DNA of 64,000 nucleotides, from assembly GCF_003058465.1 (NCBI RefSeq), contig NZ_CP028901.1, forward strand, positions 4,092,001-4,156,000, in the 5' to 3' direction. Shown piece by piece: positions 1 through 64,000 of the stretch. The position numbers were made by a program, and so were the translations under genes. Positions within the stretch are counted from its first letter, which is position 1. Each line of letters opens with the position of its first letter. Under the pieces are notes generated by a model. That model ran no database searches, was not told the DNA's origin, and worked only from the letters and a program-made list of their open reading frames with translations. Origin of the DNA: Orrella marina. GTDB taxonomy: Bacteria; Pseudomonadota; Gammaproteobacteria; Burkholderiales; Burkholderiaceae_B.

Positions 1-549
1 GGTGCATCGATGTGCGCCATGGTCAATGGTCATTCGGCTGCATCAACGATGGGGTTTTCCGCCCTGGATGGATTACCCATGGGATCAAGGTGCGGTCAGC
101 TTGATCCGGGCGTAATGCTTTACTTGATGCAGACGAGGAAAATGGATGTCAATGCCATTTCAAACATGCTTTACAAGGACTCCGGCCTAAAAGGCATATC
201 CGGCATCTCGAATGACATGCGCACGCTCGAAGCGTCTGATGAGCAGTCTGCCCGTGATGCCATCGAATACTTCGTTTACCGGGCCAAACGTGAACTGGGT
301 GCGCTGGCCGCAGCAATCGAAGGTCTGGATGCGATTGTCTTCACAGGCGGTATCGGCGAGAACTCGGTCATGGTGCGTGAACGCATTCTGGCAGGCCTCG
401 GATGGCTGGGGGTCGAACTCGACGATCGCGCCAACAGGGAGAGTCAGACCATCATCTCAAGTCCGCGTTCTAGGGTGTTGTGCCTGCGAATCCCGACCAA
501 CGAGGAGCACATGATCGCTCAGCACGTCCAGACGCGGATGCAGACCTGA
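1..549 (+). CDS. ackA: Acetate kinase, C-terminal part (5' truncated by window edge)
   Basis: This is the last 182 codons of acetate kinase, which interconverts acetate + ATP and acetyl phosphate + ADP. The reading frame is open from base 1 (Gly-Ala-Ser-Met-Cys), so the gene starts upstream of the window. Recognisable family segments are TMGFSALDGLPMG near the start, DPGVMLYL, and the ASKHA-fold motif FTGGIGENS followed by the R-x-R region. The family is about 400 residues, so a little under half is present. No phosphate acetyltransferase gene is visible on this side. The acetate-type symporter a few kb away fits acetate metabolism, but that link is inference. Confidence 0.93.
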   Translation, partial: GASMCAMVNGHSAASTMGFSALDGLPMGSRCGQLDPGVMLYLMQTRKMDVNAISNMLYKDSGLKGISGISNDMRTLEASDEQSARDAIEYFVYRAKRELGALAAAIEGLDAIVFTGGIGENSVMVRERILAGLGWLGVELDDRANRESQTIISSPRSRVLCLRIPTNEEHMIAQHVQTRMQT

Positions 550-607
550 GCGAGCCGAGCTGACGGACAGGGCTGCCAGGCTGGAGGTGCCGGATGGGTC
601 GGGATAT

Positions 608-1384
608 TCAAGGCAACAGCTCCCGGACCGCCGAATCGATCAACCTGCGCGCGATACTGACCTGGTCTGGTAGTCTGGGCAGGTTGTCGATGTCGAACCA
701 GTCCGCTGCCTCGATCTCTGATGGATCCGGGGTGATCTCACCGCCCGCGTATTCGGCCACAAAGGCGATCATGAGTGAGTTTGGAAACGGCCAGGACTGG
801 CTTTCGAAATAACGCATGTGGCCGATTTCAATGCCGACTTCTTCCATGACTTCGCGGCGTGCGCATTCTTCAAGTGTCTCGCCAGCCTCCACGAACCCGG
901 CCAATGCACTGAATACACCTGGTCTGAAATGCGGACTGCGCGCGAGCAATAGCTGAAACCCTCGGCGCACAAGCACCATGACGGCGGGAGAGATTCTGGG
1001 ATAGGAGTTCAGTCCGCATGCATTGCAGTGCATGACGTACTCGTGATGCATCAACTGGGTGGGTGAACCGCATCGCCCACAGAACTGGTGTGTGGACTGC
1101 CAGTCGATCAACTGGGTGGCGCGTCCAGCCAGTGCAAACGCCTCCGGTCCCGCAACAGAAAAAAGCTGACGCAGGTGTACCGCTTCAACTGGAAACCCTT
1201 CGGGTAACTCCGAGAGATCGGTAGCGTAGCAAGGGACCCCGTTCCAGTGGCCCACCATGATGGGCGGTGTGTGTTCGTACTGCAAGAACGCAGTGTGATT
1301 CAGAAAACTCGGTCCTTCAGGATTGAACGTGTCGATCAGGATCCGTTGCTGAAATCTCACGATCCAGTAGACGTCTTGCTGCAT
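608..1384 (-). CDS. nudC: NADH pyrophosphatase / NAD-capped RNA hydrolase NudC
   Basis: A 258-residue Nudix hydrolase. The NudC signatures are all present in order: an N-terminal region, a four-Cys zinc ribbon (CGRCGS ... CNACG, about residues 102-124), the Nudix box GFVEAGETLEECARREVMEE (about 163-182), and the NudC-specific motif SQSWPFPNSLM just after it. NudC enzymes hydrolyse NAD(H) and remove NAD caps from RNA; that activity is family knowledge. Length matches the family (about 257-270). The ATG at 1384 is preceded only by a weak GAGAG. The gene ends 58 bp from ackA, which converges with it. Confidence 0.94.
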   Translation of the reverse strand: MQQDVYWIVRFQQRILIDTFNPEGPSFLNHTAFLQYEHTPPIMVGHWNGVPCYATDLSELPEGFPVEAVHLRQLFSVAGPEAFALAGRATQLIDWQSTHQFCGRCGSPTQLMHHEYVMHCNACGLNSYPRISPAVMVLVRRGFQLLLARSPHFRPGVFSALAGFVEAGETLEECARREVMEEVGIEIGHMRYFESQSWPFPNSLMIAFVAEYAGGEITPDPSEIEAADWFDIDNLPRLPDQVSIARRLIDSAVRELLP

Positions 1385-1423
1385 GGTGGGTGGCTCTCAA
1401 TGGTCTTTTTGGGTTTGGATGTG

Positions 1424-1756
1424 TCAGTGGCTCTGCCCGTGAGTGCCCAGATTCAGGATCACGATGCCTGCGACGATCAGTGCAATACCGATCAAGGTTG
1501 CAGGTTGCAAAGCCTGAGAAAAGAAAATCCGGCCAATCATCGTGATCAGCACGATGCCAGCACCTGACCATACCGCATAGATCAGCCCCATGGGTAGTTG
1601 TCGCATGGTTAGCGATAAAAAATAAAAGGCGATGCCGTATCCGGCAACCACCGTGAAGGAGGGTAAGGGACGCGTAAAACCATCGGAGAGCTTCAGGGCA
1701 GTGGTGGCAACCACCTCCCCGATAATTGCCAGAACCAGCAGCAGCCATGGATGCAT
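1424..1756 (-). CDS. Small multidrug resistance (SMR) family transporter, EmrE-like
   Basis: A 110-residue four-helix membrane protein of the SMR family. With the ATG at 1756 the membrane-embedded acidic residue falls exactly at Glu14 (MHPWLLLVLAIIGE), the proton/substrate-coupling residue in EmrE. The conserved YAVWSGAG segment and a C-terminal helix follow. A GTG at 1792 would add 12 residues and overlap the upstream gene by 20 bp; I prefer 1756 because it gives canonical length and Glu14 position, although the ribosome site there is weak. It may be translated with the upstream membrane-protein gene, 16 bp away. EmrE-type drug export versus guanidinium export cannot be separated here. Confidence 0.88.
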   Translation of the reverse strand: MHPWLLLVLAIIGEVVATTALKLSDGFTRPLPSFTVVAGYGIAFYFLSLTMRQLPMGLIYAVWSGAGIVLITMIGRIFFSQALQPATLIGIALIVAGIVILNLGTHGQSH

Positions 1757-1772
1757 AGGGAGTTGCGCCGTC

Positions 1773-2177
1773 TCAGGTCTGCGCCTGGGCACTGGTCTGA
1801 GCTTTGGCTTGTTCTTTCGCCTTTGCCTTGCTGGCGAATTCTGCGCTCAGCCTGGCCTGACGGCCGATGACGAAATCCAGAATAATCTTCATCCAGATGG
1901 TGGAGCCGGCCATCGCCGACCAGGTTTCATAGGCCATCCCGCCAATGATGATTGAACCAATCGTATAGACCATGATCAGCCCAGCCACGAAATTCAGTGC
2001 ACCAGTAAACGGCGCGTAGCGGGCTGCATTGGGGGGCGTGATGCCGCGCGAGATCGCGACCTCACTGTAATCCTTGTTGACAAATATTCGCCAGGCTCTG
2101 CGAAGCCAGATGAACGAAATGGGAAACATCGCAATGAAGAGGATCCAGGTCAGGGCAACACTTGTATCGAACACCAT
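1773..2177 (-). CDS. Small inner-membrane protein of unknown function
   Basis: A 134-residue protein with two or three predicted hydrophobic segments (about residues 8-25, 58-80 and possibly 85-105) and a charged, Ala/Lys/Gln-rich C-terminal tail (about 108-134) that may be coiled or disordered. I do not recognise a family. The start is well supported: AAGGAG lies 8 bases upstream of the ATG. It is co-oriented with and 16 bp upstream of the SMR transporter, so they probably share a transcript; whether the products interact is unknown. The Ala/Lys/Gln tail looks low-complexity. Confidence 0.7.
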   Translation of the reverse strand: MVFDTSVALTWILFIAMFPISFIWLRRAWRIFVNKDYSEVAISRGITPPNAARYAPFTGALNFVAGLIMVYTIGSIIIGGMAYETWSAMAGSTIWMKIILDFVIGRQARLSAEFASKAKAKEQAKAQTSAQAQT

Positions 2178-2415
2178 GTAACCGGCTCCTTATGAATGAA
2201 CGCTCCTGAACGAGCTTACGCCAGGGTGCGCGAGGTTGTGAAGTAGGTCGATCAGAAAAATTGCGTCAGCGGACGGATATTTGCCCGGCTGACCGTACTG
2301 TTGACTGAAGCTTTGTCGGTATCCTGCGCCCGCGAGAGCCGACGCAGGTCCGGCTTTTCTTTGGGATCACCAGGCGACAAGCCTGATGATCCACTGTGAC
2401 TACTTGGTTGCTACG

Positions 2416-2446
2416 CTCAGTGATCATACGTTTAGCGATCACTGAG
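2416..2446 (-). terminator. Inverted repeat downstream of the symporter gene
   Basis: A perfect 10-bp stem, CTCAGTGATC / GATCACTGAG, with an 11-base loop, sits 9 bp after the stop of the minus-strand symporter gene. No long T-run follows, so it may be a weak terminator or a 3'-end stabilising hairpin. Confidence 0.5.
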
Positions 2447-2454
2447 TTTGCTGC

Positions 2455-4263
2455 TTAGTGATGACCACCTGATACAGCCTTGGATCCGCGTGGAATCCGC
2501 ACACTTTCGACCATGGCCTGGATGTGCTCTGGTGGCGCCTTGGTCACACGATCAACCAGAAATGCGACAGCAAAGTTGACCATTGCACCGACCGCACCAA
2601 AGGCCTCCGGGGTGATGCCGAAGAAGCTGTTTGGTCCACCGATCAGGTTGACGTACGCGGTGCCCGGGATGAAGAAGATGCCCTTGTGTGCGAACACGTA
2701 GAAGAGCGTGATCAACAGACCCGAAACCATACCCGCCATCGCGCCTTCACGGTTCATCTTCTTGGAGAAGATGCCCATCATGATGGCCGGGAATAGTGAC
2801 GATGCCGCAATACCGAACGCGAGCGCCACTGTTCCCGCAGCGAATCCGGGTGGATTGAGCCCCAGATAACCTGCCAGCACAATGGACAGTGCCATCGCGA
2901 TCTTGCCGGTTAGCAGTTCCCCCTTCTCACTGATGTCTGGTACGAAGACGTTCTTGACCAGATCGTGCGAGATGGCTGAGGAAATTGCCATCAGCAGACC
3001 CGCTGCAGTTGACAGCGCAGCCGCCAGACCCCCTGCAGCAACCAGTGCAATCACCCAGTTTGGCAGCAAGGCAATCTCCGGGTTGGCCATCACGATGATG
3101 TCCTGGTTCACGGATAGCTCGTTACCTTTCCAGCCGGCTGCGTCGGCGTTTTGCAGGAATTCCTTGTCACCTGACTTGTCGTTGTAGTACTGGATGCGGC
3201 CGTCACCGTTCTTGTCTTCCCACTTGAGCAGCCCGGTGGTTTCCCAGCGTTTCATCCAGTCGGGACGATCGGCATAAACAAGCGAGCCATCTTCCTGGAA
3301 CACGTTGCCGGTGGTCATGACCGACGGGGTGATCGTGGCGTGCAGGTTCATGCGAGCCATGGCGCCCACAGCGGGTGCCGTGGTGTACAGCAGTGCAATG
3401 AACACCAGCGACCAGCCAGCAGACGTTCGCGCGTCAGCGACGGTTTTGACGGTGAAAAAACGCACGATCACATGTGGCAGACCCGCCGTACCGATCATCA
3501 GGGAGAGCGTGTACATGAACATGTTGAGCTTGCTGCCCGGCAACGAGGTGGTGTACTCGGAAAATCCGAGTTCGGTCACCACTTCGTTGAGCTTGTTCAA
3601 CAGGGTCGTGTCCGTGCCGCGCATGTCCGAGCCCAGACCCAGCTGTGGAATGGCATTGCCTGTCAAAGCCAGCGAGATGAAGACGGCCGGCACGATGTAG
3701 GCGAGGATCAGCACGATGTACTGAGCGACCTGCGTGTAGGTGATGCCTTTCATGCCACCGAATACTGCGTAGGCGAACACGATCGCCATACCAACGTAGA
3801 TCCCGGTGTCGTTGCTGACGCCCAGAAACCGCGAGAATGCCACGCCTACACCTGTCATCTGTCCGATGATGTAGGTGATAGACGCGACCAGCAGGCAGAT
3901 CACGGCGATGGTGGATGCACTCTTGGAATAGTAGCGATCGCCAATGAACTGCGGTACGGTGAACTTGCCGAACTTTCTGAGGTACGGGGCAAGCAGACAC
4001 GCCAGCAACACATAGCCGCCGGTCCAGCCCATCAGAAACAGGCTGCCGCCGTATCCCATGTAGGCAATCAGACCAGCCATGGAAATGAACGAGGCCGCTG
4101 ACATCCAGTCGGCAGCCGTTGCCATGCCGTTCATCACGGGAGATACTCCGCTGCCCGCCACATAAAACTCGCTAGTTGATCCGGCACGTGCCCAGATCGC
4201 GATTCCGATATACAGCGCGAAGGTGGCACCCACGACAAGGTAGATGGTTGTTTGAAGTTCCAT
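2455..4263 (-). CDS. Sodium:solute symporter large subunit, VC2705/ActP-like
   Basis: A 602-residue polytopic protein of the solute:sodium symporter family, closest in character to the VC2705 subfamily, which is related to acetate permease ActP. Typical SSS segments include the Ala/Gly-rich TM region AADWMSAASFISMAG and a long periplasmic/cytoplasmic insert (about residues 300-390) containing DKNGDGRIQYYND, an EF-hand-like acidic loop (D-x-N-x-D-x-R). The ATG at 4263 has AAGGGG 6 bases upstream; a start at 4311 would run into the small-subunit gene. The DUF4212 gene ends 10 bp upstream, the classic two-gene arrangement. The substrate is probably a short carboxylate, by family only. Confidence 0.9.
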   Translation of the reverse strand: MELQTTIYLVVGATFALYIGIAIWARAGSTSEFYVAGSGVSPVMNGMATAADWMSAASFISMAGLIAYMGYGGSLFLMGWTGGYVLLACLLAPYLRKFGKFTVPQFIGDRYYSKSASTIAVICLLVASITYIIGQMTGVGVAFSRFLGVSNDTGIYVGMAIVFAYAVFGGMKGITYTQVAQYIVLILAYIVPAVFISLALTGNAIPQLGLGSDMRGTDTTLLNKLNEVVTELGFSEYTTSLPGSKLNMFMYTLSLMIGTAGLPHVIVRFFTVKTVADARTSAGWSLVFIALLYTTAPAVGAMARMNLHATITPSVMTTGNVFQEDGSLVYADRPDWMKRWETTGLLKWEDKNGDGRIQYYNDKSGDKEFLQNADAAGWKGNELSVNQDIIVMANPEIALLPNWVIALVAAGGLAAALSTAAGLLMAISSAISHDLVKNVFVPDISEKGELLTGKIAMALSIVLAGYLGLNPPGFAAGTVALAFGIAASSLFPAIMMGIFSKKMNREGAMAGMVSGLLITLFYVFAHKGIFFIPGTAYVNLIGGPNSFFGITPEAFGAVGAMVNFAVAFLVDRVTKAPPEHIQAMVESVRIPRGSKAVSGGHH

Positions 4264-4273
4264 TCCGTGCCCC

Positions 4274-4534
4274 TTATTCTTCGTGAACGTTAAAGCGACG
4301 GTCGATCTCACCCATCTTCTTGCGATACCAGAAGATCAGTGCGATGAACACGTAGATGGAGCCTTGCTGGGCGAACCAGAACCCGAGCGGATATCCGCCA
4401 AGATGGATTGTGTTAAGCCAATCAGCGAACAGGATCCCTGCACCGTAGGACACCACGGCCCAGATGATCAGCACCTTGGTCAGCAGACCCAGGGTTGCCC
4501 GCCAATAGGCATGCGAGTCATGTTGGTCTGACAT
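4274..4534 (-). CDS. Sodium/substrate symporter small subunit (DUF4212)
   Basis: An 86-residue protein with two hydrophobic helices (about residues 16-36 and 48-70) and the family signature PLGFWFAQQGSIYVF, ending in a D-R-R-F-N-V-H-E-E tail. This is the DUF4212 small partner that accompanies VC2705-type symporters. The start has AGGAGG 4 bases upstream of the ATG. The stop lies 10 bp before the large subunit's start, so the two are cotranscribed. Transcription begins in the AT-rich divergent region shared with the DUF294 regulator gene. Confidence 0.93.
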   Translation of the reverse strand: MSDQHDSHAYWRATLGLLTKVLIIWAVVSYGAGILFADWLNTIHLGGYPLGFWFAQQGSIYVFIALIFWYRKKMGEIDRRFNVHEE

Positions 4535-4667
4535 ACAGCCTCCTCATCATTTTTAATATGTAACCAGGTTGGTTTTCAACTACGAAAGTTATTTAATCAG
4601 AATCAATTTCGAATCGTATTAGGGTAATAACTAGATTGATCAACTTTTTATTGTTTCTGACTTGGAA

Positions 4668-4759
4668 CTTACTGATTTGAAGGTGTTTTCTGACCTGTTG
4701 CTTACAATTTCTTTCATGAATCTTACAAATTAAAAGATATTATCTTTCTTGAAACTTAC
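4668..4759 (+). promoter_or_regulatory. Four phased CTTAC direct repeats in the divergent promoter
   Basis: CTTAC occurs at 4668, 4701, 4722 and 4755 with similar flanks (roughly GAA-CTTAC-nnnTT). The start-to-start spacings are 33, 21 and 33 bases, close to whole DNA turns. The repeats sit in the markedly AT-rich 269-bp gap (4535-4803) between the symporter and DUF294 genes and resemble regulator-binding iterons. The protein that binds is unknown. Confidence 0.45.
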
Positions 4760-4803
4760 GGTTATTATCTGGGTAAAAATTAAAATACGTCCTGGAGATA
4801 AAA

Positions 4804-6738
4804 ATGACTGAACAAGGCACGCCGGAGAATCGGGGTCAGGATGATTTTCAGGAGTCGGGCCGTGTTGTATCGGACAGTCTGGTGACCGGGCTGGCCCGGC
4901 AGCTGATGACAGTGCTGCCCTTCTCAGAGATGCCCGTAGCCGATGTGCAGCAGTTCCTGGATTTGTCCGAGGAGTACTACTACGAGCCAGACGAGGTGAT
5001 TCTGGATCCGGACTCGGGTGTGCCACGCTTTCTTTTTCTGATTCGACAGGGCATTGTTGCGGGCGAACGGGTCGGGCAGAGTGGGGAGGTGGTTCACTTT
5101 GAACTCGAGGCGGGCGACATGTTCTCGGTGGGCGCAGTGCTGACCCGGCGCGCGGTCAGTACGACTTATCGTGCGCTGGGCGATTGTTTCTGCCTGCAGT
5201 TCCCGGCGGACCGTCTGCATGAGTTCGGCATACGGTCACCCTCGTTCATGTCTTTTCTGCAAAACCACTTTCGCGCCATTCTGGAGCAGTCCCACAAGGA
5301 CCTGCAGCAGCATTTCGCGGCACGTGCAGCCGAAGCGCAAATGCACCAGAAGCAGATTGGCAATCTGGTGCAACGCAAACCCTTCACGGTGTCACCTGAC
5401 ACTGCGCTCGGCGAGGCGCTCAGACAAATGGACGAGCTCGGTGTCGGGTCGATTCTGATCGTTGATCAGGATGATCGTTTGCGAGGCATCCTGACCCGTC
5501 ACGATCTGCTCAAGCGGGTAGTCTTGCCTCAGACGCCGCTAGACACGCCGATGCACGCAGTGATGACACCGGACCCAAAAACACTGGACGCGCAAAGTTC
5601 GGTCGAGGAGGCTGCGCAACTGATGGTGCACGCTGGCATCCGCCACATTCCGGTGACGGATCACGGCAAGGTGGCTGGACTGGTGTCTGAGCGGGATCTG
5701 TTTACGCTTCAGCGTTTCTCGGTGGGTAACATCAGTGCTGCCATCAAAGCCGCGCATGACATGCCGGACTTGCGCAACGTTGCCATGCATATCGAGGCTT
5801 ATTCTCGCAGCCTGTTGGGGCAGGGTGTCACCGGGCGTCGATTTACCAGTCTGGTGAGCTATCTCAACGACCTGCTAACGCAGCGGATCATTGAGCTGGT
5901 TGCACATCATCATGACGTCAACAGCAAGGACTATTGCTGGCTAGCCCTGGGATCCGAAGGGCGCGAAGAGCAGACGGTTGCAACCGATCAGGACAATGCA
6001 CTGGTGCTCGTTGATGGTGTCGATGATGCCCGAAAGGAGAACTATCTCAAATTTGCCAGGGCGGTGAACGAGGCCCTCGCTTCCTGCGGATTTCCGCTGT
6101 GCAAAGGTAACGTCATGGCCAGCAATCCAGCGTATTGCCGCACACAGAGCGACTGGGTGCAGCAGGCAGACAGATGGATCGATACCGGCTCTGCGCAGGC
6201 GTTGCTGCAGTCAAGCATTTTCTTTGATTTCCGGGCCCTCTACGGAAATCAGGCGCTTGTCACTCCCCTGGCGGACTTTCTGCGTGAAGCGAGTGCGACG
6301 TCGCGGTTCATCAGCCAGATGGCCGTCAACGCTATGAACTGGAAAGTCCCGCTTACCCTGTTCGGGGGTCTCGACACAGAGAAAGTCGATGGGCGCGAGG
6401 TGATCGACCTCAAGAAGAACGGTATTGCACTGATTGTGGATTTTGCGCGGATATATGCTCTGGCGCACCACATTGAAGTACGGAATACGGCATTGCGACT
6501 CGAGGCTGTTGCGCGCGCGCTTGGCTACGATGACCAGAAACTGGCTGACTGGGTCGGTAGTCTGGAGTTTCTGCAGACATTGCGACTGCGGGCGCAGCTG
6601 CAGGCCAGTCCGCCTGGCGGGAATCGCAATGCGCTGGATGTCGGCACGCTCACCAAAGTCGACAAGGTCATTCTCAAAGCGAGTCTGAACGTGACGCGAA
6701 GCATGCAACAGAGACTGAGTCTGGATTATGTTCGATAA
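4804..6738 (+). CDS. cNMP-binding / CBS-pair / DUF294 nucleotidyltransferase-like protein
   Basis: A 644-residue cytoplasmic regulator. Domains in order: cyclic-nucleotide-binding-like beta-roll (about 35-155), two CBS motifs (about 190-310), a DUF294 nucleotidyltransferase-like domain containing GSEGREEQTVATDQDNALV (about 378-396), and the DUF294 C-terminal helical domain (about 500-640). The G-S-x-x-R-x-E-Q ... D-Q-D arrangement resembles the catalytic core of PII uridylyltransferase-type enzymes, so nucleotidyl transfer is possible but unproven. The ATG has GGAG 6 bases upstream. It is divergent from the symporter and overlaps the exonuclease gene by 11 bp. This set recurs beside VC2705-type symporters, suggesting control of uptake. 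Confidence 0.9.
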   Translation: MTEQGTPENRGQDDFQESGRVVSDSLVTGLARQLMTVLPFSEMPVADVQQFLDLSEEYYYEPDEVILDPDSGVPRFLFLIRQGIVAGERVGQSGEVVHFELEAGDMFSVGAVLTRRAVSTTYRALGDCFCLQFPADRLHEFGIRSPSFMSFLQNHFRAILEQSHKDLQQHFAARAAEAQMHQKQIGNLVQRKPFTVSPDTALGEALRQMDELGVGSILIVDQDDRLRGILTRHDLLKRVVLPQTPLDTPMHAVMTPDPKTLDAQSSVEEAAQLMVHAGIRHIPVTDHGKVAGLVSERDLFTLQRFSVGNISAAIKAAHDMPDLRNVAMHIEAYSRSLLGQGVTGRRFTSLVSYLNDLLTQRIIELVAHHHDVNSKDYCWLALGSEGREEQTVATDQDNALVLVDGVDDARKENYLKFARAVNEALASCGFPLCKGNVMASNPAYCRTQSDWVQQADRWIDTGSAQALLQSSIFFDFRALYGNQALVTPLADFLREASATSRFISQMAVNAMNWKVPLTLFGGLDTEKVDGREVIDLKKNGIALIVDFARIYALAHHIEVRNTALRLEAVARALGYDDQKLADWVGSLEFLQTLRLRAQLQASPPGGNRNALDVGTLTKVDKVILKASLNVTRSMQQRLSLDYVR

Positions 6739-7387
6739 GTTGCTGGAAGTGCTTCATGGTCGAAAGGTCAGCGCGCAGCCTGTCCCGGCGCCGCTACGGT
6801 GGATTGTGCTGGATACTGAAACATCGGGCTTGAGTCTGTGGAAGGATCATCTCATCTCGATTGCGGCGGTTGCGGTGGTTAGTGAGCCCGGGTTTCGGCG
6901 AGCAAGGATTGTGCTGGCTGACCGCTTTGAGGTCATTCTCCATCAGGCCAGACCCACTCGTCGCAAGGACAACATTCTGATTCATCACATTGGTGTAGAT
7001 GCCCAGCGTACGGGACAGGATCCCGTCGAATCGCTGGGCCGGTTCGCGGTCTGGATGGGGGATGCGCCAGTGTTTGCGTTTCACGCGCCCTTCGATCGGG
7101 CCATGATTGCCAGGGCGTTCAAGTCCCAGGATTTGCCTGCGATGCGCAATACCTGGGTGGATGTCGCGGCGATGGCGTCCTGGATCCGGCGCGATACGGT
7201 GTCGGTGTCACTGGACGATCGGTTGCGTGAGTTCGGACTGGAATGCTTTGAGCGTCATCAGGCCAGCGCTGACATGTTTGCGACCGCCGAGTTGCTGCTG
7301 CGCATGCTGCCCGACGTCAGAAAGCAGACAGCGAGTTTCAATGAGATGGTGCGTTTCTGCGCGGATAATGCGCGACCGGTGCTTTGA
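6728..7387 (+). CDS. DEDDh-family 3'-5' exonuclease (DnaQ-like)
   Basis: A 219-residue RNase T/DnaQ-fold exonuclease. The exo motifs are visible: Exo I LDTETSGL (D and E, about residues 28-35), Exo II HAPFDRAMI, and Exo III H-x4-D in HQASADMFATAELL. That His-x4-Asp spacing makes it DEDDh type. The product is expected to be a two-metal-ion nuclease; the substrate is not evident. It overlaps the DUF294 gene by 11 bp and so is translationally coupled to it. It is not fused to a polymerase or GIY-YIG domain. Confidence 0.9.
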   Translation: MFDKLLEVLHGRKVSAQPVPAPLRWIVLDTETSGLSLWKDHLISIAAVAVVSEPGFRRARIVLADRFEVILHQARPTRRKDNILIHHIGVDAQRTGQDPVESLGRFAVWMGDAPVFAFHAPFDRAMIARAFKSQDLPAMRNTWVDVAAMASWIRRDTVSVSLDDRLREFGLECFERHQASADMFATAELLLRMLPDVRKQTASFNEMVRFCADNARPVL

Positions 7388-7612
7388 GCCGGCTCCCGGC
7401 CGATCAAAGCCAGAATGAGTGGTCCGCAGGTGTAATTGGCCCGTCGGGCCGGGGCCCTTGGTTTCAAGGTTGTCCTAGGGTTTATACTCGGTTCGATGTC
7501 GGTGCCCTATTGCAGTATATGTGGCAGGTCATGTGATTCGATCTTTTACAAGAGGTGCTTCATGTGACTCGTTTCCAGCATGCGCGCCGGGTTTTTTAAA
7601 CAACAAGAGTGA

Positions 7613-9052
7613 TTGGTGTCACCTTCTCCTAAACCAGACCAGGCCAGAAAAGAAGCCAGAAAGCCGGTTGCTGCGGATGCACAGAGCAGACCCAGCAAGA
7701 AGGAGCTGTTGCTGGCGCTGTCCGGTATTGCGTTCGCTGCAGTGATTGCTGCGTTTGACGCGACGATCATCAGTACCATTCTTCCGCAGGTGGCACAGGC
7801 ACTTGACGGCATGGCCCTCTATGCATGGGTGGGGACCGGGTATTTTCTGGCGTGCTCGCTCAGCATCCTGATATTTGGTCGCCTGGGCGATCTGTTTGGC
7901 AGAAAGCCACTACTGCTGTTGTCGCTGGTGCTGGTTTCTCTCGGTTCGGCGTTCTCCGGACTATCCCAGACTATGGAGCAGCTCATCGGATTCAGAGTCC
8001 TGCAGGGTATGGGCGGCGGGATGATGATTGCGACGGCGTTCGCCGCACCGGCTGACCTGTTTCCGGACCCCAAGGAGCGGGTTCGCTGGATGGTCTTGAT
8101 GTCCTCGACATTTGCGGTTTCCAGTGGCGTGGGTCCGATATTAGGTGGTGCTGTGACACAGGCATTTGGGTGGCGTGCATCATTCTTTCTGATTCCGCTG
8201 ATCGGGTGTATTGCCATGCCCATCATCTGGAAGTTTTTCCCGAAGATGAAGCCCAGGCATACCGCGAGATTCTCTTTCGACTGGATGGGAACCTTGCTGC
8301 TGGCTGTCACAGTGGCAGCACCCCTGGTGGCATTGGAGTTACTGGTTTCTAGTCACATGGATGTGCCCTTATGGGTGGGTGGCGCGCTGGTTCTGGCAGC
8401 GTTGGTCTGTGGCTACTTGCTGCTCAAGCTGGAGGGGCGTGTCAGAACACCAATATTCCCATTGAGAATTCTCCAGACGACGCAGGCCAGGCTGCTCAAT
8501 ATTGCCGCCCTGATTGCGGGCGCCATCATGTTCATGCTGATTTATTACATCCCGCTGCAGGCGCAGGATGTTTTCGGGTATTCACCGACTCTGGCCGGTC
8601 TCATGATATCGCCACTGGTGGCCGGATTACCGGTGGGCAGCGTGCTCAATGGCAAGCTGTTTCAGCGTGAACCCAATCCGCAACGCCTGATGAAGTTTGG
8701 CAGCATCATGCTGGGGGTAGGATGCGTTCTGACCCTGACACTTTCCGAGCACTCACCAGTATGGTTTTCGTTGGTGGTTATGGGCATCGCAGGGTTCGGA
8801 CTGGGTTTTCTGATTCCGAACTTCACGCTGTTCATGCAGATGATCGCCAGGCGCGAGGATGTCGGCATCGCGTCGGCCCTGATCCAGACTACACGCGCAC
8901 TGGGCAGTGCGGTGGGAACAGCACTCGTTGGTGCCCTGATCGCAGAACTGTCGATCGAGACTGGTCTGCGCATTGGATTGATCTCTGCAGTGGTGCTCTG
9001 TGTGGTGCTATGGTGGCTCAGTCATCGCGTCAAGATGGGTACGTTTACCTGA
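7613..9052 (+). CDS. MFS multidrug efflux transporter, 14-TM (EmrB/QacA-like)
   Basis: A 479-residue MFS exporter of the DHA2 type. The cytoplasmic loop 2-3 motif GRLGDLFGRKPLLLL and motif C-like glycine-rich GVGPILGGAVTQAFGWR (about residue 178) mark a drug:H+ antiporter, and the hydrophobic pattern fits 14 helices. The N-terminus (about residues 1-30) is charged and cytoplasmic. The start is ambiguous: TTG at 7613 or GTG at 7616, both with only a weak GAG upstream. The 225 bp upstream, after the exonuclease gene, holds GC-rich short repeats but no clear promoter. No TetR/MarR regulator is adjacent. Confidence 0.87.
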   Translation: MVSPSPKPDQARKEARKPVAADAQSRPSKKELLLALSGIAFAAVIAAFDATIISTILPQVAQALDGMALYAWVGTGYFLACSLSILIFGRLGDLFGRKPLLLLSLVLVSLGSAFSGLSQTMEQLIGFRVLQGMGGGMMIATAFAAPADLFPDPKERVRWMVLMSSTFAVSSGVGPILGGAVTQAFGWRASFFLIPLIGCIAMPIIWKFFPKMKPRHTARFSFDWMGTLLLAVTVAAPLVALELLVSSHMDVPLWVGGALVLAALVCGYLLLKLEGRVRTPIFPLRILQTTQARLLNIAALIAGAIMFMLIYYIPLQAQDVFGYSPTLAGLMISPLVAGLPVGSVLNGKLFQREPNPQRLMKFGSIMLGVGCVLTLTLSEHSPVWFSLVVMGIAGFGLGFLIPNFTLFMQMIARREDVGIASALIQTTRALGSAVGTALVGALIAELSIETGLRIGLISAVVLCVVLWWLSHRVKMGTFT

Positions 9053-9419
9053 CAGATGCGCACGGCGCTCGCGCGGGCTTGATATGTTCCGCGGCACTTT
9101 CGGAATTGTGCCTGCTCGGATCCCCCCTGTAGGCCTGGTCCTTTGTGTCTCGTACTTTGCGCCTGGCCATCTCCCAGCTTCTTGTTTTTCTCATTCTTTC
9201 TTCCTCTCTTTTTGCCGTTCCTTGTCCTCTTGCTGTGGTTGAAGGGCGGCCATTCGACACGTCCGGATTGTGATGTGTGACCCACAGAAAACGTGTGTGG
9301 CGTATCCGGAGTCTCCTCAAGTTGTGTGCAGTCATGCCAGGGCCTATAGTCAGGAGGCTAATGCAAGACCCATATCAAGAACCACATCAAAAAACACACA
9401 TAGAACGAGGAGACTTTGA
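9053..9419. other. Non-coding gap with pyrimidine-rich tract
   Basis: No convincing gene. Bases about 9178-9235 on the plus strand are almost entirely C and T, downstream of the MFS gene, which could favour Rho-dependent termination. A short A-rich stretch (about 9376-9400) precedes the next gene's GAGGAG. Confidence 0.4.
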
Positions 9420-10160
9420 GTGAGTAATATCAGTGTTGAGCATTTCCCAGACGGTGTATCGCTATTCACGATCGAGCGAGAGGCACGACGAAATGCCATC
9501 TGCTCTAAAACAGCCATTGAACTGCAGCGCGCCTTTGCCGAGTTTGATGCGTCAGAGCAACGGGTGGCCGTCATCACCGGACGCGGTGACAAAGCCTTCA
9601 CGTCTGGCGCAGACGTCAACGATGTGCCTGAGCTCTGGCGCTGCATTCCGACTGCAGGAATTTCAACCGAGAAGCCGATCATTGCGGCGGTCGGTGGCTG
9701 GTGTGTCGGGGGCGGGGTGGTACTGGCCGCCATGTGTGACCTCATGGTCGCTGCTGAGAACGCCAGGTTCTCCTATCCCGAAGCGCGCCTGGGGCTCACA
9801 CACGGCATGATTGCGACCCTCGCGGGGCGTCTGCCACACAAGATCGCCATGGAGATCATTCTGCTTGGCACGACCATCGAGGCACAGCGTGCTTACGAGA
9901 TTGGCCTGGTCAACCGTGTGGTTCCACAGGGCCAGCAAGTTGAAGCTGCGCTCGAGATGGCGCGTGAACTCGCCCGGTCCGCACCCCTTGTACTCAAGAC
10001 GCTCAAGCGGTTTGTGATTGACACTGTTTTGCCGATCAGCCCGTCCGAGCAGATGGCGCGCGCCAAACGTCAGCTCGAGATTGTTGCTGACAGCGAAGAT
10101 TTTCAGGAGGGCCTCAAGGCTTACGAGCAAAAACGTGCTCCCGTTTTTGCGGGGAAGTGA
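9420..10160 (+). CDS. Enoyl-CoA hydratase/isomerase family protein
   Basis: A 246-residue crotonase. Oxyanion-hole segments are clear: ITGRGDKAFTSGADVND (about 53-69) and GGWCVGGGVVLAAMCDLMVA (about 94-113), followed by FSYPEARLGL carrying one of the glutamates expected for hydratase chemistry. The start is GTG at 9420 with GAGGAG 7 bases upstream. The acyl-CoA synthetase gene begins 1 bp after its stop, so the two probably work on the same substrate: activation to an acyl-CoA, then hydration or isomerisation. The substrate is unknown. Confidence 0.88.
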   Translation: MSNISVEHFPDGVSLFTIEREARRNAICSKTAIELQRAFAEFDASEQRVAVITGRGDKAFTSGADVNDVPELWRCIPTAGISTEKPIIAAVGGWCVGGGVVLAAMCDLMVAAENARFSYPEARLGLTHGMIATLAGRLPHKIAMEIILLGTTIEAQRAYEIGLVNRVVPQGQQVEAALEMARELARSAPLVLKTLKRFVIDTVLPISPSEQMARAKRQLEIVADSEDFQEGLKAYEQKRAPVFAGK

Positions 10161-10161
10161 T

Positions 10162-12273
10162 ATGCAGCAGATGACTTATCCAGAGCCCCGACTGACGATA
10201 CGCGAGATCATGCACGCGCGAAGTGTTGCTGTGATCGGTGCGTCTGAGGACGAATCCAAGTGGGGTGGGCGTGCGCTGGCAATCCTGCGTCGCCACACCG
10301 TGAGCTCCGAGGTCTATCCGGTCAACCCCAAGGCAAGCGAGCTCATGGGGTTGCCTGCTTACAAGTCGATCGCAGATTGTCCCAGGCCAGTGGATATTGC
10401 CATGGTGCTGGTACCTCAGGCGATGATCCTGGACACTTTGGAACAGTGTGCGAAGGCTGGCGTTGGTTGTGCCATTGTCATCACGTCCGGGTTCGCCGAA
10501 GTAGGAGGAGATGGCCACGAGATTGAGGCCAGGATGCGTGAGATTGCGCGATCAGGTGGTATGCGGGTGATCGGGCCCAACTGTATCGGCATTCTGAATG
10601 CGTATTCCAACATGCTGGCCAGCACAGCCGTTGCACTGGTCGAGATTGATCGTGCACCAGGCGGGACCATTGGTTTCACCTCACAAAGTGGTGCGCTCAT
10701 GGGATCGATGCTCGCGCGCGGGTTTGACGTCGGTGCAGGCTTCAGCTCACTCATTTCGCTTGGCAACCAGTGCGACATTGATATCAACGAAACGTTCGAA
10801 TATCTGATCGAAGATCCGCAGACCAGGACGATATGCCTGTACGTGGAAGCACTGCGAGGTCCGGCAACGTTTCGATCTCTTCTTGCTCGAGCCCGTGAAG
10901 CAGGAAAACCTGTTCTGGTGTGCAAGTCCGGACGCAGCGAGGCCGGAGAAAAGGCAATCCAGTCGCACACTGCCAGTATGACCGGTGCGTATGCGACATT
11001 TGAGGCAGTCTGTCGGGCAGAGGGCGCGTTTCTCTTCGAGAACGTGTCTGACATGCTCGATGCGGCGATGTTGCTGTCTCACGGTGCACGACTCATAAAA
11101 CCCAGCATTGCCGTATTCTCCGGCTCGGGCGGTGCAGGTGCGCTGCTGGTCGATGCGTTGTCCGCACAAGGCTTTACGATCGCCGAGCTGACCGAGTCCA
11201 CCAAAGCGTCATTGCGACGGGTTTTGCCGGAGTCCAATCTGCAGTCGCCAATTGATTTCGGGACGCTCAAGCCAATGGGTGATGCGCATCCGCTCTATGA
11301 GGATCCGTTTGAGTACGCGTTGGGTGAAACCATGGCCGATGAGAATGTTGGTGCTGGCATCGTGCTGCTGACCAGCCAGCCAACCATGCACAAGGTTGCC
11401 TATGCCACGCAGAAGGTCGGTCGCAAAACTGACAAGCCCTTGCTGTATGTTCACGTCGCCGGCTCGATTGGTGATTCGGCAAGGCAGGTGATGCGCGAGC
11501 AAGGCTACGGCTTTGTCGAGAGTCAGAACGATGCACTGAAGGTCTTTGATGCACTATGGCAGCAGACACGGATGCCATCAGGCGTGACCGCCACGCCAGT
11601 GACTTTCGAGCTGCCCCGGCTTGCGGGCGGATTCCTGAGTGAACCAGATGCCAGGCGGATGCTGGAAGCTGCCTCGATTCCGACCACACCCTGGGTGATG
11701 CTCAAGGAGATCGAGGAGGTAGTTGAGCATGTTGAACGGCAGGGTGGTGCCTGGGTGATCAAGGCCGTCAGTCCAACACTGATTCACAAGAGTGATATCG
11801 GTGCGGTCAAGCTCAATATCCAGGATGGTCATTCAGCACGTCAGGCATGTCGCGAGATTGCACAGGCACTTGGCAGTGCACAGCACTCGCTTGATGGCTA
11901 CCTGGTGACCAGGATGGTGAAGGCTGACGCCGAACTGATTCTTGGAATCAAGCGTGATCCGGATTTTGGACCGATGGTGGTGATTGGTGCAGGAGGAACG
12001 CTAGTGGAACTGCTGCATGATGTGCAGATGATGCCTGCGCCGGTACATGCTGTTCAGGCGCTTGCCATGATCGAGCAGCTCAAGTGTTTTCCGTTGCTCA
12101 AAGGCTGGCGCGGATCACGGCCAGCCGATCTGGCAGCGCTGGCCGAGTTGATTGTCGCGACAAGTCAGCTTGCATGCCAGGATGAAGCGCTTGAAGAAAT
12201 GGACATCAATCCACTCATGCTGGTCGATGGTCAGTTCATGGCAGCAGATGCCCGCGCGTTCCGACGTTCTTGA
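10162..12273 (+). CDS. ADP-forming acetate/acyl-CoA ligase family protein
   Basis: A 703-residue single-chain acyl-CoA synthetase (NDP-forming). Order: CoA-binding Rossmann domain (about 10-130, with SVAVIGASEDESKWG), succinyl-CoA-ligase-like domains (RVIGPNCIGILN, GFTSQSGALMGSML), the active-site-His region QSHTASMTGAYATFEAV, and a C-terminal ATP-grasp domain (about 475-700, IKAVSPTLIHKSDIGAVKL). The ATG at 10162 has GGGGAAG 4 bases upstream and lies 1 bp after the crotonase stop; a longer frame from 10018 would run back through that gene. It probably activates a carboxylic acid to its CoA thioester for the adjoining crotonase. Confidence 0.9.
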   Translation: MQQMTYPEPRLTIREIMHARSVAVIGASEDESKWGGRALAILRRHTVSSEVYPVNPKASELMGLPAYKSIADCPRPVDIAMVLVPQAMILDTLEQCAKAGVGCAIVITSGFAEVGGDGHEIEARMREIARSGGMRVIGPNCIGILNAYSNMLASTAVALVEIDRAPGGTIGFTSQSGALMGSMLARGFDVGAGFSSLISLGNQCDIDINETFEYLIEDPQTRTICLYVEALRGPATFRSLLARAREAGKPVLVCKSGRSEAGEKAIQSHTASMTGAYATFEAVCRAEGAFLFENVSDMLDAAMLLSHGARLIKPSIAVFSGSGGAGALLVDALSAQGFTIAELTESTKASLRRVLPESNLQSPIDFGTLKPMGDAHPLYEDPFEYALGETMADENVGAGIVLLTSQPTMHKVAYATQKVGRKTDKPLLYVHVAGSIGDSARQVMREQGYGFVESQNDALKVFDALWQQTRMPSGVTATPVTFELPRLAGGFLSEPDARRMLEAASIPTTPWVMLKEIEEVVEHVERQGGAWVIKAVSPTLIHKSDIGAVKLNIQDGHSARQACREIAQALGSAQHSLDGYLVTRMVKADAELILGIKRDPDFGPMVVIGAGGTLVELLHDVQMMPAPVHAVQALAMIEQLKCFPLLKGWRGSRPADLAALAELIVATSQLACQDEALEEMDINPLMLVDGQFMAADARAFRRS

Positions 12274-12326
12274 CAAGCTGAACGATCGGGTTGATGCAGG
12301 CGGTGTCGGTTGTTGCGGTATCGGTT

Positions 12327-12362
12327 GATGTGGAGTCAGGTAGATGATGCCGACTCCACATC
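12327..12362. terminator. Convergent-end hairpin
   Basis: An 11-bp perfect inverted repeat, GATGTGGAGTC / GACTCCACATC, with a 14-base loop between the converging ends of the acyl-CoA ligase and the next crotonase. No T-run on either side; it could act for both strands. Confidence 0.5.
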
Positions 12363-12406
12363 AAGGCCTCCGGTACCTGCTGATACGTGTTTCAGCGCTG
12401 GCCAGA

Positions 12407-13183
12407 TCAAGTGTTGTCCTTCATCCACTGCCCCATGTAGTGCCTGGGTTCCCCCGTTTCAAAAGCTTTGCCAAACTCGGCGACCGTGTCATTGATGGCG
12501 TCCGTTGTGGAGAGTTTCTCCCAGCGACGCAGCAGCCGCTTTTGCTGGGTCAGGGCTGCAGGTGCCAGACCCGCAAATAGTTCAGACATCTGCGCAAGTC
12601 TGTCATCGAGCGCTTCGGGCTGCACGACTTCGGTGACCAGTCCCCAGGCCAGGGCCTGCTCGGTCCCGACTAGTTCACCACTGAGTAGCATCCATGTTGC
12701 CTGGGTGGGACCAATCAATGCGGGCATCAGGACGGCATGAATGACCGAGGGTATGCCCACCTTGACCTCCGGCATACCGAACTGCGCCCCGGCTGCGGCC
12801 AGTCGAATGTCGCATGCCATGGCTAGCTCCAGCCCGCCACCCAGACACCACCCGGGAATCCGCGCGATCACGGGGGCCGGAAATTGTCTGACAGCTTCGC
12901 AAAGATCTCTCAGACCGGAGATGAATCGCTCAGCTGACTGGCGATCCAGATGGGCCATCTCCTTGATGTTTGCGCCGGCAACAAATGCTTTGTCTCCCTG
13001 GCCGCGCAGCACCAGCACCCGGATCTCCTTGCGACTGGCCAGATGCTCAAGCGCAGTGATCAGGTCCTTGATGACAGGCGTACCGAGAATGTTCAGATGA
13101 TTGTTTGAGACAATCCAGAGGCAGGCAACGCCCTTGTTGTCAACGGTTGCACTCGCGTGCGGCAGGGAAACCACTTCAGTCAT
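12407..13183 (-). CDS. Enoyl-CoA hydratase/isomerase family protein
   Basis: A 258-residue crotonase with a complete-looking active site: the oxyanion segment RGQGDKAFVAGANIKEMA, then GWCLGGGLELAMACDIRLAA carrying the first conserved Glu, and MPEVKVGIPSVI carrying the second. This makes it a better candidate for a true hydratase than the other crotonases here. The ATG at 13183 is chosen over 13192 because AAGGA lies 8 bases upstream of it but only 1 base from the other. It converges with the acyl-CoA ligase. The 168 bp upstream hold nothing I recognise. Confidence 0.9.
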   Translation of the reverse strand: MTEVVSLPHASATVDNKGVACLWIVSNNHLNILGTPVIKDLITALEHLASRKEIRVLVLRGQGDKAFVAGANIKEMAHLDRQSAERFISGLRDLCEAVRQFPAPVIARIPGWCLGGGLELAMACDIRLAAAGAQFGMPEVKVGIPSVIHAVLMPALIGPTQATWMLLSGELVGTEQALAWGLVTEVVQPEALDDRLAQMSELFAGLAPAALTQQKRLLRRWEKLSTTDAINDTVAEFGKAFETGEPRHYMGQWMKDNT

Positions 13184-13351
13184 GATCAGCATCCTTCGGT
13201 AACATTGTTCGGTTCAGGTCAGATCGTACAATGTGGCAAGCATCCGGGCGCGTACAGACATCTCTGGTCAGGCGATCACCACGACACGACTGTCGAGGCT
13301 GTCCATGCAAGTGGATGAGCAATTAATGGACATGGCAGGGAGCCAAGGCCG

Positions 13352-14689
13352 GTGATGAATTCAACAGAGTGGACTCGCAAGTTCTGGGAACAATCGGACC
13401 GTATCTTCTGGGCGGGACTGGTGCTCGGGCTCGGGCTGTCCTGGTGGTATGCCACAAACCAGATAGTGGAAGGGGATCAGACCCAGATGATCCACAAAGG
13501 TTATCTGGGTGCTTACCAGGGTGTCTGGATGAGCTTTGGCAACGCGGCGAGCGTTGTCGGGAATGTGCCCGGATCTGTGCTGGCCTGGGTCGTGGGTGGT
13601 CCCTTGTTTGTCTGGGACTCACCGTATGCGCCGATGTTATTTCTGCTGCTGTTGCGTCTGGCAGGGTTTTTGATGCTCGATGCCGTGGTGCGGCGTGTGT
13701 TTCCCGGGTCGGGGCTGGCCAGATTGAGCTTCTTGCTGCTGTGCTGGCTCAATCCCTGGTTTCTGTTCGACAGCTTGCTGTATAACCCGGCCTACCTGAT
13801 CTTCTGCGCCGGATTGCATTGCTGGACTGCCTGGCACATGCAACACGAGAGGCGCTTGCTCATGACGGTGCTGCATGTGCTGTCGATCGGACTCGCCATG
13901 CAGCTGCACTTCTCCTGGCCGGTGCTGGTGTTCCTGTCAGCCCTGATGTTTTATCGCGGCGTACTCAAGGTCAGCTGGGTCGGGGTGTTGATTGCGACGG
14001 CACTGATTGTCGTGAGTCTGGTGCCCTACCTGATGCAGTTATGGGCTGATCCGTCCCTCGCTCATAACCCGGACCCGGATGCGCGCAAGCGCTTCATCGG
14101 CTGGGGAGCCCTGAATGTTTACCCGGTTCTGAAGGCCGTTCTGTACTGGTTGCGTTACGGTTCGTGGGCGTTTCCCAGCAAGCTCGTCAATGACACGGAG
14201 TTTCTGTGGGTGGGGGTGCAGTTTCTGCCGGTGATTCTCGAGAACCTCTGGAAGATTTTCATGGGGCTGATCGGTGCGGTAACAGTGATCATTGCGGCCG
14301 TTGCGAATCTGACTGCGCTTAGTCACATTCGCCCACGCCTGAAGCGATCAGCGGGGACACCGGTCGAGCCACTGGACTGGATGCTGCTGTACTCAACCGC
14401 GGCGTTCATCGCAGCGCTGATCAGTGCGGGACTGGCTCCGATTGTGTTCAACTACTGGCATCTGACCCTGATTTTTCCATTTGCACTGTTTCCGGTGATT
14501 TTCTGGGTGACGCGTTATCTCGGTCGGTCAGCGCAGCGCGAGGCCCGTCCTGTTCTTGCTGTGGCCGCATTTCTGGTCTTCATCAACGTCGTTGCGATCA
14601 ACGATAGCGAGAAGTTCTCATACGCTGCGGACTATGCGCAGCAGACAATCGAGTACGTCGAGCGGGAGGTGGGCCCCCGCGTGCGGTAA
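13352..14689 (+). CDS. Polytopic membrane protein, possibly GT-C glycosyltransferase-like
   Basis: A 445-residue integral membrane protein with about ten hydrophobic segments. After the first helix there is a loop (about residues 35-70) with acidic residues (VEGDQTQMIHKG), an arrangement seen in GT-C membrane glycosyltransferases, though I see no diagnostic motif. The start may be GTG at 13352 (GGGAG 9 bases upstream) or the adjacent ATG at 13355. It ends 36 bp before the response-regulator gene and may be cotranscribed with the two-component system, suggesting an envelope function. Function is not assigned. Confidence 0.75.
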   Translation: MMNSTEWTRKFWEQSDRIFWAGLVLGLGLSWWYATNQIVEGDQTQMIHKGYLGAYQGVWMSFGNAASVVGNVPGSVLAWVVGGPLFVWDSPYAPMLFLLLLRLAGFLMLDAVVRRVFPGSGLARLSFLLLCWLNPWFLFDSLLYNPAYLIFCAGLHCWTAWHMQHERRLLMTVLHVLSIGLAMQLHFSWPVLVFLSALMFYRGVLKVSWVGVLIATALIVVSLVPYLMQLWADPSLAHNPDPDARKRFIGWGALNVYPVLKAVLYWLRYGSWAFPSKLVNDTEFLWVGVQFLPVILENLWKIFMGLIGAVTVIIAAVANLTALSHIRPRLKRSAGTPVEPLDWMLLYSTAAFIAALISAGLAPIVFNYWHLTLIFPFALFPVIFWVTRYLGRSAQREARPVLAVAAFLVFINVVAINDSEKFSYAADYAQQTIEYVEREVGPRVR

Positions 14690-14725
14690 AGCGCAGACAC
14701 ACCTTATTCCTGAGGGAGAAACAGC

Positions 14726-15466
14726 ATGCGTGATGGTAATGCCGCAATGGGTCAGGGATCGAACCCGGCTATCAAGGCGGGCAAGATTCTCGTTGTCGAT
14801 GATGATCTGGAGTTGAGACAGTTGCTAGCGACCTACCTGAACAAGCATGGCTATGACACGGTGCTGGCGGGTGATGCAACTGACCTGGAGTCCCGAATTG
14901 CGCGATATGAGCCGGATCTGGTTGTGCTTGACCGCATGATGCCCGGACGCGACGGGCTGGAAGCGTGTCGGGCATTGCGTAGCCAGGGGGAGGATGTTCC
15001 CGTCATCATGCTGACAGCCAAGGACGAGTCTGTCGACCGCATCGTGGGCCTTGAGACGGGGGCGGATGACTACGTGGGCAAGCCATTTGACCCGCGTGAG
15101 TTGCTGGCCCGGATTCAGGCGGTGCTGCGCAGAAAATCAGGACCCTCATCGTTCAAGACCGCCCACGCGGTCAGATTTGGTGCGTTCGAGTTTGATCCGG
15201 TGATGCGGCAGCTTCTGAAAGATGGAGAAGTCATCCGGCTCACCGGTGGTGAGATCAACTTGCTGGAAGCACTGGTTCAGAACCCGGGCAAGCCGTTATC
15301 CCGGGATCGCCTGCTGGCGCTGGCCAGGGACGACGATGCTGGTGAGCGCAATGATCGGGCGATTGATATAGCAGTCTTGCGGTTACGGCGTGCCATTGAG
15401 GATGACCCAAAGAGTCCGCGCTGGATTCAGACAGTCTGGGGCGTCGGCTACAGGTTCTCGCCGTGA
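14726..15466 (+). CDS. OmpR-family response regulator
   Basis: A 246-residue response regulator. The receiver domain (about 20-137) has the acidic pocket VDDD, phosphoacceptor Asp69 in VVLDRMMPG, the switch Thr in MLTAKDE and the Lys in GKPF. A winged-helix DNA-binding domain (about 155-245) ends with RWIQTVWGVGYRFSP. The receiver resembles OmpR (RIVGLETGADDY, RELLARIQAVLRR). GGGAG lies 7 bases before the ATG. The stop overlaps the kinase start by 4 bp (GTGA), so the pair is translationally coupled. Targets may include envelope genes, by analogy with OmpR. Confidence 0.93.
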   Translation: MRDGNAAMGQGSNPAIKAGKILVVDDDLELRQLLATYLNKHGYDTVLAGDATDLESRIARYEPDLVVLDRMMPGRDGLEACRALRSQGEDVPVIMLTAKDESVDRIVGLETGADDYVGKPFDPRELLARIQAVLRRKSGPSSFKTAHAVRFGAFEFDPVMRQLLKDGEVIRLTGGEINLLEALVQNPGKPLSRDRLLALARDDDAGERNDRAIDIAVLRLRRAIEDDPKSPRWIQTVWGVGYRFSP

Positions 15467-16896
15467 AGTGGTTGACCTTTGTCTGGCCGCGTTCGTTGCG
15501 GGCACGTCTGCTTTGGCTGGTGCTGGGGTCGGTGTTGCTTGCACAGGCATTGACGCTTTACGCAATTGCATTGCACCAGCATAGTCAGGCACAGACCGCG
15601 GCGGTGAATCTGCTGGTCACCAGTATCCGGACTTTGCAGGCAGCGATCGAAACGGTCGAGCCCGGAGGACGGGCGCAGTGGGTTGAACAGGTGTCGCAGG
15701 GGCAGTGGCGACTGTTGACGCAGGATCTTCCAGGACAGGCGCGTTTTCAGTCCGACAGAGGGCTAGAGTCCCGCACGGCGGACGACCCGGGCTTGCGCAG
15801 AAGCCTGCGTATGCTGGCACGTGAGGTTAACCGCTCACTCAGCCGGGATGCGCGTGTGGCGGTGACTGCCGGTGAACAGCCCTATCTCTATGTGTCGATT
15901 CCTCGCGCGCAGCAAGATGCGAAGGCCGTGGGCGAGATGAGTGCACCGCGAGCAAGCCGGGCCGACCGTGCGCGCAGCGGACGCAGTCGTGCCTCTGTCG
16001 ACTGGTTGCAGATTCCGCTGGATCGCGTGGATCCTCCTCTCACCCAGGCGACGCTGATTGGCTGGCTGGCGAGCCTGGGCGCACTGCTCCTGGTGGCGGC
16101 GTGGTTTTCCTGGCACATCACGCGCCCCATGACGGCACTGTTGCGGGCGACCGAAGGGCTGGCGGCCGGGCATCCTGAACCTGTAAAACCGTCCGGACCG
16201 GTTGAAACGCGTCGCCTCGGAGAGGGCTTTAACGCGATGCTTGCCTCGCTTGCCCAGGCCGAGAACACCCAGCGCACGCTGCTTGCCGGATTGCCGCATG
16301 ACCTGAAAGGACCGTTGTCGCGCATGTCGCTTCGAATCGAGATGACAGACGATCCGGAACTCAAGGCGGGATTGAAGCGGGATCTGGATGACATGCAGCG
16401 TATGGTCGAACAGTTTCTGGCTTATATCCGAGGGCAGGACACCGGGTCTCTGGCTCTGGCACCCTTGCGGCTTGATACGTGGCTTGACGATCAGGTGCAG
16501 GACCGGCAACGACTGCGCCAGCAGGTGAACGTTTCAGGCAGTCTGGAGCCCGTCAATGTCATGGCTGACACGGACGCGCTGGATCGTGTGCTGGCGAACC
16601 TGATCGACAACGCGTTTGAGCACGGCCGGCCACCTGTCGAGATCTCTTTGCACAAGCAGGGGCAGTGGGTCACGCTGAGTGTGCAAGACCATGGAGAGGG
16701 TATTGAACCCGCTGACAGACAGCGAGCACTGGAGCCGTTCGCGCGGCTTGATCAGGCCCGAACCCGCACGGGTAATGCCGGACTGGGTCTGAACGTGGTG
16801 CAGTCGATAGTGATCGCCCACGGTGGGCGCGTCGTGCTTGAAACAGGAAACAAGGGGGGGCTGAGAGTGGATGTGACCCTGCCTGTGGCGAGGTAG
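15463..16896 (+). CDS. EnvZ-like sensor histidine kinase
   Basis: A 477-residue membrane sensor kinase. Order: TM1 (about 8-32), periplasmic domain (about 33-190, Arg-rich near its end), TM2 (about 192-215), HAMP (about 216-268), HisKA with phospho-His279 in LLAGLPHDLKGPLSRM, and an HATPase domain with N box LANLIDNAFEH, G1 DHGEGI and G2 GNAGLGLNVV. The H-box and HAMP are EnvZ/RstB-like. The GTG start overlaps the regulator stop by 4 bp. The stimulus is not evident; a Spy/CpxP-like gene lies just beyond, in the opposite direction. Confidence 0.93.
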   Translation: MKWLTFVWPRSLRARLLWLVLGSVLLAQALTLYAIALHQHSQAQTAAVNLLVTSIRTLQAAIETVEPGGRAQWVEQVSQGQWRLLTQDLPGQARFQSDRGLESRTADDPGLRRSLRMLAREVNRSLSRDARVAVTAGEQPYLYVSIPRAQQDAKAVGEMSAPRASRADRARSGRSRASVDWLQIPLDRVDPPLTQATLIGWLASLGALLLVAAWFSWHITRPMTALLRATEGLAAGHPEPVKPSGPVETRRLGEGFNAMLASLAQAENTQRTLLAGLPHDLKGPLSRMSLRIEMTDDPELKAGLKRDLDDMQRMVEQFLAYIRGQDTGSLALAPLRLDTWLDDQVQDRQRLRQQVNVSGSLEPVNVMADTDALDRVLANLIDNAFEHGRPPVEISLHKQGQWVTLSVQDHGEGIEPADRQRALEPFARLDQARTRTGNAGLGLNVVQSIVIAHGGRVVLETGNKGGLRVDVTLPVAR

Positions 16897-17126
16897 TATC
16901 CGGAACGCCGGGATGCCTGGTCCTTGACGCCGTCCTTCCGGTCCTCATTGTCCTCATGGTCCCGCAGCCCGGCCGCCCCACGGTCCTGAAACTGCATTGA
17001 CGCCACGCTTGAATCAGACCCCGCGTTGCTGTCTTGTTGCTTTGCTTCGCCGTTGTGAGAAGAGTTTTCTGGAGCAGGCCAGGTGTCGTTTCTGGTCAAT
17101 TCCCGACATCCGTCTGACGCAAGAAG

Positions 17127-17154
17127 GATGGGCCAGCAATGTTGCTGGCCCATC
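17127..17154. terminator. Perfect hairpin between converging kinase and Spy-like genes
   Basis: GATGGGCCAGCAA / TTGCTGGCCCATC is perfectly complementary with only TG between the arms, so about 11 bp can pair around a small loop. TTTTT follows 11 bases later on the plus strand, and a short CTTCTT follows on the minus strand. It can plausibly terminate either transcript. Confidence 0.6.
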
Positions 17155-17177
17155 AGGGTAGTAGCTTTTTGGATGCT

Positions 17178-17207
17178 CAGTGACGTTCAGTGACTTTCAG
17201 TGACGTT
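17178..17207. repeat. Three tandem 10-bp repeats
   Basis: CAGTGACGTT, CAGTGACTTT and CAGTGACGTT follow one another directly, 27 bp beyond the Spy-like gene's stop. One unit differs at a single base. No function is apparent. Confidence 0.6.
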
Positions 17208-17234
17208 CATGGCCTCAGGAGCAGGATCGCTGGA

Positions 17235-17795
17235 TCAGCCGCGACCGTGTCTCGACATGCCTGCCTGTTTGCCTCTGGACTGGACAAACTCCTGCAGCAC
17301 GGATTGTTGCTCTTTGTTCAGGCTGTCCCAGAAGCCTAGCCATTCTTGCTGAACCGATTTGCGTGCAGCCTGCATTTGCTCGAAACGCTCGTTCTGGCGT
17401 TCAAACATGGCGCGCGGGTCAAACTCTGCGCCGGATCTTGCGCTACCTTTGCCACGCTCTTTGCCGCCGCGCATGGACTGCTTCATCGTTTCGGTTGTTT
17501 TCTGGGCTTGCGCATACTTGGCTTGCTGGACTGCATTCAGATTCAGCTGGCTGAGTACCTGGTCAGGAAGCTGCATGGACATTGCGCGATTGCCGTGCTT
17601 TCCCTGTTTGCCACCTTTGCCGTGTTCGTGCTGTCCTTTGCCTGAGTGGTCACATTCGCTGTACTGTTGGCGTTGACCATCTCCTTGTCCTTGCCCTTTA
17701 CCTTGGCCCGGGTTTGCCTGGGCAAATGCGGCGCTGGAAGCGATGGCGAGTGTCAGACCAGCAATCAGGGGACGTACGTAGTTAGAGCGTTTCAT
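17235..17795 (-). CDS. Spy/CpxP-like (LTXXQ) periplasmic protein
   Basis: A 186-residue exported protein. A signal peptide (residues 1-26, ending AAFAQA) is followed by a Gly/Gln/Lys/His-rich low-complexity segment (about 27-70) and a helical domain with two LTxxQ-like repeats (LNLNAVQQ and LNKEQQ), the hallmark of Spy/CpxP-type chaperones that sense or buffer envelope stress. The ATG at 17795 has AAGGAG 8 bases upstream; the reading frame runs on to 17870 without support. The His/Gly-rich segment could bind metal, which is speculation. The neighbouring EnvZ-like kinase makes an envelope-stress circuit plausible. Confidence 0.82.
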   Translation of the reverse strand: MKRSNYVRPLIAGLTLAIASSAAFAQANPGQGKGQGQGDGQRQQYSECDHSGKGQHEHGKGGKQGKHGNRAMSMQLPDQVLSQLNLNAVQQAKYAQAQKTTETMKQSMRGGKERGKGSARSGAEFDPRAMFERQNERFEQMQAARKSVQQEWLGFWDSLNKEQQSVLQEFVQSRGKQAGMSRHGRG

Positions 17796-17974
17796 TTGTC
17801 GGACTCCTTTCTCAGTTGACAGGTGTATTGTGGTGCCAAGGCTGTTTCCAGAGTGTTTCGTATCATGCATAAGATGTTTCAGTTGATTTCAGGTTTCTCA
17901 CTGTCACCGGATGTGAAGCTCGATGGCAATGCTGGCCGCAGTGTGGGGTTTTTTAGCAGGTTGCAGGAGGTCGA

Positions 17975-18016
17975 ATGGACAATGTGTTCCCTTTCTTGGA
18001 GTTTGCACTGAGATGA
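17975..18016 (+). CDS. Short leader peptide coupled to the cation exchanger
   Basis: A 13-codon open frame (MDNVFPFLEFALR) starts with ATG 4 bases after a strong AGGAGG at 17965-17970. Its TGA stop (18014-18016) overlaps the exchanger's ATG at 18013 as ATGA. The exchanger itself has only a distant GGAG, so it probably depends on reinitiation by ribosomes that have translated this peptide. There is no run of one amino acid that would suggest classic attenuation. Confidence 0.5.
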   Translation: MDNVFPFLEFALR

Positions 18017-19095
18017 TGACGGCACTGATGTTTGTTGCGGGTCTGGTTGCGCTGGTTTTTGGTGCCAACGCACTGGTGCATGGCGCTTCCAAACTGGCTC
18101 TGTCGTTTTCCATTTCCCCACTTGTGGTCGGTCTGACAGTCGTGGCGTTCGGAACCAGCGCGCCCGAGATGGCTGTTTCGACCGGCGCGGTACTGTCTGG
18201 TCAGAATGACGTTGCAGTTGGCAACGTGGTCGGCAGCAACATCTTTAACGTGCTGTTTATCCTGGGCATGAGCGCAGTCATTTTGCCGCTGAGTGTGCAC
18301 ACTCAGGTTATTCGTCAGGAGATTCCGATCATGCTGGGTGGCGCCGTCTTGCTTATGTTGCTGGGAATTGATGGCAGCATTGACTGGTATGAGGGCGCTC
18401 TGTTACTCGGTTTGCTGGTTTTGTACACCATATTCCTGATCGTCCAGTCCAGGTCTCAGGCTGGTGGAGCGGCATCGGCAGATTATGACGAGGAGATCAA
18501 GCCGGCCGGTAAAGGGCAGTGGGACAGTCACTGGTTTGTGCAACTTCTCCTGATAGCGGTGGGGCTGGGACTGCTGGTGACTGGTTCTGACTGGCTTGTC
18601 GACTCTGCAGTCACTTTCGCAAAATCGCTCGGTGTCAGTGATCTGATCATTGGTCTGACGATTGTTGCGGCGGGAACATCGCTACCTGAGGTCGCCGCGT
18701 CGGTTACCGCTGCGATCAAGGGTGAACGGGACATGGCCGTTGGCAATGTGGTGGGAAGCTGCGTTTTCAATACGCTGGGATGCGTGGGGCTCGGTGCGAT
18801 CGTATCCGGGACGGCTGGCCTGAGTCTGGCTCCATCACTGGTCAACTTTGATTTGTGGGTGATGCTGGCAGCATTTCTGGCATGTCTGCCAGTGTTTCTC
18901 TCCGGCCGGGAAATCGCGCGCTGGGAAGGGTTTGTGTTTCTGGCCTATTACGTGGTGTACGTGGCCTATCTGATCCTGGCGGCACAGTCTCACAGTGCGC
19001 TGCCAGCGTTTTCCAGCATCATGTTCAGCTTCGTCTTGCCACTGACTGTCGTGACACTGATTGTGGCGATGCTGGGTAAACCGAAACCATCCTGA
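18013..19095 (+). CDS. Calcium/sodium antiporter (CaCA family, YrbG-like)
   Basis: A 360-residue membrane antiporter with the two inverted alpha-repeats of the CaCA family: VVAFGTSAPEMAVS ... GNVVGSNIFNVLFILG (about 38-90) and VAAGTSLPEVAAS ... GNVVGSCVFNTLG (about 217-255). The Glu in each T-S-x-P-E motif is the ion-binding residue. About ten helices are predicted with a cytoplasmic acidic loop in the middle (about 150-170). The start at 18013 fits the family N-terminus and the ATGA overlap with the leader peptide; an upstream in-frame start at 17923 would add unrelated sequence. It should exchange Ca2+ (or another cation) for Na+ or H+. Confidence 0.9.
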   Translation: MMTALMFVAGLVALVFGANALVHGASKLALSFSISPLVVGLTVVAFGTSAPEMAVSTGAVLSGQNDVAVGNVVGSNIFNVLFILGMSAVILPLSVHTQVIRQEIPIMLGGAVLLMLLGIDGSIDWYEGALLLGLLVLYTIFLIVQSRSQAGGAASADYDEEIKPAGKGQWDSHWFVQLLLIAVGLGLLVTGSDWLVDSAVTFAKSLGVSDLIIGLTIVAAGTSLPEVAASVTAAIKGERDMAVGNVVGSCVFNTLGCVGLGAIVSGTAGLSLAPSLVNFDLWVMLAAFLACLPVFLSGREIARWEGFVFLAYYVVYVAYLILAAQSHSALPAFSSIMFSFVLPLTVVTLIVAMLGKPKPS

Positions 19096-19117
19096 CCCGG
19101 TATGTTGGGTGTCTCGA

Positions 19118-19150
19118 GTCCCGGCCCGGCACTTTGTGCCGCGACGGGAC
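19118..19150. terminator. Convergent-end hairpin
   Basis: Two nested perfect stems, GTCCCG / CGGGAC outside and CGGCAC / GTGCCG inside, separated by symmetric 3-base internal loops around a TTT loop. It lies between the converging exchanger and TPP-enzyme genes. No T-run. Confidence 0.5.
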
Positions 19151-19179
19151 CAAAACTGATGCAGACGTTCTGTTTTCGT

Positions 19180-19779
19180 TCAGATTGGCTCAAAACCCAG
19201 TTCAGCACGAAACCGGTTCTTGATCTGCACGCCGTCGCGCATGGGGAGTGCTCGCGGTAGTTCCTCGGCCCTGACCTTGACTTGAAACAGGGCAGGTCCA
19301 GTGCGGCCTGAAACCGCGCTCTGGATCTGGTTGACCCCGGCAGCATTGTCAATCAGCAAGGCCTGTTTGAACGACGTAGCCTTGGCAAGCGCAACCAGAT
19401 CGGTGCCAAGACTGGTATGGCTATGCTGCATGCCGGTCTCTCCGAAGTGACCGTTATCCAGCACTACGATGGTCAGGTTGGCGGGTTGCTGGGCGCCTGT
19501 CGTGGCAAGCATGCCCAGACCCATCAGCTGTTCACCGTCACCGGTCAGAACAATGATGTCGCGCTCTGGTTGTGCCAGCGCCAGGCCCAGTCCGATGGCG
19601 GCTGCACCACCCATTGCGCCCCATAAGTAGAAGTTGTTTGGCCGGTCACCCGCTGCATAGAGATCGTAGGTTGAAGAACCAAGCCCGGCCACAATCAATG
19701 CATCCGGGCAGGCTTGAACCAGAGATTTCACAAATGCGCGCCGGTCGATGCCTGCGTCGGTTTTGTTGACGTCCGTCAT
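19180..19779 (-). CDS. TPP-dependent decarboxylase, TPP-binding (beta) subunit
   Basis: A 199-residue protein equal to the C-terminal half of a thiamine-diphosphate enzyme. The TPP/Mg2+ motif is present: GDGEQLMGLG ... ANLTIVVLDNGHFGETG (about 78-116). Length and split layout match sulfopyruvate/phosphonopyruvate decarboxylase beta subunits such as ComE. Its alpha partner is encoded 37 bp upstream. Family knowledge supports decarboxylation of a short 2-oxo acid bearing a second acidic group. An MFS carrier gene upstream may import the substrate. The actual substrate is not determined by sequence. Confidence 0.83.
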   Translation of the reverse strand: MTDVNKTDAGIDRRAFVKSLVQACPDALIVAGLGSSTYDLYAAGDRPNNFYLWGAMGGAAAIGLGLALAQPERDIIVLTGDGEQLMGLGMLATTGAQQPANLTIVVLDNGHFGETGMQHSHTSLGTDLVALAKATSFKQALLIDNAAGVNQIQSAVSGRTGPALFQVKVRAEELPRALPMRDGVQIKNRFRAELGFEPI

Positions 19780-19816
19780 GGGTTGTTTGCTCCGTATCGG
19801 TTGTTCGTGTTCAGGC

Positions 19817-20350
19817 TTAGCGGGACCATTTCTTGCGTCCGATCAGCCGCTGCGAAATCAGCACGGCGATCTGCTCACCGGCACCAAATGCCGCATCAAG
19901 CGCCGCTTCGACAACATCCTGCACTTCGTCTGGATCGGTGACGCGCAGCACCCGGATACCCATGGCTTCCAGCACAGGTTGAGTTGCCTTGCTCATGGGG
20001 CCCTGCCAGGGGTTGAACTCCGCATACTCACCGCGCATCGTGATGAACGTCAGAAACGGAATACGGCAGCTTTGCAACAGCGAGAACATGTTGACGCAGT
20101 TTCCCACGCCACTACTTTGCATCAGCAGGACGCTGCGCTGGCCGCCGAGCCAGGCGCCGCAGCTCATCGCCACGCCTTCCTCTTCCGTGGTCAGTACCAC
20201 GGCTTTCATGTCAGGGTCCTGGTGCGCACGTTCAATCACGTGCGCGTGACCCGCGTCGGGTACGTAATAAAGCTGCTGTATGTCAGCAGCCTTGAGGGCG
20301 TTGAAGATGGCATCTTTCCAGCCAGCTACCGCGGTATCGTCTTGGGACAT
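19817..20350 (-). CDS. TPP-dependent decarboxylase, PYR-domain (alpha) subunit
   Basis: A 177-residue protein equal to the N-terminal PYR domain of a TPP enzyme. The catalytic Glu that activates the thiamine aminopyrimidine lies in VVLTTEEEGVAMSCGAWLGG (about residues 51-70); LLMQSSGVGNCVNMF follows. It resembles ComD/phosphonopyruvate decarboxylase alpha subunits. It is encoded just before the beta subunit on the same strand and the two should form one alpha-beta enzyme. There is no middle TPP-domain, as expected for this compact class. Confidence 0.83.
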   Translation of the reverse strand: MSQDDTAVAGWKDAIFNALKAADIQQLYYVPDAGHAHVIERAHQDPDMKAVVLTTEEEGVAMSCGAWLGGQRSVLLMQSSGVGNCVNMFSLLQSCRIPFLTFITMRGEYAEFNPWQGPMSKATQPVLEAMGIRVLRVTDPDEVQDVVEAALDAAFGAGEQIAVLISQRLIGRKKWSR

Positions 20351-20482
20351 GACTCACCTGTCTGAGATTGAACATGCTTTTTGTACAGCAAAAGACAACC
20401 TGTTCCAACAGAGTATGACTGTCCGGGTTGCGACTGGTCGCCACGGAATCCATCAGACGGCACAGCGTGGGCAGCAGGCGGG

Positions 20483-21754
20483 TTAAGTCGATTCTCCTGC
20501 GGCTGGCACAGAAGCTGGTGGCGCATTCGGGTCCGGTGGACGTTTGGCAGCCCAGAACACCACGGCACCAACGAGCGCGATGCTCGCCAGAACCGAGAAA
20601 CCCAGCTTGTAGTCTCCGGTGGCGTCTCCGAGTACACCCGCCAGCAGCGGCCCAATCGACTGACCAAGTGCGGTGATCATCGCAGACAGTCCGAGAATCA
20701 TACCGATCGCTTTACGCCCGAAATAGTCAGCGCGGATCGCCTGCATGAACGGACCTCGCAAGCCCCAGGCCAGTCCGTGTGCCACCGCGAAGTACACCAG
20801 TTCAATGACGCCTGTTGCAAAGGTCAGCGCGAACATGGCCGAGGAGTGCAGCACCATGCACGCTGCCGCTACTAGTCGCTTCTCGTACTTGTCGCCGAGG
20901 TAGCCTCCTAGCAGGACTCCCAGAACCTGACAGAACGTCATGAGCATGATGAAATACGATGCGGTGGCGATGCTGTAGTCCAGTTCAATTCGCATGTGAT
21001 TGATGGCGTGCGTATTAACTGCCATCACTACGATCAGCGCGATACCATGCCCTGCTGCGAGCAGCCAGAACGCTTTGGTACGCAAGGCTTGTCTGGCTGT
21101 GAAGTTCGGTTCAGGTTTGAGTGGTTTGTCAGGGTCGGATGCTGGCTGGGTACGGTGAAACGCGTGACCATCGACCACCTCTCCATAGTCTTCCGGTCTG
21201 CGTCTGAACATGCAGGCAAGCGGAAATCCGATCAGAATGACGCTCAGACCACTGCCGAATGCGGTCGTGCGCCATCCGAACATCTCGATCGCACCAGCGA
21301 CGATTGGAACGAACACCCCCCCAAGCGCAAAGCCCAGTCCAACCATGGAAAGCGCCCGGGCGCGTTTCTTCTCGAACCACTGGATCACGGCAACGTTTAG
21401 CGGGAAGTACCCCGCCATGGATGCGCCCACGGCAATGACCGCAATTGACATGTAGAACTGCGGCAGGGTGTCGATTTGACTCAGGAACATGAACCCGACG
21501 CCAAACATGGTCACTCCCGTCTTGATTACGCCTCGTGAACCGAACTTGTCCAGAAAGTAACCGAGAACTGGCCCCAGGATGGCCGCTTCAACCGAGAGCA
21601 TCGCTGACGCAGCGGAAAGGGATGTTTTGCTCCAGCCTTGTTCGACTGTCAGAACAGCAACGTATGCACCAAAAGCCTGATGAAGCAGCATTGCCTGCAG
21701 GATTTGCAGGGTCGCGGCTGCACCGACCATTTTCCAGCCATAAAAAATCTTCAT
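20483..21754 (-). CDS. MFS transporter (OxlT/monocarboxylate-like)
   Basis: A 423-residue 12-TM major facilitator. The N-terminal FYGWKMVGAAATLQ and LGYFLDKFGSRGVIKTG (loop 2-3 motif A variant) are typical of oxalate:formate antiporter/monocarboxylate-type MFS proteins. A charged central loop (about 185-220) separates the two six-helix halves. It lies upstream of and on the same strand as the split TPP decarboxylase (132-bp gap), so uptake of a 2-oxo or dicarboxylic acid substrate for that enzyme is a reasonable inference. Confidence 0.85.
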   Translation of the reverse strand: MKIFYGWKMVGAAATLQILQAMLLHQAFGAYVAVLTVEQGWSKTSLSAASAMLSVEAAILGPVLGYFLDKFGSRGVIKTGVTMFGVGFMFLSQIDTLPQFYMSIAVIAVGASMAGYFPLNVAVIQWFEKKRARALSMVGLGFALGGVFVPIVAGAIEMFGWRTTAFGSGLSVILIGFPLACMFRRRPEDYGEVVDGHAFHRTQPASDPDKPLKPEPNFTARQALRTKAFWLLAAGHGIALIVVMAVNTHAINHMRIELDYSIATASYFIMLMTFCQVLGVLLGGYLGDKYEKRLVAAACMVLHSSAMFALTFATGVIELVYFAVAHGLAWGLRGPFMQAIRADYFGRKAIGMILGLSAMITALGQSIGPLLAGVLGDATGDYKLGFSVLASIALVGAVVFWAAKRPPDPNAPPASVPAAGEST

Positions 21755-21774
21755 TGCACAGTATTGTTGGGTGG

Positions 21775-22932
21775 TTAATCGATAAGGAGTCCAGAAACAA
21801 TGGCTGATGCATCGAGGCTATCGATGTCAGTCACATTGATACTGTGCGCGTTAAGACAACCATAGTGCAAGGGATTTGTGATGTTATATAGGCCAACGCA
21901 TCGCGCGTTGGCTGCATCGGCCAAGTGCAGGGGGCCGGTGTCGGCACAAATGAAGAGATCCATGGATCTGAGCACGGTGCCGAGTTGACGCAGATCGGCA
22001 CTCTGATAGGTCTGCGTTCCTTCGACCAGGGGCGCGCTGATGTCCGGGCTCAGGATCTCGACCCAGCGAACAGGTCCTTCACCCGACTCTTTCACTGCCT
22101 CGTCAAAACGACTGCGAATTTCTATCCAGTCGGGGTTGCTAATGACTTTAGCTCCTCGAGCACCTCGAAAGTAAGCAAGGCAGCGCCTGGCGTCACCACG
22201 CAGCGAGCGGACAACTTCCATACCCGCCCGGATCTCTGCCTCACTGAACACCATCGTGTGATCAACGTGGTGGGCGTGGTGGGCGTTGCGGCCCCGATCT
22301 CTCAGCAATGTGAGGGCTGACAGTGCGGCGTGCGGCGATTCTGGCTCGGCCCGCACGGCATGAGGAAAGACGCTCTCGGTTTCTTCTCCCCAGAAGGCGA
22401 CTTTGTTACGCGCGTTCAGGAATGCACAGATCAGCGTGTCACTGGAAGAACTGTGGGGCATGTACAGAAGGTCGTAGACCTGTTGCCTGGTCCTGAAGAG
22501 TGTTCTGAGGAATGACCAGGCGCTGGCGAACGCAAACTTCGACACCAGTACGTTATTTAACCCGAGATGTTGAAAGACACTGGCCTGGCCTTCACTGAGC
22601 ACCATCAGGTCAACCTGAGCGTCGGGATAGGTGGCCTGTACTTCGCGCACAAAAGGCAACATGAAATACATGTTGCCGATCCGCTTGTTGTTGCGAACAA
22701 CCAGGATGCGCTTGACCTCGCTTGCCGGAAGCCGGGCGGGTTCCAGATATGGGCTGTGTCCGATCCGGTTGAAAATCCATTTCGTCAGGGCGCGGGTGTG
22801 CTTGCGCCGGGCGCGGTCGACACTTCTGAGAGCAGTTCGAGTGGACATTGGGGTCGGTCGGTGGGTAGTGGAAGGAGCGACTGGAGATGCGCTGCTAAGG
22901 ACCGTACGAACGGTGAGGGCAGATTCTCGCAC
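21775..22932 (-). CDS. Glycosyltransferase family 9 (heptosyltransferase-like)
   Basis: A 385-residue GT9 protein. The N-terminal Rossmann segment ILVVRNNKRIGNMYFMLPFVREVQATYPDAQVDLMV (read from about residue 76) and the C-terminal donor-site region DLFICADTGPLHLADAANARCVGLYN are typical of ADP-heptose:LPS heptosyltransferases. The start is uncertain: GTG at 22932 gives the longest form, while ATG at 22848 removes 28 residues; neither has a good ribosome site. The N-terminal 70 residues are Arg/Ser/Thr-rich. It ends 20 bp before the MFS gene start. LPS core transfer is family-based inference. Confidence 0.85.
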   Translation of the reverse strand: MRESALTVRTVLSSASPVAPSTTHRPTPMSTRTALRSVDRARRKHTRALTKWIFNRIGHSPYLEPARLPASEVKRILVVRNNKRIGNMYFMLPFVREVQATYPDAQVDLMVLSEGQASVFQHLGLNNVLVSKFAFASAWSFLRTLFRTRQQVYDLLYMPHSSSSDTLICAFLNARNKVAFWGEETESVFPHAVRAEPESPHAALSALTLLRDRGRNAHHAHHVDHTMVFSEAEIRAGMEVVRSLRGDARRCLAYFRGARGAKVISNPDWIEIRSRFDEAVKESGEGPVRWVEILSPDISAPLVEGTQTYQSADLRQLGTVLRSMDLFICADTGPLHLADAANARCVGLYNITNPLHYGCLNAHSINVTDIDSLDASAIVSGLLID

Positions 22933-23096
22933 ACGCGATTCGAATTCTGATTGTTGTTGGAGAGAAGTATTCTGACGTCACGACGATGCGTATCATAGAG
23001 CATCACGTAAAGTTGGTGACCCGATTTTTACCGATTTTCTACGCCATGACTGGTCATGTGCACGTGCTGTATGCGCTGCAAGTGCGGCGCGTGTGT

Positions 23097-23118
23097 GCCA
23101 CTTGTGCGCCACTTGTGC
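23097..23118. repeat. Two tandem 11-bp repeats upstream of the dehydrogenase
   Basis: GCCACTTGTGC occurs twice in direct succession in the divergent region between the GT9 and tartrate/D-malate dehydrogenase genes (22933-23216). No further structure is obvious in that gap. Confidence 0.45.
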
Positions 23119-23216
23119 GGCACCTCATAGAGGCAGGCCTGGTTATCGGGTAGTGATCAACGGAGCGAGGGTCAGGGAAAATTGTTGCGAAATGAGCACA
23201 GAAAGGGGCAGACCAG

Positions 23217-24293
23217 ATGAGCAAGACGTATCAGATTGCATTGATTCCAGGTGACGGAATCGGCAAGGAAGTGATTCCGCAAGGCCGGCGAGTGATTGAG
23301 GCGCTGGCGGGAAAGCGGGACCAGCGTGATGTCAGTTTTGAGTTTGAGACATTTGACTGGGGCGCAGACTTTTATCGAAAGCACGGCATCATGATGCCCG
23401 AAGACGGGCTGGAGCAGATCCGGCACAAGGACGCCATTCTTTTCGGATCAGCAGGTGATCCTGAGGTGCCTGATCACATTACATTGTGGGGGCTGCGCCT
23501 CAAGATCTGCCAGGGACTGGATCAGTACGCCAACGTTCGTCCGGCTCGTATCCTGCCCGGCATCGATGCACCGCTCAAACGCTGCCGTCCCGAGGATCTG
23601 GACTGGGTGATCGTACGCGAGAATACAGAAGGGGAATATGCCGGTGTGGGTGGACGCGTACACCAGGGCCAACCCATTGAAGTGGCGACTGACGTCAGCA
23701 TGATGACACGGGCGGGGGTCACTCGGATTCTGAAATATGCATTCGAGCTGGCCCTCTCCCGCCCCAGAAAGCGGCTCACCGTGGTCACCAAGTCCAATGC
23801 GCAACGTCATGCCATGGTGATGTGGGACGAGATCGCAGCCGAAGTGGCGCAATCCTATCCGGATGTTACCTGGGACAAGGAACTGGTTGATGCGGCTACC
23901 GCCCGCATGGTCATGCGACCAGACTCTCTCGACACCATCGTTGCAAGCAACCTGCATGCTGACATCCTCAGCGACCTGGCAGCGGCGCTGGCGGGCAGTC
24001 TGGGCATCGCACCCACTGCAAATCTGGATCCTGAACGTCGCTATCCGTCCATGTTCGAACCGATTCATGGCTCCGCCTTTGACATCATGGGCAAGGGACT
24101 GGCGAATCCGATCGGGACGTTCTGGTCAATTGTCATGATGCTGGAGCATCTCGGACAACCAGCGATGGCCAGTCGCCTCATGAATGCCATTGAGTCGGTC
24201 ACAGCTGATCCTGCCTTGCACACCCGCGATCTGGGAGGTCAGGCCACGACCGAGATGGTGAGCGCGGCGGTCTGCGAGAGGCTGCAATCCTGA
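23217..24293 (+). CDS. Tartrate/D-malate dehydrogenase family protein (TtuC/DmlA-like)
   Basis: A 358-residue beta-decarboxylating dehydrogenase of the isocitrate/isopropylmalate family. Visible features: nucleotide-side loop LIPGDGIGKEV, substrate Arg-containing NVRPARILPG, RENTEGEYAG, catalytic Lys/Asp regions (VTKSNA; SNLHADILSDLAA) and FEPIHGSAFDIMGKG. The NxRPAR-PG segment and length favour tartrate dehydrogenase/decarboxylase or D-malate dehydrogenase over LeuB. NAD+ use is expected. The ATG at 23217 has AAAGGGG upstream. The gene stands alone, divergent from GT9. Confidence 0.86.
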   Translation: MSKTYQIALIPGDGIGKEVIPQGRRVIEALAGKRDQRDVSFEFETFDWGADFYRKHGIMMPEDGLEQIRHKDAILFGSAGDPEVPDHITLWGLRLKICQGLDQYANVRPARILPGIDAPLKRCRPEDLDWVIVRENTEGEYAGVGGRVHQGQPIEVATDVSMMTRAGVTRILKYAFELALSRPRKRLTVVTKSNAQRHAMVMWDEIAAEVAQSYPDVTWDKELVDAATARMVMRPDSLDTIVASNLHADILSDLAAALAGSLGIAPTANLDPERRYPSMFEPIHGSAFDIMGKGLANPIGTFWSIVMMLEHLGQPAMASRLMNAIESVTADPALHTRDLGGQATTEMVSAAVCERLQS

Positions 24294-24306
24294 TCAGGTA
24301 AAGGCA

Positions 24307-24335
24307 ACGGGCCCGCAACAGTGTTGCAGGCCCGT
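24307..24335. terminator. Bidirectional hairpin between converging genes
   Basis: ACGGGCC-C-GCAAC / GTTGC-A-GGCCCGT forms a 12-bp stem with one C/A mismatch and a 3-base loop, 14 bp after the dehydrogenase stop and 21 bp before the MetY stop. No T-run. Confidence 0.55.
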
Positions 24336-24355
24336 GATCACCGGCGCTGAAGGAC

Positions 24356-25639
24356 TCAGACCTGATCGAGTGCCTGGGTCAGGTCGTCTTGCAGATCAGA
24401 GATGTGTTCGATACCAATCGACAGTCTGACCATGCCTTCCGAGACACCGGCTTGTTCCAGTTCTTCTGGATTGAGTTGACGGTGTGTGGTTGAAGCTGGG
24501 TGGGTGGCCAGCGATTTTGCGTCCCCAATGTTGACCAGACGAGTGAACAGGTTCAAGGCGTCCAGGAAACGTGCGCCTGCAGCGCGAGGGTCACCTCCAT
24601 CACTCTTGAGGCCAAATGCCAGAATGCCGGACGCCTTGCCGTTCATCTGGCGCTTGACGATCTCGTGGTCGGGGTGATCAGGCAGGCCGGCGTAACGAAC
24701 CCACTCGACCTTCGGGTGTGATTGCAGGAATTTGGCCAGTGTCAGTGTGTTGTCGCAGATGCGGTCCATGCGCAGTGCGAGTGTCTCGATGCCTTGCAGA
24801 ATCATGAAGGCGTTAAAAGGCGACAGAGCAGCGCCGGTGTTGCGCAGGGGAACCACACGCGCACGACCGATAAACGCTGCAGGCCCCAGAGCCTCGGTGT
24901 ACACCACGCCGTGGTAACTGACGTCGGGTTCATTAAGACGCTTGAAGCGTTCCTTGTGCTCGGCCCAGGGGAAGTTGCCGCTGTCAACAATGATGCCTGC
25001 AACGGTTGTGCCGTGTCCACCCATGTATTTGGTCAGCGAGTGCACCACGATGTCTGCGCCGTGTTCGATCGGACGCAGCAAGTATGGGCTGGGAACGGTG
25101 TTGTCAACGATTAGCGGTATGCCATGCTCATGTGCCACCTTGGCCAGGGCTGCAATGTCGGTCACGTTGCCCAGTGGGTTACCGATGGACTCGCAGAACA
25201 CCGCCTTGGTCCGGCTGTCGATGTGCTTTGCAAAACTGGCCGGATCTCTGGGATCGGCAAAGCGCACTTCGATGCCTTGCTGCGGGAATGTGTGTGCAAA
25301 GAGGTTGTAGGTGCCGCCGTACAGGGTGCTGGCCGACACGATGTTGTCACCGGCCTCGGCAATTGTCTGGATCGCGTAAGTAATGGCGGACATGCCTGAA
25401 GACACGGCGAGTGCGGCAATACCTCCTTCCAGGGCTGCAACGCGCTTTTCCAGCACGTCGTTGGTGGGGTTCATGATCCGGCTGTAGATGTTGCCAGGAA
25501 CCTTGAGGTCAAAGAGGTCAGCACCGTGCTGGGCGCTGTCAAATGAGTAGGCAACCGTCTGGTAGAGCGGTACGGCCACTGCCTTGGTCGTCGGCTCGGG
25601 TGAGTAGCCCGCGTGTATGGCGAGTGTTTCAATTTTCAT
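24356..25639 (-). CDS. metY: O-acetylhomoserine aminocarboxypropyltransferase / sulfhydrylase
   Basis: A 427-residue Cys/Met-metabolism PLP enzyme. The PLP Lys lies in HSLTKYMGGHGTTVAG (about residue 206), with SSGMSAITYAIQTIAEAGD upstream and YSRIMNPTNDVLEKR near the N-terminus. Length (about 425-430) and the AWAEH-like insert distinguish MetY from the shorter MetB/MetC. It converts O-acetylhomoserine plus sulfide (or methanethiol) to homocysteine (or methionine). The ATG at 25639 follows a strong sigma-70 promoter with an overlapping palindrome at 25675-25702, giving a leader of about 28 bases. Confidence 0.92.
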   Translation of the reverse strand: MKIETLAIHAGYSPEPTTKAVAVPLYQTVAYSFDSAQHGADLFDLKVPGNIYSRIMNPTNDVLEKRVAALEGGIAALAVSSGMSAITYAIQTIAEAGDNIVSASTLYGGTYNLFAHTFPQQGIEVRFADPRDPASFAKHIDSRTKAVFCESIGNPLGNVTDIAALAKVAHEHGIPLIVDNTVPSPYLLRPIEHGADIVVHSLTKYMGGHGTTVAGIIVDSGNFPWAEHKERFKRLNEPDVSYHGVVYTEALGPAAFIGRARVVPLRNTGAALSPFNAFMILQGIETLALRMDRICDNTLTLAKFLQSHPKVEWVRYAGLPDHPDHEIVKRQMNGKASGILAFGLKSDGGDPRAAGARFLDALNLFTRLVNIGDAKSLATHPASTTHRQLNPEELEQAGVSEGMVRLSIGIEHISDLQDDLTQALDQV

Positions 25640-25674
25640 GTGGTGTCCCCGCGTTTGTCATTTTGAAAGGCTCT

Positions 25675-25702
25675 ACTATATCGGGATATAGAACCTCGTC
25701 AA
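25675..25702 (-). promoter_or_regulatory. metY promoter with overlapping operator-like palindrome
   Basis: On the minus strand, TTGACG (25702-25697) and TATAGT (25680-25675) are separated by 16 bases. The palindrome CTATATCGGGATATAG (25676-25691, plus-strand reading) covers most of the -10 and spacer, so a repressor bound there would block RNA polymerase. The start site would be near 25668. The regulator is unknown. Confidence 0.6.
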
Positions 25703-25728
25703 AATAACTTTTGGTTATGATTATTCAA

Positions 25729-26975
25729 TCAGGAAGTATGATGGTGGTGTGTACTTAACTGCCCCTCGCTCTTGGCGATGACCGCCGCTGCGACACCGTT
25801 GCCCAGCACGTTGGTTGCCGAACGAGCCATGTCCAGGAAGTGGTCGACTGCGAGAATTAATAAAATGCCTTCTGGCGGGATGTTGAACGATGGCAGAATC
25901 GCTGCCAGTACCACCAGGGACGCACGCGGTACGCCGGCCATGCCTTTGGATGTGACAAGGAGCATGCCCAGCATTACGATTTGTTCACCAATTGACAGGT
26001 CGATGCCATAGATCTGCGCAATGAAGAGTGCCGCGAAAGTGCAGTACATCATTGAACCGTCGAGGTTGAAGGAGTAGCCCATGGGCAGCACAAACGACGC
26101 AACCCGGTTACTGCAGCCAAAGCGCTCGATCTGTTCCAGTGTCTTGGGGTAGGCGGCTTCCGAGCTGGCGGTCGTGAATGCCAGCAGGGCGGGCTCGCGT
26201 AACAGTTTGAACAGATGCACAATCCGCTTTCCGATGATCAGGTATCCCAGCCCGAAGATCACACCGATCAGCACAAAAATTCCAAGGTAGAACGACAGCA
26301 TGAAATAGGCATAGGTTTTCATGATCCCGATGCCATTTAGCGCGATTTCAGATGAGACTGCGGCAAACACAGCAATCGGGGCCACCGTCATGACGGCTGT
26401 GGTGACCTTGAGCATGATGTGCGAGATCATGTCCAGATCTTCAATGAACGCTTTGGCTCGCTCTCCAAAGGAGCTCGCAGCTACCCCGAAAAACAACGCA
26501 AACACGACGATCTGGAGGATCTCGTTCCTGGCCATGGCATCGATAACGCTCGTCGGAAAGATGTGCTGGATGAAGCCAGTCAACCCACCGCCCTCGACTT
26601 TGAGTCCATGACTGGCATTTTCGGGGGCAGAGGCAAGTTGAGCCCTTCACCCGGTTGCAGAATCTGGACCGTGATCAACCCGAGGATCAGTGAGATCACG
26701 GACATCATGACAAACCAGCCGAATGTCTTGGCGGTGATGCGCCCGATCGTTCCACCGTCGCCAATTCGCGCCATGCCGACGACAAGTGTCGTGAAGACCA
26801 GTGGCGCGATGATCATCTTGATCAGTCGCAGGAAGATGTCTGTGAGAAGGGAGATGTTCCTGGAGTAACTCTGGGCAAGTCCGTCAGCGCCTCCCCACAC
26901 GTATACAAAGTGTCCCACAATGATGCCAAGAATCATCGCGCCGATGATGAACTGCGTCATTTTTCTGGATGTCAT
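25729..26975 (-). pseudogene. Dicarboxylate/amino acid:cation symporter (DAACS), frameshifted
   Basis: Two reading frames join into one DctA/GltP-like symporter of about 415 residues. The N-terminal part (ATG at 26975) carries TM1-3 through LITVQILQPGEGLNLPLPP; the C-terminal part has the tip-loop TTASSEAAYPKTLEQ, SFNLDGSMMYCTFAALFIAQ and DHFLDMARSATNVLGNG. The break is at five C bases on the coding strand (G at 26623-26627): adding one base restores LPPENASHGLKVEGGGLTGF. As written the first frame stops at 26580 and the second has only a TTG at 26583, so the product would not be functional. Sequencing error in the homopolymer is a serious alternative to a true pseudogene. Confidence 0.85.
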
Positions 26976-27028
26976 TGCCTATCTCTTTCTCGCCAGTGTT
27001 GCGCCGAACATCCAGAACGCCTGCAATC

Positions 27029-27823
27029 CTAGCGTGTTGCGCTTACGATGCCGCCGTCGACAACCAGAGTCTGGCCCGTGATGTAGCGACTTTCATCGCT
27101 GGCCAGAAACAGCGTTGCATGGGCAACATCCCAAGCATCACCCATGTGACCCATTGGAACTTGCTGGTGTCGATGTTCGACAAATTCTTTAAAATTTCCC
27201 TTAGCGTACTTGTTCGCCAGTCGTTCGACAAGCGGCGTAAACATGAGTCCGGGTGCAACGCAGTTCAGACGCACGCCACGTTGCGCATAAATGACAGCGG
27301 TTGTCTTGGTGAACTGCATCAGGGCGGCCTTTCCCGCTGCGTAGCCGACTTGCGGCTTGCCGATATAACGCAATCCCGCGACTGATGAAATGTTGACGAC
27401 TGCACCACGTTTGTGCTCTTCCATGATGGGCAATACATACTTGCAGGTGAGATAGGCCGACGTGACGTTTACATCGAGCTGGTCTTGCCAGGCTTGTTCG
27501 CTGAGCTCTACTGGTCCGCCTGGTTCAGAACGACCGACGTTGTTCACAAGGATGTCGATTCTGCCGAATCGCCGGATACAGGCTTGGACCATTTCCTGGA
27601 CCTGTACAGAATCCGTCACATCACAGGCCATGACTTCGGCCTCGCCACCTTCGTTTTCTATGATGGAACGGGTGACTTCGGCCGCACCGAGGTGCAGATC
27701 CACCCCAAAAACCTTTGCGCCCTGCCTGGCTAGCAGGACAGCTATGGCTTTTCCGTTTCCCCAACCCTCTTCCTGTGTGCCGCAACCTGTCACGAGTGCG
27801 ACCTTGCCTTCAAGACTGAACAT
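27029..27823 (-). CDS. Short-chain dehydrogenase/reductase (SDR) family oxidoreductase
   Basis: A 264-residue classical SDR. The cofactor motif is modified (VTGCGTQEEGWGNGKAIA, with a longer loop than the usual TGxxxGIG), NNVGRS replaces NNAG, and the catalytic Ser-Tyr-Lys are in NISSVAG ... YAAGK. It ends with YITGQTLVVDGG. GGAGGGG lies 8 bases before the ATG. The unusual extended glycine loop is shared with a subset of SDRs and does not indicate a substrate. It lies upstream of the broken symporter on the same strand (53-bp gap). Confidence 0.87.
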   Translation of the reverse strand: MFSLEGKVALVTGCGTQEEGWGNGKAIAVLLARQGAKVFGVDLHLGAAEVTRSIIENEGGEAEVMACDVTDSVQVQEMVQACIRRFGRIDILVNNVGRSEPGGPVELSEQAWQDQLDVNVTSAYLTCKYVLPIMEEHKRGAVVNISSVAGLRYIGKPQVGYAAGKAALMQFTKTTAVIYAQRGVRLNCVAPGLMFTPLVERLANKYAKGNFKEFVEHRHQQVPMGHMGDAWDVAHATLFLASDESRYITGQTLVVDGGIVSATR

Positions 27824-27961
27824 GACCGATGCCCCTCCGAATTTTGTTGAATGTATTTTGCTGACTGACCTTGCGCACTGTATACGAGAGCTGATGTCGT
27901 CAGATAGTTATTCCGCAGCGCAGGAGAGTGGAAAAGGTGAGGGGGACGCACAGTCCGGTGC

Positions 27962-29302
27962 TCAACGCATCTCGAAGAGTTCCTGATGAAAGTGACTGGC
28001 AGGTAGACCTAACTTCACCAGTGGTTGTCGTATTGCCTGCCCCAGTCCTGATGGACCGCAGAACCAGAAGTGTGCGTCCTTCCAGTCTGGGTGAGCCTCC
28101 AGAATGCGTTGCGCATTCAATGTATTGCCGCTGCCAGAAGCGATCACATGCGCTCGTACGCCCACTTTGGCTGCGAGTTGCAGCGCGCGTTTTGTCAGGG
28201 ATGCACTGTCATCGCGCACGCACAGATAAAGGTCAATTTCTGGAACAGCGTCGTTTTGATTAACCAGGTGTTCGAGCTCACTGATGAACGGAGTAACGCC
28301 GACACCACCTGCAATCCAGATCTGTCGTGCCTGGGCAGGCTTGAAGGAGAACCTGCCATACGGTCCTTCGATGATTGCTAGTTGGCCAGTATGTACGGCT
28401 TGAGCCAGGGTGTTGGTGTAGTCGCCGAGGTGTTTGATGTAAAACCGTACGACGTTCTCCCCCAGTGAATGCTCGGATGCGATCGAGAATGGGTGCCCGC
28501 CTTCTTTCGGGTCAAGCGTGAGAAAGGCAAACTGGCCCGGCAGGTGTCCTGGCCAGTCATCGTGCATCTTGATATCGATTTGCGTGACGCCGTCGCTCTG
28601 GTGCTCGACGTGCTGGACGACCTCGCCCTGAAAGCGGCGTCTGGCGCCGATGCGCCGTGTCAGAGACAGGATGGCTGCCACCGAGCCGATGGCCATAAGC
28701 AGTCCCGTCAAAACCCCGACCGGACTTGCCCAGCCGAGCTTGCCAAAGAGGACGACGCTGTGAAATACCAGGACCAGATAAACAACAGGCATGATCCGGT
28801 GGGTCTTGAAAAACCGGCGGTAGGGGATCCATTTGAGCAAGGCAATCAGCACCAGTGCTGCCAGGATGTAGATTGACCATTCGCCAGCTGTCTTGGCAAC
28901 GGACTTCAGTGCAACGAACGGGTTGGGGTCCGCGAAAAAATCCGCGATACCACTGGGCGTCTCGAATATCTGTGCACTCACCCATCCCTGCTGAACCAGT
29001 GACTTGGGCTCGACCTTGATGAACCAGTGCAGCAGGGCAAACACCATGCCACTGATACCCACCCATTTGTGCAGGCGGTAGTTACGATCGAGTCCACCGG
29101 TGAGATTTTCAAGCCAGGGTGTTCTCAGTGACAGCACCATGCCAACTGACATCATGACCATGGCCATCACGCCGGCATAGTAGAGCAGTGACTTTCGCAG
29201 TGCCCATGGCGCAAGGGTTTGCTCGGATGGGGTCAGACTCACCCAGTAGGCCAGCGTGACAGCAAGGAGTGTGACGCCCCAAAGCCATTTCATCCGGTTC
29301 AC
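27962..29302 (-). CDS. Ferric-reductase-like transmembrane flavocytochrome
   Basis: A 446-residue membrane oxidoreductase. The N-terminal half has about six helices with paired heme-ligand histidines (RLHKWVGISGMVFALLHWF and THRIMPVVYLVLVFHSVVLF). The C-terminal half is a ferredoxin-reductase-type module: FAD site HPFSIAS (about 277), NAD(P)H site WIAGGVGVTPFISEL and the C-terminal FCGPSGLGQA. It should move electrons from NAD(P)H via FAD and heme across the membrane; the acceptor is unknown. Start is GTG at 29302, with ATG at 29293 as an alternative; neither has a strong ribosome site. An FNR-type site upstream suggests oxygen-responsive control. Confidence 0.88.
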   Translation of the reverse strand: MNRMKWLWGVTLLAVTLAYWVSLTPSEQTLAPWALRKSLLYYAGVMAMVMMSVGMVLSLRTPWLENLTGGLDRNYRLHKWVGISGMVFALLHWFIKVEPKSLVQQGWVSAQIFETPSGIADFFADPNPFVALKSVAKTAGEWSIYILAALVLIALLKWIPYRRFFKTHRIMPVVYLVLVFHSVVLFGKLGWASPVGVLTGLLMAIGSVAAILSLTRRIGARRRFQGEVVQHVEHQSDGVTQIDIKMHDDWPGHLPGQFAFLTLDPKEGGHPFSIASEHSLGENVVRFYIKHLGDYTNTLAQAVHTGQLAIIEGPYGRFSFKPAQARQIWIAGGVGVTPFISELEHLVNQNDAVPEIDLYLCVRDDSASLTKRALQLAAKVGVRAHVIASGSGNTLNAQRILEAHPDWKDAHFWFCGPSGLGQAIRQPLVKLGLPASHFHQELFEMR

Positions 29303-29333
29303 ATCAGTCTCGCATTTGTATTTGCAAGAACTA

Positions 29334-29375
29334 ATATTAACTTCACAAGGTTCTCCCTGATTTGACGTGAGTCAA
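29334..29375 (-). promoter_or_regulatory. Class II FNR/ANR-type promoter for the flavocytochrome
   Basis: TTGACGTGAGTCAA (29362-29375) matches the TTGAY-N4-RTCAA FNR-family site. On the minus strand TAATAT (29339-29334) fits a -10 element. If transcription starts at 29327, the site is centred exactly at -41.5, the class II activator position. The leader before the GTG at 29302 would be about 25 bases. Confidence 0.55.
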
Positions 29376-29470
29376 TCCGGACGTTTTTGCGGGAAGGTGT
29401 GAAGAGCAGGGGCGTACCGTCAGGTGAACCAGCCCCTTGGCGCTATTGTCGTGCGTCCTTGTTCCAGGCG

Positions 29471-30529
29471 TCAGGTGACCGCCTGCTGCGCCTGAATTTC
29501 GGATTGTGAAGGCCTTCTCATACCTCTGATCAGGTCCTCTACGGTCAGGCGTCCAACGCGTGTGCCTGAACGGTCAGCCACGATGAGGTGATCGCTGCTG
29601 CTTTCCGCAAAAATCTGCAACGCCGTTTCAATGGTGGTGTTGGGTTTGATGACCGGCCCGCTGTCAGTTTCTTGAGGCTTGTTCATGATCGCTCGTACCC
29701 GGAGTACCCGTGCACGGTTGATGTCTTTCATGAAGCTTGCAACATAAGTGTCTGCCGGGCTCATCAGGATGTTTTGCGGGTCATCATTTTGCACGATCAC
29801 ACCATCGCGCAAGATGGCGATGGTGTCGCCGATGCGCAGGGCTTCGTCCAGATCATGGGTGATGAAGACGATGGTCTTTTGCAGTTCATTCTGAAGTTCG
29901 AGCATCACGTTCTGCATCTCGGTCCGGATCAGCGGATCGAGTGCAGAAAAAGCTTCGTCCATGAGCAGGATTTCGGCGTCGGTTGCCAATGCCCGTGCGA
30001 GCCCGACGCGTTGCTGCATGCCGCCCGAGAGCTGTTGCGGATAATGATCTTCGAAGCCGTTTAGCCCGACCCGCTCGATCCACTGTCTGGATGTTTCGAG
30101 AATCTTTTCCCTGGCCATACCTTGATTCTCAAGACCGTAGCCGACGTTCTCGAGAATCGTGCGGTGAGGAAACAGGGCGAACTTCTGGAACACCATCGAG
30201 ATCTTGAAGCGTCTGAGGTCGCGCAACGCCTGCTGGTCGAGCTTGATGACGTCTTCACCATCGACCAGGATCTCTCCTTCGGTTGGTGCGATCAGCCGGT
30301 TGATATGACGGATCAGTGTTGACTTGCCAGAGCCTGAAAGACCCATTACTACCTGGATGCGATGCCGTTCCATATCGAGGTTGACGTTGTTCAGACCGAT
30401 GACATGTCCGGTTTTTTCCAGTAGCTCATCCTTGCCCATGCCCTGGTGCACCTTTTCCATGGCCTTGGCAGGATTGCGTCCGAACACTTTGTACAGATTG
30501 CGAATCGAGATTGCGATATCGGTGGACAT
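29471..30529 (-). CDS. proV: Glycine betaine/proline-type ABC transporter ATP-binding protein
   Basis: A 352-residue ABC ATPase of the ProV/OpuAA type. An N-terminal extension (about 1-50) precedes Walker [13 protein letters not shown], the Q-loop [11 protein letters not shown], signature [15 protein letters not shown], Walker [14 protein letters not shown] and the switch His ([10 protein letters not shown]). A C-terminal CBS-like region (about 270-340) is shorter than in osmosensing homologues, so ionic-strength gating is uncertain. ATG 30529 overlaps the permease stop by one base (TGATG). It energises uptake of a quaternary amine. Confidence 0.9.
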
Positions 30530-31413
30530 CAGCGTCCTCCTTGCTGGTGTTTCTGCAGACGCATCCCGAAGCTCTGGGTGATCCGGTCAAAAATGATGGC
30601 CAGAATCACGACTGCAGCCCCGTTGAACAGGCCAAGCGCAAAATACTGGTTTGTAACCGCTTGTAAAACCGGTTGTCCTAGCCCTCGTACACCAATCATC
30701 GAGGCTATCACCACCATGGCCAGCGCCATCATAATGGTCTGGTTGATTCCTGCCATGATGTTTGGCAGCGCCAAGGGCAGCTGAACCTTGAGAAGCTTCT
30801 GCATCCGACTCGCGCCAAAGGCGTCAGCCGCCTCAAGGGCTTCTTTCTCAACCAGTCGTATGCCGAGGTTGGTCAGTCGAATGACGGGTGAAATGGCATA
30901 GATCACCACGGCGATCAGGCCGGGTACGCGTCCGATGCCCAGCAGCATGACCACCGGAATCAGATATACGAAACTGGGCATGGTCTGCATGACATCCAGT
31001 ACAGGCAGAATGGTGTTCTTGGCGCGTTCGGAGCGGGCCATCAGAATGCCAATCGGGATGCCGACGATGACAGATAGCAGGGTACAGACCAGAATCATGG
31101 CCATGGTCCGCATGGTGTCTTCCCACATGCCAAGGATGCCGATCCCGCACAGTGCGAGCACGACGCCTGTCATCAGTTTCCAGCTTCTTGATGCCAGAAA
31201 ACTGATCAGACCGGTCGCGAGGATGACCAGCCACCAAGGGCTTTCAAGGAGCAGTCGCTCAAACCAGATCAGGAAATGGAGTAGCGGTTCGAATGCGGTC
31301 TCGATCATCGGACCGAATTCTCTGGAGAACGAAAGGTAACCGCGGTCAATGGCCCGTGAGAGCTCACGCAGGGTGGTGTTGTCGAGTTGTGGGAATTCGT
31401 TGGACCAGAACAT
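30529..31413 (-). CDS. proW: Glycine betaine/proline-type ABC transporter permease
   Basis: A 294-residue ProW-family permease with about six or seven helices. The EAA-type loop contacting the ATPase is visible (EAADAFGASRMQKLLKVQLPLALPNIMAGI, read from about residue 188). The N-terminal 40 residues are charged and cytoplasmic. It is encoded between the binding protein (76-bp gap) and the ATPase (1-base overlap), giving the order binding protein-permease-ATPase. Subunit of a type I importer for betaine-like compatible solutes. Confidence 0.9.
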   Translation of the reverse strand: MFWSNEFPQLDNTTLRELSRAIDRGYLSFSREFGPMIETAFEPLLHFLIWFERLLLESPWWLVILATGLISFLASRSWKLMTGVVLALCGIGILGMWEDTMRTMAMILVCTLLSVIVGIPIGILMARSERAKNTILPVLDVMQTMPSFVYLIPVVMLLGIGRVPGLIAVVIYAISPVIRLTNLGIRLVEKEALEAADAFGASRMQKLLKVQLPLALPNIMAGINQTIMMALAMVVIASMIGVRGLGQPVLQAVTNQYFALGLFNGAAVVILAIIFDRITQSFGMRLQKHQQGGR

Positions 31414-31489
31414 GATGGTTTACCGAAAAAGAGGAAGGGTCACCACGCCGGCCAGTTGTCCTGCCCGGCGTGGTCATGATCAGACGAAA

Positions 31490-32500
31490 TCAGAGTGCCG
31501 CCTTGACTTTCTCGGCGACATCCGCTGGAACCCACTCTCTCCAGGAGCTCTCGTAGTTCTTGAGGAAATGTTCGGCTGCGGTCTGGCCGTCAGCCTGATT
31601 CTCATCCATGTAGATGAGCATGTCGTCGTAGTCCTTGCCTGTCCAGAGCCGGTTCTTCAGGTACTCCATGGGCTCGGGATTTTTCTCGGCAAATGTGGTG
31701 GCAACAACGGTCTTGATTTCAGTCACAGGGAAGTTGTTGGGCTTGGGGTCCGGGCAGTCTGCAATGGCGATACAGGCATCAAACTCTTCCTGGTTGAAGT
31801 CTTCCAGTCCCACTCGAACCATGTCATAGCGCGCAAGGACAGAAGTCGGTGCCCAGTAGTAGGTCAGGAGACCTTCGCCACGGTTGTAGGCGCGACCGAT
31901 GGCTCCCGCCATGGCGGCACCTGATCCCGGATCAACCAGGTTGAATCCGGCATCTTCCAGATCATAAGCACGGTACAGGTTGTCCGTGGTGATCTGGCAA
32001 GCCCAGCCAGACGGGCAGCCAAGGACACGTCCTTTGCTTGGGTCTTCGGGATCTTTAAACAACTCGGGATGCTTCTTGATGCCGTCGATCGTGGCAAGTT
32101 CGGGGTTCTTCTCGAGCATGTAACGCGGGATCCACCATCCTTCACCTGCATTCTCGGCTGGATTCTCCAGTACGTCGCCGACGATGACCAGGCGACCTTC
32201 GCCGACGGCACGATTGATTGGCTCCTTGACGTTGTTCATCCAGAGTTCGGGAGCAATGTCTGGCCGGCCTTTCTCCGACATAGAGGTGGCGGTTGGCATG
32301 GTGTCGCCAGGAATGATTTCAGCGTCACAGCCATAACCGTTCTTAAGGATGAATTCGTCCACCCGGGCTGCGACCTGGGCGCTGGCCCAGTTCATCTCGG
32401 CAATAGTAACGTTGCCGCATTCAGCAGCGAAAGCGCTTGTGCCAATGGTACTAAGTGTTGCAGCAAGCGCTGCGGTCTGGATATGCTTGAGTGATCTCAT
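31490..32500 (-). CDS. proX: Glycine betaine/choline-type ABC transporter substrate-binding protein
   Basis: A 336-residue periplasmic binding protein of the OpuAC/ProX class. A signal peptide (residues 1-24, ending SAFAA) precedes CGNVTIAEMNWASAQVAARVDEFILKNGYGC, read in order from about residue 26. The W and aromatic residues (EMNW, LWMNN, GWWIPRY, YYWAPT) are the kind that form cation-pi boxes for quaternary ammonium ligands. The ATG at 32500 has AAGGAG 6 bases upstream; a longer frame from 32587 has no such site. First gene of the transporter operon. Choline versus betaine cannot be decided. Confidence 0.88.
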   Translation of the reverse strand: MRSLKHIQTAALAATLSTIGTSAFAAECGNVTIAEMNWASAQVAARVDEFILKNGYGCDAEIIPGDTMPTATSMSEKGRPDIAPELWMNNVKEPINRAVGEGRLVIVGDVLENPAENAGEGWWIPRYMLEKNPELATIDGIKKHPELFKDPEDPSKGRVLGCPSGWACQITTDNLYRAYDLEDAGFNLVDPGSGAAMAGAIGRAYNRGEGLLTYYWAPTSVLARYDMVRVGLEDFNQEEFDACIAIADCPDPKPNNFPVTEIKTVVATTFAEKNPEPMEYLKNRLWTGKDYDDMLIYMDENQADGQTAAEHFLKNYESSWREWVPADVAEKVKAAL

Positions 32501-33124
32501 GTATGGCTCCTTCGTGAGTCGGGCCCGGACAAAAGGAAAGAATTCCAGATTACGGGCTGTTCCGACAAGCCAGTGCGGGTTGTGCACGGACTCTCATGAA
32601 TCAAAGCCGCCGGCAGTCGACGACGCGAGGCCCCTGTACAGGGACAATGAGTTGCTCGATGAGCAGCTTGAAAACCCCTGCAACATGCAGGAGCAGTTAT
32701 CAAAAGGGCGGACGATGGTCGCTCCAGACACGCCACGTTGTCCTCCCGCTCGGCCAGAACCGGAGAAAAATACGGTTTCAAAGTGGCCGTTGACAGTCTA
32801 GAGAATAACCACATTTCTTTATATTGAGAAATCCGGGCAAACATTGATTCCTTCTTCCTCTTCTGTTATGTAAGAGGGTTCGGAGATGCTCGGGTGTCTT
32901 GGGTCGATTAATGGATCGTCTTCCACGGAGTCTCAAAAAACGTTTGTGGGGTGACTGTGGTGGGTGTACGTCGGGAAGGGTCAGGCAATAGCGGGAAATG
33001 TCATGACTGGTTGTCTGGGGATACTTTCCGCAAACCCTTTTCCGAAATCCTCGAGATACGCCTGGCAAGCAGATATGAGGATTGCCATTTTTTGTTCTGA
33101 TTTCTATTCAGGAGGCTTGCAGCT
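32501..33124. other. Non-coding divergent region
   Basis: No gene is supported between the binding-protein gene and the GST-like gene. It contains a 12-bp perfect palindrome, CCCTGTACAGGG (32632-32643), an AT-rich stretch (about 32795-32830) and, at its end, a strong AGGAGG at 33110-33115 serving the GST-like gene. Confidence 0.4.
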
Positions 33125-33825
33125 TTGAACAGTTACTGTGATCCGACAGTCCAGGTGCAGTCCGGTACGCCCGGTGATGCGCACATGCTGCCGATTCTGT
33201 ATTCCTTCAGGCGTTGTCCTTATGCGATCAGGGCACGCATGGCTTTGTACGCATCCGGAGTCCCTTTCGAGACGGTCGAAGTCAGTCTCAGAAACAAACC
33301 AGCCCGACTGATCGAGTTGTCTCCCAAGGCAACCGTACCTGTGCTCGTTCTGCCCGGCGATAAGGTGATCGACGAAAGTCTGGACATTATGCGATGGGCG
33401 CTCGGGCAATCCGATCCGCAAAACTGGCTCAGGCAATCGCAGTTGCAGTCGGATCTGGCACAGACGAGCGAATCAGACCCGCCCGCCATTTTGCTCAAGG
33501 CAAACGACACAGATTTCAAGCACTGGCTTGACCGGTACAAGTACCCTGTCCGATATCCGGATGAGGGTATTGATGTGGCACATGCCAGAGCGATGGCAAT
33601 GCAGGCACTGATTTGGCCGCTTTCACATGCCTTGCAAAGTGAGCGCTGGTTAGGAGGGGGGCGCCGTGCCTGGAGGATGTTGCCATCTTTCCATTTGTTC
33701 GCCAGTTCTCCGGAGTCGAACCAGCATGGTTTCAAAAATCCGTGCCGCAGTCCGTTCAGTCCTGGTTACAAGGCTGGCTGGACAGCGCGCTGTTTGAACG
33801 AGTCATGCGCAAGGCGCAGGGGTGA
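33125..33825 (+). pseudogene. Glutathione S-transferase-like protein, frameshifted
   Basis: A GST-like gene in two frames. The N-terminal thioredoxin-fold half has LPILYSFRRCPYAIRARMAL (CPYA active-site region) and ATVPVLVLPGDKVIDESLDIMRWAL. After ERWLGG the frame is lost at a run of six G (33656-33661); adding one G continues as GGAPCLEDVAIFPFVRQFSG and then to the stop at 33823-33825, the expected C-terminal half. TTG at 33125 has AGGAGG 9 bases upstream, while the family N-terminus corresponds to ATG 33185, so the first 20 residues may or may not be made. As written, translation runs on in the wrong frame to 33892. Sequencing error is possible. Confidence 0.82.
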
Positions 33826-34334
33826 GGCAGCGTTCGGTCTGACACGCGATTTGTTCTGCGCTTCTCTCGTTCTTTGCTTCTCTGGCATCTGAATGCGAGT
33901 GAGGTAGTCTTGAGTGAAGCGATTGTTATCTGATTTTGTGCATATATCCATCAGTTCTAGTGATGAATAATGGTTTGTTTGTAACCCCGAGGCGTGCCTG
34001 GACCGGTTTGACAGGAGTCGGGCGGATCTGAATGGCCTGCTCATCGTTACGCGATCGGCACATTAAGCATCTTTAATTCAATGTTTCCTGCGGATGCCTT
34101 TATTCATCGAGGTTACTTGATGCAGGGACAGGGGAATACCCCACTAAAAACGACCCATCGAGGGTGCTAGGATTCGCCTGTATCAACAGAAATGCCAGCG
34201 CTCAAATTTGCTTTGCTGCGATGATTGTTTCTGATACCACGAATGGAACGTCAGCAGCCTGATCGATTCCCTGACCTGAATCTGTTTGCTGATCAATCAG
34301 ATTGACGACACTACAACAAAGTAGGAGACGAACG
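33826..34334. other. Non-coding region upstream of the TRAP operon
   Basis: No gene recognised. The last 60 bases include the short inverted repeat CTGATCAATCAG followed by AGATTGACG, close enough to the TRAP binding-protein start to be part of its promoter. Otherwise nothing stands out. Confidence 0.4.
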
Positions 34335-35375
34335 ATGAAACACACACCCAAATTCCTGGCAGGTATTCTGGCTGCGGGATTTGCTTTTGCCTCAATTCCA
34401 GCGCACGCAGCAGAAGTGGATGGCCCGGAAGTCAACTGGCGTTACTCAGTATGGGGTAACCCCCGTGCCTTTACAGCTGGAATCGAGCATCTGGCGGCTC
34501 AACTTAAAGAGAAAACTGGCGGAAAATTCACCTTCAATATCGGATATGGTGAACAGTTTTCCAGGGACCGGGAGAATCTGGACAGCATCAAGCTCGGTGC
34601 GATTGACGGTGCCTCATTCTGCAACTTCTACCATCCAGGCAAGAATCCGGCTTTCATGGTTTTCTCTCTGCCGTTTCTGCCGCTTGGTGACTGGGACGTG
34701 AACGTGGCTGCGCGTCAGAAACTGTATGCTCACCCTGCCCTGCAAAAGGACATGGACCAGTGGAACGCTTTTGTGTATGCCGGTGCAGTCATGCCGCAAT
34801 ATGAATTCATGGGCAATGGTGAACCACCGAAAAACCTTGAAGACTGGAAAGGCAAGCGCGTGAGAGCAGGTGGTGGAATTGGTGACGCCATGGAGAAGCT
34901 TGGCGCAAGAAAGACCACTACAACGGCAACCGAAGTGTATACATCGCTTCAGCGCGGCAGTATGGATGCAGCTTCCTTCCCGTACACCTACTCGCACGCT
35001 GCTTACAAGATTCCGGAAGTTTCCGCCTGGTTTACGTCCAACATGTCACCCGGCACGTCGGCCTGCCCGACGGTGTTCAGCAAGACTTCCTACGAGAAGT
35101 TGCCTCCTCAGTACAAGCAATTGCTGGAAGATCTCCGACCGGAAGTTTATGAGGTTCAGGTGCAGGCATACAAGGACATCGATGCCAAGAACCTCCCGGA
35201 GTTCAGAGAGAAACTGTTCGAAGTTGTCTACACCCCGGAGCAGCTTGAAGAGCTTCGCAAGATTGCCGCAAAACCGGTCTGGGATGAGTGGGTCGAAGCT
35301 AACAAGGATCGCTTCGATGGCCAGGAACTGATTGACATGATTGTGGAGATTGCTAATTCTGCACCTAAAAAGTAA
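34335..35375 (+). CDS. dctP: TRAP transporter substrate-binding protein (DctP family)
   Basis: A 346-residue exported binding protein. Signal peptide 1-24 (ending IPAHA), then a DctP-type domain: EHLAAQLKEKTGGKFTFNIGY near the N-terminus and the conserved WKGKRVRAGGG ... ALQ/SLQRGSMDAASFPY region with the ligand-site Arg. The ATG at 34335 has GGAG 7 bases upstream; a start at 34302 would add 11 unsupported residues. It is followed by DctQ and DctM genes, making a complete TRAP system that imports an organic acid using the Na+ gradient. The ligand is not predictable here. Confidence 0.9.
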   Translation: MKHTPKFLAGILAAGFAFASIPAHAAEVDGPEVNWRYSVWGNPRAFTAGIEHLAAQLKEKTGGKFTFNIGYGEQFSRDRENLDSIKLGAIDGASFCNFYHPGKNPAFMVFSLPFLPLGDWDVNVAARQKLYAHPALQKDMDQWNAFVYAGAVMPQYEFMGNGEPPKNLEDWKGKRVRAGGGIGDAMEKLGARKTTTTATEVYTSLQRGSMDAASFPYTYSHAAYKIPEVSAWFTSNMSPGTSACPTVFSKTSYEKLPPQYKQLLEDLRPEVYEVQVQAYKDIDAKNLPEFREKLFEVVYTPEQLEELRKIAAKPVWDEWVEANKDRFDGQELIDMIVEIANSAPKK

Positions 35376-35415
35376 TCAGGCACGTTCATAACAATCAAAA
35401 GACAGGCAGCATATG

Positions 35416-35444
35416 CCGGGTGTGGCCCATCACGTCACACCCGG
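35416..35444 (+). terminator. Intra-operon hairpin between dctP and dctQ
   Basis: CCGGGTGTG / CACACCCGG forms a perfect 9-bp stem with an 11-base loop, 40 bp after the binding-protein stop and 100 bp before dctQ. TTCGTTTCC follows. Partial termination or 3'-end protection would let the binding protein be made in excess over the membrane subunits. Confidence 0.5.
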
Positions 35445-35544
35445 TTCGTTTCCACGCACGGTCCGTGCTGGCTCTCTCTGCCTGGAGAGACTCAATGTGT
35501 CGAATGTCACATTGGGGTTGTAAATCCGATTTCTCAGGCGTCCT

Positions 35545-36162
35545 ATGCAAACTCATCACGTCACCCAGTCGTCTGATGGCCCACCCGCGCTAGTGGGTGC
35601 AGACCGCTGGCTTAGCAAGCTCGAAGACTTCTTTGCGCTACTGGCTTCCCTCTGCATTTTTGCGCTCATGATACTGGGCATCTGGCAGGTGCTCGGGCGC
35701 CAGTTGTTCAATGCCCCGATATCCGGTTATATCGACCTGGTCGAGCTATCCATGGCAACCTTCGCTTTCATGGCGGTGGCCTACTGCCAGCGTCTGGGCG
35801 GACATGTCCGTATGGATCTGTTTGTGCGAATGGCCAAAGGTCGCCTTCGCTGGGTGATGGAACTCATCACCACCGTGCTGCCGCTGTTGCTCATTGCTGT
35901 GCTGATTTACTACAGCTGGGAACACTTCGTACGTGCGTACGACAGTGGTGACAGCACCATTGACATGGAATATCCTGTCTGGCCTTCCAAACTGCTCGTG
36001 CCGCTGTCATTCTCGCTCTTGTTCCTTCGCCTGCTGATCGAGACATTCGGCTACTGGCGACTGATTCTTCATCCGGATGCAACACCTGTGGCCGTGCCAC
36101 AGATCCTTACCGAGGAAGAAATCGCCAGAAAAGAAATCGAAGACTCGAAAGGGGGCGCGTAA
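35545..36162 (+). CDS. dctQ: TRAP transporter small membrane subunit (DctQ)
   Basis: A 205-residue four-helix membrane protein. Typical DctQ segments: LASLCIFALMILGIWQVLGRQLFNAP (first helix, in order from about residue 33), ELSMATFAFMAVAYCQRLGGHVRMDLF (second helix), then two more helices ending with PLSFSLLFLRLLIETFGY. The C-terminal tail (about 180-205) is charged. Its stop abuts the DctM ATG with no gap, so the two are coupled. It bridges the binding protein and DctM. Confidence 0.9.
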   Translation: MQTHHVTQSSDGPPALVGADRWLSKLEDFFALLASLCIFALMILGIWQVLGRQLFNAPISGYIDLVELSMATFAFMAVAYCQRLGGHVRMDLFVRMAKGRLRWVMELITTVLPLLLIAVLIYYSWEHFVRAYDSGDSTIDMEYPVWPSKLLVPLSFSLLFLRLLIETFGYWRLILHPDATPVAVPQILTEEEIARKEIEDSKGGA

Positions 36163-37464
36163 ATGGATAGCTTCACAATTGGCATTATCGGTGTGATCGC
36201 CCTGATTTTTATGGTGTTCATGGGCATGCGTGTCTTTCTGGCTGCAGCGCTGGTCGGTACGCTGGGGCTGGTTTCGATCATCGGCTGGGAATCGGGGCTG
36301 GGTATGGCAGGCACCATCCCTCACTCCAAATCGGTGAGTTACACACTAAGTGTGTTGCCCATGTTTATTCTGATCGGGTTTCTGGCATTTCATGCCGGAA
36401 TCACCGAGGCCTTGTTTGATGCCGGCAGAAAGTGGCTTGGCTGGTTACCGGGTGGTCTGGCGGTGGCAACTGTGGTTGCTGCCACCGGGTTTGCAGCGGT
36501 CTCAGGCGCCAGTACTGCCACTGCAGCAGTGTTTGCCCGAACAGCCATCCCTGACATGCTCAAGTATGGCTATAACCGGCAGCTTGCCGCGGGTGTGGTG
36601 GCCGCGGGCGGAACCCTCGCAACGCTGATTCCGCCGAGTGCGATTCTGGTGATTTACGCGATCATCGTCGAACAATCGGTTGGTGCATTGCTGGTGGCAG
36701 GGTTTCTGCCAGGTATCGTCTCAGCACTGATCTACGTTTTGCTGATTGTCGGCATTTCGATGGTTCGCCCGGAGATGGGGCCTCCGCTCAAGGGGTTCAC
36801 CTGGAGCCAGCGGGTCAAGTCGGTTCCGGGCACCTTTCCGATCATTGTCGTGGTGGCGATCATCTTCACTGCCATGTACGAGGGATGGGCAACTCCGACA
36901 GAAGCTGGCGCACTGGGTGCATCCGTTGTGTTCGTGATGGCTATGGCCAAAGGCATGAAGCTCGGCACGCTGCGCGACGCGCTCATGGAAACGGCAAAGC
37001 TGACCGTGATGATCTTCTCGATCATCTGGGGTGTGCTGGTGTTTGTCAGGTTTCTGGGTTTCGCTGGGCTGCCTGACGCATTTGCGCGCTGGGTTGTCTC
37101 GCTACCATTCGAGCCACTTTACATCCTGATCGGAATCCTGCTGTTTTATGCGATTCTGGGCATGTTCATGGATGCCATCGGAATGTTGCTGCTTACCTTG
37201 CCGGTTGTCTATCCGGCTGTGATCGGTCTGGGATACGACCCGATCTGGTTTGGCATCATCGTGGTGAAGATGGCGGAAATCTGCCTGATCACACCGCCAA
37301 TTGGACTGAACTGTTTTGTGGTTAATGGCGTCAGGCCGGATATACCGCTAAACCAGGTGTTCAAGGGAGTTGGCCCGTTCTTTATTGCCGACGTGGCAAC
37401 GATTGCCGTCCTGATTGCTTTCCCCGAGATCATCACCTGGCTGCCGAAGATGATGAATATGTGA
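36163..37464 (+). CDS. dctM: TRAP transporter large permease subunit (DctM)
   Basis: A 433-residue polytopic protein of about 12 helices. Family motifs include VSGASTATAAVFARTAIPDM, AAGGTLATLIPPSAILVIYAI, TPTEAGALGA and LITPPIGLNCFVVNG, which form the two Na+/substrate hairpin regions of the elevator fold. It is the ion-coupled translocator of the TRAP system. It starts immediately after the dctQ stop and ends 15 bp before a 23-bp perfect hairpin. Confidence 0.93.
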   Translation: MDSFTIGIIGVIALIFMVFMGMRVFLAAALVGTLGLVSIIGWESGLGMAGTIPHSKSVSYTLSVLPMFILIGFLAFHAGITEALFDAGRKWLGWLPGGLAVATVVAATGFAAVSGASTATAAVFARTAIPDMLKYGYNRQLAAGVVAAGGTLATLIPPSAILVIYAIIVEQSVGALLVAGFLPGIVSALIYVLLIVGISMVRPEMGPPLKGFTWSQRVKSVPGTFPIIVVVAIIFTAMYEGWATPTEAGALGASVVFVMAMAKGMKLGTLRDALMETAKLTVMIFSIIWGVLVFVRFLGFAGLPDAFARWVVSLPFEPLYILIGILLFYAILGMFMDAIGMLLLTLPVVYPAVIGLGYDPIWFGIIVVKMAEICLITPPIGLNCFVVNGVRPDIPLNQVFKGVGPFFIADVATIAVLIAFPEIITWLPKMMNM

Positions 37465-37479
37465 TTTCCAGGTGACGTG

Positions 37480-37531
37480 ACACCAGACGCAGCAAGGGCG
37501 ACTTCGCGGTCGCCCTTGCTGCGTCTGGTGT
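37480..37531. terminator. Exceptionally long perfect hairpin after the TRAP operon
   Basis: Bases 37480-37502 and 37509-37531 are perfectly complementary over 23 bp with a six-base loop TTCGCG. It lies between the TRAP operon and the converging xdhC gene. No T-run on either side. It may terminate, block 3' exonucleases, or both. Confidence 0.65.
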
Positions 37532-37627
37532 GTGTTGAGTCTGTGAAATCATTCTGCGTGAATGACCGGTGGGTGGTGCTGGATGACCTTTCGCGTGCTC
37601 AGGTTGATGTGGTCAGGTCGCTAGTTC

Positions 37628-38662
37628 TCAGGCCTGCTGCCTTTCTTGCTCCTGCTGGGCCTTGGCTCGCGCGACCTCCATGTCGCGTGGAAGCTCGACG
37701 CCGTTCTTGACGGCAAGTACTTCGGCCATCACACTCACAGCGATCTCGGCAGGCGTTTTGCTACCGATGTAAACCCCGATCGGTCCGCGAAGGCGTGCCA
37801 GTGATTCCGGGGTCTGGTCAAAATGCTCCATCATGCGTTTGCGTCGGGCTTGCGAATTGGCACGTGACCCAATGGCTCCGATGTAGAACGCTTCGGTTTC
37901 GATGGCTTCAAGCAAGGCCAGATCGTCGAGTTTGGGATCGTGGGTCAGTGCCAGAACACAGGTGCGCCGATCGGGCTTGAACGCACGGACCGCGTCATCT
38001 GGCCATTCGGTCATGTGATGCACATTGGTGGTGGTCCAGCCGGCAGCGTATTCCTGGCGCGGATCGCAGACAGTGACCGTGAAACCATTGAAAATTGCCA
38101 TGGTTGCAATGTACTCGCCGAGCTGGCCAGCACCGATCAGCAACATCCTGTAAGACGGTCCGAAGCAGTTCACAAGTTCAGTGTCATTGATCTTGAGCAC
38201 GCTCACACTTTCAGTGGACTCCAGGCTAGCCTGTCCGCTCGAGAGGTCGAGTCTGCGCAACATCAGGTTGCCTGCGTCCAGGGATGTGATCAGCTCCTGC
38301 AACAGATCTGCCTGTGGATTGAATTCGAGCATGAGCTCAAGGGTGCCGCCACAGGGCAGGCCGAAGCGGTGCGCTTCATCGGCGGTGATGCCATAACGGA
38401 GCTTCTTCGGGAGACCCTCCAGCTGCATGGCACACTGGCCGGTCGCGGGATCCGGCCGGGTGAAGGACGCAATCAGGTCGTCCTCGATACAACCACCGGA
38501 AACCGACCCGACAACCTGGCCGGTTTCGGACATGGCCATGATCGAGCCTATCGGTCTGGGTGATGATCCCCAGGTACGTGTCACGGTTACCAGCACGGCT
38601 TTCTCACCGGCCGCACGCCAGCCGGCGAGCCGCTTCAGAACGATCAGATCCTGGTTTTGCAT
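37628..38662 (-). CDS. XdhC/CoxI family molybdoenzyme maturation protein
   Basis: A 344-residue protein of the XdhC/CoxI family. The N-terminal XdhC_CoxI domain has GSSPRPIGSIMAMSETGQVV and VSGGCIEDDLI with the conserved Cys; the C-terminal Rossmann domain has LLIGAGQLGEYIATMAIFNGF and ending region IGSKTPAEIAVSVMAEVLAV. Family members bind Mo-cofactor and help sulfurate or insert it into molybdenum hydroxylases. The ATG at 38662 has GGAGAGG 5 bases upstream. A three-subunit hydroxylase is encoded 20 kb away in this window and could be its client; that is inference. Confidence 0.88.
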   Translation of the reverse strand: MQNQDLIVLKRLAGWRAAGEKAVLVTVTRTWGSSPRPIGSIMAMSETGQVVGSVSGGCIEDDLIASFTRPDPATGQCAMQLEGLPKKLRYGITADEAHRFGLPCGGTLELMLEFNPQADLLQELITSLDAGNLMLRRLDLSSGQASLESTESVSVLKINDTELVNCFGPSYRMLLIGAGQLGEYIATMAIFNGFTVTVCDPRQEYAAGWTTTNVHHMTEWPDDAVRAFKPDRRTCVLALTHDPKLDDLALLEAIETEAFYIGAIGSRANSQARRKRMMEHFDQTPESLARLRGPIGVYIGSKTPAEIAVSVMAEVLAVKNGVELPRDMEVARAKAQQEQERQQA

Positions 38663-38699
38663 ATGCAACCTCTCCACTGGGTGAAACACCCGTGCTAAA

Positions 38700-38731
38700 C
38701 GACACCACAGCGACACCACAGCGACACCACG
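38700..38731. repeat. Three tandem 11-bp repeats
   Basis: CGACACCACAG is repeated twice exactly and a third time with two changes at its end, between xdhC and mmsA. Low-complexity tract of unknown role. Confidence 0.6.
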
Positions 38732-38814
38732 GCGGCACGACAGCACGCGTCAGCAATCACCTGGCGCGTGCGTGAGCGGGCCGACTGTTCATGCCGGCCG
38801 GCACCGTCCAGTCC

Positions 38815-40329
38815 TTACTTGGCGACCGGCATTGAAAACTCTGCACCCGCTGCAATGGTCTGGGGCCAGCGCTGCATGATTGACTTCTGTTTGGTATAGA
38901 AGCGAACGCCTTCCTCGCCATAGGCGTGCATATCGCCAAAGAGACTTTTCTTCCAGCCACCAAATCCATGCCATGCCATCGGGACCGGGATGGGCACATT
39001 GATGCCGACCATGCCGACCTGGATCCGGCGTCCAAACTCGCGCGCAGCGTGACCGTCGCTGGTGTAGAGCGAGACGCCATTGCCAAAGGCGTGGTTGTTG
39101 ACGAGCTCGATCGCTTCGTCGAGCGATGCACAACGTACGCAAACGAGCACTGGTCCGAATATTTCTTCCTGATAGATCGTCATGTCCGGGGTGACGTGAT
39201 CGAAGAGTGTGCCGCCCACGAAGAACCCGCCTTCGTTGCCAGGTACTTTCAGGTCGCGTCCATCGACCACGAGCTTCGCACCCTGCTCGACACCCACTGC
39301 GATGTAGCCTTCGATGCGCTTGAGAGCATCGGCCGTGATGACCGGTCCCATCTCGCTGTCAGGCTTCATGCCGTCGCCAATTACCAGCGCCTTGGCACGT
39401 TGTTCAAGCCGTTCCACCACCTTGTCACCAATATCGCCAATCAGTACAGCGACGGAAATCGCCATGCAGCGCTCGCCGGCGGATCCATAGGCCGCGCCAA
39501 TCAGGCCGTCAACGGTGGTGTCAAGGTTGGCGTCAGGCATGACGACCATGTGGTTCTTTGCACCGCCAAGTGCCTGAACGCGCTTGCCGTTGGCAGCACC
39601 ACGCTCATAGATATATTGGGCGATCGGGGTCGAACCCACAAAACTGACAGCACGGACCTCAGGATCTTCCAGCAGGGTGTCAACGGCAAGCTTGTCGCCC
39701 TGGACGACGTTAAAGACCCCGTCTGGCAGTCCCGCTTCCTTGAGAAGTGTCGCCAGAAAGAGCGATGCTGATGGATCGCGCTCGCTGGGCTTGAGAATAA
39801 AGGTGTTGCCACATGCCAGTGCAACCGGGAACATCCACATCGGGACCATGCAGGGGAAGTTAAACGGTGTGATGCCCGCGACCACGCCGAGCGGCTGGCG
39901 TACGGTCCAGTTGTCAATGTCTGTCGAGACCTGCTCTGTGTAATCACCTTTGAGAAGCTGTGGTGCGCCGCAGGCAAACTCGACAATCTCGATACCTCGC
40001 GTGACCTCACCCTGCGCATCCGAGAACACCTTGCCATGCTCTTGTGTGATGATGGCGGCCAGCGCATCACGATGCTCGATCAGGAGTTGCAGATACTTGT
40101 CGAGCACGCGTGCACGACGGATCGCGGGTGTGCTGGCCCAGGCTGGAAACGCCTGTCGCGCAGCGGCAATGGCCTTCTGGACGGTTTGCACACTTGCGAG
40201 CTCCACCTTGCGAGCAACGGCGCCTGTTGCAGGATTGAATACGTCCTGGGTGCGACCGCCGCTGTCCCGGTAAATCTCGCCACCGATCCAGTGGCTGATG
40301 GTGTTTTCAAGTGTGTATGGGGCTGTCAT
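38815..40329 (-). CDS. mmsA: CoA-acylating methylmalonate-semialdehyde dehydrogenase
   Basis: A 504-residue aldehyde dehydrogenase of the MmsA type. Features: [23 protein letters not shown], cofactor loop [24 protein letters not shown], the catalytic Cys in [10 protein letters not shown] (MmsA-specific context, in place of the usual GQ-x-C), and [12 protein letters not shown]. It converts (methyl)malonate semialdehyde to propionyl-/acetyl-CoA with CO2 and NADH in valine, beta-alanine or inositol breakdown. The ATG at 40329 has GGAG 7 bases upstream; the upstream in-frame start at 40392 lacks support. No mmsB is adjacent. Confidence 0.92.
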
Positions 40330-40792
40330 GGGTGGACTCCAATGGGATGTAGTATTCAGAAACCTGTCGTTAAAAGCCAGCCGTGCCTGCAAGTCAGCTC
40401 ATGTGAGTCGCTGGTTTTTACTTGCAACTCTGCCTTCTCGACCAGGCATTCGTGTCTCGTACTGCGCATTCTGCCAGCAGTCTTTCTTGCGCCTGCATGG
40501 TCCGGGTCGTTGTCGGATCGTCCAGCCGTTTTGTCCGGCGAGCCAGGCACACAGCACTCGTACAAAAACCGGACCTGGCAATTCGAACCGCTGACGTGAT
40601 CCTCTCATATTAAAGAAGGATTGGGGATTTCGCATCCTTGCAGTGGGTTTTGAGGGGTAAAAGTTACTGATCCCGGCCTGTCTGCCGCGTTCAGACAGGC
40701 CCTGGCGCGCTCGAAGGCGTATCTTGCGGATGACCAATGCGGTCCCATGCCGCTAAACTCTTACTCATTCAATTCAGTTGGGGCAAAAATCA
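40330..40792. other. Divergent intergenic region between mmsA and the fatty-acid cluster
   Basis: No gene supported. It holds the 10-bp perfect hairpin GGCCTGTCTG / CAGACAGGCC (40675-40701, 7-base loop) and a short AAGGAT / ATCCTT inverted repeat (about 40614-40639). Promoters for both directions are presumably here, but I see no strong consensus. Confidence 0.4.
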
Positions 40793-41548
40793 ATGACTCA
40801 GACTCTTTCCGGAAAGGTTGCGCTTGTCACCGGAGCTGCCCGCGGTATCGGGCGCGCGAGCGCACTCAAGCTTGCAGGCGCCGGTTGCGATGTGATCGTG
40901 AATTATTACAACAGCCATGACGAGGCCCAGTCACTTTGTGAAGAGATCCGCGGCATGGGCCGTAAAGCGCTGCCGGTTCAAGGTAGTGTCGGCATGGCCG
41001 ACAGTGTTCAGGAAATGTTTGATGCGATCAGGGAGGAGTTTGACCGGATTGATATCCTGGTGAGTAACGCTGCCTCGGGGGTCCTCAAACCAGCGATGGA
41101 CATGAAGCTCAAACATTTCAGATGGTGTATGGAGACCAACGCGTTTGCACTCGTAACACTCGCGCAGCATGCTGCTCCCATGATGAAGCAGGGTGGGCGA
41201 ATTGTTGCACTGTCGAGCCTGGGCTCGCAGCGTGCCATGCCTCACTACGGTTTTGTGGGGGCATCCAAGGCTGCGCTGGAATCCCTGGTCAGGACGCTGG
41301 CCCAGGAGCTTGGGCCACAAGGTATCCGGGTCAATACCGTGTCGGCGGGTGTGGTCGATACAGATGCCTTGAGCCATTTCCCGAACCGCGAACAAGTACT
41401 GGAAGAGTTTGCGGCGCGAACGCCAGCAGGCCCCAGACTCACACCGCAGGATGTGGCTGACGCAGTGTATCTGCTGTGCTTGCCGGAAGCACAGTGGATC
41501 AACGGTCATACTTTGCTGGTCGATGGCGGCTTCGCAATTTCAGGTTGA
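40793..41548 (+). CDS. fabL: FabL-type enoyl-[ACP] reductase (SDR family)
   Basis: A 251-residue SDR with the signature of FabL (enoyl-ACP reductase III) rather than FabG. The catalytic pair is spaced Tyr-x6-Lys (YGFVGASK), as in enoyl reductases, not the Tyr-x3-Lys of ketoreductases. The stretch VSAGVVDTDALSHFPNRE closely parallels Bacillus FabL, as does NAASGVLKP. The cofactor motif is GAARGIG. Predicted to reduce trans-2-enoyl-ACP with NAD(P)H, the last step of each elongation cycle. The ATG at 40793 has a weak GGGG upstream. First gene of the acyl-chain cluster. Confidence 0.83.
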   Translation: MTQTLSGKVALVTGAARGIGRASALKLAGAGCDVIVNYYNSHDEAQSLCEEIRGMGRKALPVQGSVGMADSVQEMFDAIREEFDRIDILVSNAASGVLKPAMDMKLKHFRWCMETNAFALVTLAQHAAPMMKQGGRIVALSSLGSQRAMPHYGFVGASKAALESLVRTLAQELGPQGIRVNTVSAGVVDTDALSHFPNREQVLEEFAARTPAGPRLTPQDVADAVYLLCLPEAQWINGHTLLVDGGFAISG

Positions 41549-41582
41549 CGGGCAGGTTTCTCGGAATTTTTAGGGTGATTTG

Positions 41583-42341
41583 ATGGCTTTGGACACAGGA
41601 CTGGCAGGAAAGGTAGCGATCGTGACGGGTGGTTCGCGCGGGATCGGACGCACGATCGTGCAGACGCTCGCAGCAGAAGGTGCGAAGGTGCATTTTTTCT
41701 ATCGATCGGAAGCTGACGCAGCCAGGGAAGTGGTGGACGCAGTGAGCGCCGCAGGTGGGCAGGCAACGGCATGGATGGTCGATGTGACCGATTCCCAGGC
41801 CTGCCAGCAGGCCGTGGAGCAGATCGCGGATCAATCTGAGCGAATCGATGTGCTGGTGAACAACGCAGGGATCGTTCGTGACAATCTGCTTGCCGCAATG
41901 GAAGACGAAGAGATCACATCGGTCTTGCAGACCAATCTCTTCAGTGTGTTTCATGTGACCCGGGCTGTGGTTCCTTTCATGATGTCGCAGCGCAGCGGAC
42001 AAATTGTCAATCTGTCCTCGGTCGCTGCCACCAAAGGTGGGCGTGGGCAGGCCAACTATGCCGCCAGTAAAGGCGCAGTCGAGGCCGTGACGCGCGCACT
42101 GGCGGTCGAGCTTGCCCCCAGAAAGATTCGTGTGAATGCGGTTGCACCAGGTGTGATCGAAACCGCCATGTCGCAGCAGGTCAGGGATCTCGCGGGTGAC
42201 GAGGTCAAATCCCGGATTCTGCTCAAACGGTACGGGCAGCCTGAGGAAATTGCGCAGGCCGTGACGTTTCTGGCCAGTGACCTTGCCAGCTACATTACAG
42301 GCCAGGTCCTGTACGTGGATGGTGGCTTCAAGATGGCTTAG
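41583..42341 (+). CDS. fabG: 3-oxoacyl-[ACP] reductase (FabG-like)
   Basis: A 252-residue classical SDR. Cofactor motif TGGSRGIGRTI, NNAGIVRDN, catalytic Ser/Tyr/Lys in NLSSVAATKGGRGQANYAASKGAVE, and ending YITGQVLYVDGG. The NNAGI-x-RD and QANYAASKG context is typical of FabG. It should reduce the beta-keto group made by the cluster's ketosynthase. ATG 41583 is preferred over the TTG at 41580; AGGG lies about 8 bases upstream. Its Tyr-x3-Lys contrasts with the Tyr-x6-Lys of the preceding enoyl reductase. Confidence 0.9.
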   Translation: MALDTGLAGKVAIVTGGSRGIGRTIVQTLAAEGAKVHFFYRSEADAAREVVDAVSAAGGQATAWMVDVTDSQACQQAVEQIADQSERIDVLVNNAGIVRDNLLAAMEDEEITSVLQTNLFSVFHVTRAVVPFMMSQRSGQIVNLSSVAATKGGRGQANYAASKGAVEAVTRALAVELAPRKIRVNAVAPGVIETAMSQQVRDLAGDEVKSRILLKRYGQPEEIAQAVTFLASDLASYITGQVLYVDGGFKMA

Positions 42342-42447
42342 AATTCCGAAGCCAACCCCTGAGTGCGAGCTCTCTGGAGTAAACTCACGGGTTTGACGTT
42401 AATTACGGAACCAGCGTGCCGTCGCGCACGCCGATATGGAGTAGCTC

Positions 42448-42870
42448 ATGGCTGAAGAAGTCATTACCAAAGAAGAAATCATGGCGGTGTTCCCGACCGT
42501 CCAGAAAACCATGGCGGATGCCCTCGGTTGTGATGAGGAAGACATTGAGCTTGACGTGTCGCTCATCGAAGGTCTGGATGCCGAATCCATCGATTTTCTG
42601 GATATGGTGTTTCGCCTTGAGCGCGCGTTCAAGGTCAAGGTCCCGCGCGGCAAGATTATCGAGGATGTCCGCGGTGACATGCCCGTTGAAGAGTTTGAGC
42701 AAAATGGTGTGCTGACCGAAAAGGGTCTGATTCGTCTGAAAGAGTATCTCTCCGAGATCCCGGACGATCGATTCTCTTCGCCCATGCGCGTCGACCAGAT
42801 CGCCCGTCTGTACACACCAGAAACATTCTGCAAGATGATCATCCGCGCACAACGTGCGGCTGCCAGGTAA
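42448..42870 (+). CDS. Acyl carrier protein, AcpXL-like with C-terminal extension
   Basis: A 140-residue acidic carrier protein, well over the usual 75-95. The core (about 10-85) carries the phosphopantetheine site Ser47 in GLDAESIDFLDMVF; the usual Asp before the Ser is Glu. The DFLDMVF context resembles the specialised AcpXL carriers for very long acyl chains more than housekeeping AcpP (DSLDTVEL). The extra 55 residues (about 86-140) are mixed-charge and probably helical, perhaps a docking element. TGGAG lies 6 bases before the ATG. The gene sits between fabG and the dehydratase. Confidence 0.88.
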   Translation: MAEEVITKEEIMAVFPTVQKTMADALGCDEEDIELDVSLIEGLDAESIDFLDMVFRLERAFKVKVPRGKIIEDVRGDMPVEEFEQNGVLTEKGLIRLKEYLSEIPDDRFSSPMRVDQIARLYTPETFCKMIIRAQRAAAR

Positions 42871-42925
42871 TTCGGCTGGCACCCGTGTGGGTGCATTTGC
42901 CGATTTGCTCATGTTGAGAGGTTGA

Positions 42926-43807
42926 ATGACGCAATCTGCCAGTGCTGGTCCGAGCCGCTTCGCCGCGTTCTCTTTTGTTGATCGCATTACGCTGATCGAT
43001 GGTCTCAGGCGGGTGACGGGAACATATACGATCCCCGCGGATGTGACTGTGTTTCCCGTCAGCCTGGTGGCGGAAGCCATCGGCCAGTTGGCTGCCTGGG
43101 TGGCCATGTCGCACGTGGCTTTCACCCGTCGTCCTGTCGCCGCACTGGCCGGAGCGACTGAAGTGCATTCGCTTCCTGTTGCAGGCCAAAGGCTTGACCT
43201 TGAGGTCGACATCGACAGTTGCGACGAGGATGCTATCGTCTATCGAGGTCGTGCCAGTGTGGATGGTACGCCGGTCCTCACGCTGTCCGACACGCTCGGA
43301 TCGATGCTCGATACCGATCAGTTTGATGATCCTGCCAGGCTTGCTGCAGACTTCGATGTCCTGACAGACCAGGGGTGTGCGTCCGGACGGTTCAAGGGTG
43401 TGGAGCCACCAGCCTTGCAGACAACGGTGCACGAGCCGGGAGTGCGTGTGGAGTCCGAGCTTCGCGTTCCGGACCATGCGGACTTTTTTGAAGATCACTT
43501 TCCGCGCAAACCTGTCTACCCTGCGACCCTGCTGCTCAACGCCATGATGCAGCAGGCCAGTCTGCTTGCCGCAGATGTGATGGCTGGCTCTTTGCAGGTG
43601 CAACGCATCACCCATGTCAAGGTGCGCGCGTTTACGGAGCCGGGCACACAGTTGACGCTGTTTGCAGAGTCTCCGAAGGCTGTCGATGATGATTCAGGTC
43701 TGTGGGTATTCAAAGTTGGTGCAGTCAACGCTGGACGTACGATCGCGGGTGCACGCATATTTTTCAGATCCGCTTCGAAGGCAGCGACCAAATCGCCTTC
43801 ACCGTGA
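42926..43807 (+). CDS. Double-hotdog 3-hydroxyacyl-[ACP] dehydratase-like protein
   Basis: A 293-residue protein made of two FabA/FabZ-type hotdog domains. The N-terminal one has FVDRITLIDGLRRVTGTY and VTVFPVSLVAEAIGQ with Glu50 but no His. The C-terminal one has FFEDHFPRKPVYPATLLLNA with His191, but Asn205 replaces the usual Glu/Asp. FabZ active sites pair a His from one hotdog with an acid from the other, so this pseudo-dimer could have a single composite site (His191 + Glu50). It should dehydrate 3-hydroxyacyl-ACP in the cluster. GAGAGG lies 4 bases before the ATG. Confidence 0.82.
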   Translation: MTQSASAGPSRFAAFSFVDRITLIDGLRRVTGTYTIPADVTVFPVSLVAEAIGQLAAWVAMSHVAFTRRPVAALAGATEVHSLPVAGQRLDLEVDIDSCDEDAIVYRGRASVDGTPVLTLSDTLGSMLDTDQFDDPARLAADFDVLTDQGCASGRFKGVEPPALQTTVHEPGVRVESELRVPDHADFFEDHFPRKPVYPATLLLNAMMQQASLLAADVMAGSLQVQRITHVKVRAFTEPGTQLTLFAESPKAVDDDSGLWVFKVGAVNAGRTIAGARIFFRSASKAATKSPSP

Positions 43808-43864
43808 TCGTCAGATCAACCCACACTTCAATCGACTCTTTAACCACTACCGAGGCCGTCTGCC

Positions 43865-45178
43865 ATGACAGCAAAAACCAGGGTAGCGATCACCGGGATT
43901 GGTCTGGTGACGCCTGCAGGACACGATGTGCAATCGACCTGGAGCCGGCTCAAGGCTGCTCGCAGTTGCGCTGCACCGATCAGCATCTTTGACGCGTCGG
44001 GCTTCTCGACACGTATCGCAGCTGAGGTCCCGGATATCGACAAACTGCCCGATATCGATGACCGCAAGCTTCTCAAATACGCGAGCCGTGCGCACCGTTT
44101 TGCACTGGCTGCTGCAGATCAGGCGCTGGCAGATGCCGGTATCCGGCCCTCATCCGGTGATGCCGGTCGCTGGGGGTGTGTGGTGGGTGCGGGCATGATG
44201 TCGGTGGCACACGACGAGATCGCAGCGGTTCAGCGAGATGCTGCCGTTGACGGAGAACTCAATGCGAGTGCCTTGCTTCAGGTCCCGGTGGCCAACGACG
44301 TCATGGCGTTCAGTCGCAGTCTGTCGACTGCTGGCATCAGTCTGCTGCTGCGTCGCTACGGCATCCGTGGTTACGCGTCGACCGTTCATACCGCATGTGC
44401 GTCCGGTGGACAGGCCGTCGGCACGGCGTTGAGACTGATCCGCAGAGGCGTGGCGGATTGTGTGCTGACAGGCGGATTTGACTCGATGATTTCTCCGGTT
44501 GGCCTGTCCGGATTTTGCTTGCTGTCAGCTGTTTCGCCAGACAATGACAATCCGCAACGAGCCAGTCGGCCGTTTGATGTGACACGCAACGGTTTCGTGC
44601 TTGGAGAGGGGGCCGGCTTTCTGGTGCTGGAGTCGTGGGAGCGTGCTGTTGCGCGTGGCGCAACCATTTATGCCGAGCTTGCGGGGGATGGCAACTCCCT
44701 GTCGTCCTACCGGATCACGGACTCCCATCCTTCCGGGGATGGACCGATCCAGTCCATGCAGCGAGCGATGGCTGATGCCGGTGCCAGTATCGAGGATTTT
44801 GATTATCTGAATGCACACGGGACTTCAACACCGATGAATGATCGCAGCGAATGCGCAGCGGTCAGGGCTGTGTTTGGCGATTACGCTGACCAGATTTCTG
44901 TCAGTTCCACCAAAAGTGTGATGGGGCACCTGATCGCGGCGGCCGGCGCGGTCGAGGCTGCCATTTGCGCCATGGCAATCAGGCAAGGGTGCATGCCGCC
45001 CAACGCGAACCTTCAGCAAGTTGATCCGGATTGTGATGTGAACATCGTTCGTGATGAGCCCCGACACGCGAGAATACGGATGGCGATGTCCAACTCTCTT
45101 GGTTTCGGTGGAAGTAACAGTTCGCTTGCTTTCAGACATCCTGAAGAGACAGCGGCCTTGATCGCACGGGGGTTGTAA
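43865..45178 (+). CDS. Beta-ketoacyl-[ACP] synthase (FabF-like, active)
   Basis: A 437-residue ketosynthase with the full catalytic triad: Cys178 in VHTACASGGQAVG, His in NAHGTSTPMND and His in SSTKSVMGHLIAAAGAVEA. The N-terminal AITGIGLVTPAG and C-terminal SNSLGFGGSNSSLAF are family hallmarks. It condenses an acyl chain with malonyl-ACP. It is paired with a second ketosynthase that starts 2 bp after its stop, a KS-alpha/KS-beta type arrangement. The ribosome site is weak (GAGG), suggesting coupling with upstream translation. Confidence 0.92.
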   Translation: MTAKTRVAITGIGLVTPAGHDVQSTWSRLKAARSCAAPISIFDASGFSTRIAAEVPDIDKLPDIDDRKLLKYASRAHRFALAAADQALADAGIRPSSGDAGRWGCVVGAGMMSVAHDEIAAVQRDAAVDGELNASALLQVPVANDVMAFSRSLSTAGISLLLRRYGIRGYASTVHTACASGGQAVGTALRLIRRGVADCVLTGGFDSMISPVGLSGFCLLSAVSPDNDNPQRASRPFDVTRNGFVLGEGAGFLVLESWERAVARGATIYAELAGDGNSLSSYRITDSHPSGDGPIQSMQRAMADAGASIEDFDYLNAHGTSTPMNDRSECAAVRAVFGDYADQISVSSTKSVMGHLIAAAGAVEAAICAMAIRQGCMPPNANLQQVDPDCDVNIVRDEPRHARIRMAMSNSLGFGGSNSSLAFRHPEETAALIARGL

Positions 45179-45180
45179 AC

Positions 45181-46448
45181 ATGACCAGACTAGTGATTAC
45201 GGGATCGGCCGCCATTTGTGGCGCAGGCCAGACACCTGCGGAGATTGTCGACTCCTTGTTGACAGGAAAACCTGCGATTGCGCCGATTGAGTCGTGGGAC
45301 ACCGCGGGGTGGCCATGCACAGTGGCCTCGACGGTACACCATTACAACGGCGGAAAGCTGCTCGGTGACCGCAAGCTTGTGAAGCTCGTGCGGCGCTCGG
45401 ACGTATTTGGGATCTATGCGGGCGATCAGGCCATTTCCCAGGCCGGGCTGAGCGAGTATCGCCAGACGCTTGAGGAGCGTGCAGCACTGGAGTTTGCCGA
45501 TTCGACTGGTTGCTACGTCGGATCGGGTGGTGGTGCATTCGAAGTGAATTACGATTACTTTCCGTTGATGGCAGAGACTGGCGCGGACATGCAGGCGTTT
45601 GGTCAGGAACTGTCCAGTATGGTCAATCCGATGTGGCTTCTGCGCTCGTTGCCTAACAATGTGTTGTGTCACATCAGCATTCGACACCAACTCAAAGGTG
45701 TCAACGGTTGTATCACCAATCACACAACCAGCGGCATGCTTGCGCTGATCGAGTCTGCGTGGGCCTTGCGCGAGGGTGAGGCCGAGCGGGTAGTGGCGAT
45801 TGCTCACGATGCCCCGGTCGAACCCCAGACACTCCTCTATCTTCACCGGGTCGGTTTGCTGGCCAGTGAGCATGCCACGCCGTTTGATCGTCGCCATGCG
45901 GGATGTTTGCTCGGCGAGGGTGCGGGATCGATGGTGCTGGAAACCGAAACCTCTGCGCTTGAGCGGGGGCTACGATCCTGGGTGAGTATCTGGGCGGTGG
46001 TGACTGCACTGAGGGTGAGAGTCTCTTTGATGTGCGCGAAGACGGTGACGGTGTGCGTCGAAGCATAGTGAGTGCCCTCCATGACGCTGGCGTTGCGTTT
46101 GAGGACATTGGACTCATCGTTTCGCACGGTAATGGCACGCCCGCGTCAGATCGTTCAGAGGCGGTCGCATTGAGATCGATATTTGGGGATGCCATGCCCC
46201 CGGTGACATCAGTCAAATGGTCTGCCGGACACCTTTTTGGGGCGGCTGCATTGCTTGACCTGGCAGTCGGACTGGAGTGTGCTCGCAGACAAGTAGTGCC
46301 GGGTATTGGTAACCTTGAGCAGATAGCGCCGGGGTGCGAGGGAATCAATGTCAGTGCGGCTTCGCGTTCAGCTGCGTCCGGGATCGTGCTGGTGATTTCC
46401 CGCGGTTTTGGGGGTACCAATTCGGCGGTCCTGTTACGAGCTGTCTGA
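45181..46448 (+). pseudogene. Cys-less ketosynthase (KS-beta/chain-length-factor-like), frameshifted
   Basis: A second ketosynthase in two frames totalling about 422 residues. At the nucleophile position the sequence is ITNHTTSGMLALIE: Thr182 replaces the Cys, so it cannot form the acyl-enzyme. Both histidine regions remain (VSHGNGTPASD; VKWSAGHLFGAAA). That is the pattern of a KS-beta partner setting chain length. The frame is lost at five G (45965-45969); one added G gives LERGATILGEYLGGG and continues to the stop at 46448. As written, the product ends at 46068 without its C-terminal third. Sequencing error in the homopolymer is a strong alternative. Confidence 0.84.
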
Positions 46449-46544
46449 TTCAGGGCACCTCGATTCACCCGGATGGTACGCCTGCGATGGTAGATGTGAC
46501 GGGCTGGTATGTTGACTCATGTCAACGACGCAAGGAGTTTAGCG

Positions 46545-47759
46545 GTGGGAGAGTTCATATCATCTCGTCAAACCTGCTCCGGGATTGAGAACGAGTACAG
46601 GCTGCCATTGGACCGTGAAGAAGCCTTGAGGTACCTGGATTCCAGTGAGTCTGACAGGGCTGACCGGAGATCAAGGGCAAACAATTCGTCTGACCCGGCG
46701 GGTTTTCTTGCTGCCGAGCTTGCGCTGCAAAAGCTTTGTCTGGAAGTAATGGCAACGGACGCTCGCGCAGAGCGTATCTGTGAGTCAGATTTTCTGGTCG
46801 AATCGCTACAAAGTAACCAGATCAACCTGAGATTGAGCGGTCGGGCGCGGCGAGCTTTAAATCATCACCTTCTAGAGAGTATTTCTGCTCGCATCGAGGA
46901 GGATGGCCAAACTTTGGTGGTCGTGCCCGTAGAAATGTCGTTGCCGGTCACTCGTGCAGGGCGATTCATTGGACGATTCCTGCCGTACCGCAGAAAGGTG
47001 ATCGAGCAGGGCATGCGACGTGTGTATGGCGAACGCGTCAGTTCTGAGCGTCTGCATCAGCTCATGCTGGCCCATTACAGCCATCTTGCAACGCTTTTAT
47101 GGGAGCTGCTGGTTTTCCGGTTCAAGTCTGTTGATGAGCGTGCGGCCAAGGTCCGCGTGCAAGGCGAACAGATGATCATCGAGGCCTTTGAGGCCGGCAA
47201 GGGCATGCTGATCCTGACGGGTCATTTCGGTAATTTCGAGGTCTCGACGGTATCAGGCATCGAGCATTTCCCTCTGGCGAAAGGTAGGATTCATTTTTTG
47301 CGTCGACCAATCAAACCCAGGTGGTTGAGTGACTTTCTGACGCGTCGCTTTAACAGGGCCGGGTTCGGAGTGATTGGCAGGCGAGGGTCGCTTGAAGAAA
47401 TCGTGAACCGGTTGGAGTCAGGCGAAGCGATCGTCTTTCCGTTTGATCAGTACGCTCACAAGCCAGATGGCATCAGTGTTCCACTTTTTGGTGTGCCGAC
47501 CGGGACCTACAAGAGTATGGCCGTGCTGGCGATGGCTACTGGCGCACCGGTGATATCCGGATCCTCCTGGCGTGAGCCAGATGGTTCGCATGTACTCAAG
47601 TTCTGGGGGGCGCTCGAGCCTGTTCAGGACGAAGACGTGGGTAAGGAAATCTCTCGAAACACAGAGATGTACAACCGCGAGCTCGAGCGAATGATTCTGT
47701 ACAAGCCCGAGCAATGGTGGTGGGTGCACCGTCGCTGGAAGAACGCGCCTGCAGTCTGA
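46545..47759 (+). CDS. LpxL/HtrB-family lipid acyltransferase with N-terminal extension
   Basis: A 404-residue member of the lipid A late acyltransferase (lysophospholipid acyltransferase) family. The catalytic H-x4-E is His227-Glu232 in LTGHFGNFE; FPFDQYA and the C-terminal EQWWWVHRRWK are further hallmarks. LpxL proteins are about 300 residues; the first 100 or so here (mixed charge, no clear TM) are extra. The GTG at 46545 has AAGGAG 7 bases upstream and is preferred over the ATG at 46509. Last gene of the acyl-chain cluster, so it probably transfers that product from ACP to a lipid at the inner membrane. Confidence 0.86.
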   Translation: MGEFISSRQTCSGIENEYRLPLDREEALRYLDSSESDRADRRSRANNSSDPAGFLAAELALQKLCLEVMATDARAERICESDFLVESLQSNQINLRLSGRARRALNHHLLESISARIEEDGQTLVVVPVEMSLPVTRAGRFIGRFLPYRRKVIEQGMRRVYGERVSSERLHQLMLAHYSHLATLLWELLVFRFKSVDERAAKVRVQGEQMIIEAFEAGKGMLILTGHFGNFEVSTVSGIEHFPLAKGRIHFLRRPIKPRWLSDFLTRRFNRAGFGVIGRRGSLEEIVNRLESGEAIVFPFDQYAHKPDGISVPLFGVPTGTYKSMAVLAMATGAPVISGSSWREPDGSHVLKFWGALEPVQDEDVGKEISRNTEMYNRELERMILYKPEQWWWVHRRWKNAPAV

Positions 47760-47831
47760 ATACCTGTATGGCGCTGCACCGGATCCGGCAAGTACGTTTC
47801 GCTACGGTGTCACACTGTTAATTGCGCGGCT

Positions 47832-48077
47832 TCAGTTGCTGTTGTTCTGCTCGTGCTTGTTGTAAAGAAATCCACCTAGTGCGCCCACTGCGGCACCGCC
47901 GACAGCACCCCAGATGGCATCACCGCCTGCCAGTGCTGTGATACCTGCGCCGGCTGCGGCACCAATTGCACCGCCAGAGAGCTCTCGCTGCTGGGCTGTT
48001 GTCATGTTCGAGCAACCGCTGACGGCGACTGCTGCAACGACAGAAAGCGCGATCAAAGATCTTTTAAGAGTAGTCAT
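47832..48077 (-). CDS. Small glycine-zipper lipoprotein
   Basis: An 81-residue lipoprotein. The signal peptide ends in a lipobox (VAVSGC, Cys21), so it should be lipidated and anchored to a membrane. The mature part is a glycine-zipper: repeated G/A-x3-G spacing in GGAIGAAAGAGITALAGG and GAVGGAAVGALGGFLY. It ends in a hydrophilic KHEQNNSN tail. Similar small proteins (OsmB-like, YMGG type) are outer-membrane lipoproteins of unclear function. It stands alone, converging with the acyltransferase gene. Confidence 0.85.
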   Translation of the reverse strand: MTTLKRSLIALSVVAAVAVSGCSNMTTAQQRELSGGAIGAAAGAGITALAGGDAIWGAVGGAAVGALGGFLYNKHEQNNSN

Positions 48078-48112
48078 GATGTCTGTCCGTATGTGATTCA
48101 GTCGTGGCCGGT

Positions 48113-48472
48113 TCAGGATTTGCAGGGAAACGCACTAGCGAGGTAGCGCAGCAAAGTGTCAGCTGCAGACCTGTCTGCGTACTGGGGATGCTTTTCTGTC
48201 CATGCCAGAAAGTCTGTCATGGTCTGTTTGCGAGATGGGCTCTGGCCTTTGAAACAGATGAACTCCGGATTGCGTGAAGGGTGGCGGCTCATGGAATACG
48301 TGTCAAAGACACCTTGAGCAAAGCCATGACAAAAAGCCTGGTCTGCCGTGCTGGCGGAATTCTGGCAAGCAGAAACCAGGGCCTTTGTCGTGATCACGGT
48401 CGGCGTTGTTTGTGCGTTCACAGTGCTCATGGCCAAGGCGGCCAGGCTTGCAGCAATCAGTGCAGTCTTCAT
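48113..48472 (-). CDS. Rap1a/Tai-family small exported protein
   Basis: A 119-residue secreted protein. Signal peptide 1-20 (ending TVNAQ), then the Rap1a/Tai-type pattern: ACQNS ... FCHGFAQGVFDTY, FICFKGQSPSRKQTMTDFLAW and AADTLLRYLASAFPCKS, with four cysteines likely paired in disulfides. Some members are immunity proteins of type VI secretion effectors; most genomic copies, like this one, have no toxin neighbour, so immunity is not claimed. The ATG at 48472 has GGAG 6 bases upstream; a much longer in-frame extension to 48757 overlaps the next gene and is rejected. Confidence 0.75.
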   Translation of the reverse strand: MKTALIAASLAALAMSTVNAQTTPTVITTKALVSACQNSASTADQAFCHGFAQGVFDTYSMSRHPSRNPEFICFKGQSPSRKQTMTDFLAWTEKHPQYADRSAADTLLRYLASAFPCKS

Positions 48473-48645
48473 GTGGGTCTCCAAAGTGGACGTTCCTGAT
48501 TCTATACAGATCCAATCTGGATGCGAAGAACATTTTTGAATCACATGATCATGCTCATCAAACCTGACATCCAGGCGCCTCATGCCTTCTTTTCGCAAGT
48601 AGACTGCCGTAGGGCAAGACGTGCTTTGAAATCGGTTTGACCGTG

Positions 48646-49443
48646 TCAGACTGTCGCGGGCGTTTGCGGGTATCTCAGCGCGAGCACCTCGGCACCGGAA
48701 CTGCCAGCTGTCAGCCCGGGACGGTCTTGCTCTGCATCCAGGAAGCAACAGGACCATCCGGGAAGCACCTTGTCATTGATTTCGATGCTGCCTGCAGTGA
48801 CCAGCAGAGTGACGCCTTTTCCGGCAGCCGGATCCATGCATTGTGCTGATCCACCCGGAGCGATCCGGTAGAGGATCACAGCGAGCCCATCCGGGTCATC
48901 GCGATACGTTTCACTGTTTGTTTCAGTGCGGTTGGCCAGCTCGTCTTCATCGCTGATTGCGATCTGATCGACGATCACATTACGGCGCTTGCCAGGACGC
49001 ATCTGGTCCTTGGCTGCCGGGAGATACTGCGCGCCTGTCTCGTCCGCACTGGCTCGAAACGTGAAGTATGACAGGCCCTGGTCGCCGGGCTCAATTGGAC
49101 CGTACCCGGTACAGGCAGCAGAAAAATGGACACTCAAGGGGGCGAGCGCGTGTCGGCCCAGCAGACCACTTCCCGCTGCCACGACCTGAAACTGATCGAC
49201 AAAGTGAAAATGTGGGTGCACGGTTGCGCCGGCTTCCTGCTGGATCAGGAACGCCTGCGGCGCACGCTTTTCGCCGGGAGCCGGATCGATGTAAGTTACG
49301 TCGGATCGGTCAGGCAGAAGAGAGGATGAACTGGGCGGTGACGGAGGCGGGCCAAAGTAAACGCTACGCCAAATGTTCTTGCCGTCTGTGGTCGTGCGCG
49401 CAAACCGGCTCTGGACGGCTTGATCGTATGTAACTGCCAACAT
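48646..49443 (-). CDS. Cupin-like protein of unknown function
   Basis: A 265-residue soluble protein with no signal peptide. The central part, ATVHPHFHFVDQFQVVAAGSG (about residues 73-93, read in order), has the His-x-His and beta-barrel pattern of a cupin, and a second barrel-like segment (GVTLLVTAGSIEINDKVLPGWSCCFLD, about 214-240) suggests a bicupin. I cannot assign a substrate. GGGAG lies 7 bases before the ATG. It is upstream of the Rap1a-like gene on the same strand, but that gene has its own ribosome site. Confidence 0.72.
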   Translation of the reverse strand: MLAVTYDQAVQSRFARTTTDGKNIWRSVYFGPPPSPPSSSSLLPDRSDVTYIDPAPGEKRAPQAFLIQQEAGATVHPHFHFVDQFQVVAAGSGLLGRHALAPLSVHFSAACTGYGPIEPGDQGLSYFTFRASADETGAQYLPAAKDQMRPGKRRNVIVDQIAISDEDELANRTETNSETYRDDPDGLAVILYRIAPGGSAQCMDPAAGKGVTLLVTAGSIEINDKVLPGWSCCFLDAEQDRPGLTAGSSGAEVLALRYPQTPATV

Positions 49444-50067
49444 GTGAGCTCTCCCGCAATTTCAACAGTATTAAGGGACGTGTCAAGGGACTTAAGTGCG
49501 TTTCCAGTAATAGCACAATAACGGGCTAACAGACACGCAGCGGTGAATCGGCCTTGACTCAGTGTATGTTGGCTGGGCGCTATTGCTTCGGGATCTCTGC
49601 CGGACCCACAAAGCCCGGCCATGCTGCCATTTCAAACTCGTCTACACCGGACGCATCGAGCGTATGGGTCCCACTTCAGTGTCGGTGCAGGTTTCTTTGT
49701 GCTGGCAGCGAGTGCAGGCTTTTCTTCGTTCTGAAGAAGAGGGCTGGTCCTCAGAAATGTATCGAACGCGAAAATGGGGCACAGAAGGCTGAGCTTGCAC
49801 AGACAAGCACTCTTGGGGTGCCAGAAGGGACTTGCCTATGGCGTGTGGTACTGGATGATGATCAGACAACGTTGTGAACCGGTACTCCGGAGAACAAGAA
49901 GCAGAAAGCCAGACATGGATCATGTCTGGCTTTCTAAACGCAACTTGAACGGCCCTGTTTCAGGCTGTCATCGCGGTACCTGCGTTGCCATGATTGCGAA
50001 AACAGCAGGAACATCGGAAGCAAAATGGACTCAGGCAAGTTTTAAAGTTACCCTTTGATGGTAAACC
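49444..50067. other. Non-coding region with a perfect hairpin
   Basis: No open frame here resembles a protein. The plus strand contains TTCTTC / GAAGAA around 49722-49740 and a long hairpin at 49903-49935. The rest may be decayed sequence, but I recognise no gene remnant. Confidence 0.4.
49903..49935. terminator. Perfect 15-bp hairpin downstream of the HiPIP gene
   Basis: AGAAAGCCAGACATG and CATGTCTGGCTTTCT are perfectly complementary with GAT between them. On either strand the second arm ends in TTTCT, giving a partial T-run. It lies 132 bp beyond the HiPIP stop. Confidence 0.55.
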
Positions 50068-50376
50068 TTAGCCTGGCTTCTTGACCCACAGATTGCACCA
50101 TCCATTGCCTGCAACGAGTTTGCCTGGAAAGGCGGTACAGGTGCCAGCGTTGTCGCTCTTGGCTGTGTAGAGCTGACAGTTACTGCAGAGCTGGCCTTGT
50201 TTGTATTTGGGGAACTTGCCGGTGTCTACCTTATTGACGTCGTCGACGTATCCCAGTGCCTTGGCCTGAGGGTTTGATTCCTCGAGCATTGGCTGGGCGT
50301 AGGCCACTTTGGCAGTTGCCAGAGCAGCTACACTCGCAACGGAGACTTTCATGAACTGGCGGCGGTTGGTTGTCAT
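50068..50376 (-). CDS. High-potential iron-sulfur protein (HiPIP), Tat-exported
   Basis: A 102-residue electron carrier. The N-terminus has a Tat signal (NRRQFMK followed by a hydrophobic Ala/Val-rich stretch, residues 4-27). The mature part has the four Cys that bind a [4Fe-4S] cluster in CSNCQLYTAKS ... GTCTAFPG ... GWCNLWV. HiPIPs are periplasmic one-electron carriers between cytochrome complexes and terminal reductases. The ATG at 50376 has AGGAG 8 bases upstream. A consensus FNR box lies 123 bp upstream in the shared divergent region, which would suit an electron-transfer gene. Confidence 0.93.
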   Translation of the reverse strand: MTTNRRQFMKVSVASVAALATAKVAYAQPMLEESNPQAKALGYVDDVNKVDTGKFPKYKQGQLCSNCQLYTAKSDNAGTCTAFPGKLVAGNGWCNLWVKKPG

Positions 50377-50498
50377 TTGCACTTCTCCTGAAAGATTCAC
50401 ACGAATCGGTTATCAGACCCATGTCGTGACTCACAGTGCATTCTAGGCCAGTCCGATGGCGTTGAAACACTCTATTTTGTGCTTAAGCGTCTGAAGAT

Positions 50499-50512
50499 TT
50501 GATGTTCATCAA
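50499..50512. promoter_or_regulatory. Consensus FNR/ANR box
   Basis: TTGATGTTCATCAA is a perfect TTGAT-N4-ATCAA site in the divergent HiPIP/EamA region. In the HiPIP direction a start at 50464 would place it at -41.5 with a poor -10 (AATAGA). In the EamA direction it would be at about -62.5 from a TAATAT -10 (50556-50561). Which gene it serves is open. Confidence 0.6.
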
Positions 50513-50574
50513 GTGGACGTCAAATAATCTTCTGACATCCCTGTCAGTTAACTTGTAATATCTGGAATTTTGTA

Positions 50575-51474
50575 TTGAGTGAGAATCATTCCTGGTCTAA
50601 AACGGCCAGACAGATACCAATGATCGTCTGGGCAGGCCCGGTGTTCGTGCTGGTCTGGAGTACCGGGTTTATCGTGGCCCGCTACGGAATGCCCTACACC
50701 GACCCGATGACGTTTCTGACCATGCGGTTTGCTGGCGTGCTGGCCATCATGATTCCACTTGCGATGTGGTGGAAGGTGCAATGGCCTGCAAGAAGACAGA
50801 TTGGGCACATCGCGGTATCGGGGCTGCTCATGCATGTCGGCTACCTGGGGGGTGTCTGGACAGCCATCAAGATGGGGATGCCTGCCGGCCTGTCCGCCTT
50901 GATTGTTGGATTGCAACCTGTTCTGACGGCGATTCTCGCTGCCAGACTCTCCGAGCATGTCTCAAGACGTCAATGGCTGGGCTTGATGTTCGGGCTCGCA
51001 GGCGTTGCCATTGTGCTGTCGGACAAGATTGTGCTCGACGGGGTGACCTGGTTGAGCACGTTCTATTGTTTTGTGGCGTTACTTTCGATGACAGCCGGCA
51101 CCCTGTACCAGAAACGCTTTTGTCCGATGTTTGACCTTCGGGCGGGCAGCATGATCCAGTACGGAGCGAGCGGGCTGGTGACCGGATTGCTGATGGTCCT
51201 GTTCGAGCCGATGCAGGTGGACTGGAATGTTGAACTTGTTGCTGCCTGGGCCTGGAGTGTGCTCCCGCTATCGATTGGCGCCATGAGCCTCTGGTTCGTT
51301 CTGCTGCGCCGGGGCGAGGCGACTCGCGTGAGCAGTCTCATGTATCTGACTCCGCCAACCACAGCCATCATGGCCTGGTTTCTGTTTGGTGAGGCGCTCA
51401 CCTTCTGGGTCGTTTTAGGCACGGCGGTGACTGTGACCGGTGTATGGCTGGTGACCCAGGTCCGGCGTAACTGA
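50575..51474 (+). CDS. EamA/DMT-family transporter
   Basis: A 299-residue ten-helix drug/metabolite transporter with two EamA repeats (about 17-150 and 160-295). Typical segments: VWSTGFIVARYGMPYTDPMTFLTMR (read from about residue 27) and, in the second repeat, SSLMYLTPPTTAIMAWFLFGE. The substrate is unknown; DMT carriers export amino acids, nucleosides or other metabolites. TTG at 50575 gives full length with a weak GGA upstream; ATG at 50620 would cut 15 residues. It is divergent from the HiPIP gene across a consensus FNR box. Confidence 0.85.
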   Translation: MSENHSWSKTARQIPMIVWAGPVFVLVWSTGFIVARYGMPYTDPMTFLTMRFAGVLAIMIPLAMWWKVQWPARRQIGHIAVSGLLMHVGYLGGVWTAIKMGMPAGLSALIVGLQPVLTAILAARLSEHVSRRQWLGLMFGLAGVAIVLSDKIVLDGVTWLSTFYCFVALLSMTAGTLYQKRFCPMFDLRAGSMIQYGASGLVTGLLMVLFEPMQVDWNVELVAAWAWSVLPLSIGAMSLWFVLLRRGEATRVSSLMYLTPPTTAIMAWFLFGEALTFWVVLGTAVTVTGVWLVTQVRRN

Positions 51475-51564
51475 CGTCAGGATAGCGATTCTCTTGTCGG
51501 GTTCGCCAGTTGCTAGAATGGTCTACAACATGTGAATTCAAGTCTGGTAACAGGAAAAATCGTT

Positions 51565-52731
51565 ATGCCAAACAAGCTGGCCCTGGAGGGCGTTCGGGTC
51601 ATTGAATTATGTAATGTGGCAGCGGGTCCATTTTGCGGGATGCTGCTTGCTGACATGGGGGCTGACGTCATCAAGGTGGAGAATCCCGCCGGGGGGGATA
51701 CCTTGCGTAGCTGGCCGCCTATCTCCGAGGGGTTCAGCGAGAACTTTGCCTCGCTGAACCGAAACAAGCGTTCCGTGACGCTGGATCTTAAAAACCCTGA
51801 CGATGTCGAGAAGTTCCGTTCACTGGTCCGCACGGCCGATGTGCTGATCGAGAACAATCGTCCTGGTGTGATGAAGCGCCTGGGCGTCGGGTTCGATACT
51901 CTCAAAAGCATTAACCCCAGGCTGGTCATGGCGTCGATCTCGGCTTACGGGCAGACAGGGCCGCGTGCACGCGAAGGTGGGTTTGACCTCACCGTACAGG
52001 CGATGAGCGGCATCATGAGCATTACCGGAGAGCCCGGTCGTCCGCCAGTCAAGTGCGGGGTGCCTTTAGCCGACTTCTCGGCTGGACTCTACGCCGCTTA
52101 CTCGGTTGTCTGTGCGTTGCGCGAAGTCGAACGGTCCGGACAGGGCACACACATCGATGTCCCGATGCTGGGTGCGACGCTGGGCATCGCTGCGTTGCAG
52201 ACATCCGAGTTCTTTGGTAGCGGAAAGGATCCGGTGCCGCTGGGATCGGCCCATCCGCGTAACGCTCCCTATCAGGCGTTTCAGTGCAAGGATGGCTACT
52301 TTGGCATGGCTGCCGGTAACAACGCACTGTGGCTGTCCGTCTGCCGCGTGGTCGATATGCCGGCGCTCGCGCAGGACCCGCGGTTTGAGACCACGTCACT
52401 GCGCGCAGCGAATCAGGATGCCTTGCGTGAACTGCTGGAGGAGAAGTTTCTCAAGGAAGCGGCTGAAGTGTGGCTGGGGCGATTCCGCGAAGCCGGCGTG
52501 CCCTGCGCGCCAATCAATTCATACTCCGAAGTACTCGCAGACGAGCAGGTCGAGCACATGCAATGGGTTCAACCCATTGAACTGCCCAATGGTGTCAAAA
52601 CCAGGACCTTTGCCTCTCCGGTACGTTTTGATGGAGAGGCTGCGCCCATTCGTCGCCGTCCGCCAGCGCTGGGTGAGCACAATGACGAGGTGTTTTCCGG
52701 ATTGAACGCCAAGGATGCTGGAAATGAGTGA
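51565..52731 (+). CDS. CaiB/BaiF-family CoA transferase (class III)
   Basis: A 388-residue class III CoA transferase. N-terminal VIELCNVAAGPFCGMLLADMGADVIKVENP, read as family signature from about residue 11, and the catalytic Asp in YGQTGPRAREGGFDLTVQA (near residue 146). A second signature, PLADFSAGLYAAYSV, follows. It moves CoA between carboxylic acids through an aspartyl-CoA thioester anhydride. ATG 51565 has AGGA about 9 bases upstream; an upstream in-frame start at 51532 is less likely. The next crotonase-family gene overlaps its end by 8 bp, so they probably act in one pathway. Confidence 0.9.
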   Translation: MPNKLALEGVRVIELCNVAAGPFCGMLLADMGADVIKVENPAGGDTLRSWPPISEGFSENFASLNRNKRSVTLDLKNPDDVEKFRSLVRTADVLIENNRPGVMKRLGVGFDTLKSINPRLVMASISAYGQTGPRAREGGFDLTVQAMSGIMSITGEPGRPPVKCGVPLADFSAGLYAAYSVVCALREVERSGQGTHIDVPMLGATLGIAALQTSEFFGSGKDPVPLGSAHPRNAPYQAFQCKDGYFGMAAGNNALWLSVCRVVDMPALAQDPRFETTSLRAANQDALRELLEEKFLKEAAEVWLGRFREAGVPCAPINSYSEVLADEQVEHMQWVQPIELPNGVKTRTFASPVRFDGEAAPIRRRPPALGEHNDEVFSGLNAKDAGNE

Positions 52732-53446
52732 AGTGCTGCTGGAGTCGGTTTCGGGTGGCCACTGGACGCTGGTGCTGAACCGTCCGGACAAGCGCAATGC
52801 GCTCAGCGCCGAACTGGTTGAAGCGCTTCATGATGCCCTTGACCGAGCCCATGCGAGTCAGGGGCACTCCCTGACACTGCGGGGTGAGGGCAGGAGCTTT
52901 TGTGCTGGCTTTGATTTTGCCGGGTTTGAGGCAGCCAGTGAAGGCGACTTGCTATGGCGTTTTGTACGCATCGAGCAGCTGCTCGACAAGCTCTATGCCA
53001 GTCCGATGGCAACCCTGGCCTACGCACATGGAAAGAATTTTGGTGCGGGTGTCGACTTGCTGGTGTCGTGTCAGCGACGACTGGCGAGCGAGGACGCGAG
53101 TTTCAGAATGCCAGGCCTGAAGTTCGGGCTGGTGCTGGGGACCCGGCGCCTGGCAGCCAGAATCGGCGCCGATGCGGCCCGGACCGTGCAGGAGGTCGCC
53201 GCGACCTTGAGTGCCACTGAGGCCCTGGAGAAGATGCTGATCACAGCCATCGTTGCACCAGATGAGCTGGACGCGGCAACAGAGAGGTTGCGAGAAGCGG
53301 CGCTGGCACTGGATGCGGACGTGCGTGGCACTTTGTACCAGGTGCTGAACGACCGGGACGCGGACCGGGATCTGGCCAGTCTGGTGCGCTCGGTCATGCG
53401 GCCAGGCTTGAAGCGGCGTATTGAGTCCTACCGGGCAGGTGCCTGA
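52724..53446 (+). CDS. Atypical enoyl-CoA hydratase/isomerase family protein
   Basis: A 240-residue crotonase-fold protein. VLNRPDKRNALSAELVEAL and LRGEGRSFCAGFDFAGFE (oxyanion hole) are canonical, but both usual acid positions differ: GKNFGAGVDLLVSC has no Glu where GGGxE is typical, and FRMPGLKFGL has Gly instead of the Glu in PExxxG. It may therefore be an isomerase, hydrolase or decarboxylase rather than a hydratase. ATG 52724 has AAGGA 8 bases upstream and overlaps the CoA-transferase end by 8 bp; ATG 52715 is too close to that site. Confidence 0.82.
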   Translation: MSEVLLESVSGGHWTLVLNRPDKRNALSAELVEALHDALDRAHASQGHSLTLRGEGRSFCAGFDFAGFEAASEGDLLWRFVRIEQLLDKLYASPMATLAYAHGKNFGAGVDLLVSCQRRLASEDASFRMPGLKFGLVLGTRRLAARIGADAARTVQEVAATLSATEALEKMLITAIVAPDELDAATERLREAALALDADVRGTLYQVLNDRDADRDLASLVRSVMRPGLKRRIESYRAGA

Positions 53447-53604
53447 AGATCAAGGTCGTTCGTGTATTCGGACTGGGTTTTGGAAGATTGAGGCGTACCG
53501 GAGCATGTTCATGCCCCATCAGGCGTCCAGTTGAGTTGATCTGACGGGTGGTGCGATTCCCAGGCGGATGCACAGCCCGTAAAACAAGTAGAGAGGAGAT
53601 TTTC

Positions 53605-54186
53605 ATGGCAGGTCTTAAACAGGATATTCCAGCACTGAAGAAGTTTGTCGCGCAGGTCGAGCAACTCGTTCAGAGCAGTACCGAGCAGGAGCCGGACTTC
53701 ATGCCAAGGCTGGGTGAAGCGATGCGCGAGCTCGTCGCAAAGGATGACTGGCTTCCTGACAGCGTCGCTGTCCCTCATCCGCAGTTCTACCAGCAGTACT
53801 GTTTGTACGTCGATCCACAGGACCGGTTTTCCGTGGTGAGCTTTGTGTGGGGTCCGGGCCAGCAAACGCCTATTCACGATCACACAGTCTGGGGTGTCAT
53901 CGGTCAGCTTCGTGGCGCGGAAACCGGGCAAGGTTATCGGGCTGACGGCGAGAACCCGCCTGAGCCCTACGGTGAGATCGAGCGTCTGGAGCCGGGCGAT
54001 ATTGCGTATGTCTCGCCGACCATTGGCGACGTTCACAAGGTCGCCAATGCGTACGACGACAGAGTGTCGATCAGCATTCACGCGTATGGAGCCAACATCG
54101 GCAAGGTGAATCGTCATGTCTTTCCGCCCGAAGGGGGGCCGGCCAAAGCATTTGTCTCCGGCTACAGCGATCCTGTGGAGCAGTGA
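53605..54186 (+). CDS. Cysteine dioxygenase-family thiol dioxygenase (cupin)
   Basis: A 193-residue cupin of the cysteine dioxygenase/3-mercaptopropionate dioxygenase family. The iron ligands are expected to be the two His of TPIHDHTVWGVIG (about 88-100) and the His of IGDVHKVAN (about 147-155), with the conserved Gly/Glu stretch LRGAETGQGY between. It oxidises a thiol to a sulfinate with O2. Thiol specificity cannot be set by eye. GAGGAG lies 6 bases before the ATG. Its stop shares a base with the next gene's ATG (TGATG), tying it to the GrdB-like protein. Confidence 0.86.
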   Translation: MAGLKQDIPALKKFVAQVEQLVQSSTEQEPDFMPRLGEAMRELVAKDDWLPDSVAVPHPQFYQQYCLYVDPQDRFSVVSFVWGPGQQTPIHDHTVWGVIGQLRGAETGQGYRADGENPPEPYGEIERLEPGDIAYVSPTIGDVHKVANAYDDRVSISIHAYGANIGKVNRHVFPPEGGPAKAFVSGYSDPVEQ

Positions 54187-55103
54187 TGGATACGATGGAT
54201 TTTGCGCCAGAGCTGGACCAGCCGGTCGGTTACATGGCACGTACACGTGCATGGTATCTTGCGCTCGGATATGACAACCCCTATCGATGGGCGCATTATC
54301 TGGATGTTCCGTTTCAACCGCTGGCATGCAAGCTGTCCGATCTGACCTTGACGCTGATCACGACCGCAGCACCGTTTGATCCGGCCAAGGGCGATCAGGC
54401 GCCCCGGGCACCGTATAACGCTGCGGCCAAGTTCTATGACGTCTACTCAGGTTCGAGTGACCAGGACCATGATGTCCGGATCGTGCACGTTGCGATCGAT
54501 CGCAAGCACTCGCCCATGACCGATCCCAACAGCTGGTTTCCCTTGCCATTGCTCAGAGACCTGGCCTCTGAGGGCCGGTTTCGTCTAGGTCCGCGATTTC
54601 ACGGTGCGCCAACCAACCGGAGTCAGCGTCAGACCATTGAGAAAGACTGCCCGGAGATCCTGGCGAGATGCCGGGAGGATGGCACCGATGTGGCGGTCCT
54701 GGTGGCAAATTGCCCGGTCTGTCATCAGACACTGAGTCTGGTAGCACGTTACCTGGAAGCCAACGGTATCGCGACGGTTCTTCTTGGGTGCGCCAAAGAC
54801 ATACCGGAACACTGCGGTGTTCCCCGGTTTCTGTTCAGTGACTTCCCGCTTGGCAATGCGGCTGGCAAACCCCATGATCCGGCCTCGCAGCGCCAGACGA
54901 TGGCCCTCGCGCTCAGGGTGCTTGAATCTGCGCCGGGCTCAAGAACGACGGTGCAGTCCCCGCAGCGCTGGTCTGATGATTTTGACTGGAAGCTTGATTA
55001 CTCCAATCCCGATCGCACACCGGCCAATGAGCTGGCACGGCTTCGACAGGAGGCGGATCAGGCCAAGGCCGAGATCGCCCGTCTCAAGGCGGTCAGTTCC
55101 TGA
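54186..55103 (+). CDS. Glycine reductase selenoprotein B-like (GrdB family) protein, Cys form
   Basis: A 305-residue soluble protein related to the selenoprotein B/PrdB reductase family. LTLITTAAPFDPAKGDQ, the segments RIVHVAIDRKH and FHGAPTNRSQR, and GCAKDIPEHCGVPRF are family-like. At the redox site it has VANCPVCHQTLSL (about 178-190): a CxxC where the anaerobic reductases have selenocysteine. Members occur in aerobic proteobacteria where their reaction is unknown. The C-terminal 30 residues are a Lys/Glu/Ala-rich helix. It overlaps the thiol dioxygenase gene by one base. Confidence 0.78.
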   Translation: MDTMDFAPELDQPVGYMARTRAWYLALGYDNPYRWAHYLDVPFQPLACKLSDLTLTLITTAAPFDPAKGDQAPRAPYNAAAKFYDVYSGSSDQDHDVRIVHVAIDRKHSPMTDPNSWFPLPLLRDLASEGRFRLGPRFHGAPTNRSQRQTIEKDCPEILARCREDGTDVAVLVANCPVCHQTLSLVARYLEANGIATVLLGCAKDIPEHCGVPRFLFSDFPLGNAAGKPHDPASQRQTMALALRVLESAPGSRTTVQSPQRWSDDFDWKLDYSNPDRTPANELARLRQEADQAKAEIARLKAVSS

Positions 55104-55317
55104 AGCTGGTCTGTCGGTCCCATCGGGTATTCCCCATGCATGGTGACTGCCCGTACGGGACAGATTTGCGGTAATGTTTAGCAGGGAAGTTGCACCACAG
55201 ACAATCAACCCTGGTTTCATAATAATAGCCCGTGACAGATCGGCGCAGAACGGTCTGACCGGACGACCACCTTTATGCACGGGGTCAGACCCGTGCCGGT
55301 TTCAGGAGACAAATGAT

Positions 55318-56298
55318 ATGAGTTCCTTGCGTCGCATGATGGTTCCCGTGGCTGCCGCCACGCTTAGTGCAGTGGCCATGGGTGTCCAGGCCCAGACCGT
55401 CCTCAAAATCGGCTATCCGACCTCGCCACAGTCGCATTACGGCGTTGGTTCGAGCACTTTTTGTGAAGAGATCAAGAGTGGTACCGAAGGTCGCTATGTG
55501 TGCGAAGAGTTTCCGAACAGTGCACTCGGTGGTGAGCGCGAGATGATTGAATCGGTTCAACTGGGCACCCTGGACCTGGTGAACACCTCGACCGGGCCGC
55601 TGGGCAACTTTGTTCCATCGGTCAAGATCGTGGATATTCCATTCCTGTTTCGTGACTACGATCACGCTCGCAAGGTGATGGACGGCGACATCGGGGAGAA
55701 ACTGCTGGATGATATGCAGGAAAGGGGGTTGGTCGGGCTGGCCTGGACCGAGAATGGCTTTCGTCACATGACTAACAGCGTACGGCCGATCGTCAAGGCC
55801 GATGACGCCAAAGGCCTGAAGATGCGCACCATGGAGAACAAGGTTCACATGGACGGTTACAAGACCTTTGGTATTTTGCCGACCCCGATGGCGTTCCCGG
55901 AGCTGTTTACAGCCTTGCAGCAAGGCACAGTTGATGGTCAGGAGAACCCGATCCCGGTCATTCTGGCGTCCAAGTTCTCGCAGGTGCAGGACCACCTTTC
56001 ACTGACCAATCACGTGTATTCGCCTGCCATCCTGATCCTTTCACCACAGGTCTGGAATGAGCTGTCCGATGCGGACAAGAAAGTCTTCAAGGCCGCTGCG
56101 CAGAAGGCAGCGACTGCGCAACGCAAGAAGGTCAATGACGATGAGGCCAATGGTATTGCGATCCTGAGAAAGGACGGCATGCAGGTGGTTGAGCAGGTCG
56201 ACGGTGAGAGCTTCCGTCAGGCCATCACGCCAGCCTATGCAGATTACGCCAAGGAATTTGGCGCAGACAATATCCGCGCAATTCAGGCTGTTCAGTGA
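55318..56298 (+). CDS. TRAP transporter substrate-binding protein (DctP family), orphan
   Basis: A 326-residue exported DctP-type protein. Signal peptide 1-25 (ending GVQAQ), then KIGYPTSPQSHYGVGSSTFCEEI, the conserved LKMRTMENKVHMDGYKTFG (Arg of the ligand site) and FPELFTALQQGTVDGQENP. The ATG at 55318 has AGGAG 9 bases upstream. No DctQ or DctM gene follows; the closest set is 18 kb away. Strong hairpins follow the stop. It may lend specificity to a membrane unit encoded elsewhere. Its position suggests the ligand is the substrate of the preceding CoA-transferase/dioxygenase genes. Confidence 0.9.
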   Translation: MSSLRRMMVPVAAATLSAVAMGVQAQTVLKIGYPTSPQSHYGVGSSTFCEEIKSGTEGRYVCEEFPNSALGGEREMIESVQLGTLDLVNTSTGPLGNFVPSVKIVDIPFLFRDYDHARKVMDGDIGEKLLDDMQERGLVGLAWTENGFRHMTNSVRPIVKADDAKGLKMRTMENKVHMDGYKTFGILPTPMAFPELFTALQQGTVDGQENPIPVILASKFSQVQDHLSLTNHVYSPAILILSPQVWNELSDADKKVFKAAAQKAATAQRKKVNDDEANGIAILRKDGMQVVEQVDGESFRQAITPAYADYAKEFGADNIRAIQAVQ

Positions 56299-56324
56299 CG
56301 GGTCTGATAAACCAGGCAGATCAC

Positions 56325-56357
56325 TGTGCTCCCGCTGGCTTGCCAGGCGGGAGCACA
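56325..56357 (+). terminator. Hairpin after the orphan TRAP binding-protein gene
   Basis: TGTGCTCCCGC / GCGGGAGCACA, an 11-bp perfect stem whose loop can extend pairing through TGG/CCA. It starts 27 bp after the stop. AAAAG, not T, follows, so it may protect the 3' end rather than terminate. Confidence 0.5.
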
Positions 56358-56397
56358 AAAGCGTAGCAAAAGCAGCAAGAGAGTGACCGTGGAGTGA

Positions 56398-56448
56398 CCA
56401 GTCAAATGACCGCATTGCCGTGTGAGGCGATAGCGGTCATTTGACTGG
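56398..56448. terminator. Long convergent-end hairpin
   Basis: CCAGTCAAATGACCGC / GCGGTCATTTGACTGG, a perfect 16-bp stem with a 19-base loop, between the orphan binding-protein gene and the converging Ldh2-type dehydrogenase. No T-run. Confidence 0.55.
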
Positions 56449-56543
56449 GTGGTTGCGATGCTGCCTTGTAGCGCGATTGCGAGAGGCAGGCGTTGCAGGC
56501 ATTGGGCAGCCGGCTTGCTGCAGCCCTGCGCAGACTGACGCTT

Positions 56544-57617
56544 CTATTGCCTGGCCAGTTTGTCCACGAGTTCGGGGTCGACCTTGAGCAGACTGGCTGC
56601 ATGCAGGACTTCCTTCCACGTGGTGTCATCAACCGGAATGCCCTGGGACATGCGTTCTGCCATCGTCTTGCGTTCAGGCTCACCGGCGATCTTGACACCG
56701 TCTGTTCCAGGTGCGGCCGGGGACTGCCTGACCCAGTCGACAAACGCAAGTGCTTCGCGTGCGAAGGCATCGCCAGGGGAGAGGCGGGCGGGGTCAATCA
56801 CAATGGTCAGCATGCCATTGCCAACGCGACGTCCTTTGGGATGTTCGTGCAGCGTCATGCCGCCGGCAAGCGCACCACCGAGCAGTTCACAAACCAGCGC
56901 CAGACCGAAGCCCTTGTGTTCGCCAAAGGCACGCAATGCACCGAACGGAGGCTTGATCGAATGAACCGGGTCGGTGGTCGGGTTGCCATGATGGTCGATA
57001 AGCTGACCGGGCTTGAGTTGCTCACCCTTGTTGTAGGCCACACGGGCTTTGCCCTTGGCGATCACGCTCGTGGCAAAGTCCAGCACAACCGGGTCCCGGT
57101 CCTTGAGCGGAATGCCGACGCAGAACGGGTTGGTGCCGAAGCGGGCATCGCTACCATCCCATGCGGCAACAGCAGGATCTGACAGCACATTCACAAAGTG
57201 AATGGAAATCAGTTGCTGTGCGACTGCCATTTCTGCCCACGCTCCGATTCGGCATAGATGGTGGGCGTTAGACAGAGCCATGATGCAACTGCCTTGTTCC
57301 TTGGCTCGGTCGATGGCAACCAGCATGGCTTCGTGTCCCACGACTTGCCCGAAACCGCTGCAGCCATCAAGTGCAACCAGTGGCCCCTGATCCAGTCGTT
57401 TGCTGACATGGGCATTCGCAACAAGCCCGCCTTCGAGATACGACTCGGTGTATCTAGGCAGCATGCCGATACCGTGTGAATCGTGGCCAGTCAGATTGGC
57501 CCGGATCAGATTGTTCGTGACAAGATCGACCTCGGTCGGGTCGCTTCCGTAGCCCTTGACCAGCGCCTTGATGGCAGTGGTCAGGGACTCGGGTTTGAAA
57601 CAGTGATAATCAGCCAT
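56544..57617 (-). CDS. Malate/L-lactate/ureidoglycolate-type dehydrogenase (Ldh2 family)
   Basis: A 357-residue NAD(P)-dependent oxidoreductase of the Ldh2/MDH-2 family, unrelated to classical Rossmann LDH. Conserved stretches: TGHDSHGIGMLPRY (His of the active site, about 44-57), NAHHLCRIGAWAEMA, TNPFCVGIP, DFATSVIAKGK and the C-terminal HKGFGLALVCELLGGALAGG. Possible substrates include malate, L-lactate, sulfolactate, ureidoglycolate or related 2-hydroxy acids. It precedes the 3-hydroxybutyrate-type dehydrogenase gene's stop by 33 bp on the same strand and is probably in that operon. Confidence 0.88.
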   Translation of the reverse strand: MADYHCFKPESLTTAIKALVKGYGSDPTEVDLVTNNLIRANLTGHDSHGIGMLPRYTESYLEGGLVANAHVSKRLDQGPLVALDGCSGFGQVVGHEAMLVAIDRAKEQGSCIMALSNAHHLCRIGAWAEMAVAQQLISIHFVNVLSDPAVAAWDGSDARFGTNPFCVGIPLKDRDPVVLDFATSVIAKGKARVAYNKGEQLKPGQLIDHHGNPTTDPVHSIKPPFGALRAFGEHKGFGLALVCELLGGALAGGMTLHEHPKGRRVGNGMLTIVIDPARLSPGDAFAREALAFVDWVRQSPAAPGTDGVKIAGEPERKTMAERMSQGIPVDDTTWKEVLHAASLLKVDPELVDKLARQ

Positions 57618-57650
57618 CGCATATCGGGCCTGGCGCCCGACCCATTGTAT

Positions 57651-58433
57651 TTACTGCATGTACCACCCGTGGCTGACGATGAAGGACTGGCCTGTCAGGG
57701 CAGCCGTCGGGAACCCAGCGAGAAAGGTTACAACAGAGGCGACGTCATCTGTGGTGGTGAAGATGCCGTCGGCCGTTTGCCCCAGCATGACATTCTTGAC
57801 CACTTCCTCTTCGCTGATGCCGAGCGACTTGGCTTGTTCCGGAATCTGCTTCTCGACGAGCGGTGTCTTGACAAAACCCGGGCATACGACGTACGAACGC
57901 ACATTTCTCTCGGCACCTTCCTTGGCCACGACGCGCGCCAGGCCCAGCAGTCCGTGCTTGGCGGTCACGTATGCCGACTTGAGTTTGGATGCTTCGTGAG
58001 AGTGAACCGAACCCATGTAGATGATCGAGCCGCCCCGACCGCTTGCGTACATATGCTTGATCGCAGCCTGTGTGGTCAGGAATGCGCCGTCCAGGTGGAT
58101 GGAGAGCATTTTTTTCCAGTCAGCAAACGGGAACTCTTCAATCGGGTGCACGATCTGTATGCCGGCGTTCGAGACCAGAACGTCGATGCTGCCAAGTTTG
58201 GCAACGGCTTCTTCAATCCCTGCATTGACCTGATCTTCGTTGGTCACGTCCATGCTGACACCGATGGCTTTGCCACCCATCGCTTCAATTTCTCTGGCGA
58301 CAGAGTTGGCACCGTCAAGATTCAGATCGGCGATCACGATCGCCGCTCCTTCCTTGGCCATGTGCAGGGCGCATTCACGACCAATTCCGCTGGCCGCACC
58401 AGTCACCATGGCGACTTTGTCTTTGAGACTCAT
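57651..58433 (-). CDS. 3-hydroxybutyrate dehydrogenase-like SDR
   Basis: A 260-residue SDR with D-3-hydroxybutyrate dehydrogenase features: [24 protein letters not shown], catalytic Ser in [22 protein letters not shown] (Tyr-x3-Lys), then [19 protein letters not shown], the substrate-loop signature of the BdhA group. It would interconvert 3-hydroxybutyrate and acetoacetate with NAD(H). The ATG at 58433 has GGAG 8 bases upstream; the 35-residue in-frame extension upstream is rejected. It is divergent from the molybdenum hydroxylase operon. Confidence 0.88.
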
Positions 58434-58616
58434 TATGAATACTCCAGTAAATGAAAGGTTAAGAAAGGGTTGCGAGAAGACATCAGATGTTTCATAGTAA
58501 CAGCGGTCTATTGTGCTTAAATTGTGCAGCAAAATCAAAAAAATCTTGAATTTTCTGTGAGTCTTGTCGGGGATTTGTCACCACAGGGTGAGTCGCTGAC
58601 ATAGAATCAAGAGTCA

Positions 58617-58634
58617 GCTTTGTCTGGACAAAGC
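58617..58634. promoter_or_regulatory. 18-bp palindrome upstream of the molybdenum hydroxylase operon
   Basis: GCTTTGTCTGGACAAAGC has perfect 8-bp arms around TG, 36 bp before the FAD-subunit start. The core TTGTC-N2-GACAA resembles operators of GntR/FadR-type regulators. No regulator gene is adjacent. Confidence 0.5.
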
Positions 58635-58669
58635 GGCTGTTCAAGAGAGTGAACTCCAAGGGGAAATGA

Positions 58670-59542
58670 ATGACAACGGGTGTGAGGTTTGAGTCGCCGG
58701 GTACGGCGCAGGAAGCCGCCAAACTGCTGGCGCAAGCCCAGGGTGGCGCGCGCATACTCGCCGGTGGGACAGACTTGCTGGTTCAGATGCGTTCTGGCAG
58801 ATTGCAGCCAGAGTTGATTGTCAACGTCAAGGGGATTGACGAGATCATGACTGTCCGGCAGGAGCCCGACGGCTTCAGGGTAGGGGCTGCTGTCCCCTGT
58901 ATGTCTCTGGTTAACCACGAAGCGTTTTCCAGTGCATTTCCTGGTGTGATCGATGGCGCCAACCTGGTCGGATCAGTCCAGGTGCGTGGCCGTGCCAGCA
59001 TGGGTGGAAACCTCTGCAACGCGTCGCCGGCCGCTGATAGTGTGCCTGCCATGATTGCGGCGGGTGCGCTGGCGGCTATCGAAGGGCCTGAAGGTCGACG
59101 TGAAGTGCCGGTCGAAGAGGTTCCGGCCGGACCGGGCAAGACCTCGCTCAAGCCAGGTGAATTACTGGTATCTTTTTTCTTTCCGAATCTTCCAGCCCGC
59201 AGCGGTACCGCTTATTTGCGATTCACACCACGGACAGAGATGGACATCGCCGTCGTGGGTGCAGGGGTCTGTCTGACCCTCGATGAAAAGGGTATCTGCA
59301 CCGACGCAAAAGTCAGTCTGGGCGCCGTGGCCGAGCGGGTCCTGGTGGTGCCTGAAGCCGCGCAGGCTCTGGTCGGCACACCTGTTGACGAGGCTGCGCT
59401 TGACAAGCTCGCAGCAGCTGCCAGTCAGGCCGCCCGGCCCATCGACGACAAACGTGGCACCAAGGTATTTCGGATCAAACTTGCCGGCGTGATCGCACGC
59501 CGGGCTGCGCTCAAGGCATTGGCGCGCGCAAAGGAGCAGTAA
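58670..59542 (+). CDS. Molybdenum hydroxylase FAD-binding (medium) subunit
   Basis: A 290-residue CoxM/XdhB-type flavoprotein. The FAD-binding motifs are ILAGGTDLLVQM (about 30-41) and ASMGGNLCNASPAADSVPAM (about 105-124), followed by the CO_deh_flav_C region. Passes electrons from the iron-sulfur subunit to NAD+, quinone or another acceptor. First gene of a medium-small-large operon; the small-subunit gene begins 4 bp after its stop. The start at ATG 58670 is preceded by AAGGGG. Confidence 0.92.
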   Translation: MTTGVRFESPGTAQEAAKLLAQAQGGARILAGGTDLLVQMRSGRLQPELIVNVKGIDEIMTVRQEPDGFRVGAAVPCMSLVNHEAFSSAFPGVIDGANLVGSVQVRGRASMGGNLCNASPAADSVPAMIAAGALAAIEGPEGRREVPVEEVPAGPGKTSLKPGELLVSFFFPNLPARSGTAYLRFTPRTEMDIAVVGAGVCLTLDEKGICTDAKVSLGAVAERVLVVPEAAQALVGTPVDEAALDKLAAAASQAARPIDDKRGTKVFRIKLAGVIARRAALKALARAKEQ

Positions 59543-59546
59543 GAAG

Positions 59547-60032
59547 ATGGCAAAGCATCATGTAACGACCAAGATCAATGGCGAAGCAGTCGAGTTTCTG
59601 TGTGACACCAACCAGAGTCTGCTCGATGTGCTGAGAAACGAACTCGACATGACCGGCACCAAGGAAGGTTGTGCGACGGGTGATTGTGGGGCTTGTACAG
59701 TCAATCTCGATGGAGCCGTGGTGTGTTCCTGTCTGGTACTGGGCGTGGAAGCACAAGGCAAGTCGATCGAGACAATCGAAGGTATGGCGCAGGGCGACCA
59801 CCTGCACCCTTTGCAACAAAAGTTTCTGGAGCACGCAGCCCTGCAGTGCGGTATCTGTACGCCGGGCGTGCTGGTTGCCGCCAAGGCCTTGCTGGAGCGC
59901 AACCCGGATCCGACCGAAGAGGAGGTTCGCTACTGGCTGGCGGGCAACCTGTGCCGTTGCACCGGTTACAACAAGATTGTCGAGGCTGTGCTGGACGCAG
60001 CCCGCGAAATGAGAGGAGCCTCCCATGCTTAA
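59547..60032 (+). CDS. Molybdenum hydroxylase [2Fe-2S] (small) subunit
   Basis: A 161-residue CoxS/XdhA-type protein binding two [2Fe-2S] clusters. Plant-type cluster Cys are in EGCATGDCGACTVNLDG and the following C; the second cluster in LQCGICTPGVLVAAKALLER and GNLCRCTGYNKI. It relays electrons between the Mo site and FAD. GTAAGAAG lies just before the ATG, and the stop overlaps the large-subunit start by 8 bp. Confidence 0.95.
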   Translation: MAKHHVTTKINGEAVEFLCDTNQSLLDVLRNELDMTGTKEGCATGDCGACTVNLDGAVVCSCLVLGVEAQGKSIETIEGMAQGDHLHPLQQKFLEHAALQCGICTPGVLVAAKALLERNPDPTEEEVRYWLAGNLCRCTGYNKIVEAVLDAAREMRGASHA

Positions 60033-62313
60033 AAAGACCGAAGCACCTCAGAAAGATCTCCATGTCGTCGGGACGCGGCCGGTTCGCCCGGATGGCGTGC
60101 CCAAGGTGACGGGCCTGGCCCAGTACGGTGCTGACTACTCCTTGCCAGGCATGCTGTGGGGCAAGATTGTCCGTTCTCCGCATGCACACGCCCGAATTCG
60201 TTCGATCGATACGTCCAAAGCGCTCGCATTGCCAGGTGTCAAGGCGGTCATGGTCGGCGAGGACATGCCGGACCATCCGTTCAGTTATCAGGGGCCGGAT
60301 CGCGTACAGGTCAACTTCTGGCACATGACCCGTAACGTCATGGCGCGGGAGAAAGTCCTGTTTGAAGGACACCCGGTTGCAGCAGTGGCCGCGACCACCC
60401 AGGCGATCGCCGAGCAGGCGGCAGGGCTGATTGAAGTCGATTACGAGGTCCTTCCTCACGTGATCGACGTCGACGAGGCGATGGCCGATGACGCGCCCTT
60501 GCTTTTTGAGGACATGATTACGCGTGGCGTCGATCCCGCACCAACCAGGCCATCGAACGTCGCACGCCGCACCGAATTCAAGGCGGGTGACCTGGACGCA
60601 GGTTTTGCGCAGGCTGATGAAATCGTCGAGATGAATTTCAAGACCGCGCCGGTTCATCAAGGCTACATCGAGCCGCACGCCTGCCTGGTGCGTTACGGAT
60701 CTGACGGTCAGGTCGAGATCTGGTCCTCAAGCCAGGGGCACTTCATGGTCCGGGCTTACACATCCAAACTGCTTGGCCTGCCGATCAACGATTTGACGGT
60801 GCATCCTGCCGAGATTGGTGGCGGATTTGGTGGCAAGACCGTGGTTTACGTGGAACCGGTCGCTGCTGTGCTGTCCAGAAAGTCAGGACATCCGGTGAAG
60901 ATCGTCATGTCTCGTGAGGACGTCTTCAAGGCAACCGGCCCGACTTCCGGCTCGTCCATGACGGTGCGTATGGGCGTGACACGTGACGGCAGGATCGTCG
61001 CTGCCGACGGCGTGTTCAAGCTTCAGGGCGGTGCCTTCCCCGGATCGCCTGTCATCAACGCTGCCATGTGTGCTTTTTCGGTCTATGACCTTGAGAACGC
61101 CCGGGCAGTGGGGTATGACGTTGTCAGCAATCGACCCAAGTCGGTTGCTTACCGCGCGCCAGGCTCTCCAATCGCCGCATTTGCGGTTGAATGCGTGGTT
61201 GACGAACTGGCACGTCGCATCGGCATGGATCCTCTGGAGTTGCGCCTGAAAAACGCGGTCAAGGCTGGTTCGCCCACGATCTGGGGGCCCAGGCACGGGC
61301 ATGACGGATTCCGTGAAACGATCGAGGCGCTGATGCAGCACCCCGACTACAAGAAGCCGCTCGGTCCGAATCAGGGTCGTGGCGTCGCCTCCGGTTTCTG
61401 GTTCAACGGTGGCGGTGAGTCAGCTGTTACGGTGCACGTTGCAGAGGACGGGTCGGTCTCGATCGCGTCGGGCAGCATGGACGTAGGCGGTTCACGTGCA
61501 TCGATGGCCATCATGGCGGCCGAAACACTGGGCGTGCCCTACGAGCGTGTGCGCTCGACTGTTACGGATACAGCCTCGATTGGCTATAACCACGTGACCG
61601 GCGGATCGCGTGTGACCTACGCCACCGGCATGGCCGTCGTGCAGGCTTGTAACAAGATCGTCGATGACATGCGTGCCCGCGCAGCCATGATATGGGATGT
61701 TGACGTCGAGGGCGTGATCTGGGAGGACGGTTGTGCCAAGCCTCTGAATGCAGACGTTGGTGACTTCAAGCCTCTGACACTGGCCGAGATTGCGGCCAAG
61801 CGTGCGGTGACTGGTGGTCCGATCGCCGCTGAAGTGGCCATCAATGCGGGTGGTCAGGCACCAGGTTTCTCCACACAGTTCTGTGATGTGGAAGTCGATC
61901 CGGAAACGGGTGCAGTCAAGGTGCTTCGCTATGTGGCCGCGCAGGATGTTGGCAAGGCGATTCATCCGAGCTACGTTGAAGGACAGATCCAGGGTGGTGT
62001 GGTCCAGGGTATTGGCTGGGCACTCAACGAAGCCTATATCTACAACGATAAAGGGCATCTGGAGAACGCAGGATTCCTCGACTACCGGATTCCGGTGGCT
62101 TCTGACCTGCCCATGATCGAGGCGTTGATCGTGGAAGTCCCTAACCCCAACCATCCATTTGGGGTCAAGGGCGTTGGCGAGGTCAATATTGTGCCGGTGA
62201 TGTCGGCTGTCTCGAATGCGATTCGTTCTGCCACGGGTGTTCGTCTGACCAGTCTGCCGATGTCACCTCCGGTGGTGCTCGAGGCACTGGACTCGGAGTC
62301 GGTCAGTGTCTGA
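60025..62313 (+). CDS. Molybdenum hydroxylase catalytic (large) subunit
   Basis: A 762-residue xanthine dehydrogenase-family Mo-cofactor subunit. N-terminal a/b hammerhead (about 15-140), then the Mo-binding region with EIGGGFGGK (about 265), VAYRAPGSPIAAFAVE (about 375) and the catalytic Glu in VKGVGEVNI near the C-terminus. The active-site loop lacks the AYxCSFR motif of true CO dehydrogenase, so it is not form I CoxL. The substrate is an unknown aldehyde, N-heterocycle or acyl-CoA. It overlaps the small subunit by 8 bp and the MoaD-like gene by 8 bp. Confidence 0.92.
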   Translation: MLKKTEAPQKDLHVVGTRPVRPDGVPKVTGLAQYGADYSLPGMLWGKIVRSPHAHARIRSIDTSKALALPGVKAVMVGEDMPDHPFSYQGPDRVQVNFWHMTRNVMAREKVLFEGHPVAAVAATTQAIAEQAAGLIEVDYEVLPHVIDVDEAMADDAPLLFEDMITRGVDPAPTRPSNVARRTEFKAGDLDAGFAQADEIVEMNFKTAPVHQGYIEPHACLVRYGSDGQVEIWSSSQGHFMVRAYTSKLLGLPINDLTVHPAEIGGGFGGKTVVYVEPVAAVLSRKSGHPVKIVMSREDVFKATGPTSGSSMTVRMGVTRDGRIVAADGVFKLQGGAFPGSPVINAAMCAFSVYDLENARAVGYDVVSNRPKSVAYRAPGSPIAAFAVECVVDELARRIGMDPLELRLKNAVKAGSPTIWGPRHGHDGFRETIEALMQHPDYKKPLGPNQGRGVASGFWFNGGGESAVTVHVAEDGSVSIASGSMDVGGSRASMAIMAAETLGVPYERVRSTVTDTASIGYNHVTGGSRVTYATGMAVVQACNKIVDDMRARAAMIWDVDVEGVIWEDGCAKPLNADVGDFKPLTLAEIAAKRAVTGGPIAAEVAINAGGQAPGFSTQFCDVEVDPETGAVKVLRYVAAQDVGKAIHPSYVEGQIQGGVVQGIGWALNEAYIYNDKGHLENAGFLDYRIPVASDLPMIEALIVEVPNPNHPFGVKGVGEVNIVPVMSAVSNAIRSATGVRLTSLPMSPPVVLEALDSESVSV

Positions 62314-62567
62314 GGACACCTTGCCCGTCAAGGTCACCCTCGGTGGGCGATACGCCCCTGGACCGAGGGGGTGAGACGTTCGAGTTCAAGGTTGGCACAC
62401 TCCGGGGTGTGCTGCGTGAGCTTGATCGTCTTTATCCGGGGCTTGGTCATGTGCTTGAAGAAGATACGGCTGTGGCGATTGACGGGGTCATTCACGACAT
62501 CATTTACACCCAGCCCTTGCGACCGGGGTGTGAAGTGTTCTTCATCCCAAGGATTGAAAGCGGCTAG
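62306..62567 (+). pseudogene. MoaD/ThiS-like beta-grasp protein, probable frameshift
   Basis: A small beta-grasp protein of about 86 residues appears to be split between two frames. From GTG at 62306, overlapping the large-subunit end, the first frame reads SEDTLPVKVTLGGRYAPGPRG, giving the first strand, then stops at 62374. The other frame continues ETFEFKVGTLRGVLRELDRL to EVFFIPRIESG. They join at a run of five G (62367-62371) if one G is removed or two added. The end is SG, not the GG expected of a sulfur carrier. It might supply sulfur for the Mo cofactor of the adjoining enzyme. An alternative is a shorter functional gene from GTG 62343. Confidence 0.6.
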
Positions 62568-62601
62568 ATTTGAAGGGCGGGACTCAGGTTCCATCCTGTG
62601 G

Positions 62602-62641
62602 ACAGGCGAGCCAGGTCGATCGGACCGTCTCGCCTGTTTTT
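62602..62641 (+). terminator. Rho-independent terminator of the molybdenum hydroxylase operon
   Basis: ACAGGCGAG / CTCGCCTGT forms the outer stem, GGTC / GACC an inner stem, followed by TTTTTC. This is the only classic intrinsic terminator, with a run of five T directly after the stem, that I see in the window. Confidence 0.82.
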
Positions 62642-62742
62642 CTGGGGTGCGGCAATCGCCTGACCATCGGATGCGGGTAGTTTGGAGACCCCGATGATGC
62701 CCGGGCGGATTGCGCGTCTGTTTCCGGGAGATGTTCCCGGTA

Positions 62743-64000
62743 TCAGGCTAACGGCTCGGATAAATCGGGTGCGGGTACTTCTCGTTTTTGCATGTCCCAC
62801 ATCGATGCATAGACACCGCCTGCGGCGAGTAACTGTGCGTGAGTTCCCTGTTCAGCGATCCGTCCATGATCCATGACCAGAATCTGATCCGCATGGGTAA
62901 TGGTGGATAGCCTGTGTGCAATGATGAGCGTGGTCCGGTTGCGTGCCAGTTGCCAGATCTCGCGCTGCAATGCTCTTTCGGTGCGGGTGTCCAGGGCTGA
63001 AGTGGCTTCGTCGAAGATCAGCAAGCCGGGTCGCTTGAGCAAGGTTCTTGCAATGGCCAGTCGCTGCTTCTCGCCACCTGAGAGCTTGAGCCCTCGCTCG
63101 CCCACCTGGGTCGCAAGGCCTTCCGGGAGTTGTTCAATGAATGCGTCCATCTGGGCTGCCCGGGCCGCCTGCATGATCTCCTCGTCACTGGCGTCTGGTC
63201 TTCCATAGCGAATGTTATAAGCGATCGTGTCGTTAAACAGCACCGTGTCTTGCGGAACGATGCCGATGGCCTGACGCAGGCTCGCCTGGGTGACGTCGCG
63301 AACATCCTGGCCATCGAGCGTGATCCGGCCGGACTGCACATCATAGAAACGAAATAGCAGGCGCGACAGTGTGCTCTTGCCGGCGCCACTGCGTCCGACA
63401 ATCGCGGTGGTTGTGCCAGCAGGGATCGTAAAGCTCAGATCATGCAAGATAATCCGGTTGGGTTCATATCCGAATCGCACATGGTCAAAGTGAACTGCCG
63501 GACCGACACGGGGATCCAGAATTTGCAGTGTGCGCGCATCCGGTGCGTCCTGGATTTCCCGGTTCTGATCCATGATGGAGAACATCCGGTCGATATCGGC
63601 CGTGGATTGCTTGAGCTCCCGGTAGACGACCCCCAGAAAATTCAGTGGCATGTAAAGCTGGATCATCAGTGTGTTGATCAGGACCAGGTCGCCCAGCGAC
63701 ATCTCGCCTGCGGCGACACCGCTGGCTGCCCGCCAGATGATCAGCACCAGGCCGATCGAGATGATCACCTGCTGGCCCAGGTTCAGGGCAGCCAGTGACT
63801 TTTGCGACACGATGGCGGCCTTCTGGTAATGCTGCAGGTTCTCGTCGTAGCGACGACTTTCAAATGCCTCATTGCCAAAATATTTGACAGTCTCAAAGTT
63901 CAGTAACGAGTCGATTGCCTTCTGATTGGCGCGTGTGTCGAGTTCGTTCATGCGTCGCCGCAAGGCGGTTCTCCACTCGGTCACCACAATGGTGTAGACC
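62743..64000 (-). CDS. Atm1/HMT1-type ABC exporter, C-terminal part (5' truncated by window edge)
   Basis: The frame is open to the window edge, so about the first third of the gene is missing. Present are the later transmembrane helices, beginning with SLLNFETVKYFGNEAFESRRYDENL (an Atm1/HMT1-type signature), and the nucleotide-binding domain: Walker A GRSGAGKSTLSR, Q-loop IGIVPQDTVLFND, signature KLSGGEKQRLAIARTL, Walker B LLIFDEATSALD, switch IIAHRLST. Atm1-class exporters move glutathione-linked or sulfur-containing compounds. Ends 101 bp beyond the terminator of the converging operon. Confidence 0.92.
   Translation of the reverse strand, partial: VYTIVVTEWRTALRRRMNELDTRANQKAIDSLLNFETVKYFGNEAFESRRYDENLQHYQKAAIVSQKSLAALNLGQQVIISIGLVLIIWRAASGVAAGEMSLGDLVLINTLMIQLYMPLNFLGVVYRELKQSTADIDRMFSIMDQNREIQDAPDARTLQILDPRVGPAVHFDHVRFGYEPNRIILHDLSFTIPAGTTTAIVGRSGAGKSTLSRLLFRFYDVQSGRITLDGQDVRDVTQASLRQAIGIVPQDTVLFNDTIAYNIRYGRPDASDEEIMQAARAAQMDAFIEQLPEGLATQVGERGLKLSGGEKQRLAIARTLLKRPGLLIFDEATSALDTRTERALQREIWQLARNRTTLIIAHRLSTITHADQILVMDHGRIAEQGTHAQLLAAGGVYASMWDMQKREVPAPDLSEPLA

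Follow-up and report, generated by a model that had tools for sequence, protein, structure and literature searches.

A conserved seven-gene operon of Betaproteobacteria and Verrucomicrobiota: a probable reducing type II acyl synthase with its own lipid acyltransferase

Gene content, order and distribution

The window (the whole 64,000-nucleotide stretch of Orrella marina DNA analysed here) holds a seven-gene operon which, in our view, fairly probably encodes a dedicated type II acyl synthase of the reducing kind together with the acyltransferase that passes its product to a lipid. An earlier note, made from the sequence alone, gave the genes, their common strand, their order and their coordinates correctly. 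The features are:

40793..47759, + strand: whole seven-gene block, in the order ER, KR, ACP, DH, KS1, KS2, AcpS-AT
40793..41548, + strand: ER, FabL-type enoyl-ACP reductase, 251 aa (NF005975, Tyr152/Lys159)
41580..42341, + strand: KR, FabG-like ketoreductase, 253 aa (NF009466, catalytic residues)
42448..42870, + strand: ACP, dedicated carrier, 140 aa with a C-terminal extension (PF00550)
42926..43807, + strand: DH, double-hotdog dehydratase, 293 aa (PF07977, fold, residues)
43865..45178, + strand: KS1, ketosynthase, 437 aa (PF00109 and PF02801, own clade)
45181..46448, + strand: KS2, ketosynthase-like partner in two frames, 45181-46068 and 46032-46448 (PF00109/PF02801)
46509..47759, + strand: AT, LpxL-family acyltransferase with a degenerate AcpS domain, 416 aa (PF03279)
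46581..46934, + strand: AcpS-fold domain of AT, residues 25-142, probably inactive in the window
46986..47756, + strand: LpxL/PatA-fold domain of AT, residues 160-416

With the ACP alone as bait, the gene order was found complete in 58 of 80 loci, and 17 further loci are cut by contig ends. Real departures from the order are confined to five loci, all from Verrucomicrobiota. Because the order is complete in so many ACP-baited loci, the block is more than a chance arrangement. The linkage of the acyltransferase to the other genes is strongly conserved, which supports the earlier proposal that a reductive elongation cycle using a carrier of its own goes together with a lipid acyltransferase. Loci with the block belong to Betaproteobacteria, Verrucomicrobiota and two MAGs labelled Methylomirabilota. 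The operon is rare, being present in 6 of 399 genomes of the order, and it is found in described strains of Zwartia and Jezberella. A search of 81 genomes using DH as bait gave four long matches, including the window, the other matches listed being partial hotdog matches.

The DNA from KS1 to AT gave a single match of 98 bases against plasmids (a Kosakonia plasmid), and no cluster. A recent foreign island was rejected, as the GC content of the cluster (57.4 percent, versus 56.8 percent for the window) does not support it. Two LpxL-only matches, in genomes from the phylum of G470, were also set aside, being stand-alone genes with no adjoining operon. Promoter-like and terminator-like sites showed no excess over the shuffled expectation. 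In searches of open PMC text, none of the titles or abstract starts listed described the gene set or an AcpS-LpxL fusion, which does not imply absence in print.

Carrier and reducing enzymes

ER passes the cut-off of the curated FabL family NF005975 (352.7 bits; cut-off 328), carries the Tyr-x6-Lys motif, with both residues kept wherever a true ER row was aligned, and has the FabL-type 3oic as its nearest solved chain by sequence, in agreement with the FabL-type enzyme first proposed. KR passes the FabG subfamily model NF009466 (251 bits; cut-off 222), and its Ser147, Tyr160 and Lys164 are kept in 76/76 rows. The ACP matches PF00550 (33.9 bits; cut-off 20.8), has Ser47 in all 80 rows, and its C-terminal extension contains conserved residues. 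The second half of DH matches PF07977 (49 bits); Glu50 is found in 72 of 73 rows, the remaining row reading X, and His191 in 73/73. The predicted DH model (pLDDT 89.5) has hotdog-type matches, which are broad, of high rmsd, and single out no one enzyme.

Loci L104 and L119 have no ER, L111 has a broken one and L115 no more than a fragment, whereas ER is intact in the remaining loci whose sequence reaches it. The saturated chain favoured earlier may therefore not hold across all loci, since these four, all from Verrucomicrobiota, have a missing or broken ER.

Other FabF, ACP and FabG genes at 1.96 Mb form what by eye is a separate FAS region, and the genome also encodes two FabI-like genes, both scoring under the cut-off of the FabI-like model, as well as two other LpxL genes. 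All of these speak against the operon being the housekeeping set, an identity that we rejected also because KS1 falls in a separate clade. The presence of the FabI-like genes likewise led us to reject FabL as the sole enoyl reductase of the genome.

The ketosynthase KS1 and its partner KS2

The residues Cys178, His318, Lys350 and His355 of KS1 are conserved in 70/70 rows. In the ketosynthase tree, into which 6 of the 21 loci with a FabF match were entered together with the FabF of the window genome (L147 being unrepresented and L148 lacking its FabF1XL), KS1 stands as a separate clade with support of 100/100, outside the FabF, aryl-polyene and rhizobial FabF1XL rows. For KS1, the placement among aryl-polyene or housekeeping members that would have refuted the earlier reading thus did not arise. 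The KS2 clade (support 94/97) is separate from the FabF, aryl-polyene and rhizobial rows, and both KS2 and FabF2XL sit on long branches. Searches of PDB sequences matched KS1 and KS2 to FabF-type and other ketosynthases only.

KS2 of the relatives is about 422–430 aa long (at the shorter end of the ORF calls), with both ketosynthase halves present. The position of the catalytic Cys is occupied by Thr in 23, Ser in 23 and Cys in 19 copies (n = 65; two alignments), Thr or Ser thus being found in 46 copies, including all betaproteobacterial rows. The residue follows lineage: Cys in Verrucomicrobiota, Ser in most betaproteobacteria and Thr in an Alcaligenaceae-type group, to which state the window KS2 conforms. 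The His, Lys and His of the site are kept in 64/64 relatives. Of the two ketosynthases originally described, KS1 therefore stands with its active-site residues kept, whereas KS2 has lost the Cys and its gene is split. Because of this replacement by Thr, the window KS2 is probably a chain-length-factor-like partner and not a second ketosynthase. This putative role is not general across lineages, because the Cys is kept in 18/18 Verrucomicrobiota rows, which make up all but one of the Cys rows.

The terminal acyltransferase and its AcpS domain

AT belongs to the LpxL superfamily by its match to PF03279 (114.9 bits; cut-off 22.3), by its H-x4-E motif, of which the His and Glu are found in 61/61 rows, and by its fold. 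None of the named LpxL-type models that it matches is passed at its curated cut-off. Structure comparison supports the folds of both AT domains, with PatA as the best fold match. PatA acylates a lipid class other than lipid A, so that lipid A is one of several candidate acceptors of AT. The AT tree could not be used to place AT more deeply: its outgroup branches measure 0.8 to 8.5 changes per site, and L147 and L149 contributed no LpxXL rows. By eye, an alternative start of AT is possible at a GTG at 46545, behind AAGGAG.

What sets AT apart from LpxM/LpxL and the mycobacterial PatA is its fusion to AcpS. The N-terminal domain shares its fold with AcpS and with the PPT domain found in fungal FAS. 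As in that synthase, a PPT domain would here be incorporated in the very pathway it serves; unlike these, it is fused to a lipid acyltransferase. Five of eight AT proteins of relatives pass PF01648, one falls just under (L042, 23.9 bits; cut-off 25) and two give no match, so that the domain passes in five of the six relatives that have it. The two metal ligands are retained in 59 of 61 rows, and the relatives' domain is AcpS-like in this respect also; the domain is degenerate in the window and in L040, a locus of the same genus. The window domain has no PF01648 match, and in the 61-row alignment its Glu is replaced by Lys and its Asp by Asn, although a second alignment (A3) has Glu at the Asp position. 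These replacements suggest that the AcpS domain of the window AT is probably inactive. The AcpS domain, the loss of Cys in KS2 and the split KS2 gene are absent from the earlier note.

Proposed pathway

In most relatives, the AcpS domain of AT would arm the operon ACP with phosphopantetheine, whereas in the window genome, where it is probably dead, one of two other phosphopantetheinyl transferase genes may substitute. Malonate would be loaded by the housekeeping FabD, and KS1 would condense, probably as a heterodimer with KS2, the betaproteobacterial KS2 (nucleophile changed to Ser or Thr) acting as chain-length factor. Each new unit would be reduced by KR, DH and FabL, so that the chain would be saturated in loci that have ER, and the LpxL-type domain would transfer the chain from ACP to a lipid hydroxyl at the inner membrane. 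A reduced acyl chain esterified to an inner-membrane lipid is thus the most likely product route. We infer the KS1-KS2 pairing, the saturation and length of the chain, its donor and its acceptor, which may be lipid A or another glycolipid or phospholipid. Zwartia vadi has the operon in its genome, yet the fatty acid profile published for it is unremarkable up to C18, which counts against this model.

Alternative explanations

The window copy looks partly damaged, and there is a real, though less than even, chance that it is decaying and makes nothing, a reading that would limit the finding to the relatives and is compatible with the others. KS2 is split over two frames, the second being open from 45963, whereas the frame is continuous in 67/67 relatives; the AcpS ligands are lost, and within the genus DH finds the operon in only one of eight other genomes. 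On the other hand, all other operon frames are open, the catalytic residues of ER, KR, ACP, DH, KS1 and AT are kept, both KS2 halves (PF00109 on the first piece, PF02801 on the second) still align well, and L040 shares the AcpS loss yet has an intact KS2. The split may stem from a sequencing error, and a working window operon requires it to be such an error or otherwise non-disabling.

It is unlikely that the chain ends up on a small head group or in a secondary metabolite instead of a bulk membrane lipid, finished by additional proteins encoded in some loci. A condensation-type protein and a lipase-like lipoprotein are each found in 21/80 loci and a PEMT/ICMT-type methyltransferase in 19/80, but none of these extra genes turned up in the sequence available for L040-L068, the 29 loci of Alcaligenaceae type, or in the window itself, and it is the LpxL-type AT that ends the common core.

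That the pathway resembles aryl polyene synthesis and yields a polyene or an incompletely reduced lipid, with ER acting rarely or on a single unit, is rather improbable. The missing or broken ER of the four Verrucomicrobiota loci would fit it, and aryl polyene clusters share with the operon a ketosynthase and its partner as well as KR, DH and an acyltransferase connected with a membrane lipid. However, ER is intact in the other loci that extend to it, KS1 scores 256.5 bits against the ApeO-type model NF006587 (cut-off 470) and lies outside both aryl-polyene pairs of tree rows, and no starter-activating ligase, second ACP or exporter was recognised in the conserved set. The chain length factor of aryl polyene clusters, ApeC, is half-size (PMC8358021), with one thiolase fold, whereas the operon has a full-length KS2, together with one ACP and an enoyl reductase.

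The operon resembles the rhizobial acpXL-lpxXL cluster in having its own ACP, a dehydratase, a ketosynthase with a Cys-less ketosynthase-like partner and a terminal LpxL-type acyltransferase. It differs in possessing an enoyl reductase and an AcpS domain, neither seen in the rhizobial cluster, and in its gene order, which in A. fabrum is acpXL, fabZXL, fabF2XL, fabF1XL, adh, lpxXL, with no enoyl reductase listed. Against NF005079, which we take to be the AcpXL-type model, the ACP reaches 34.4 bits (cut-off 83), lower than with generic ACP models, so that the AcpXL-like carrier suggested at first is weakly founded; this model is above cut-off in 34 of 398 Pseudomonadota genomes, but not in G000. 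AT reaches 88.8 bits (cut-off 273) against NF005120, presumably the LpxXL-type model. FabF2XL is far more degenerate than KS2, with Glu at the Cys position and the His and Lys lost, both of which KS2 keeps. That the operon is the rhizobial pathway itself, supplying lipid A with a very long hydroxy fatty acid, is thus highly unlikely despite the common logic, since KS1 and KS2 each form their own clade, and ACP and AT, like the ketosynthases, fall outside the rhizobial families. The operon works like the rhizobial cluster, yet is no member of it, and the kinship originally proposed is not supported.

Biological significance

We regard the chances as evenly balanced that the dedicated synthase and its acyltransferase represent an unnamed lipid pathway of Betaproteobacteria and Verrucomicrobiota, with a reducing type II synthase, a bifunctional AcpS-LpxL end enzyme and a KS2 turning into a chain-length factor. 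If true, one protein would both activate the carrier and unload the finished chain onto a membrane lipid, the AcpS-AT fusion thereby joining both ends of the carrier's work. The lineages with Cys, Ser or Thr in KS2, in which the rest of the site is kept, would offer a natural series from ketosynthase to chain-length factor. Furthermore, because the described Zwartia and Jezberella strains carry the operon and three unidentified lipids have been reported from Z. vadi, the product is within reach of knock-out and lipidomics.

Gene content of the cluster

The seven same-strand genes recognised in the earlier note are all present on the plus strand of the window at 40793–47759, with KS2 divided between two frames:

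40793–41548, plus strand: ER, enoyl reductase passing the curated FabL model
41580–42341, plus strand: KR, FabG-like ketoreductase
42448–42870, plus strand: ACP, carrier with a C-terminal extension
42926–43807, plus strand: DH, dehydratase with two hotdogs
43865–45178, plus strand: KS1, ketosynthase
45181–46068 and 46032–46448, plus strand: KS2, in two frames
46509–47759, plus strand: AT, acyltransferase with an LpxL-type domain

The score of ER above the threshold of that model agrees with its proposed FabL type. The extension of ACP (residues about 75–140) carries strongly conserved Thr126, Phe127, Cys128 and Lys129, among others. GC content did not distinguish the cluster from the window. 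The genome is a single contig of 4.23 Mb, of which the window covers positions 4092001–4156000, and outside the window it holds two further strong ketosynthase matches (contig positions 2472512–2473261 and 251477–252217), one of them in a 1779-aa open frame that is perhaps a type I PKS-like gene.

The frame switch in KS2 lies between about 45963 and 46068. The frame is unbroken in all 67 relatives holding both pieces, and the split is consistent with a sequencing error or with a mutation that arose recently. A programmed frameshift is unlikely because no relative shows one.

Conservation and distribution

Relatives were sought in named genomes with an ACP alignment; of the 87 found, the best 80 were retained. 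The bait was built from four betaproteobacterial ACPs, and distant members of the operon are therefore under-counted. Among these named genomes, those with the closest ACPs belong to Alcaligenaceae or Burkholderiaceae, including Zwartia, Jezberella and Sheuella. The expected linkage of the acyltransferase to the other genes was borne out: the complete order occurs in 58 of these 80 loci, two of which (L111 and L115) have a broken or fragmentary ER, and 17 more lack genes solely at a contig end. The remaining five, all Verrucomicrobiota, depart from the order. ER is absent from L104 and L119, and L099, L103 and L116 hold only ER-KR-ACP. The L099 genome carries DH-KS1-KS2-AT on a separate contig; searches of the L103 and L116 genomes for the rest of the operon gave only weak LpxL matches, plus a short AcpS-like piece in L103. 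Where ER is absent, broken or fragmentary (L104, L119, L111, L115, all Verrucomicrobiota), the product may be different.

The operon is rare. Counting the present genome, 6 of the order's 399 searched genomes carry AT and 4 of 81 close relatives carry DH; among 288 genomes of the phylum of G470, another AT-bearing genome, full-length AT was found in G470 itself only.

Active sites and phylogeny of the ketosynthases

The KS1 rows form one clade (support 100/100) and the KS2 rows a separate one (94/97), with the Verrucomicrobiota grouping together inside each. Both clades stand apart from FabF, aryl-polyene and rhizobial rows, so neither has the aryl polyene or housekeeping FAS placement that would count against a distinct pathway. 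With support of 97/88, the KS1 clade unites with one aryl-polyene pair and the rhizobial ketosynthase FabF1XL. In the AT tree the outgroup branches (0.8 to 8.5 changes per site) are too long to place AT at depth.

The earlier description of two ketosynthases holds for KS1, which has the catalytic Cys, His, Lys and His in 70/70 rows, but not for KS2 in the window's lineage. As read from two alignments, the KS2 His, Lys and His are retained in all 64 relatives, and the nucleophile tracks lineage: Thr in the window and 22/22 Alcaligenaceae-type rows, Ser in the 22/22 remaining betaproteobacterial rows, Cys in 18/18 Verrucomicrobiota rows, and one Ser and one Cys in two rows labelled Methylomirabilota. 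With Thr in place of Cys, KS2 of the window's lineage cannot be an ordinary ketosynthase. Judging from these residues, it most likely acts as a partner resembling a chain-length factor, by analogy with KS/CLF pairs, of which PMC8358021 gives an aryl polyene example. The Verrucomicrobiota KS2 may retain condensing activity.

Dehydratase active site

Each active site of FabZ or FabA takes its His from one subunit and its acid from the opposite one. In DH, Glu50 of the first hotdog is kept in 72/73 rows (one X) and His191 of the second in 73/73, whereas the second hotdog's acid position, residue 205, is variable (48 D, 19 N, 6 others). Taken with the FabZ/FabA layout, this conservation points to a single composite active site.

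Comparison with known systems

In its working logic the operon resembles the rhizobial very-long-chain cluster; aryl-polyene clusters are a looser parallel. The rhizobial pair, too, looks like a ketosynthase plus a dead partner: in FabF2XL the Cys position is Glu in 4/4 rows (L145, L146, L148, L149) and the Lys and the first of the catalytic His residues are also gone, whereas KS2 retains His, Lys and His. The likeness is therefore one of kind and not of descent. The parallel with the acpXL cluster survives as a resemblance; shared ancestry is not supported, given these residues and the separate KS1 and KS2 clades. The operon fell outside both rhizobial very-long-chain and aryl-polyene clusters in the membership tests that could be run, and among the titles and abstract openings that PMC searches listed, none described its gene set or the AcpS-LpxL fusion seen in the AT of relatives.

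Neighbouring genes and the lipid acceptor

Upstream of the operon lie a condensation-type protein (21/80 loci), a lipase-like lipoprotein (21/80) and a PEMT/ICMT-type methyltransferase (19/80). These extras are conserved in part of L069–L098 and in L094, L114 and L117, and some loci have two lipase-like lipoproteins. One of two condensation-type proteins scanned passed the Pfam cut-off; two lipoproteins scanned gave no Pfam match. Downstream of AT, an LpxO-like Asp/Asn beta-hydroxylase is found in seven of the 80 loci (L075, L076, L079, L080, L081, L084, L093), within 150 bases in six of them. None of these four kinds of gene was found in the window or in the examined sequence of the 29 Alcaligenaceae-type loci (L040–L068).

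The LpxO-like enzyme could possibly provide a chain-hydroxylating step. LpxO hydroxylates an acyl chain of lipid A, and the LpxO-like gene downstream therefore lends modest support to lipid A as the acceptor in those lineages. In our judgement a small head group is an improbable acceptor for the operon's product; lipid A is a credible but tentative candidate, and another membrane lipid is about equally likely.
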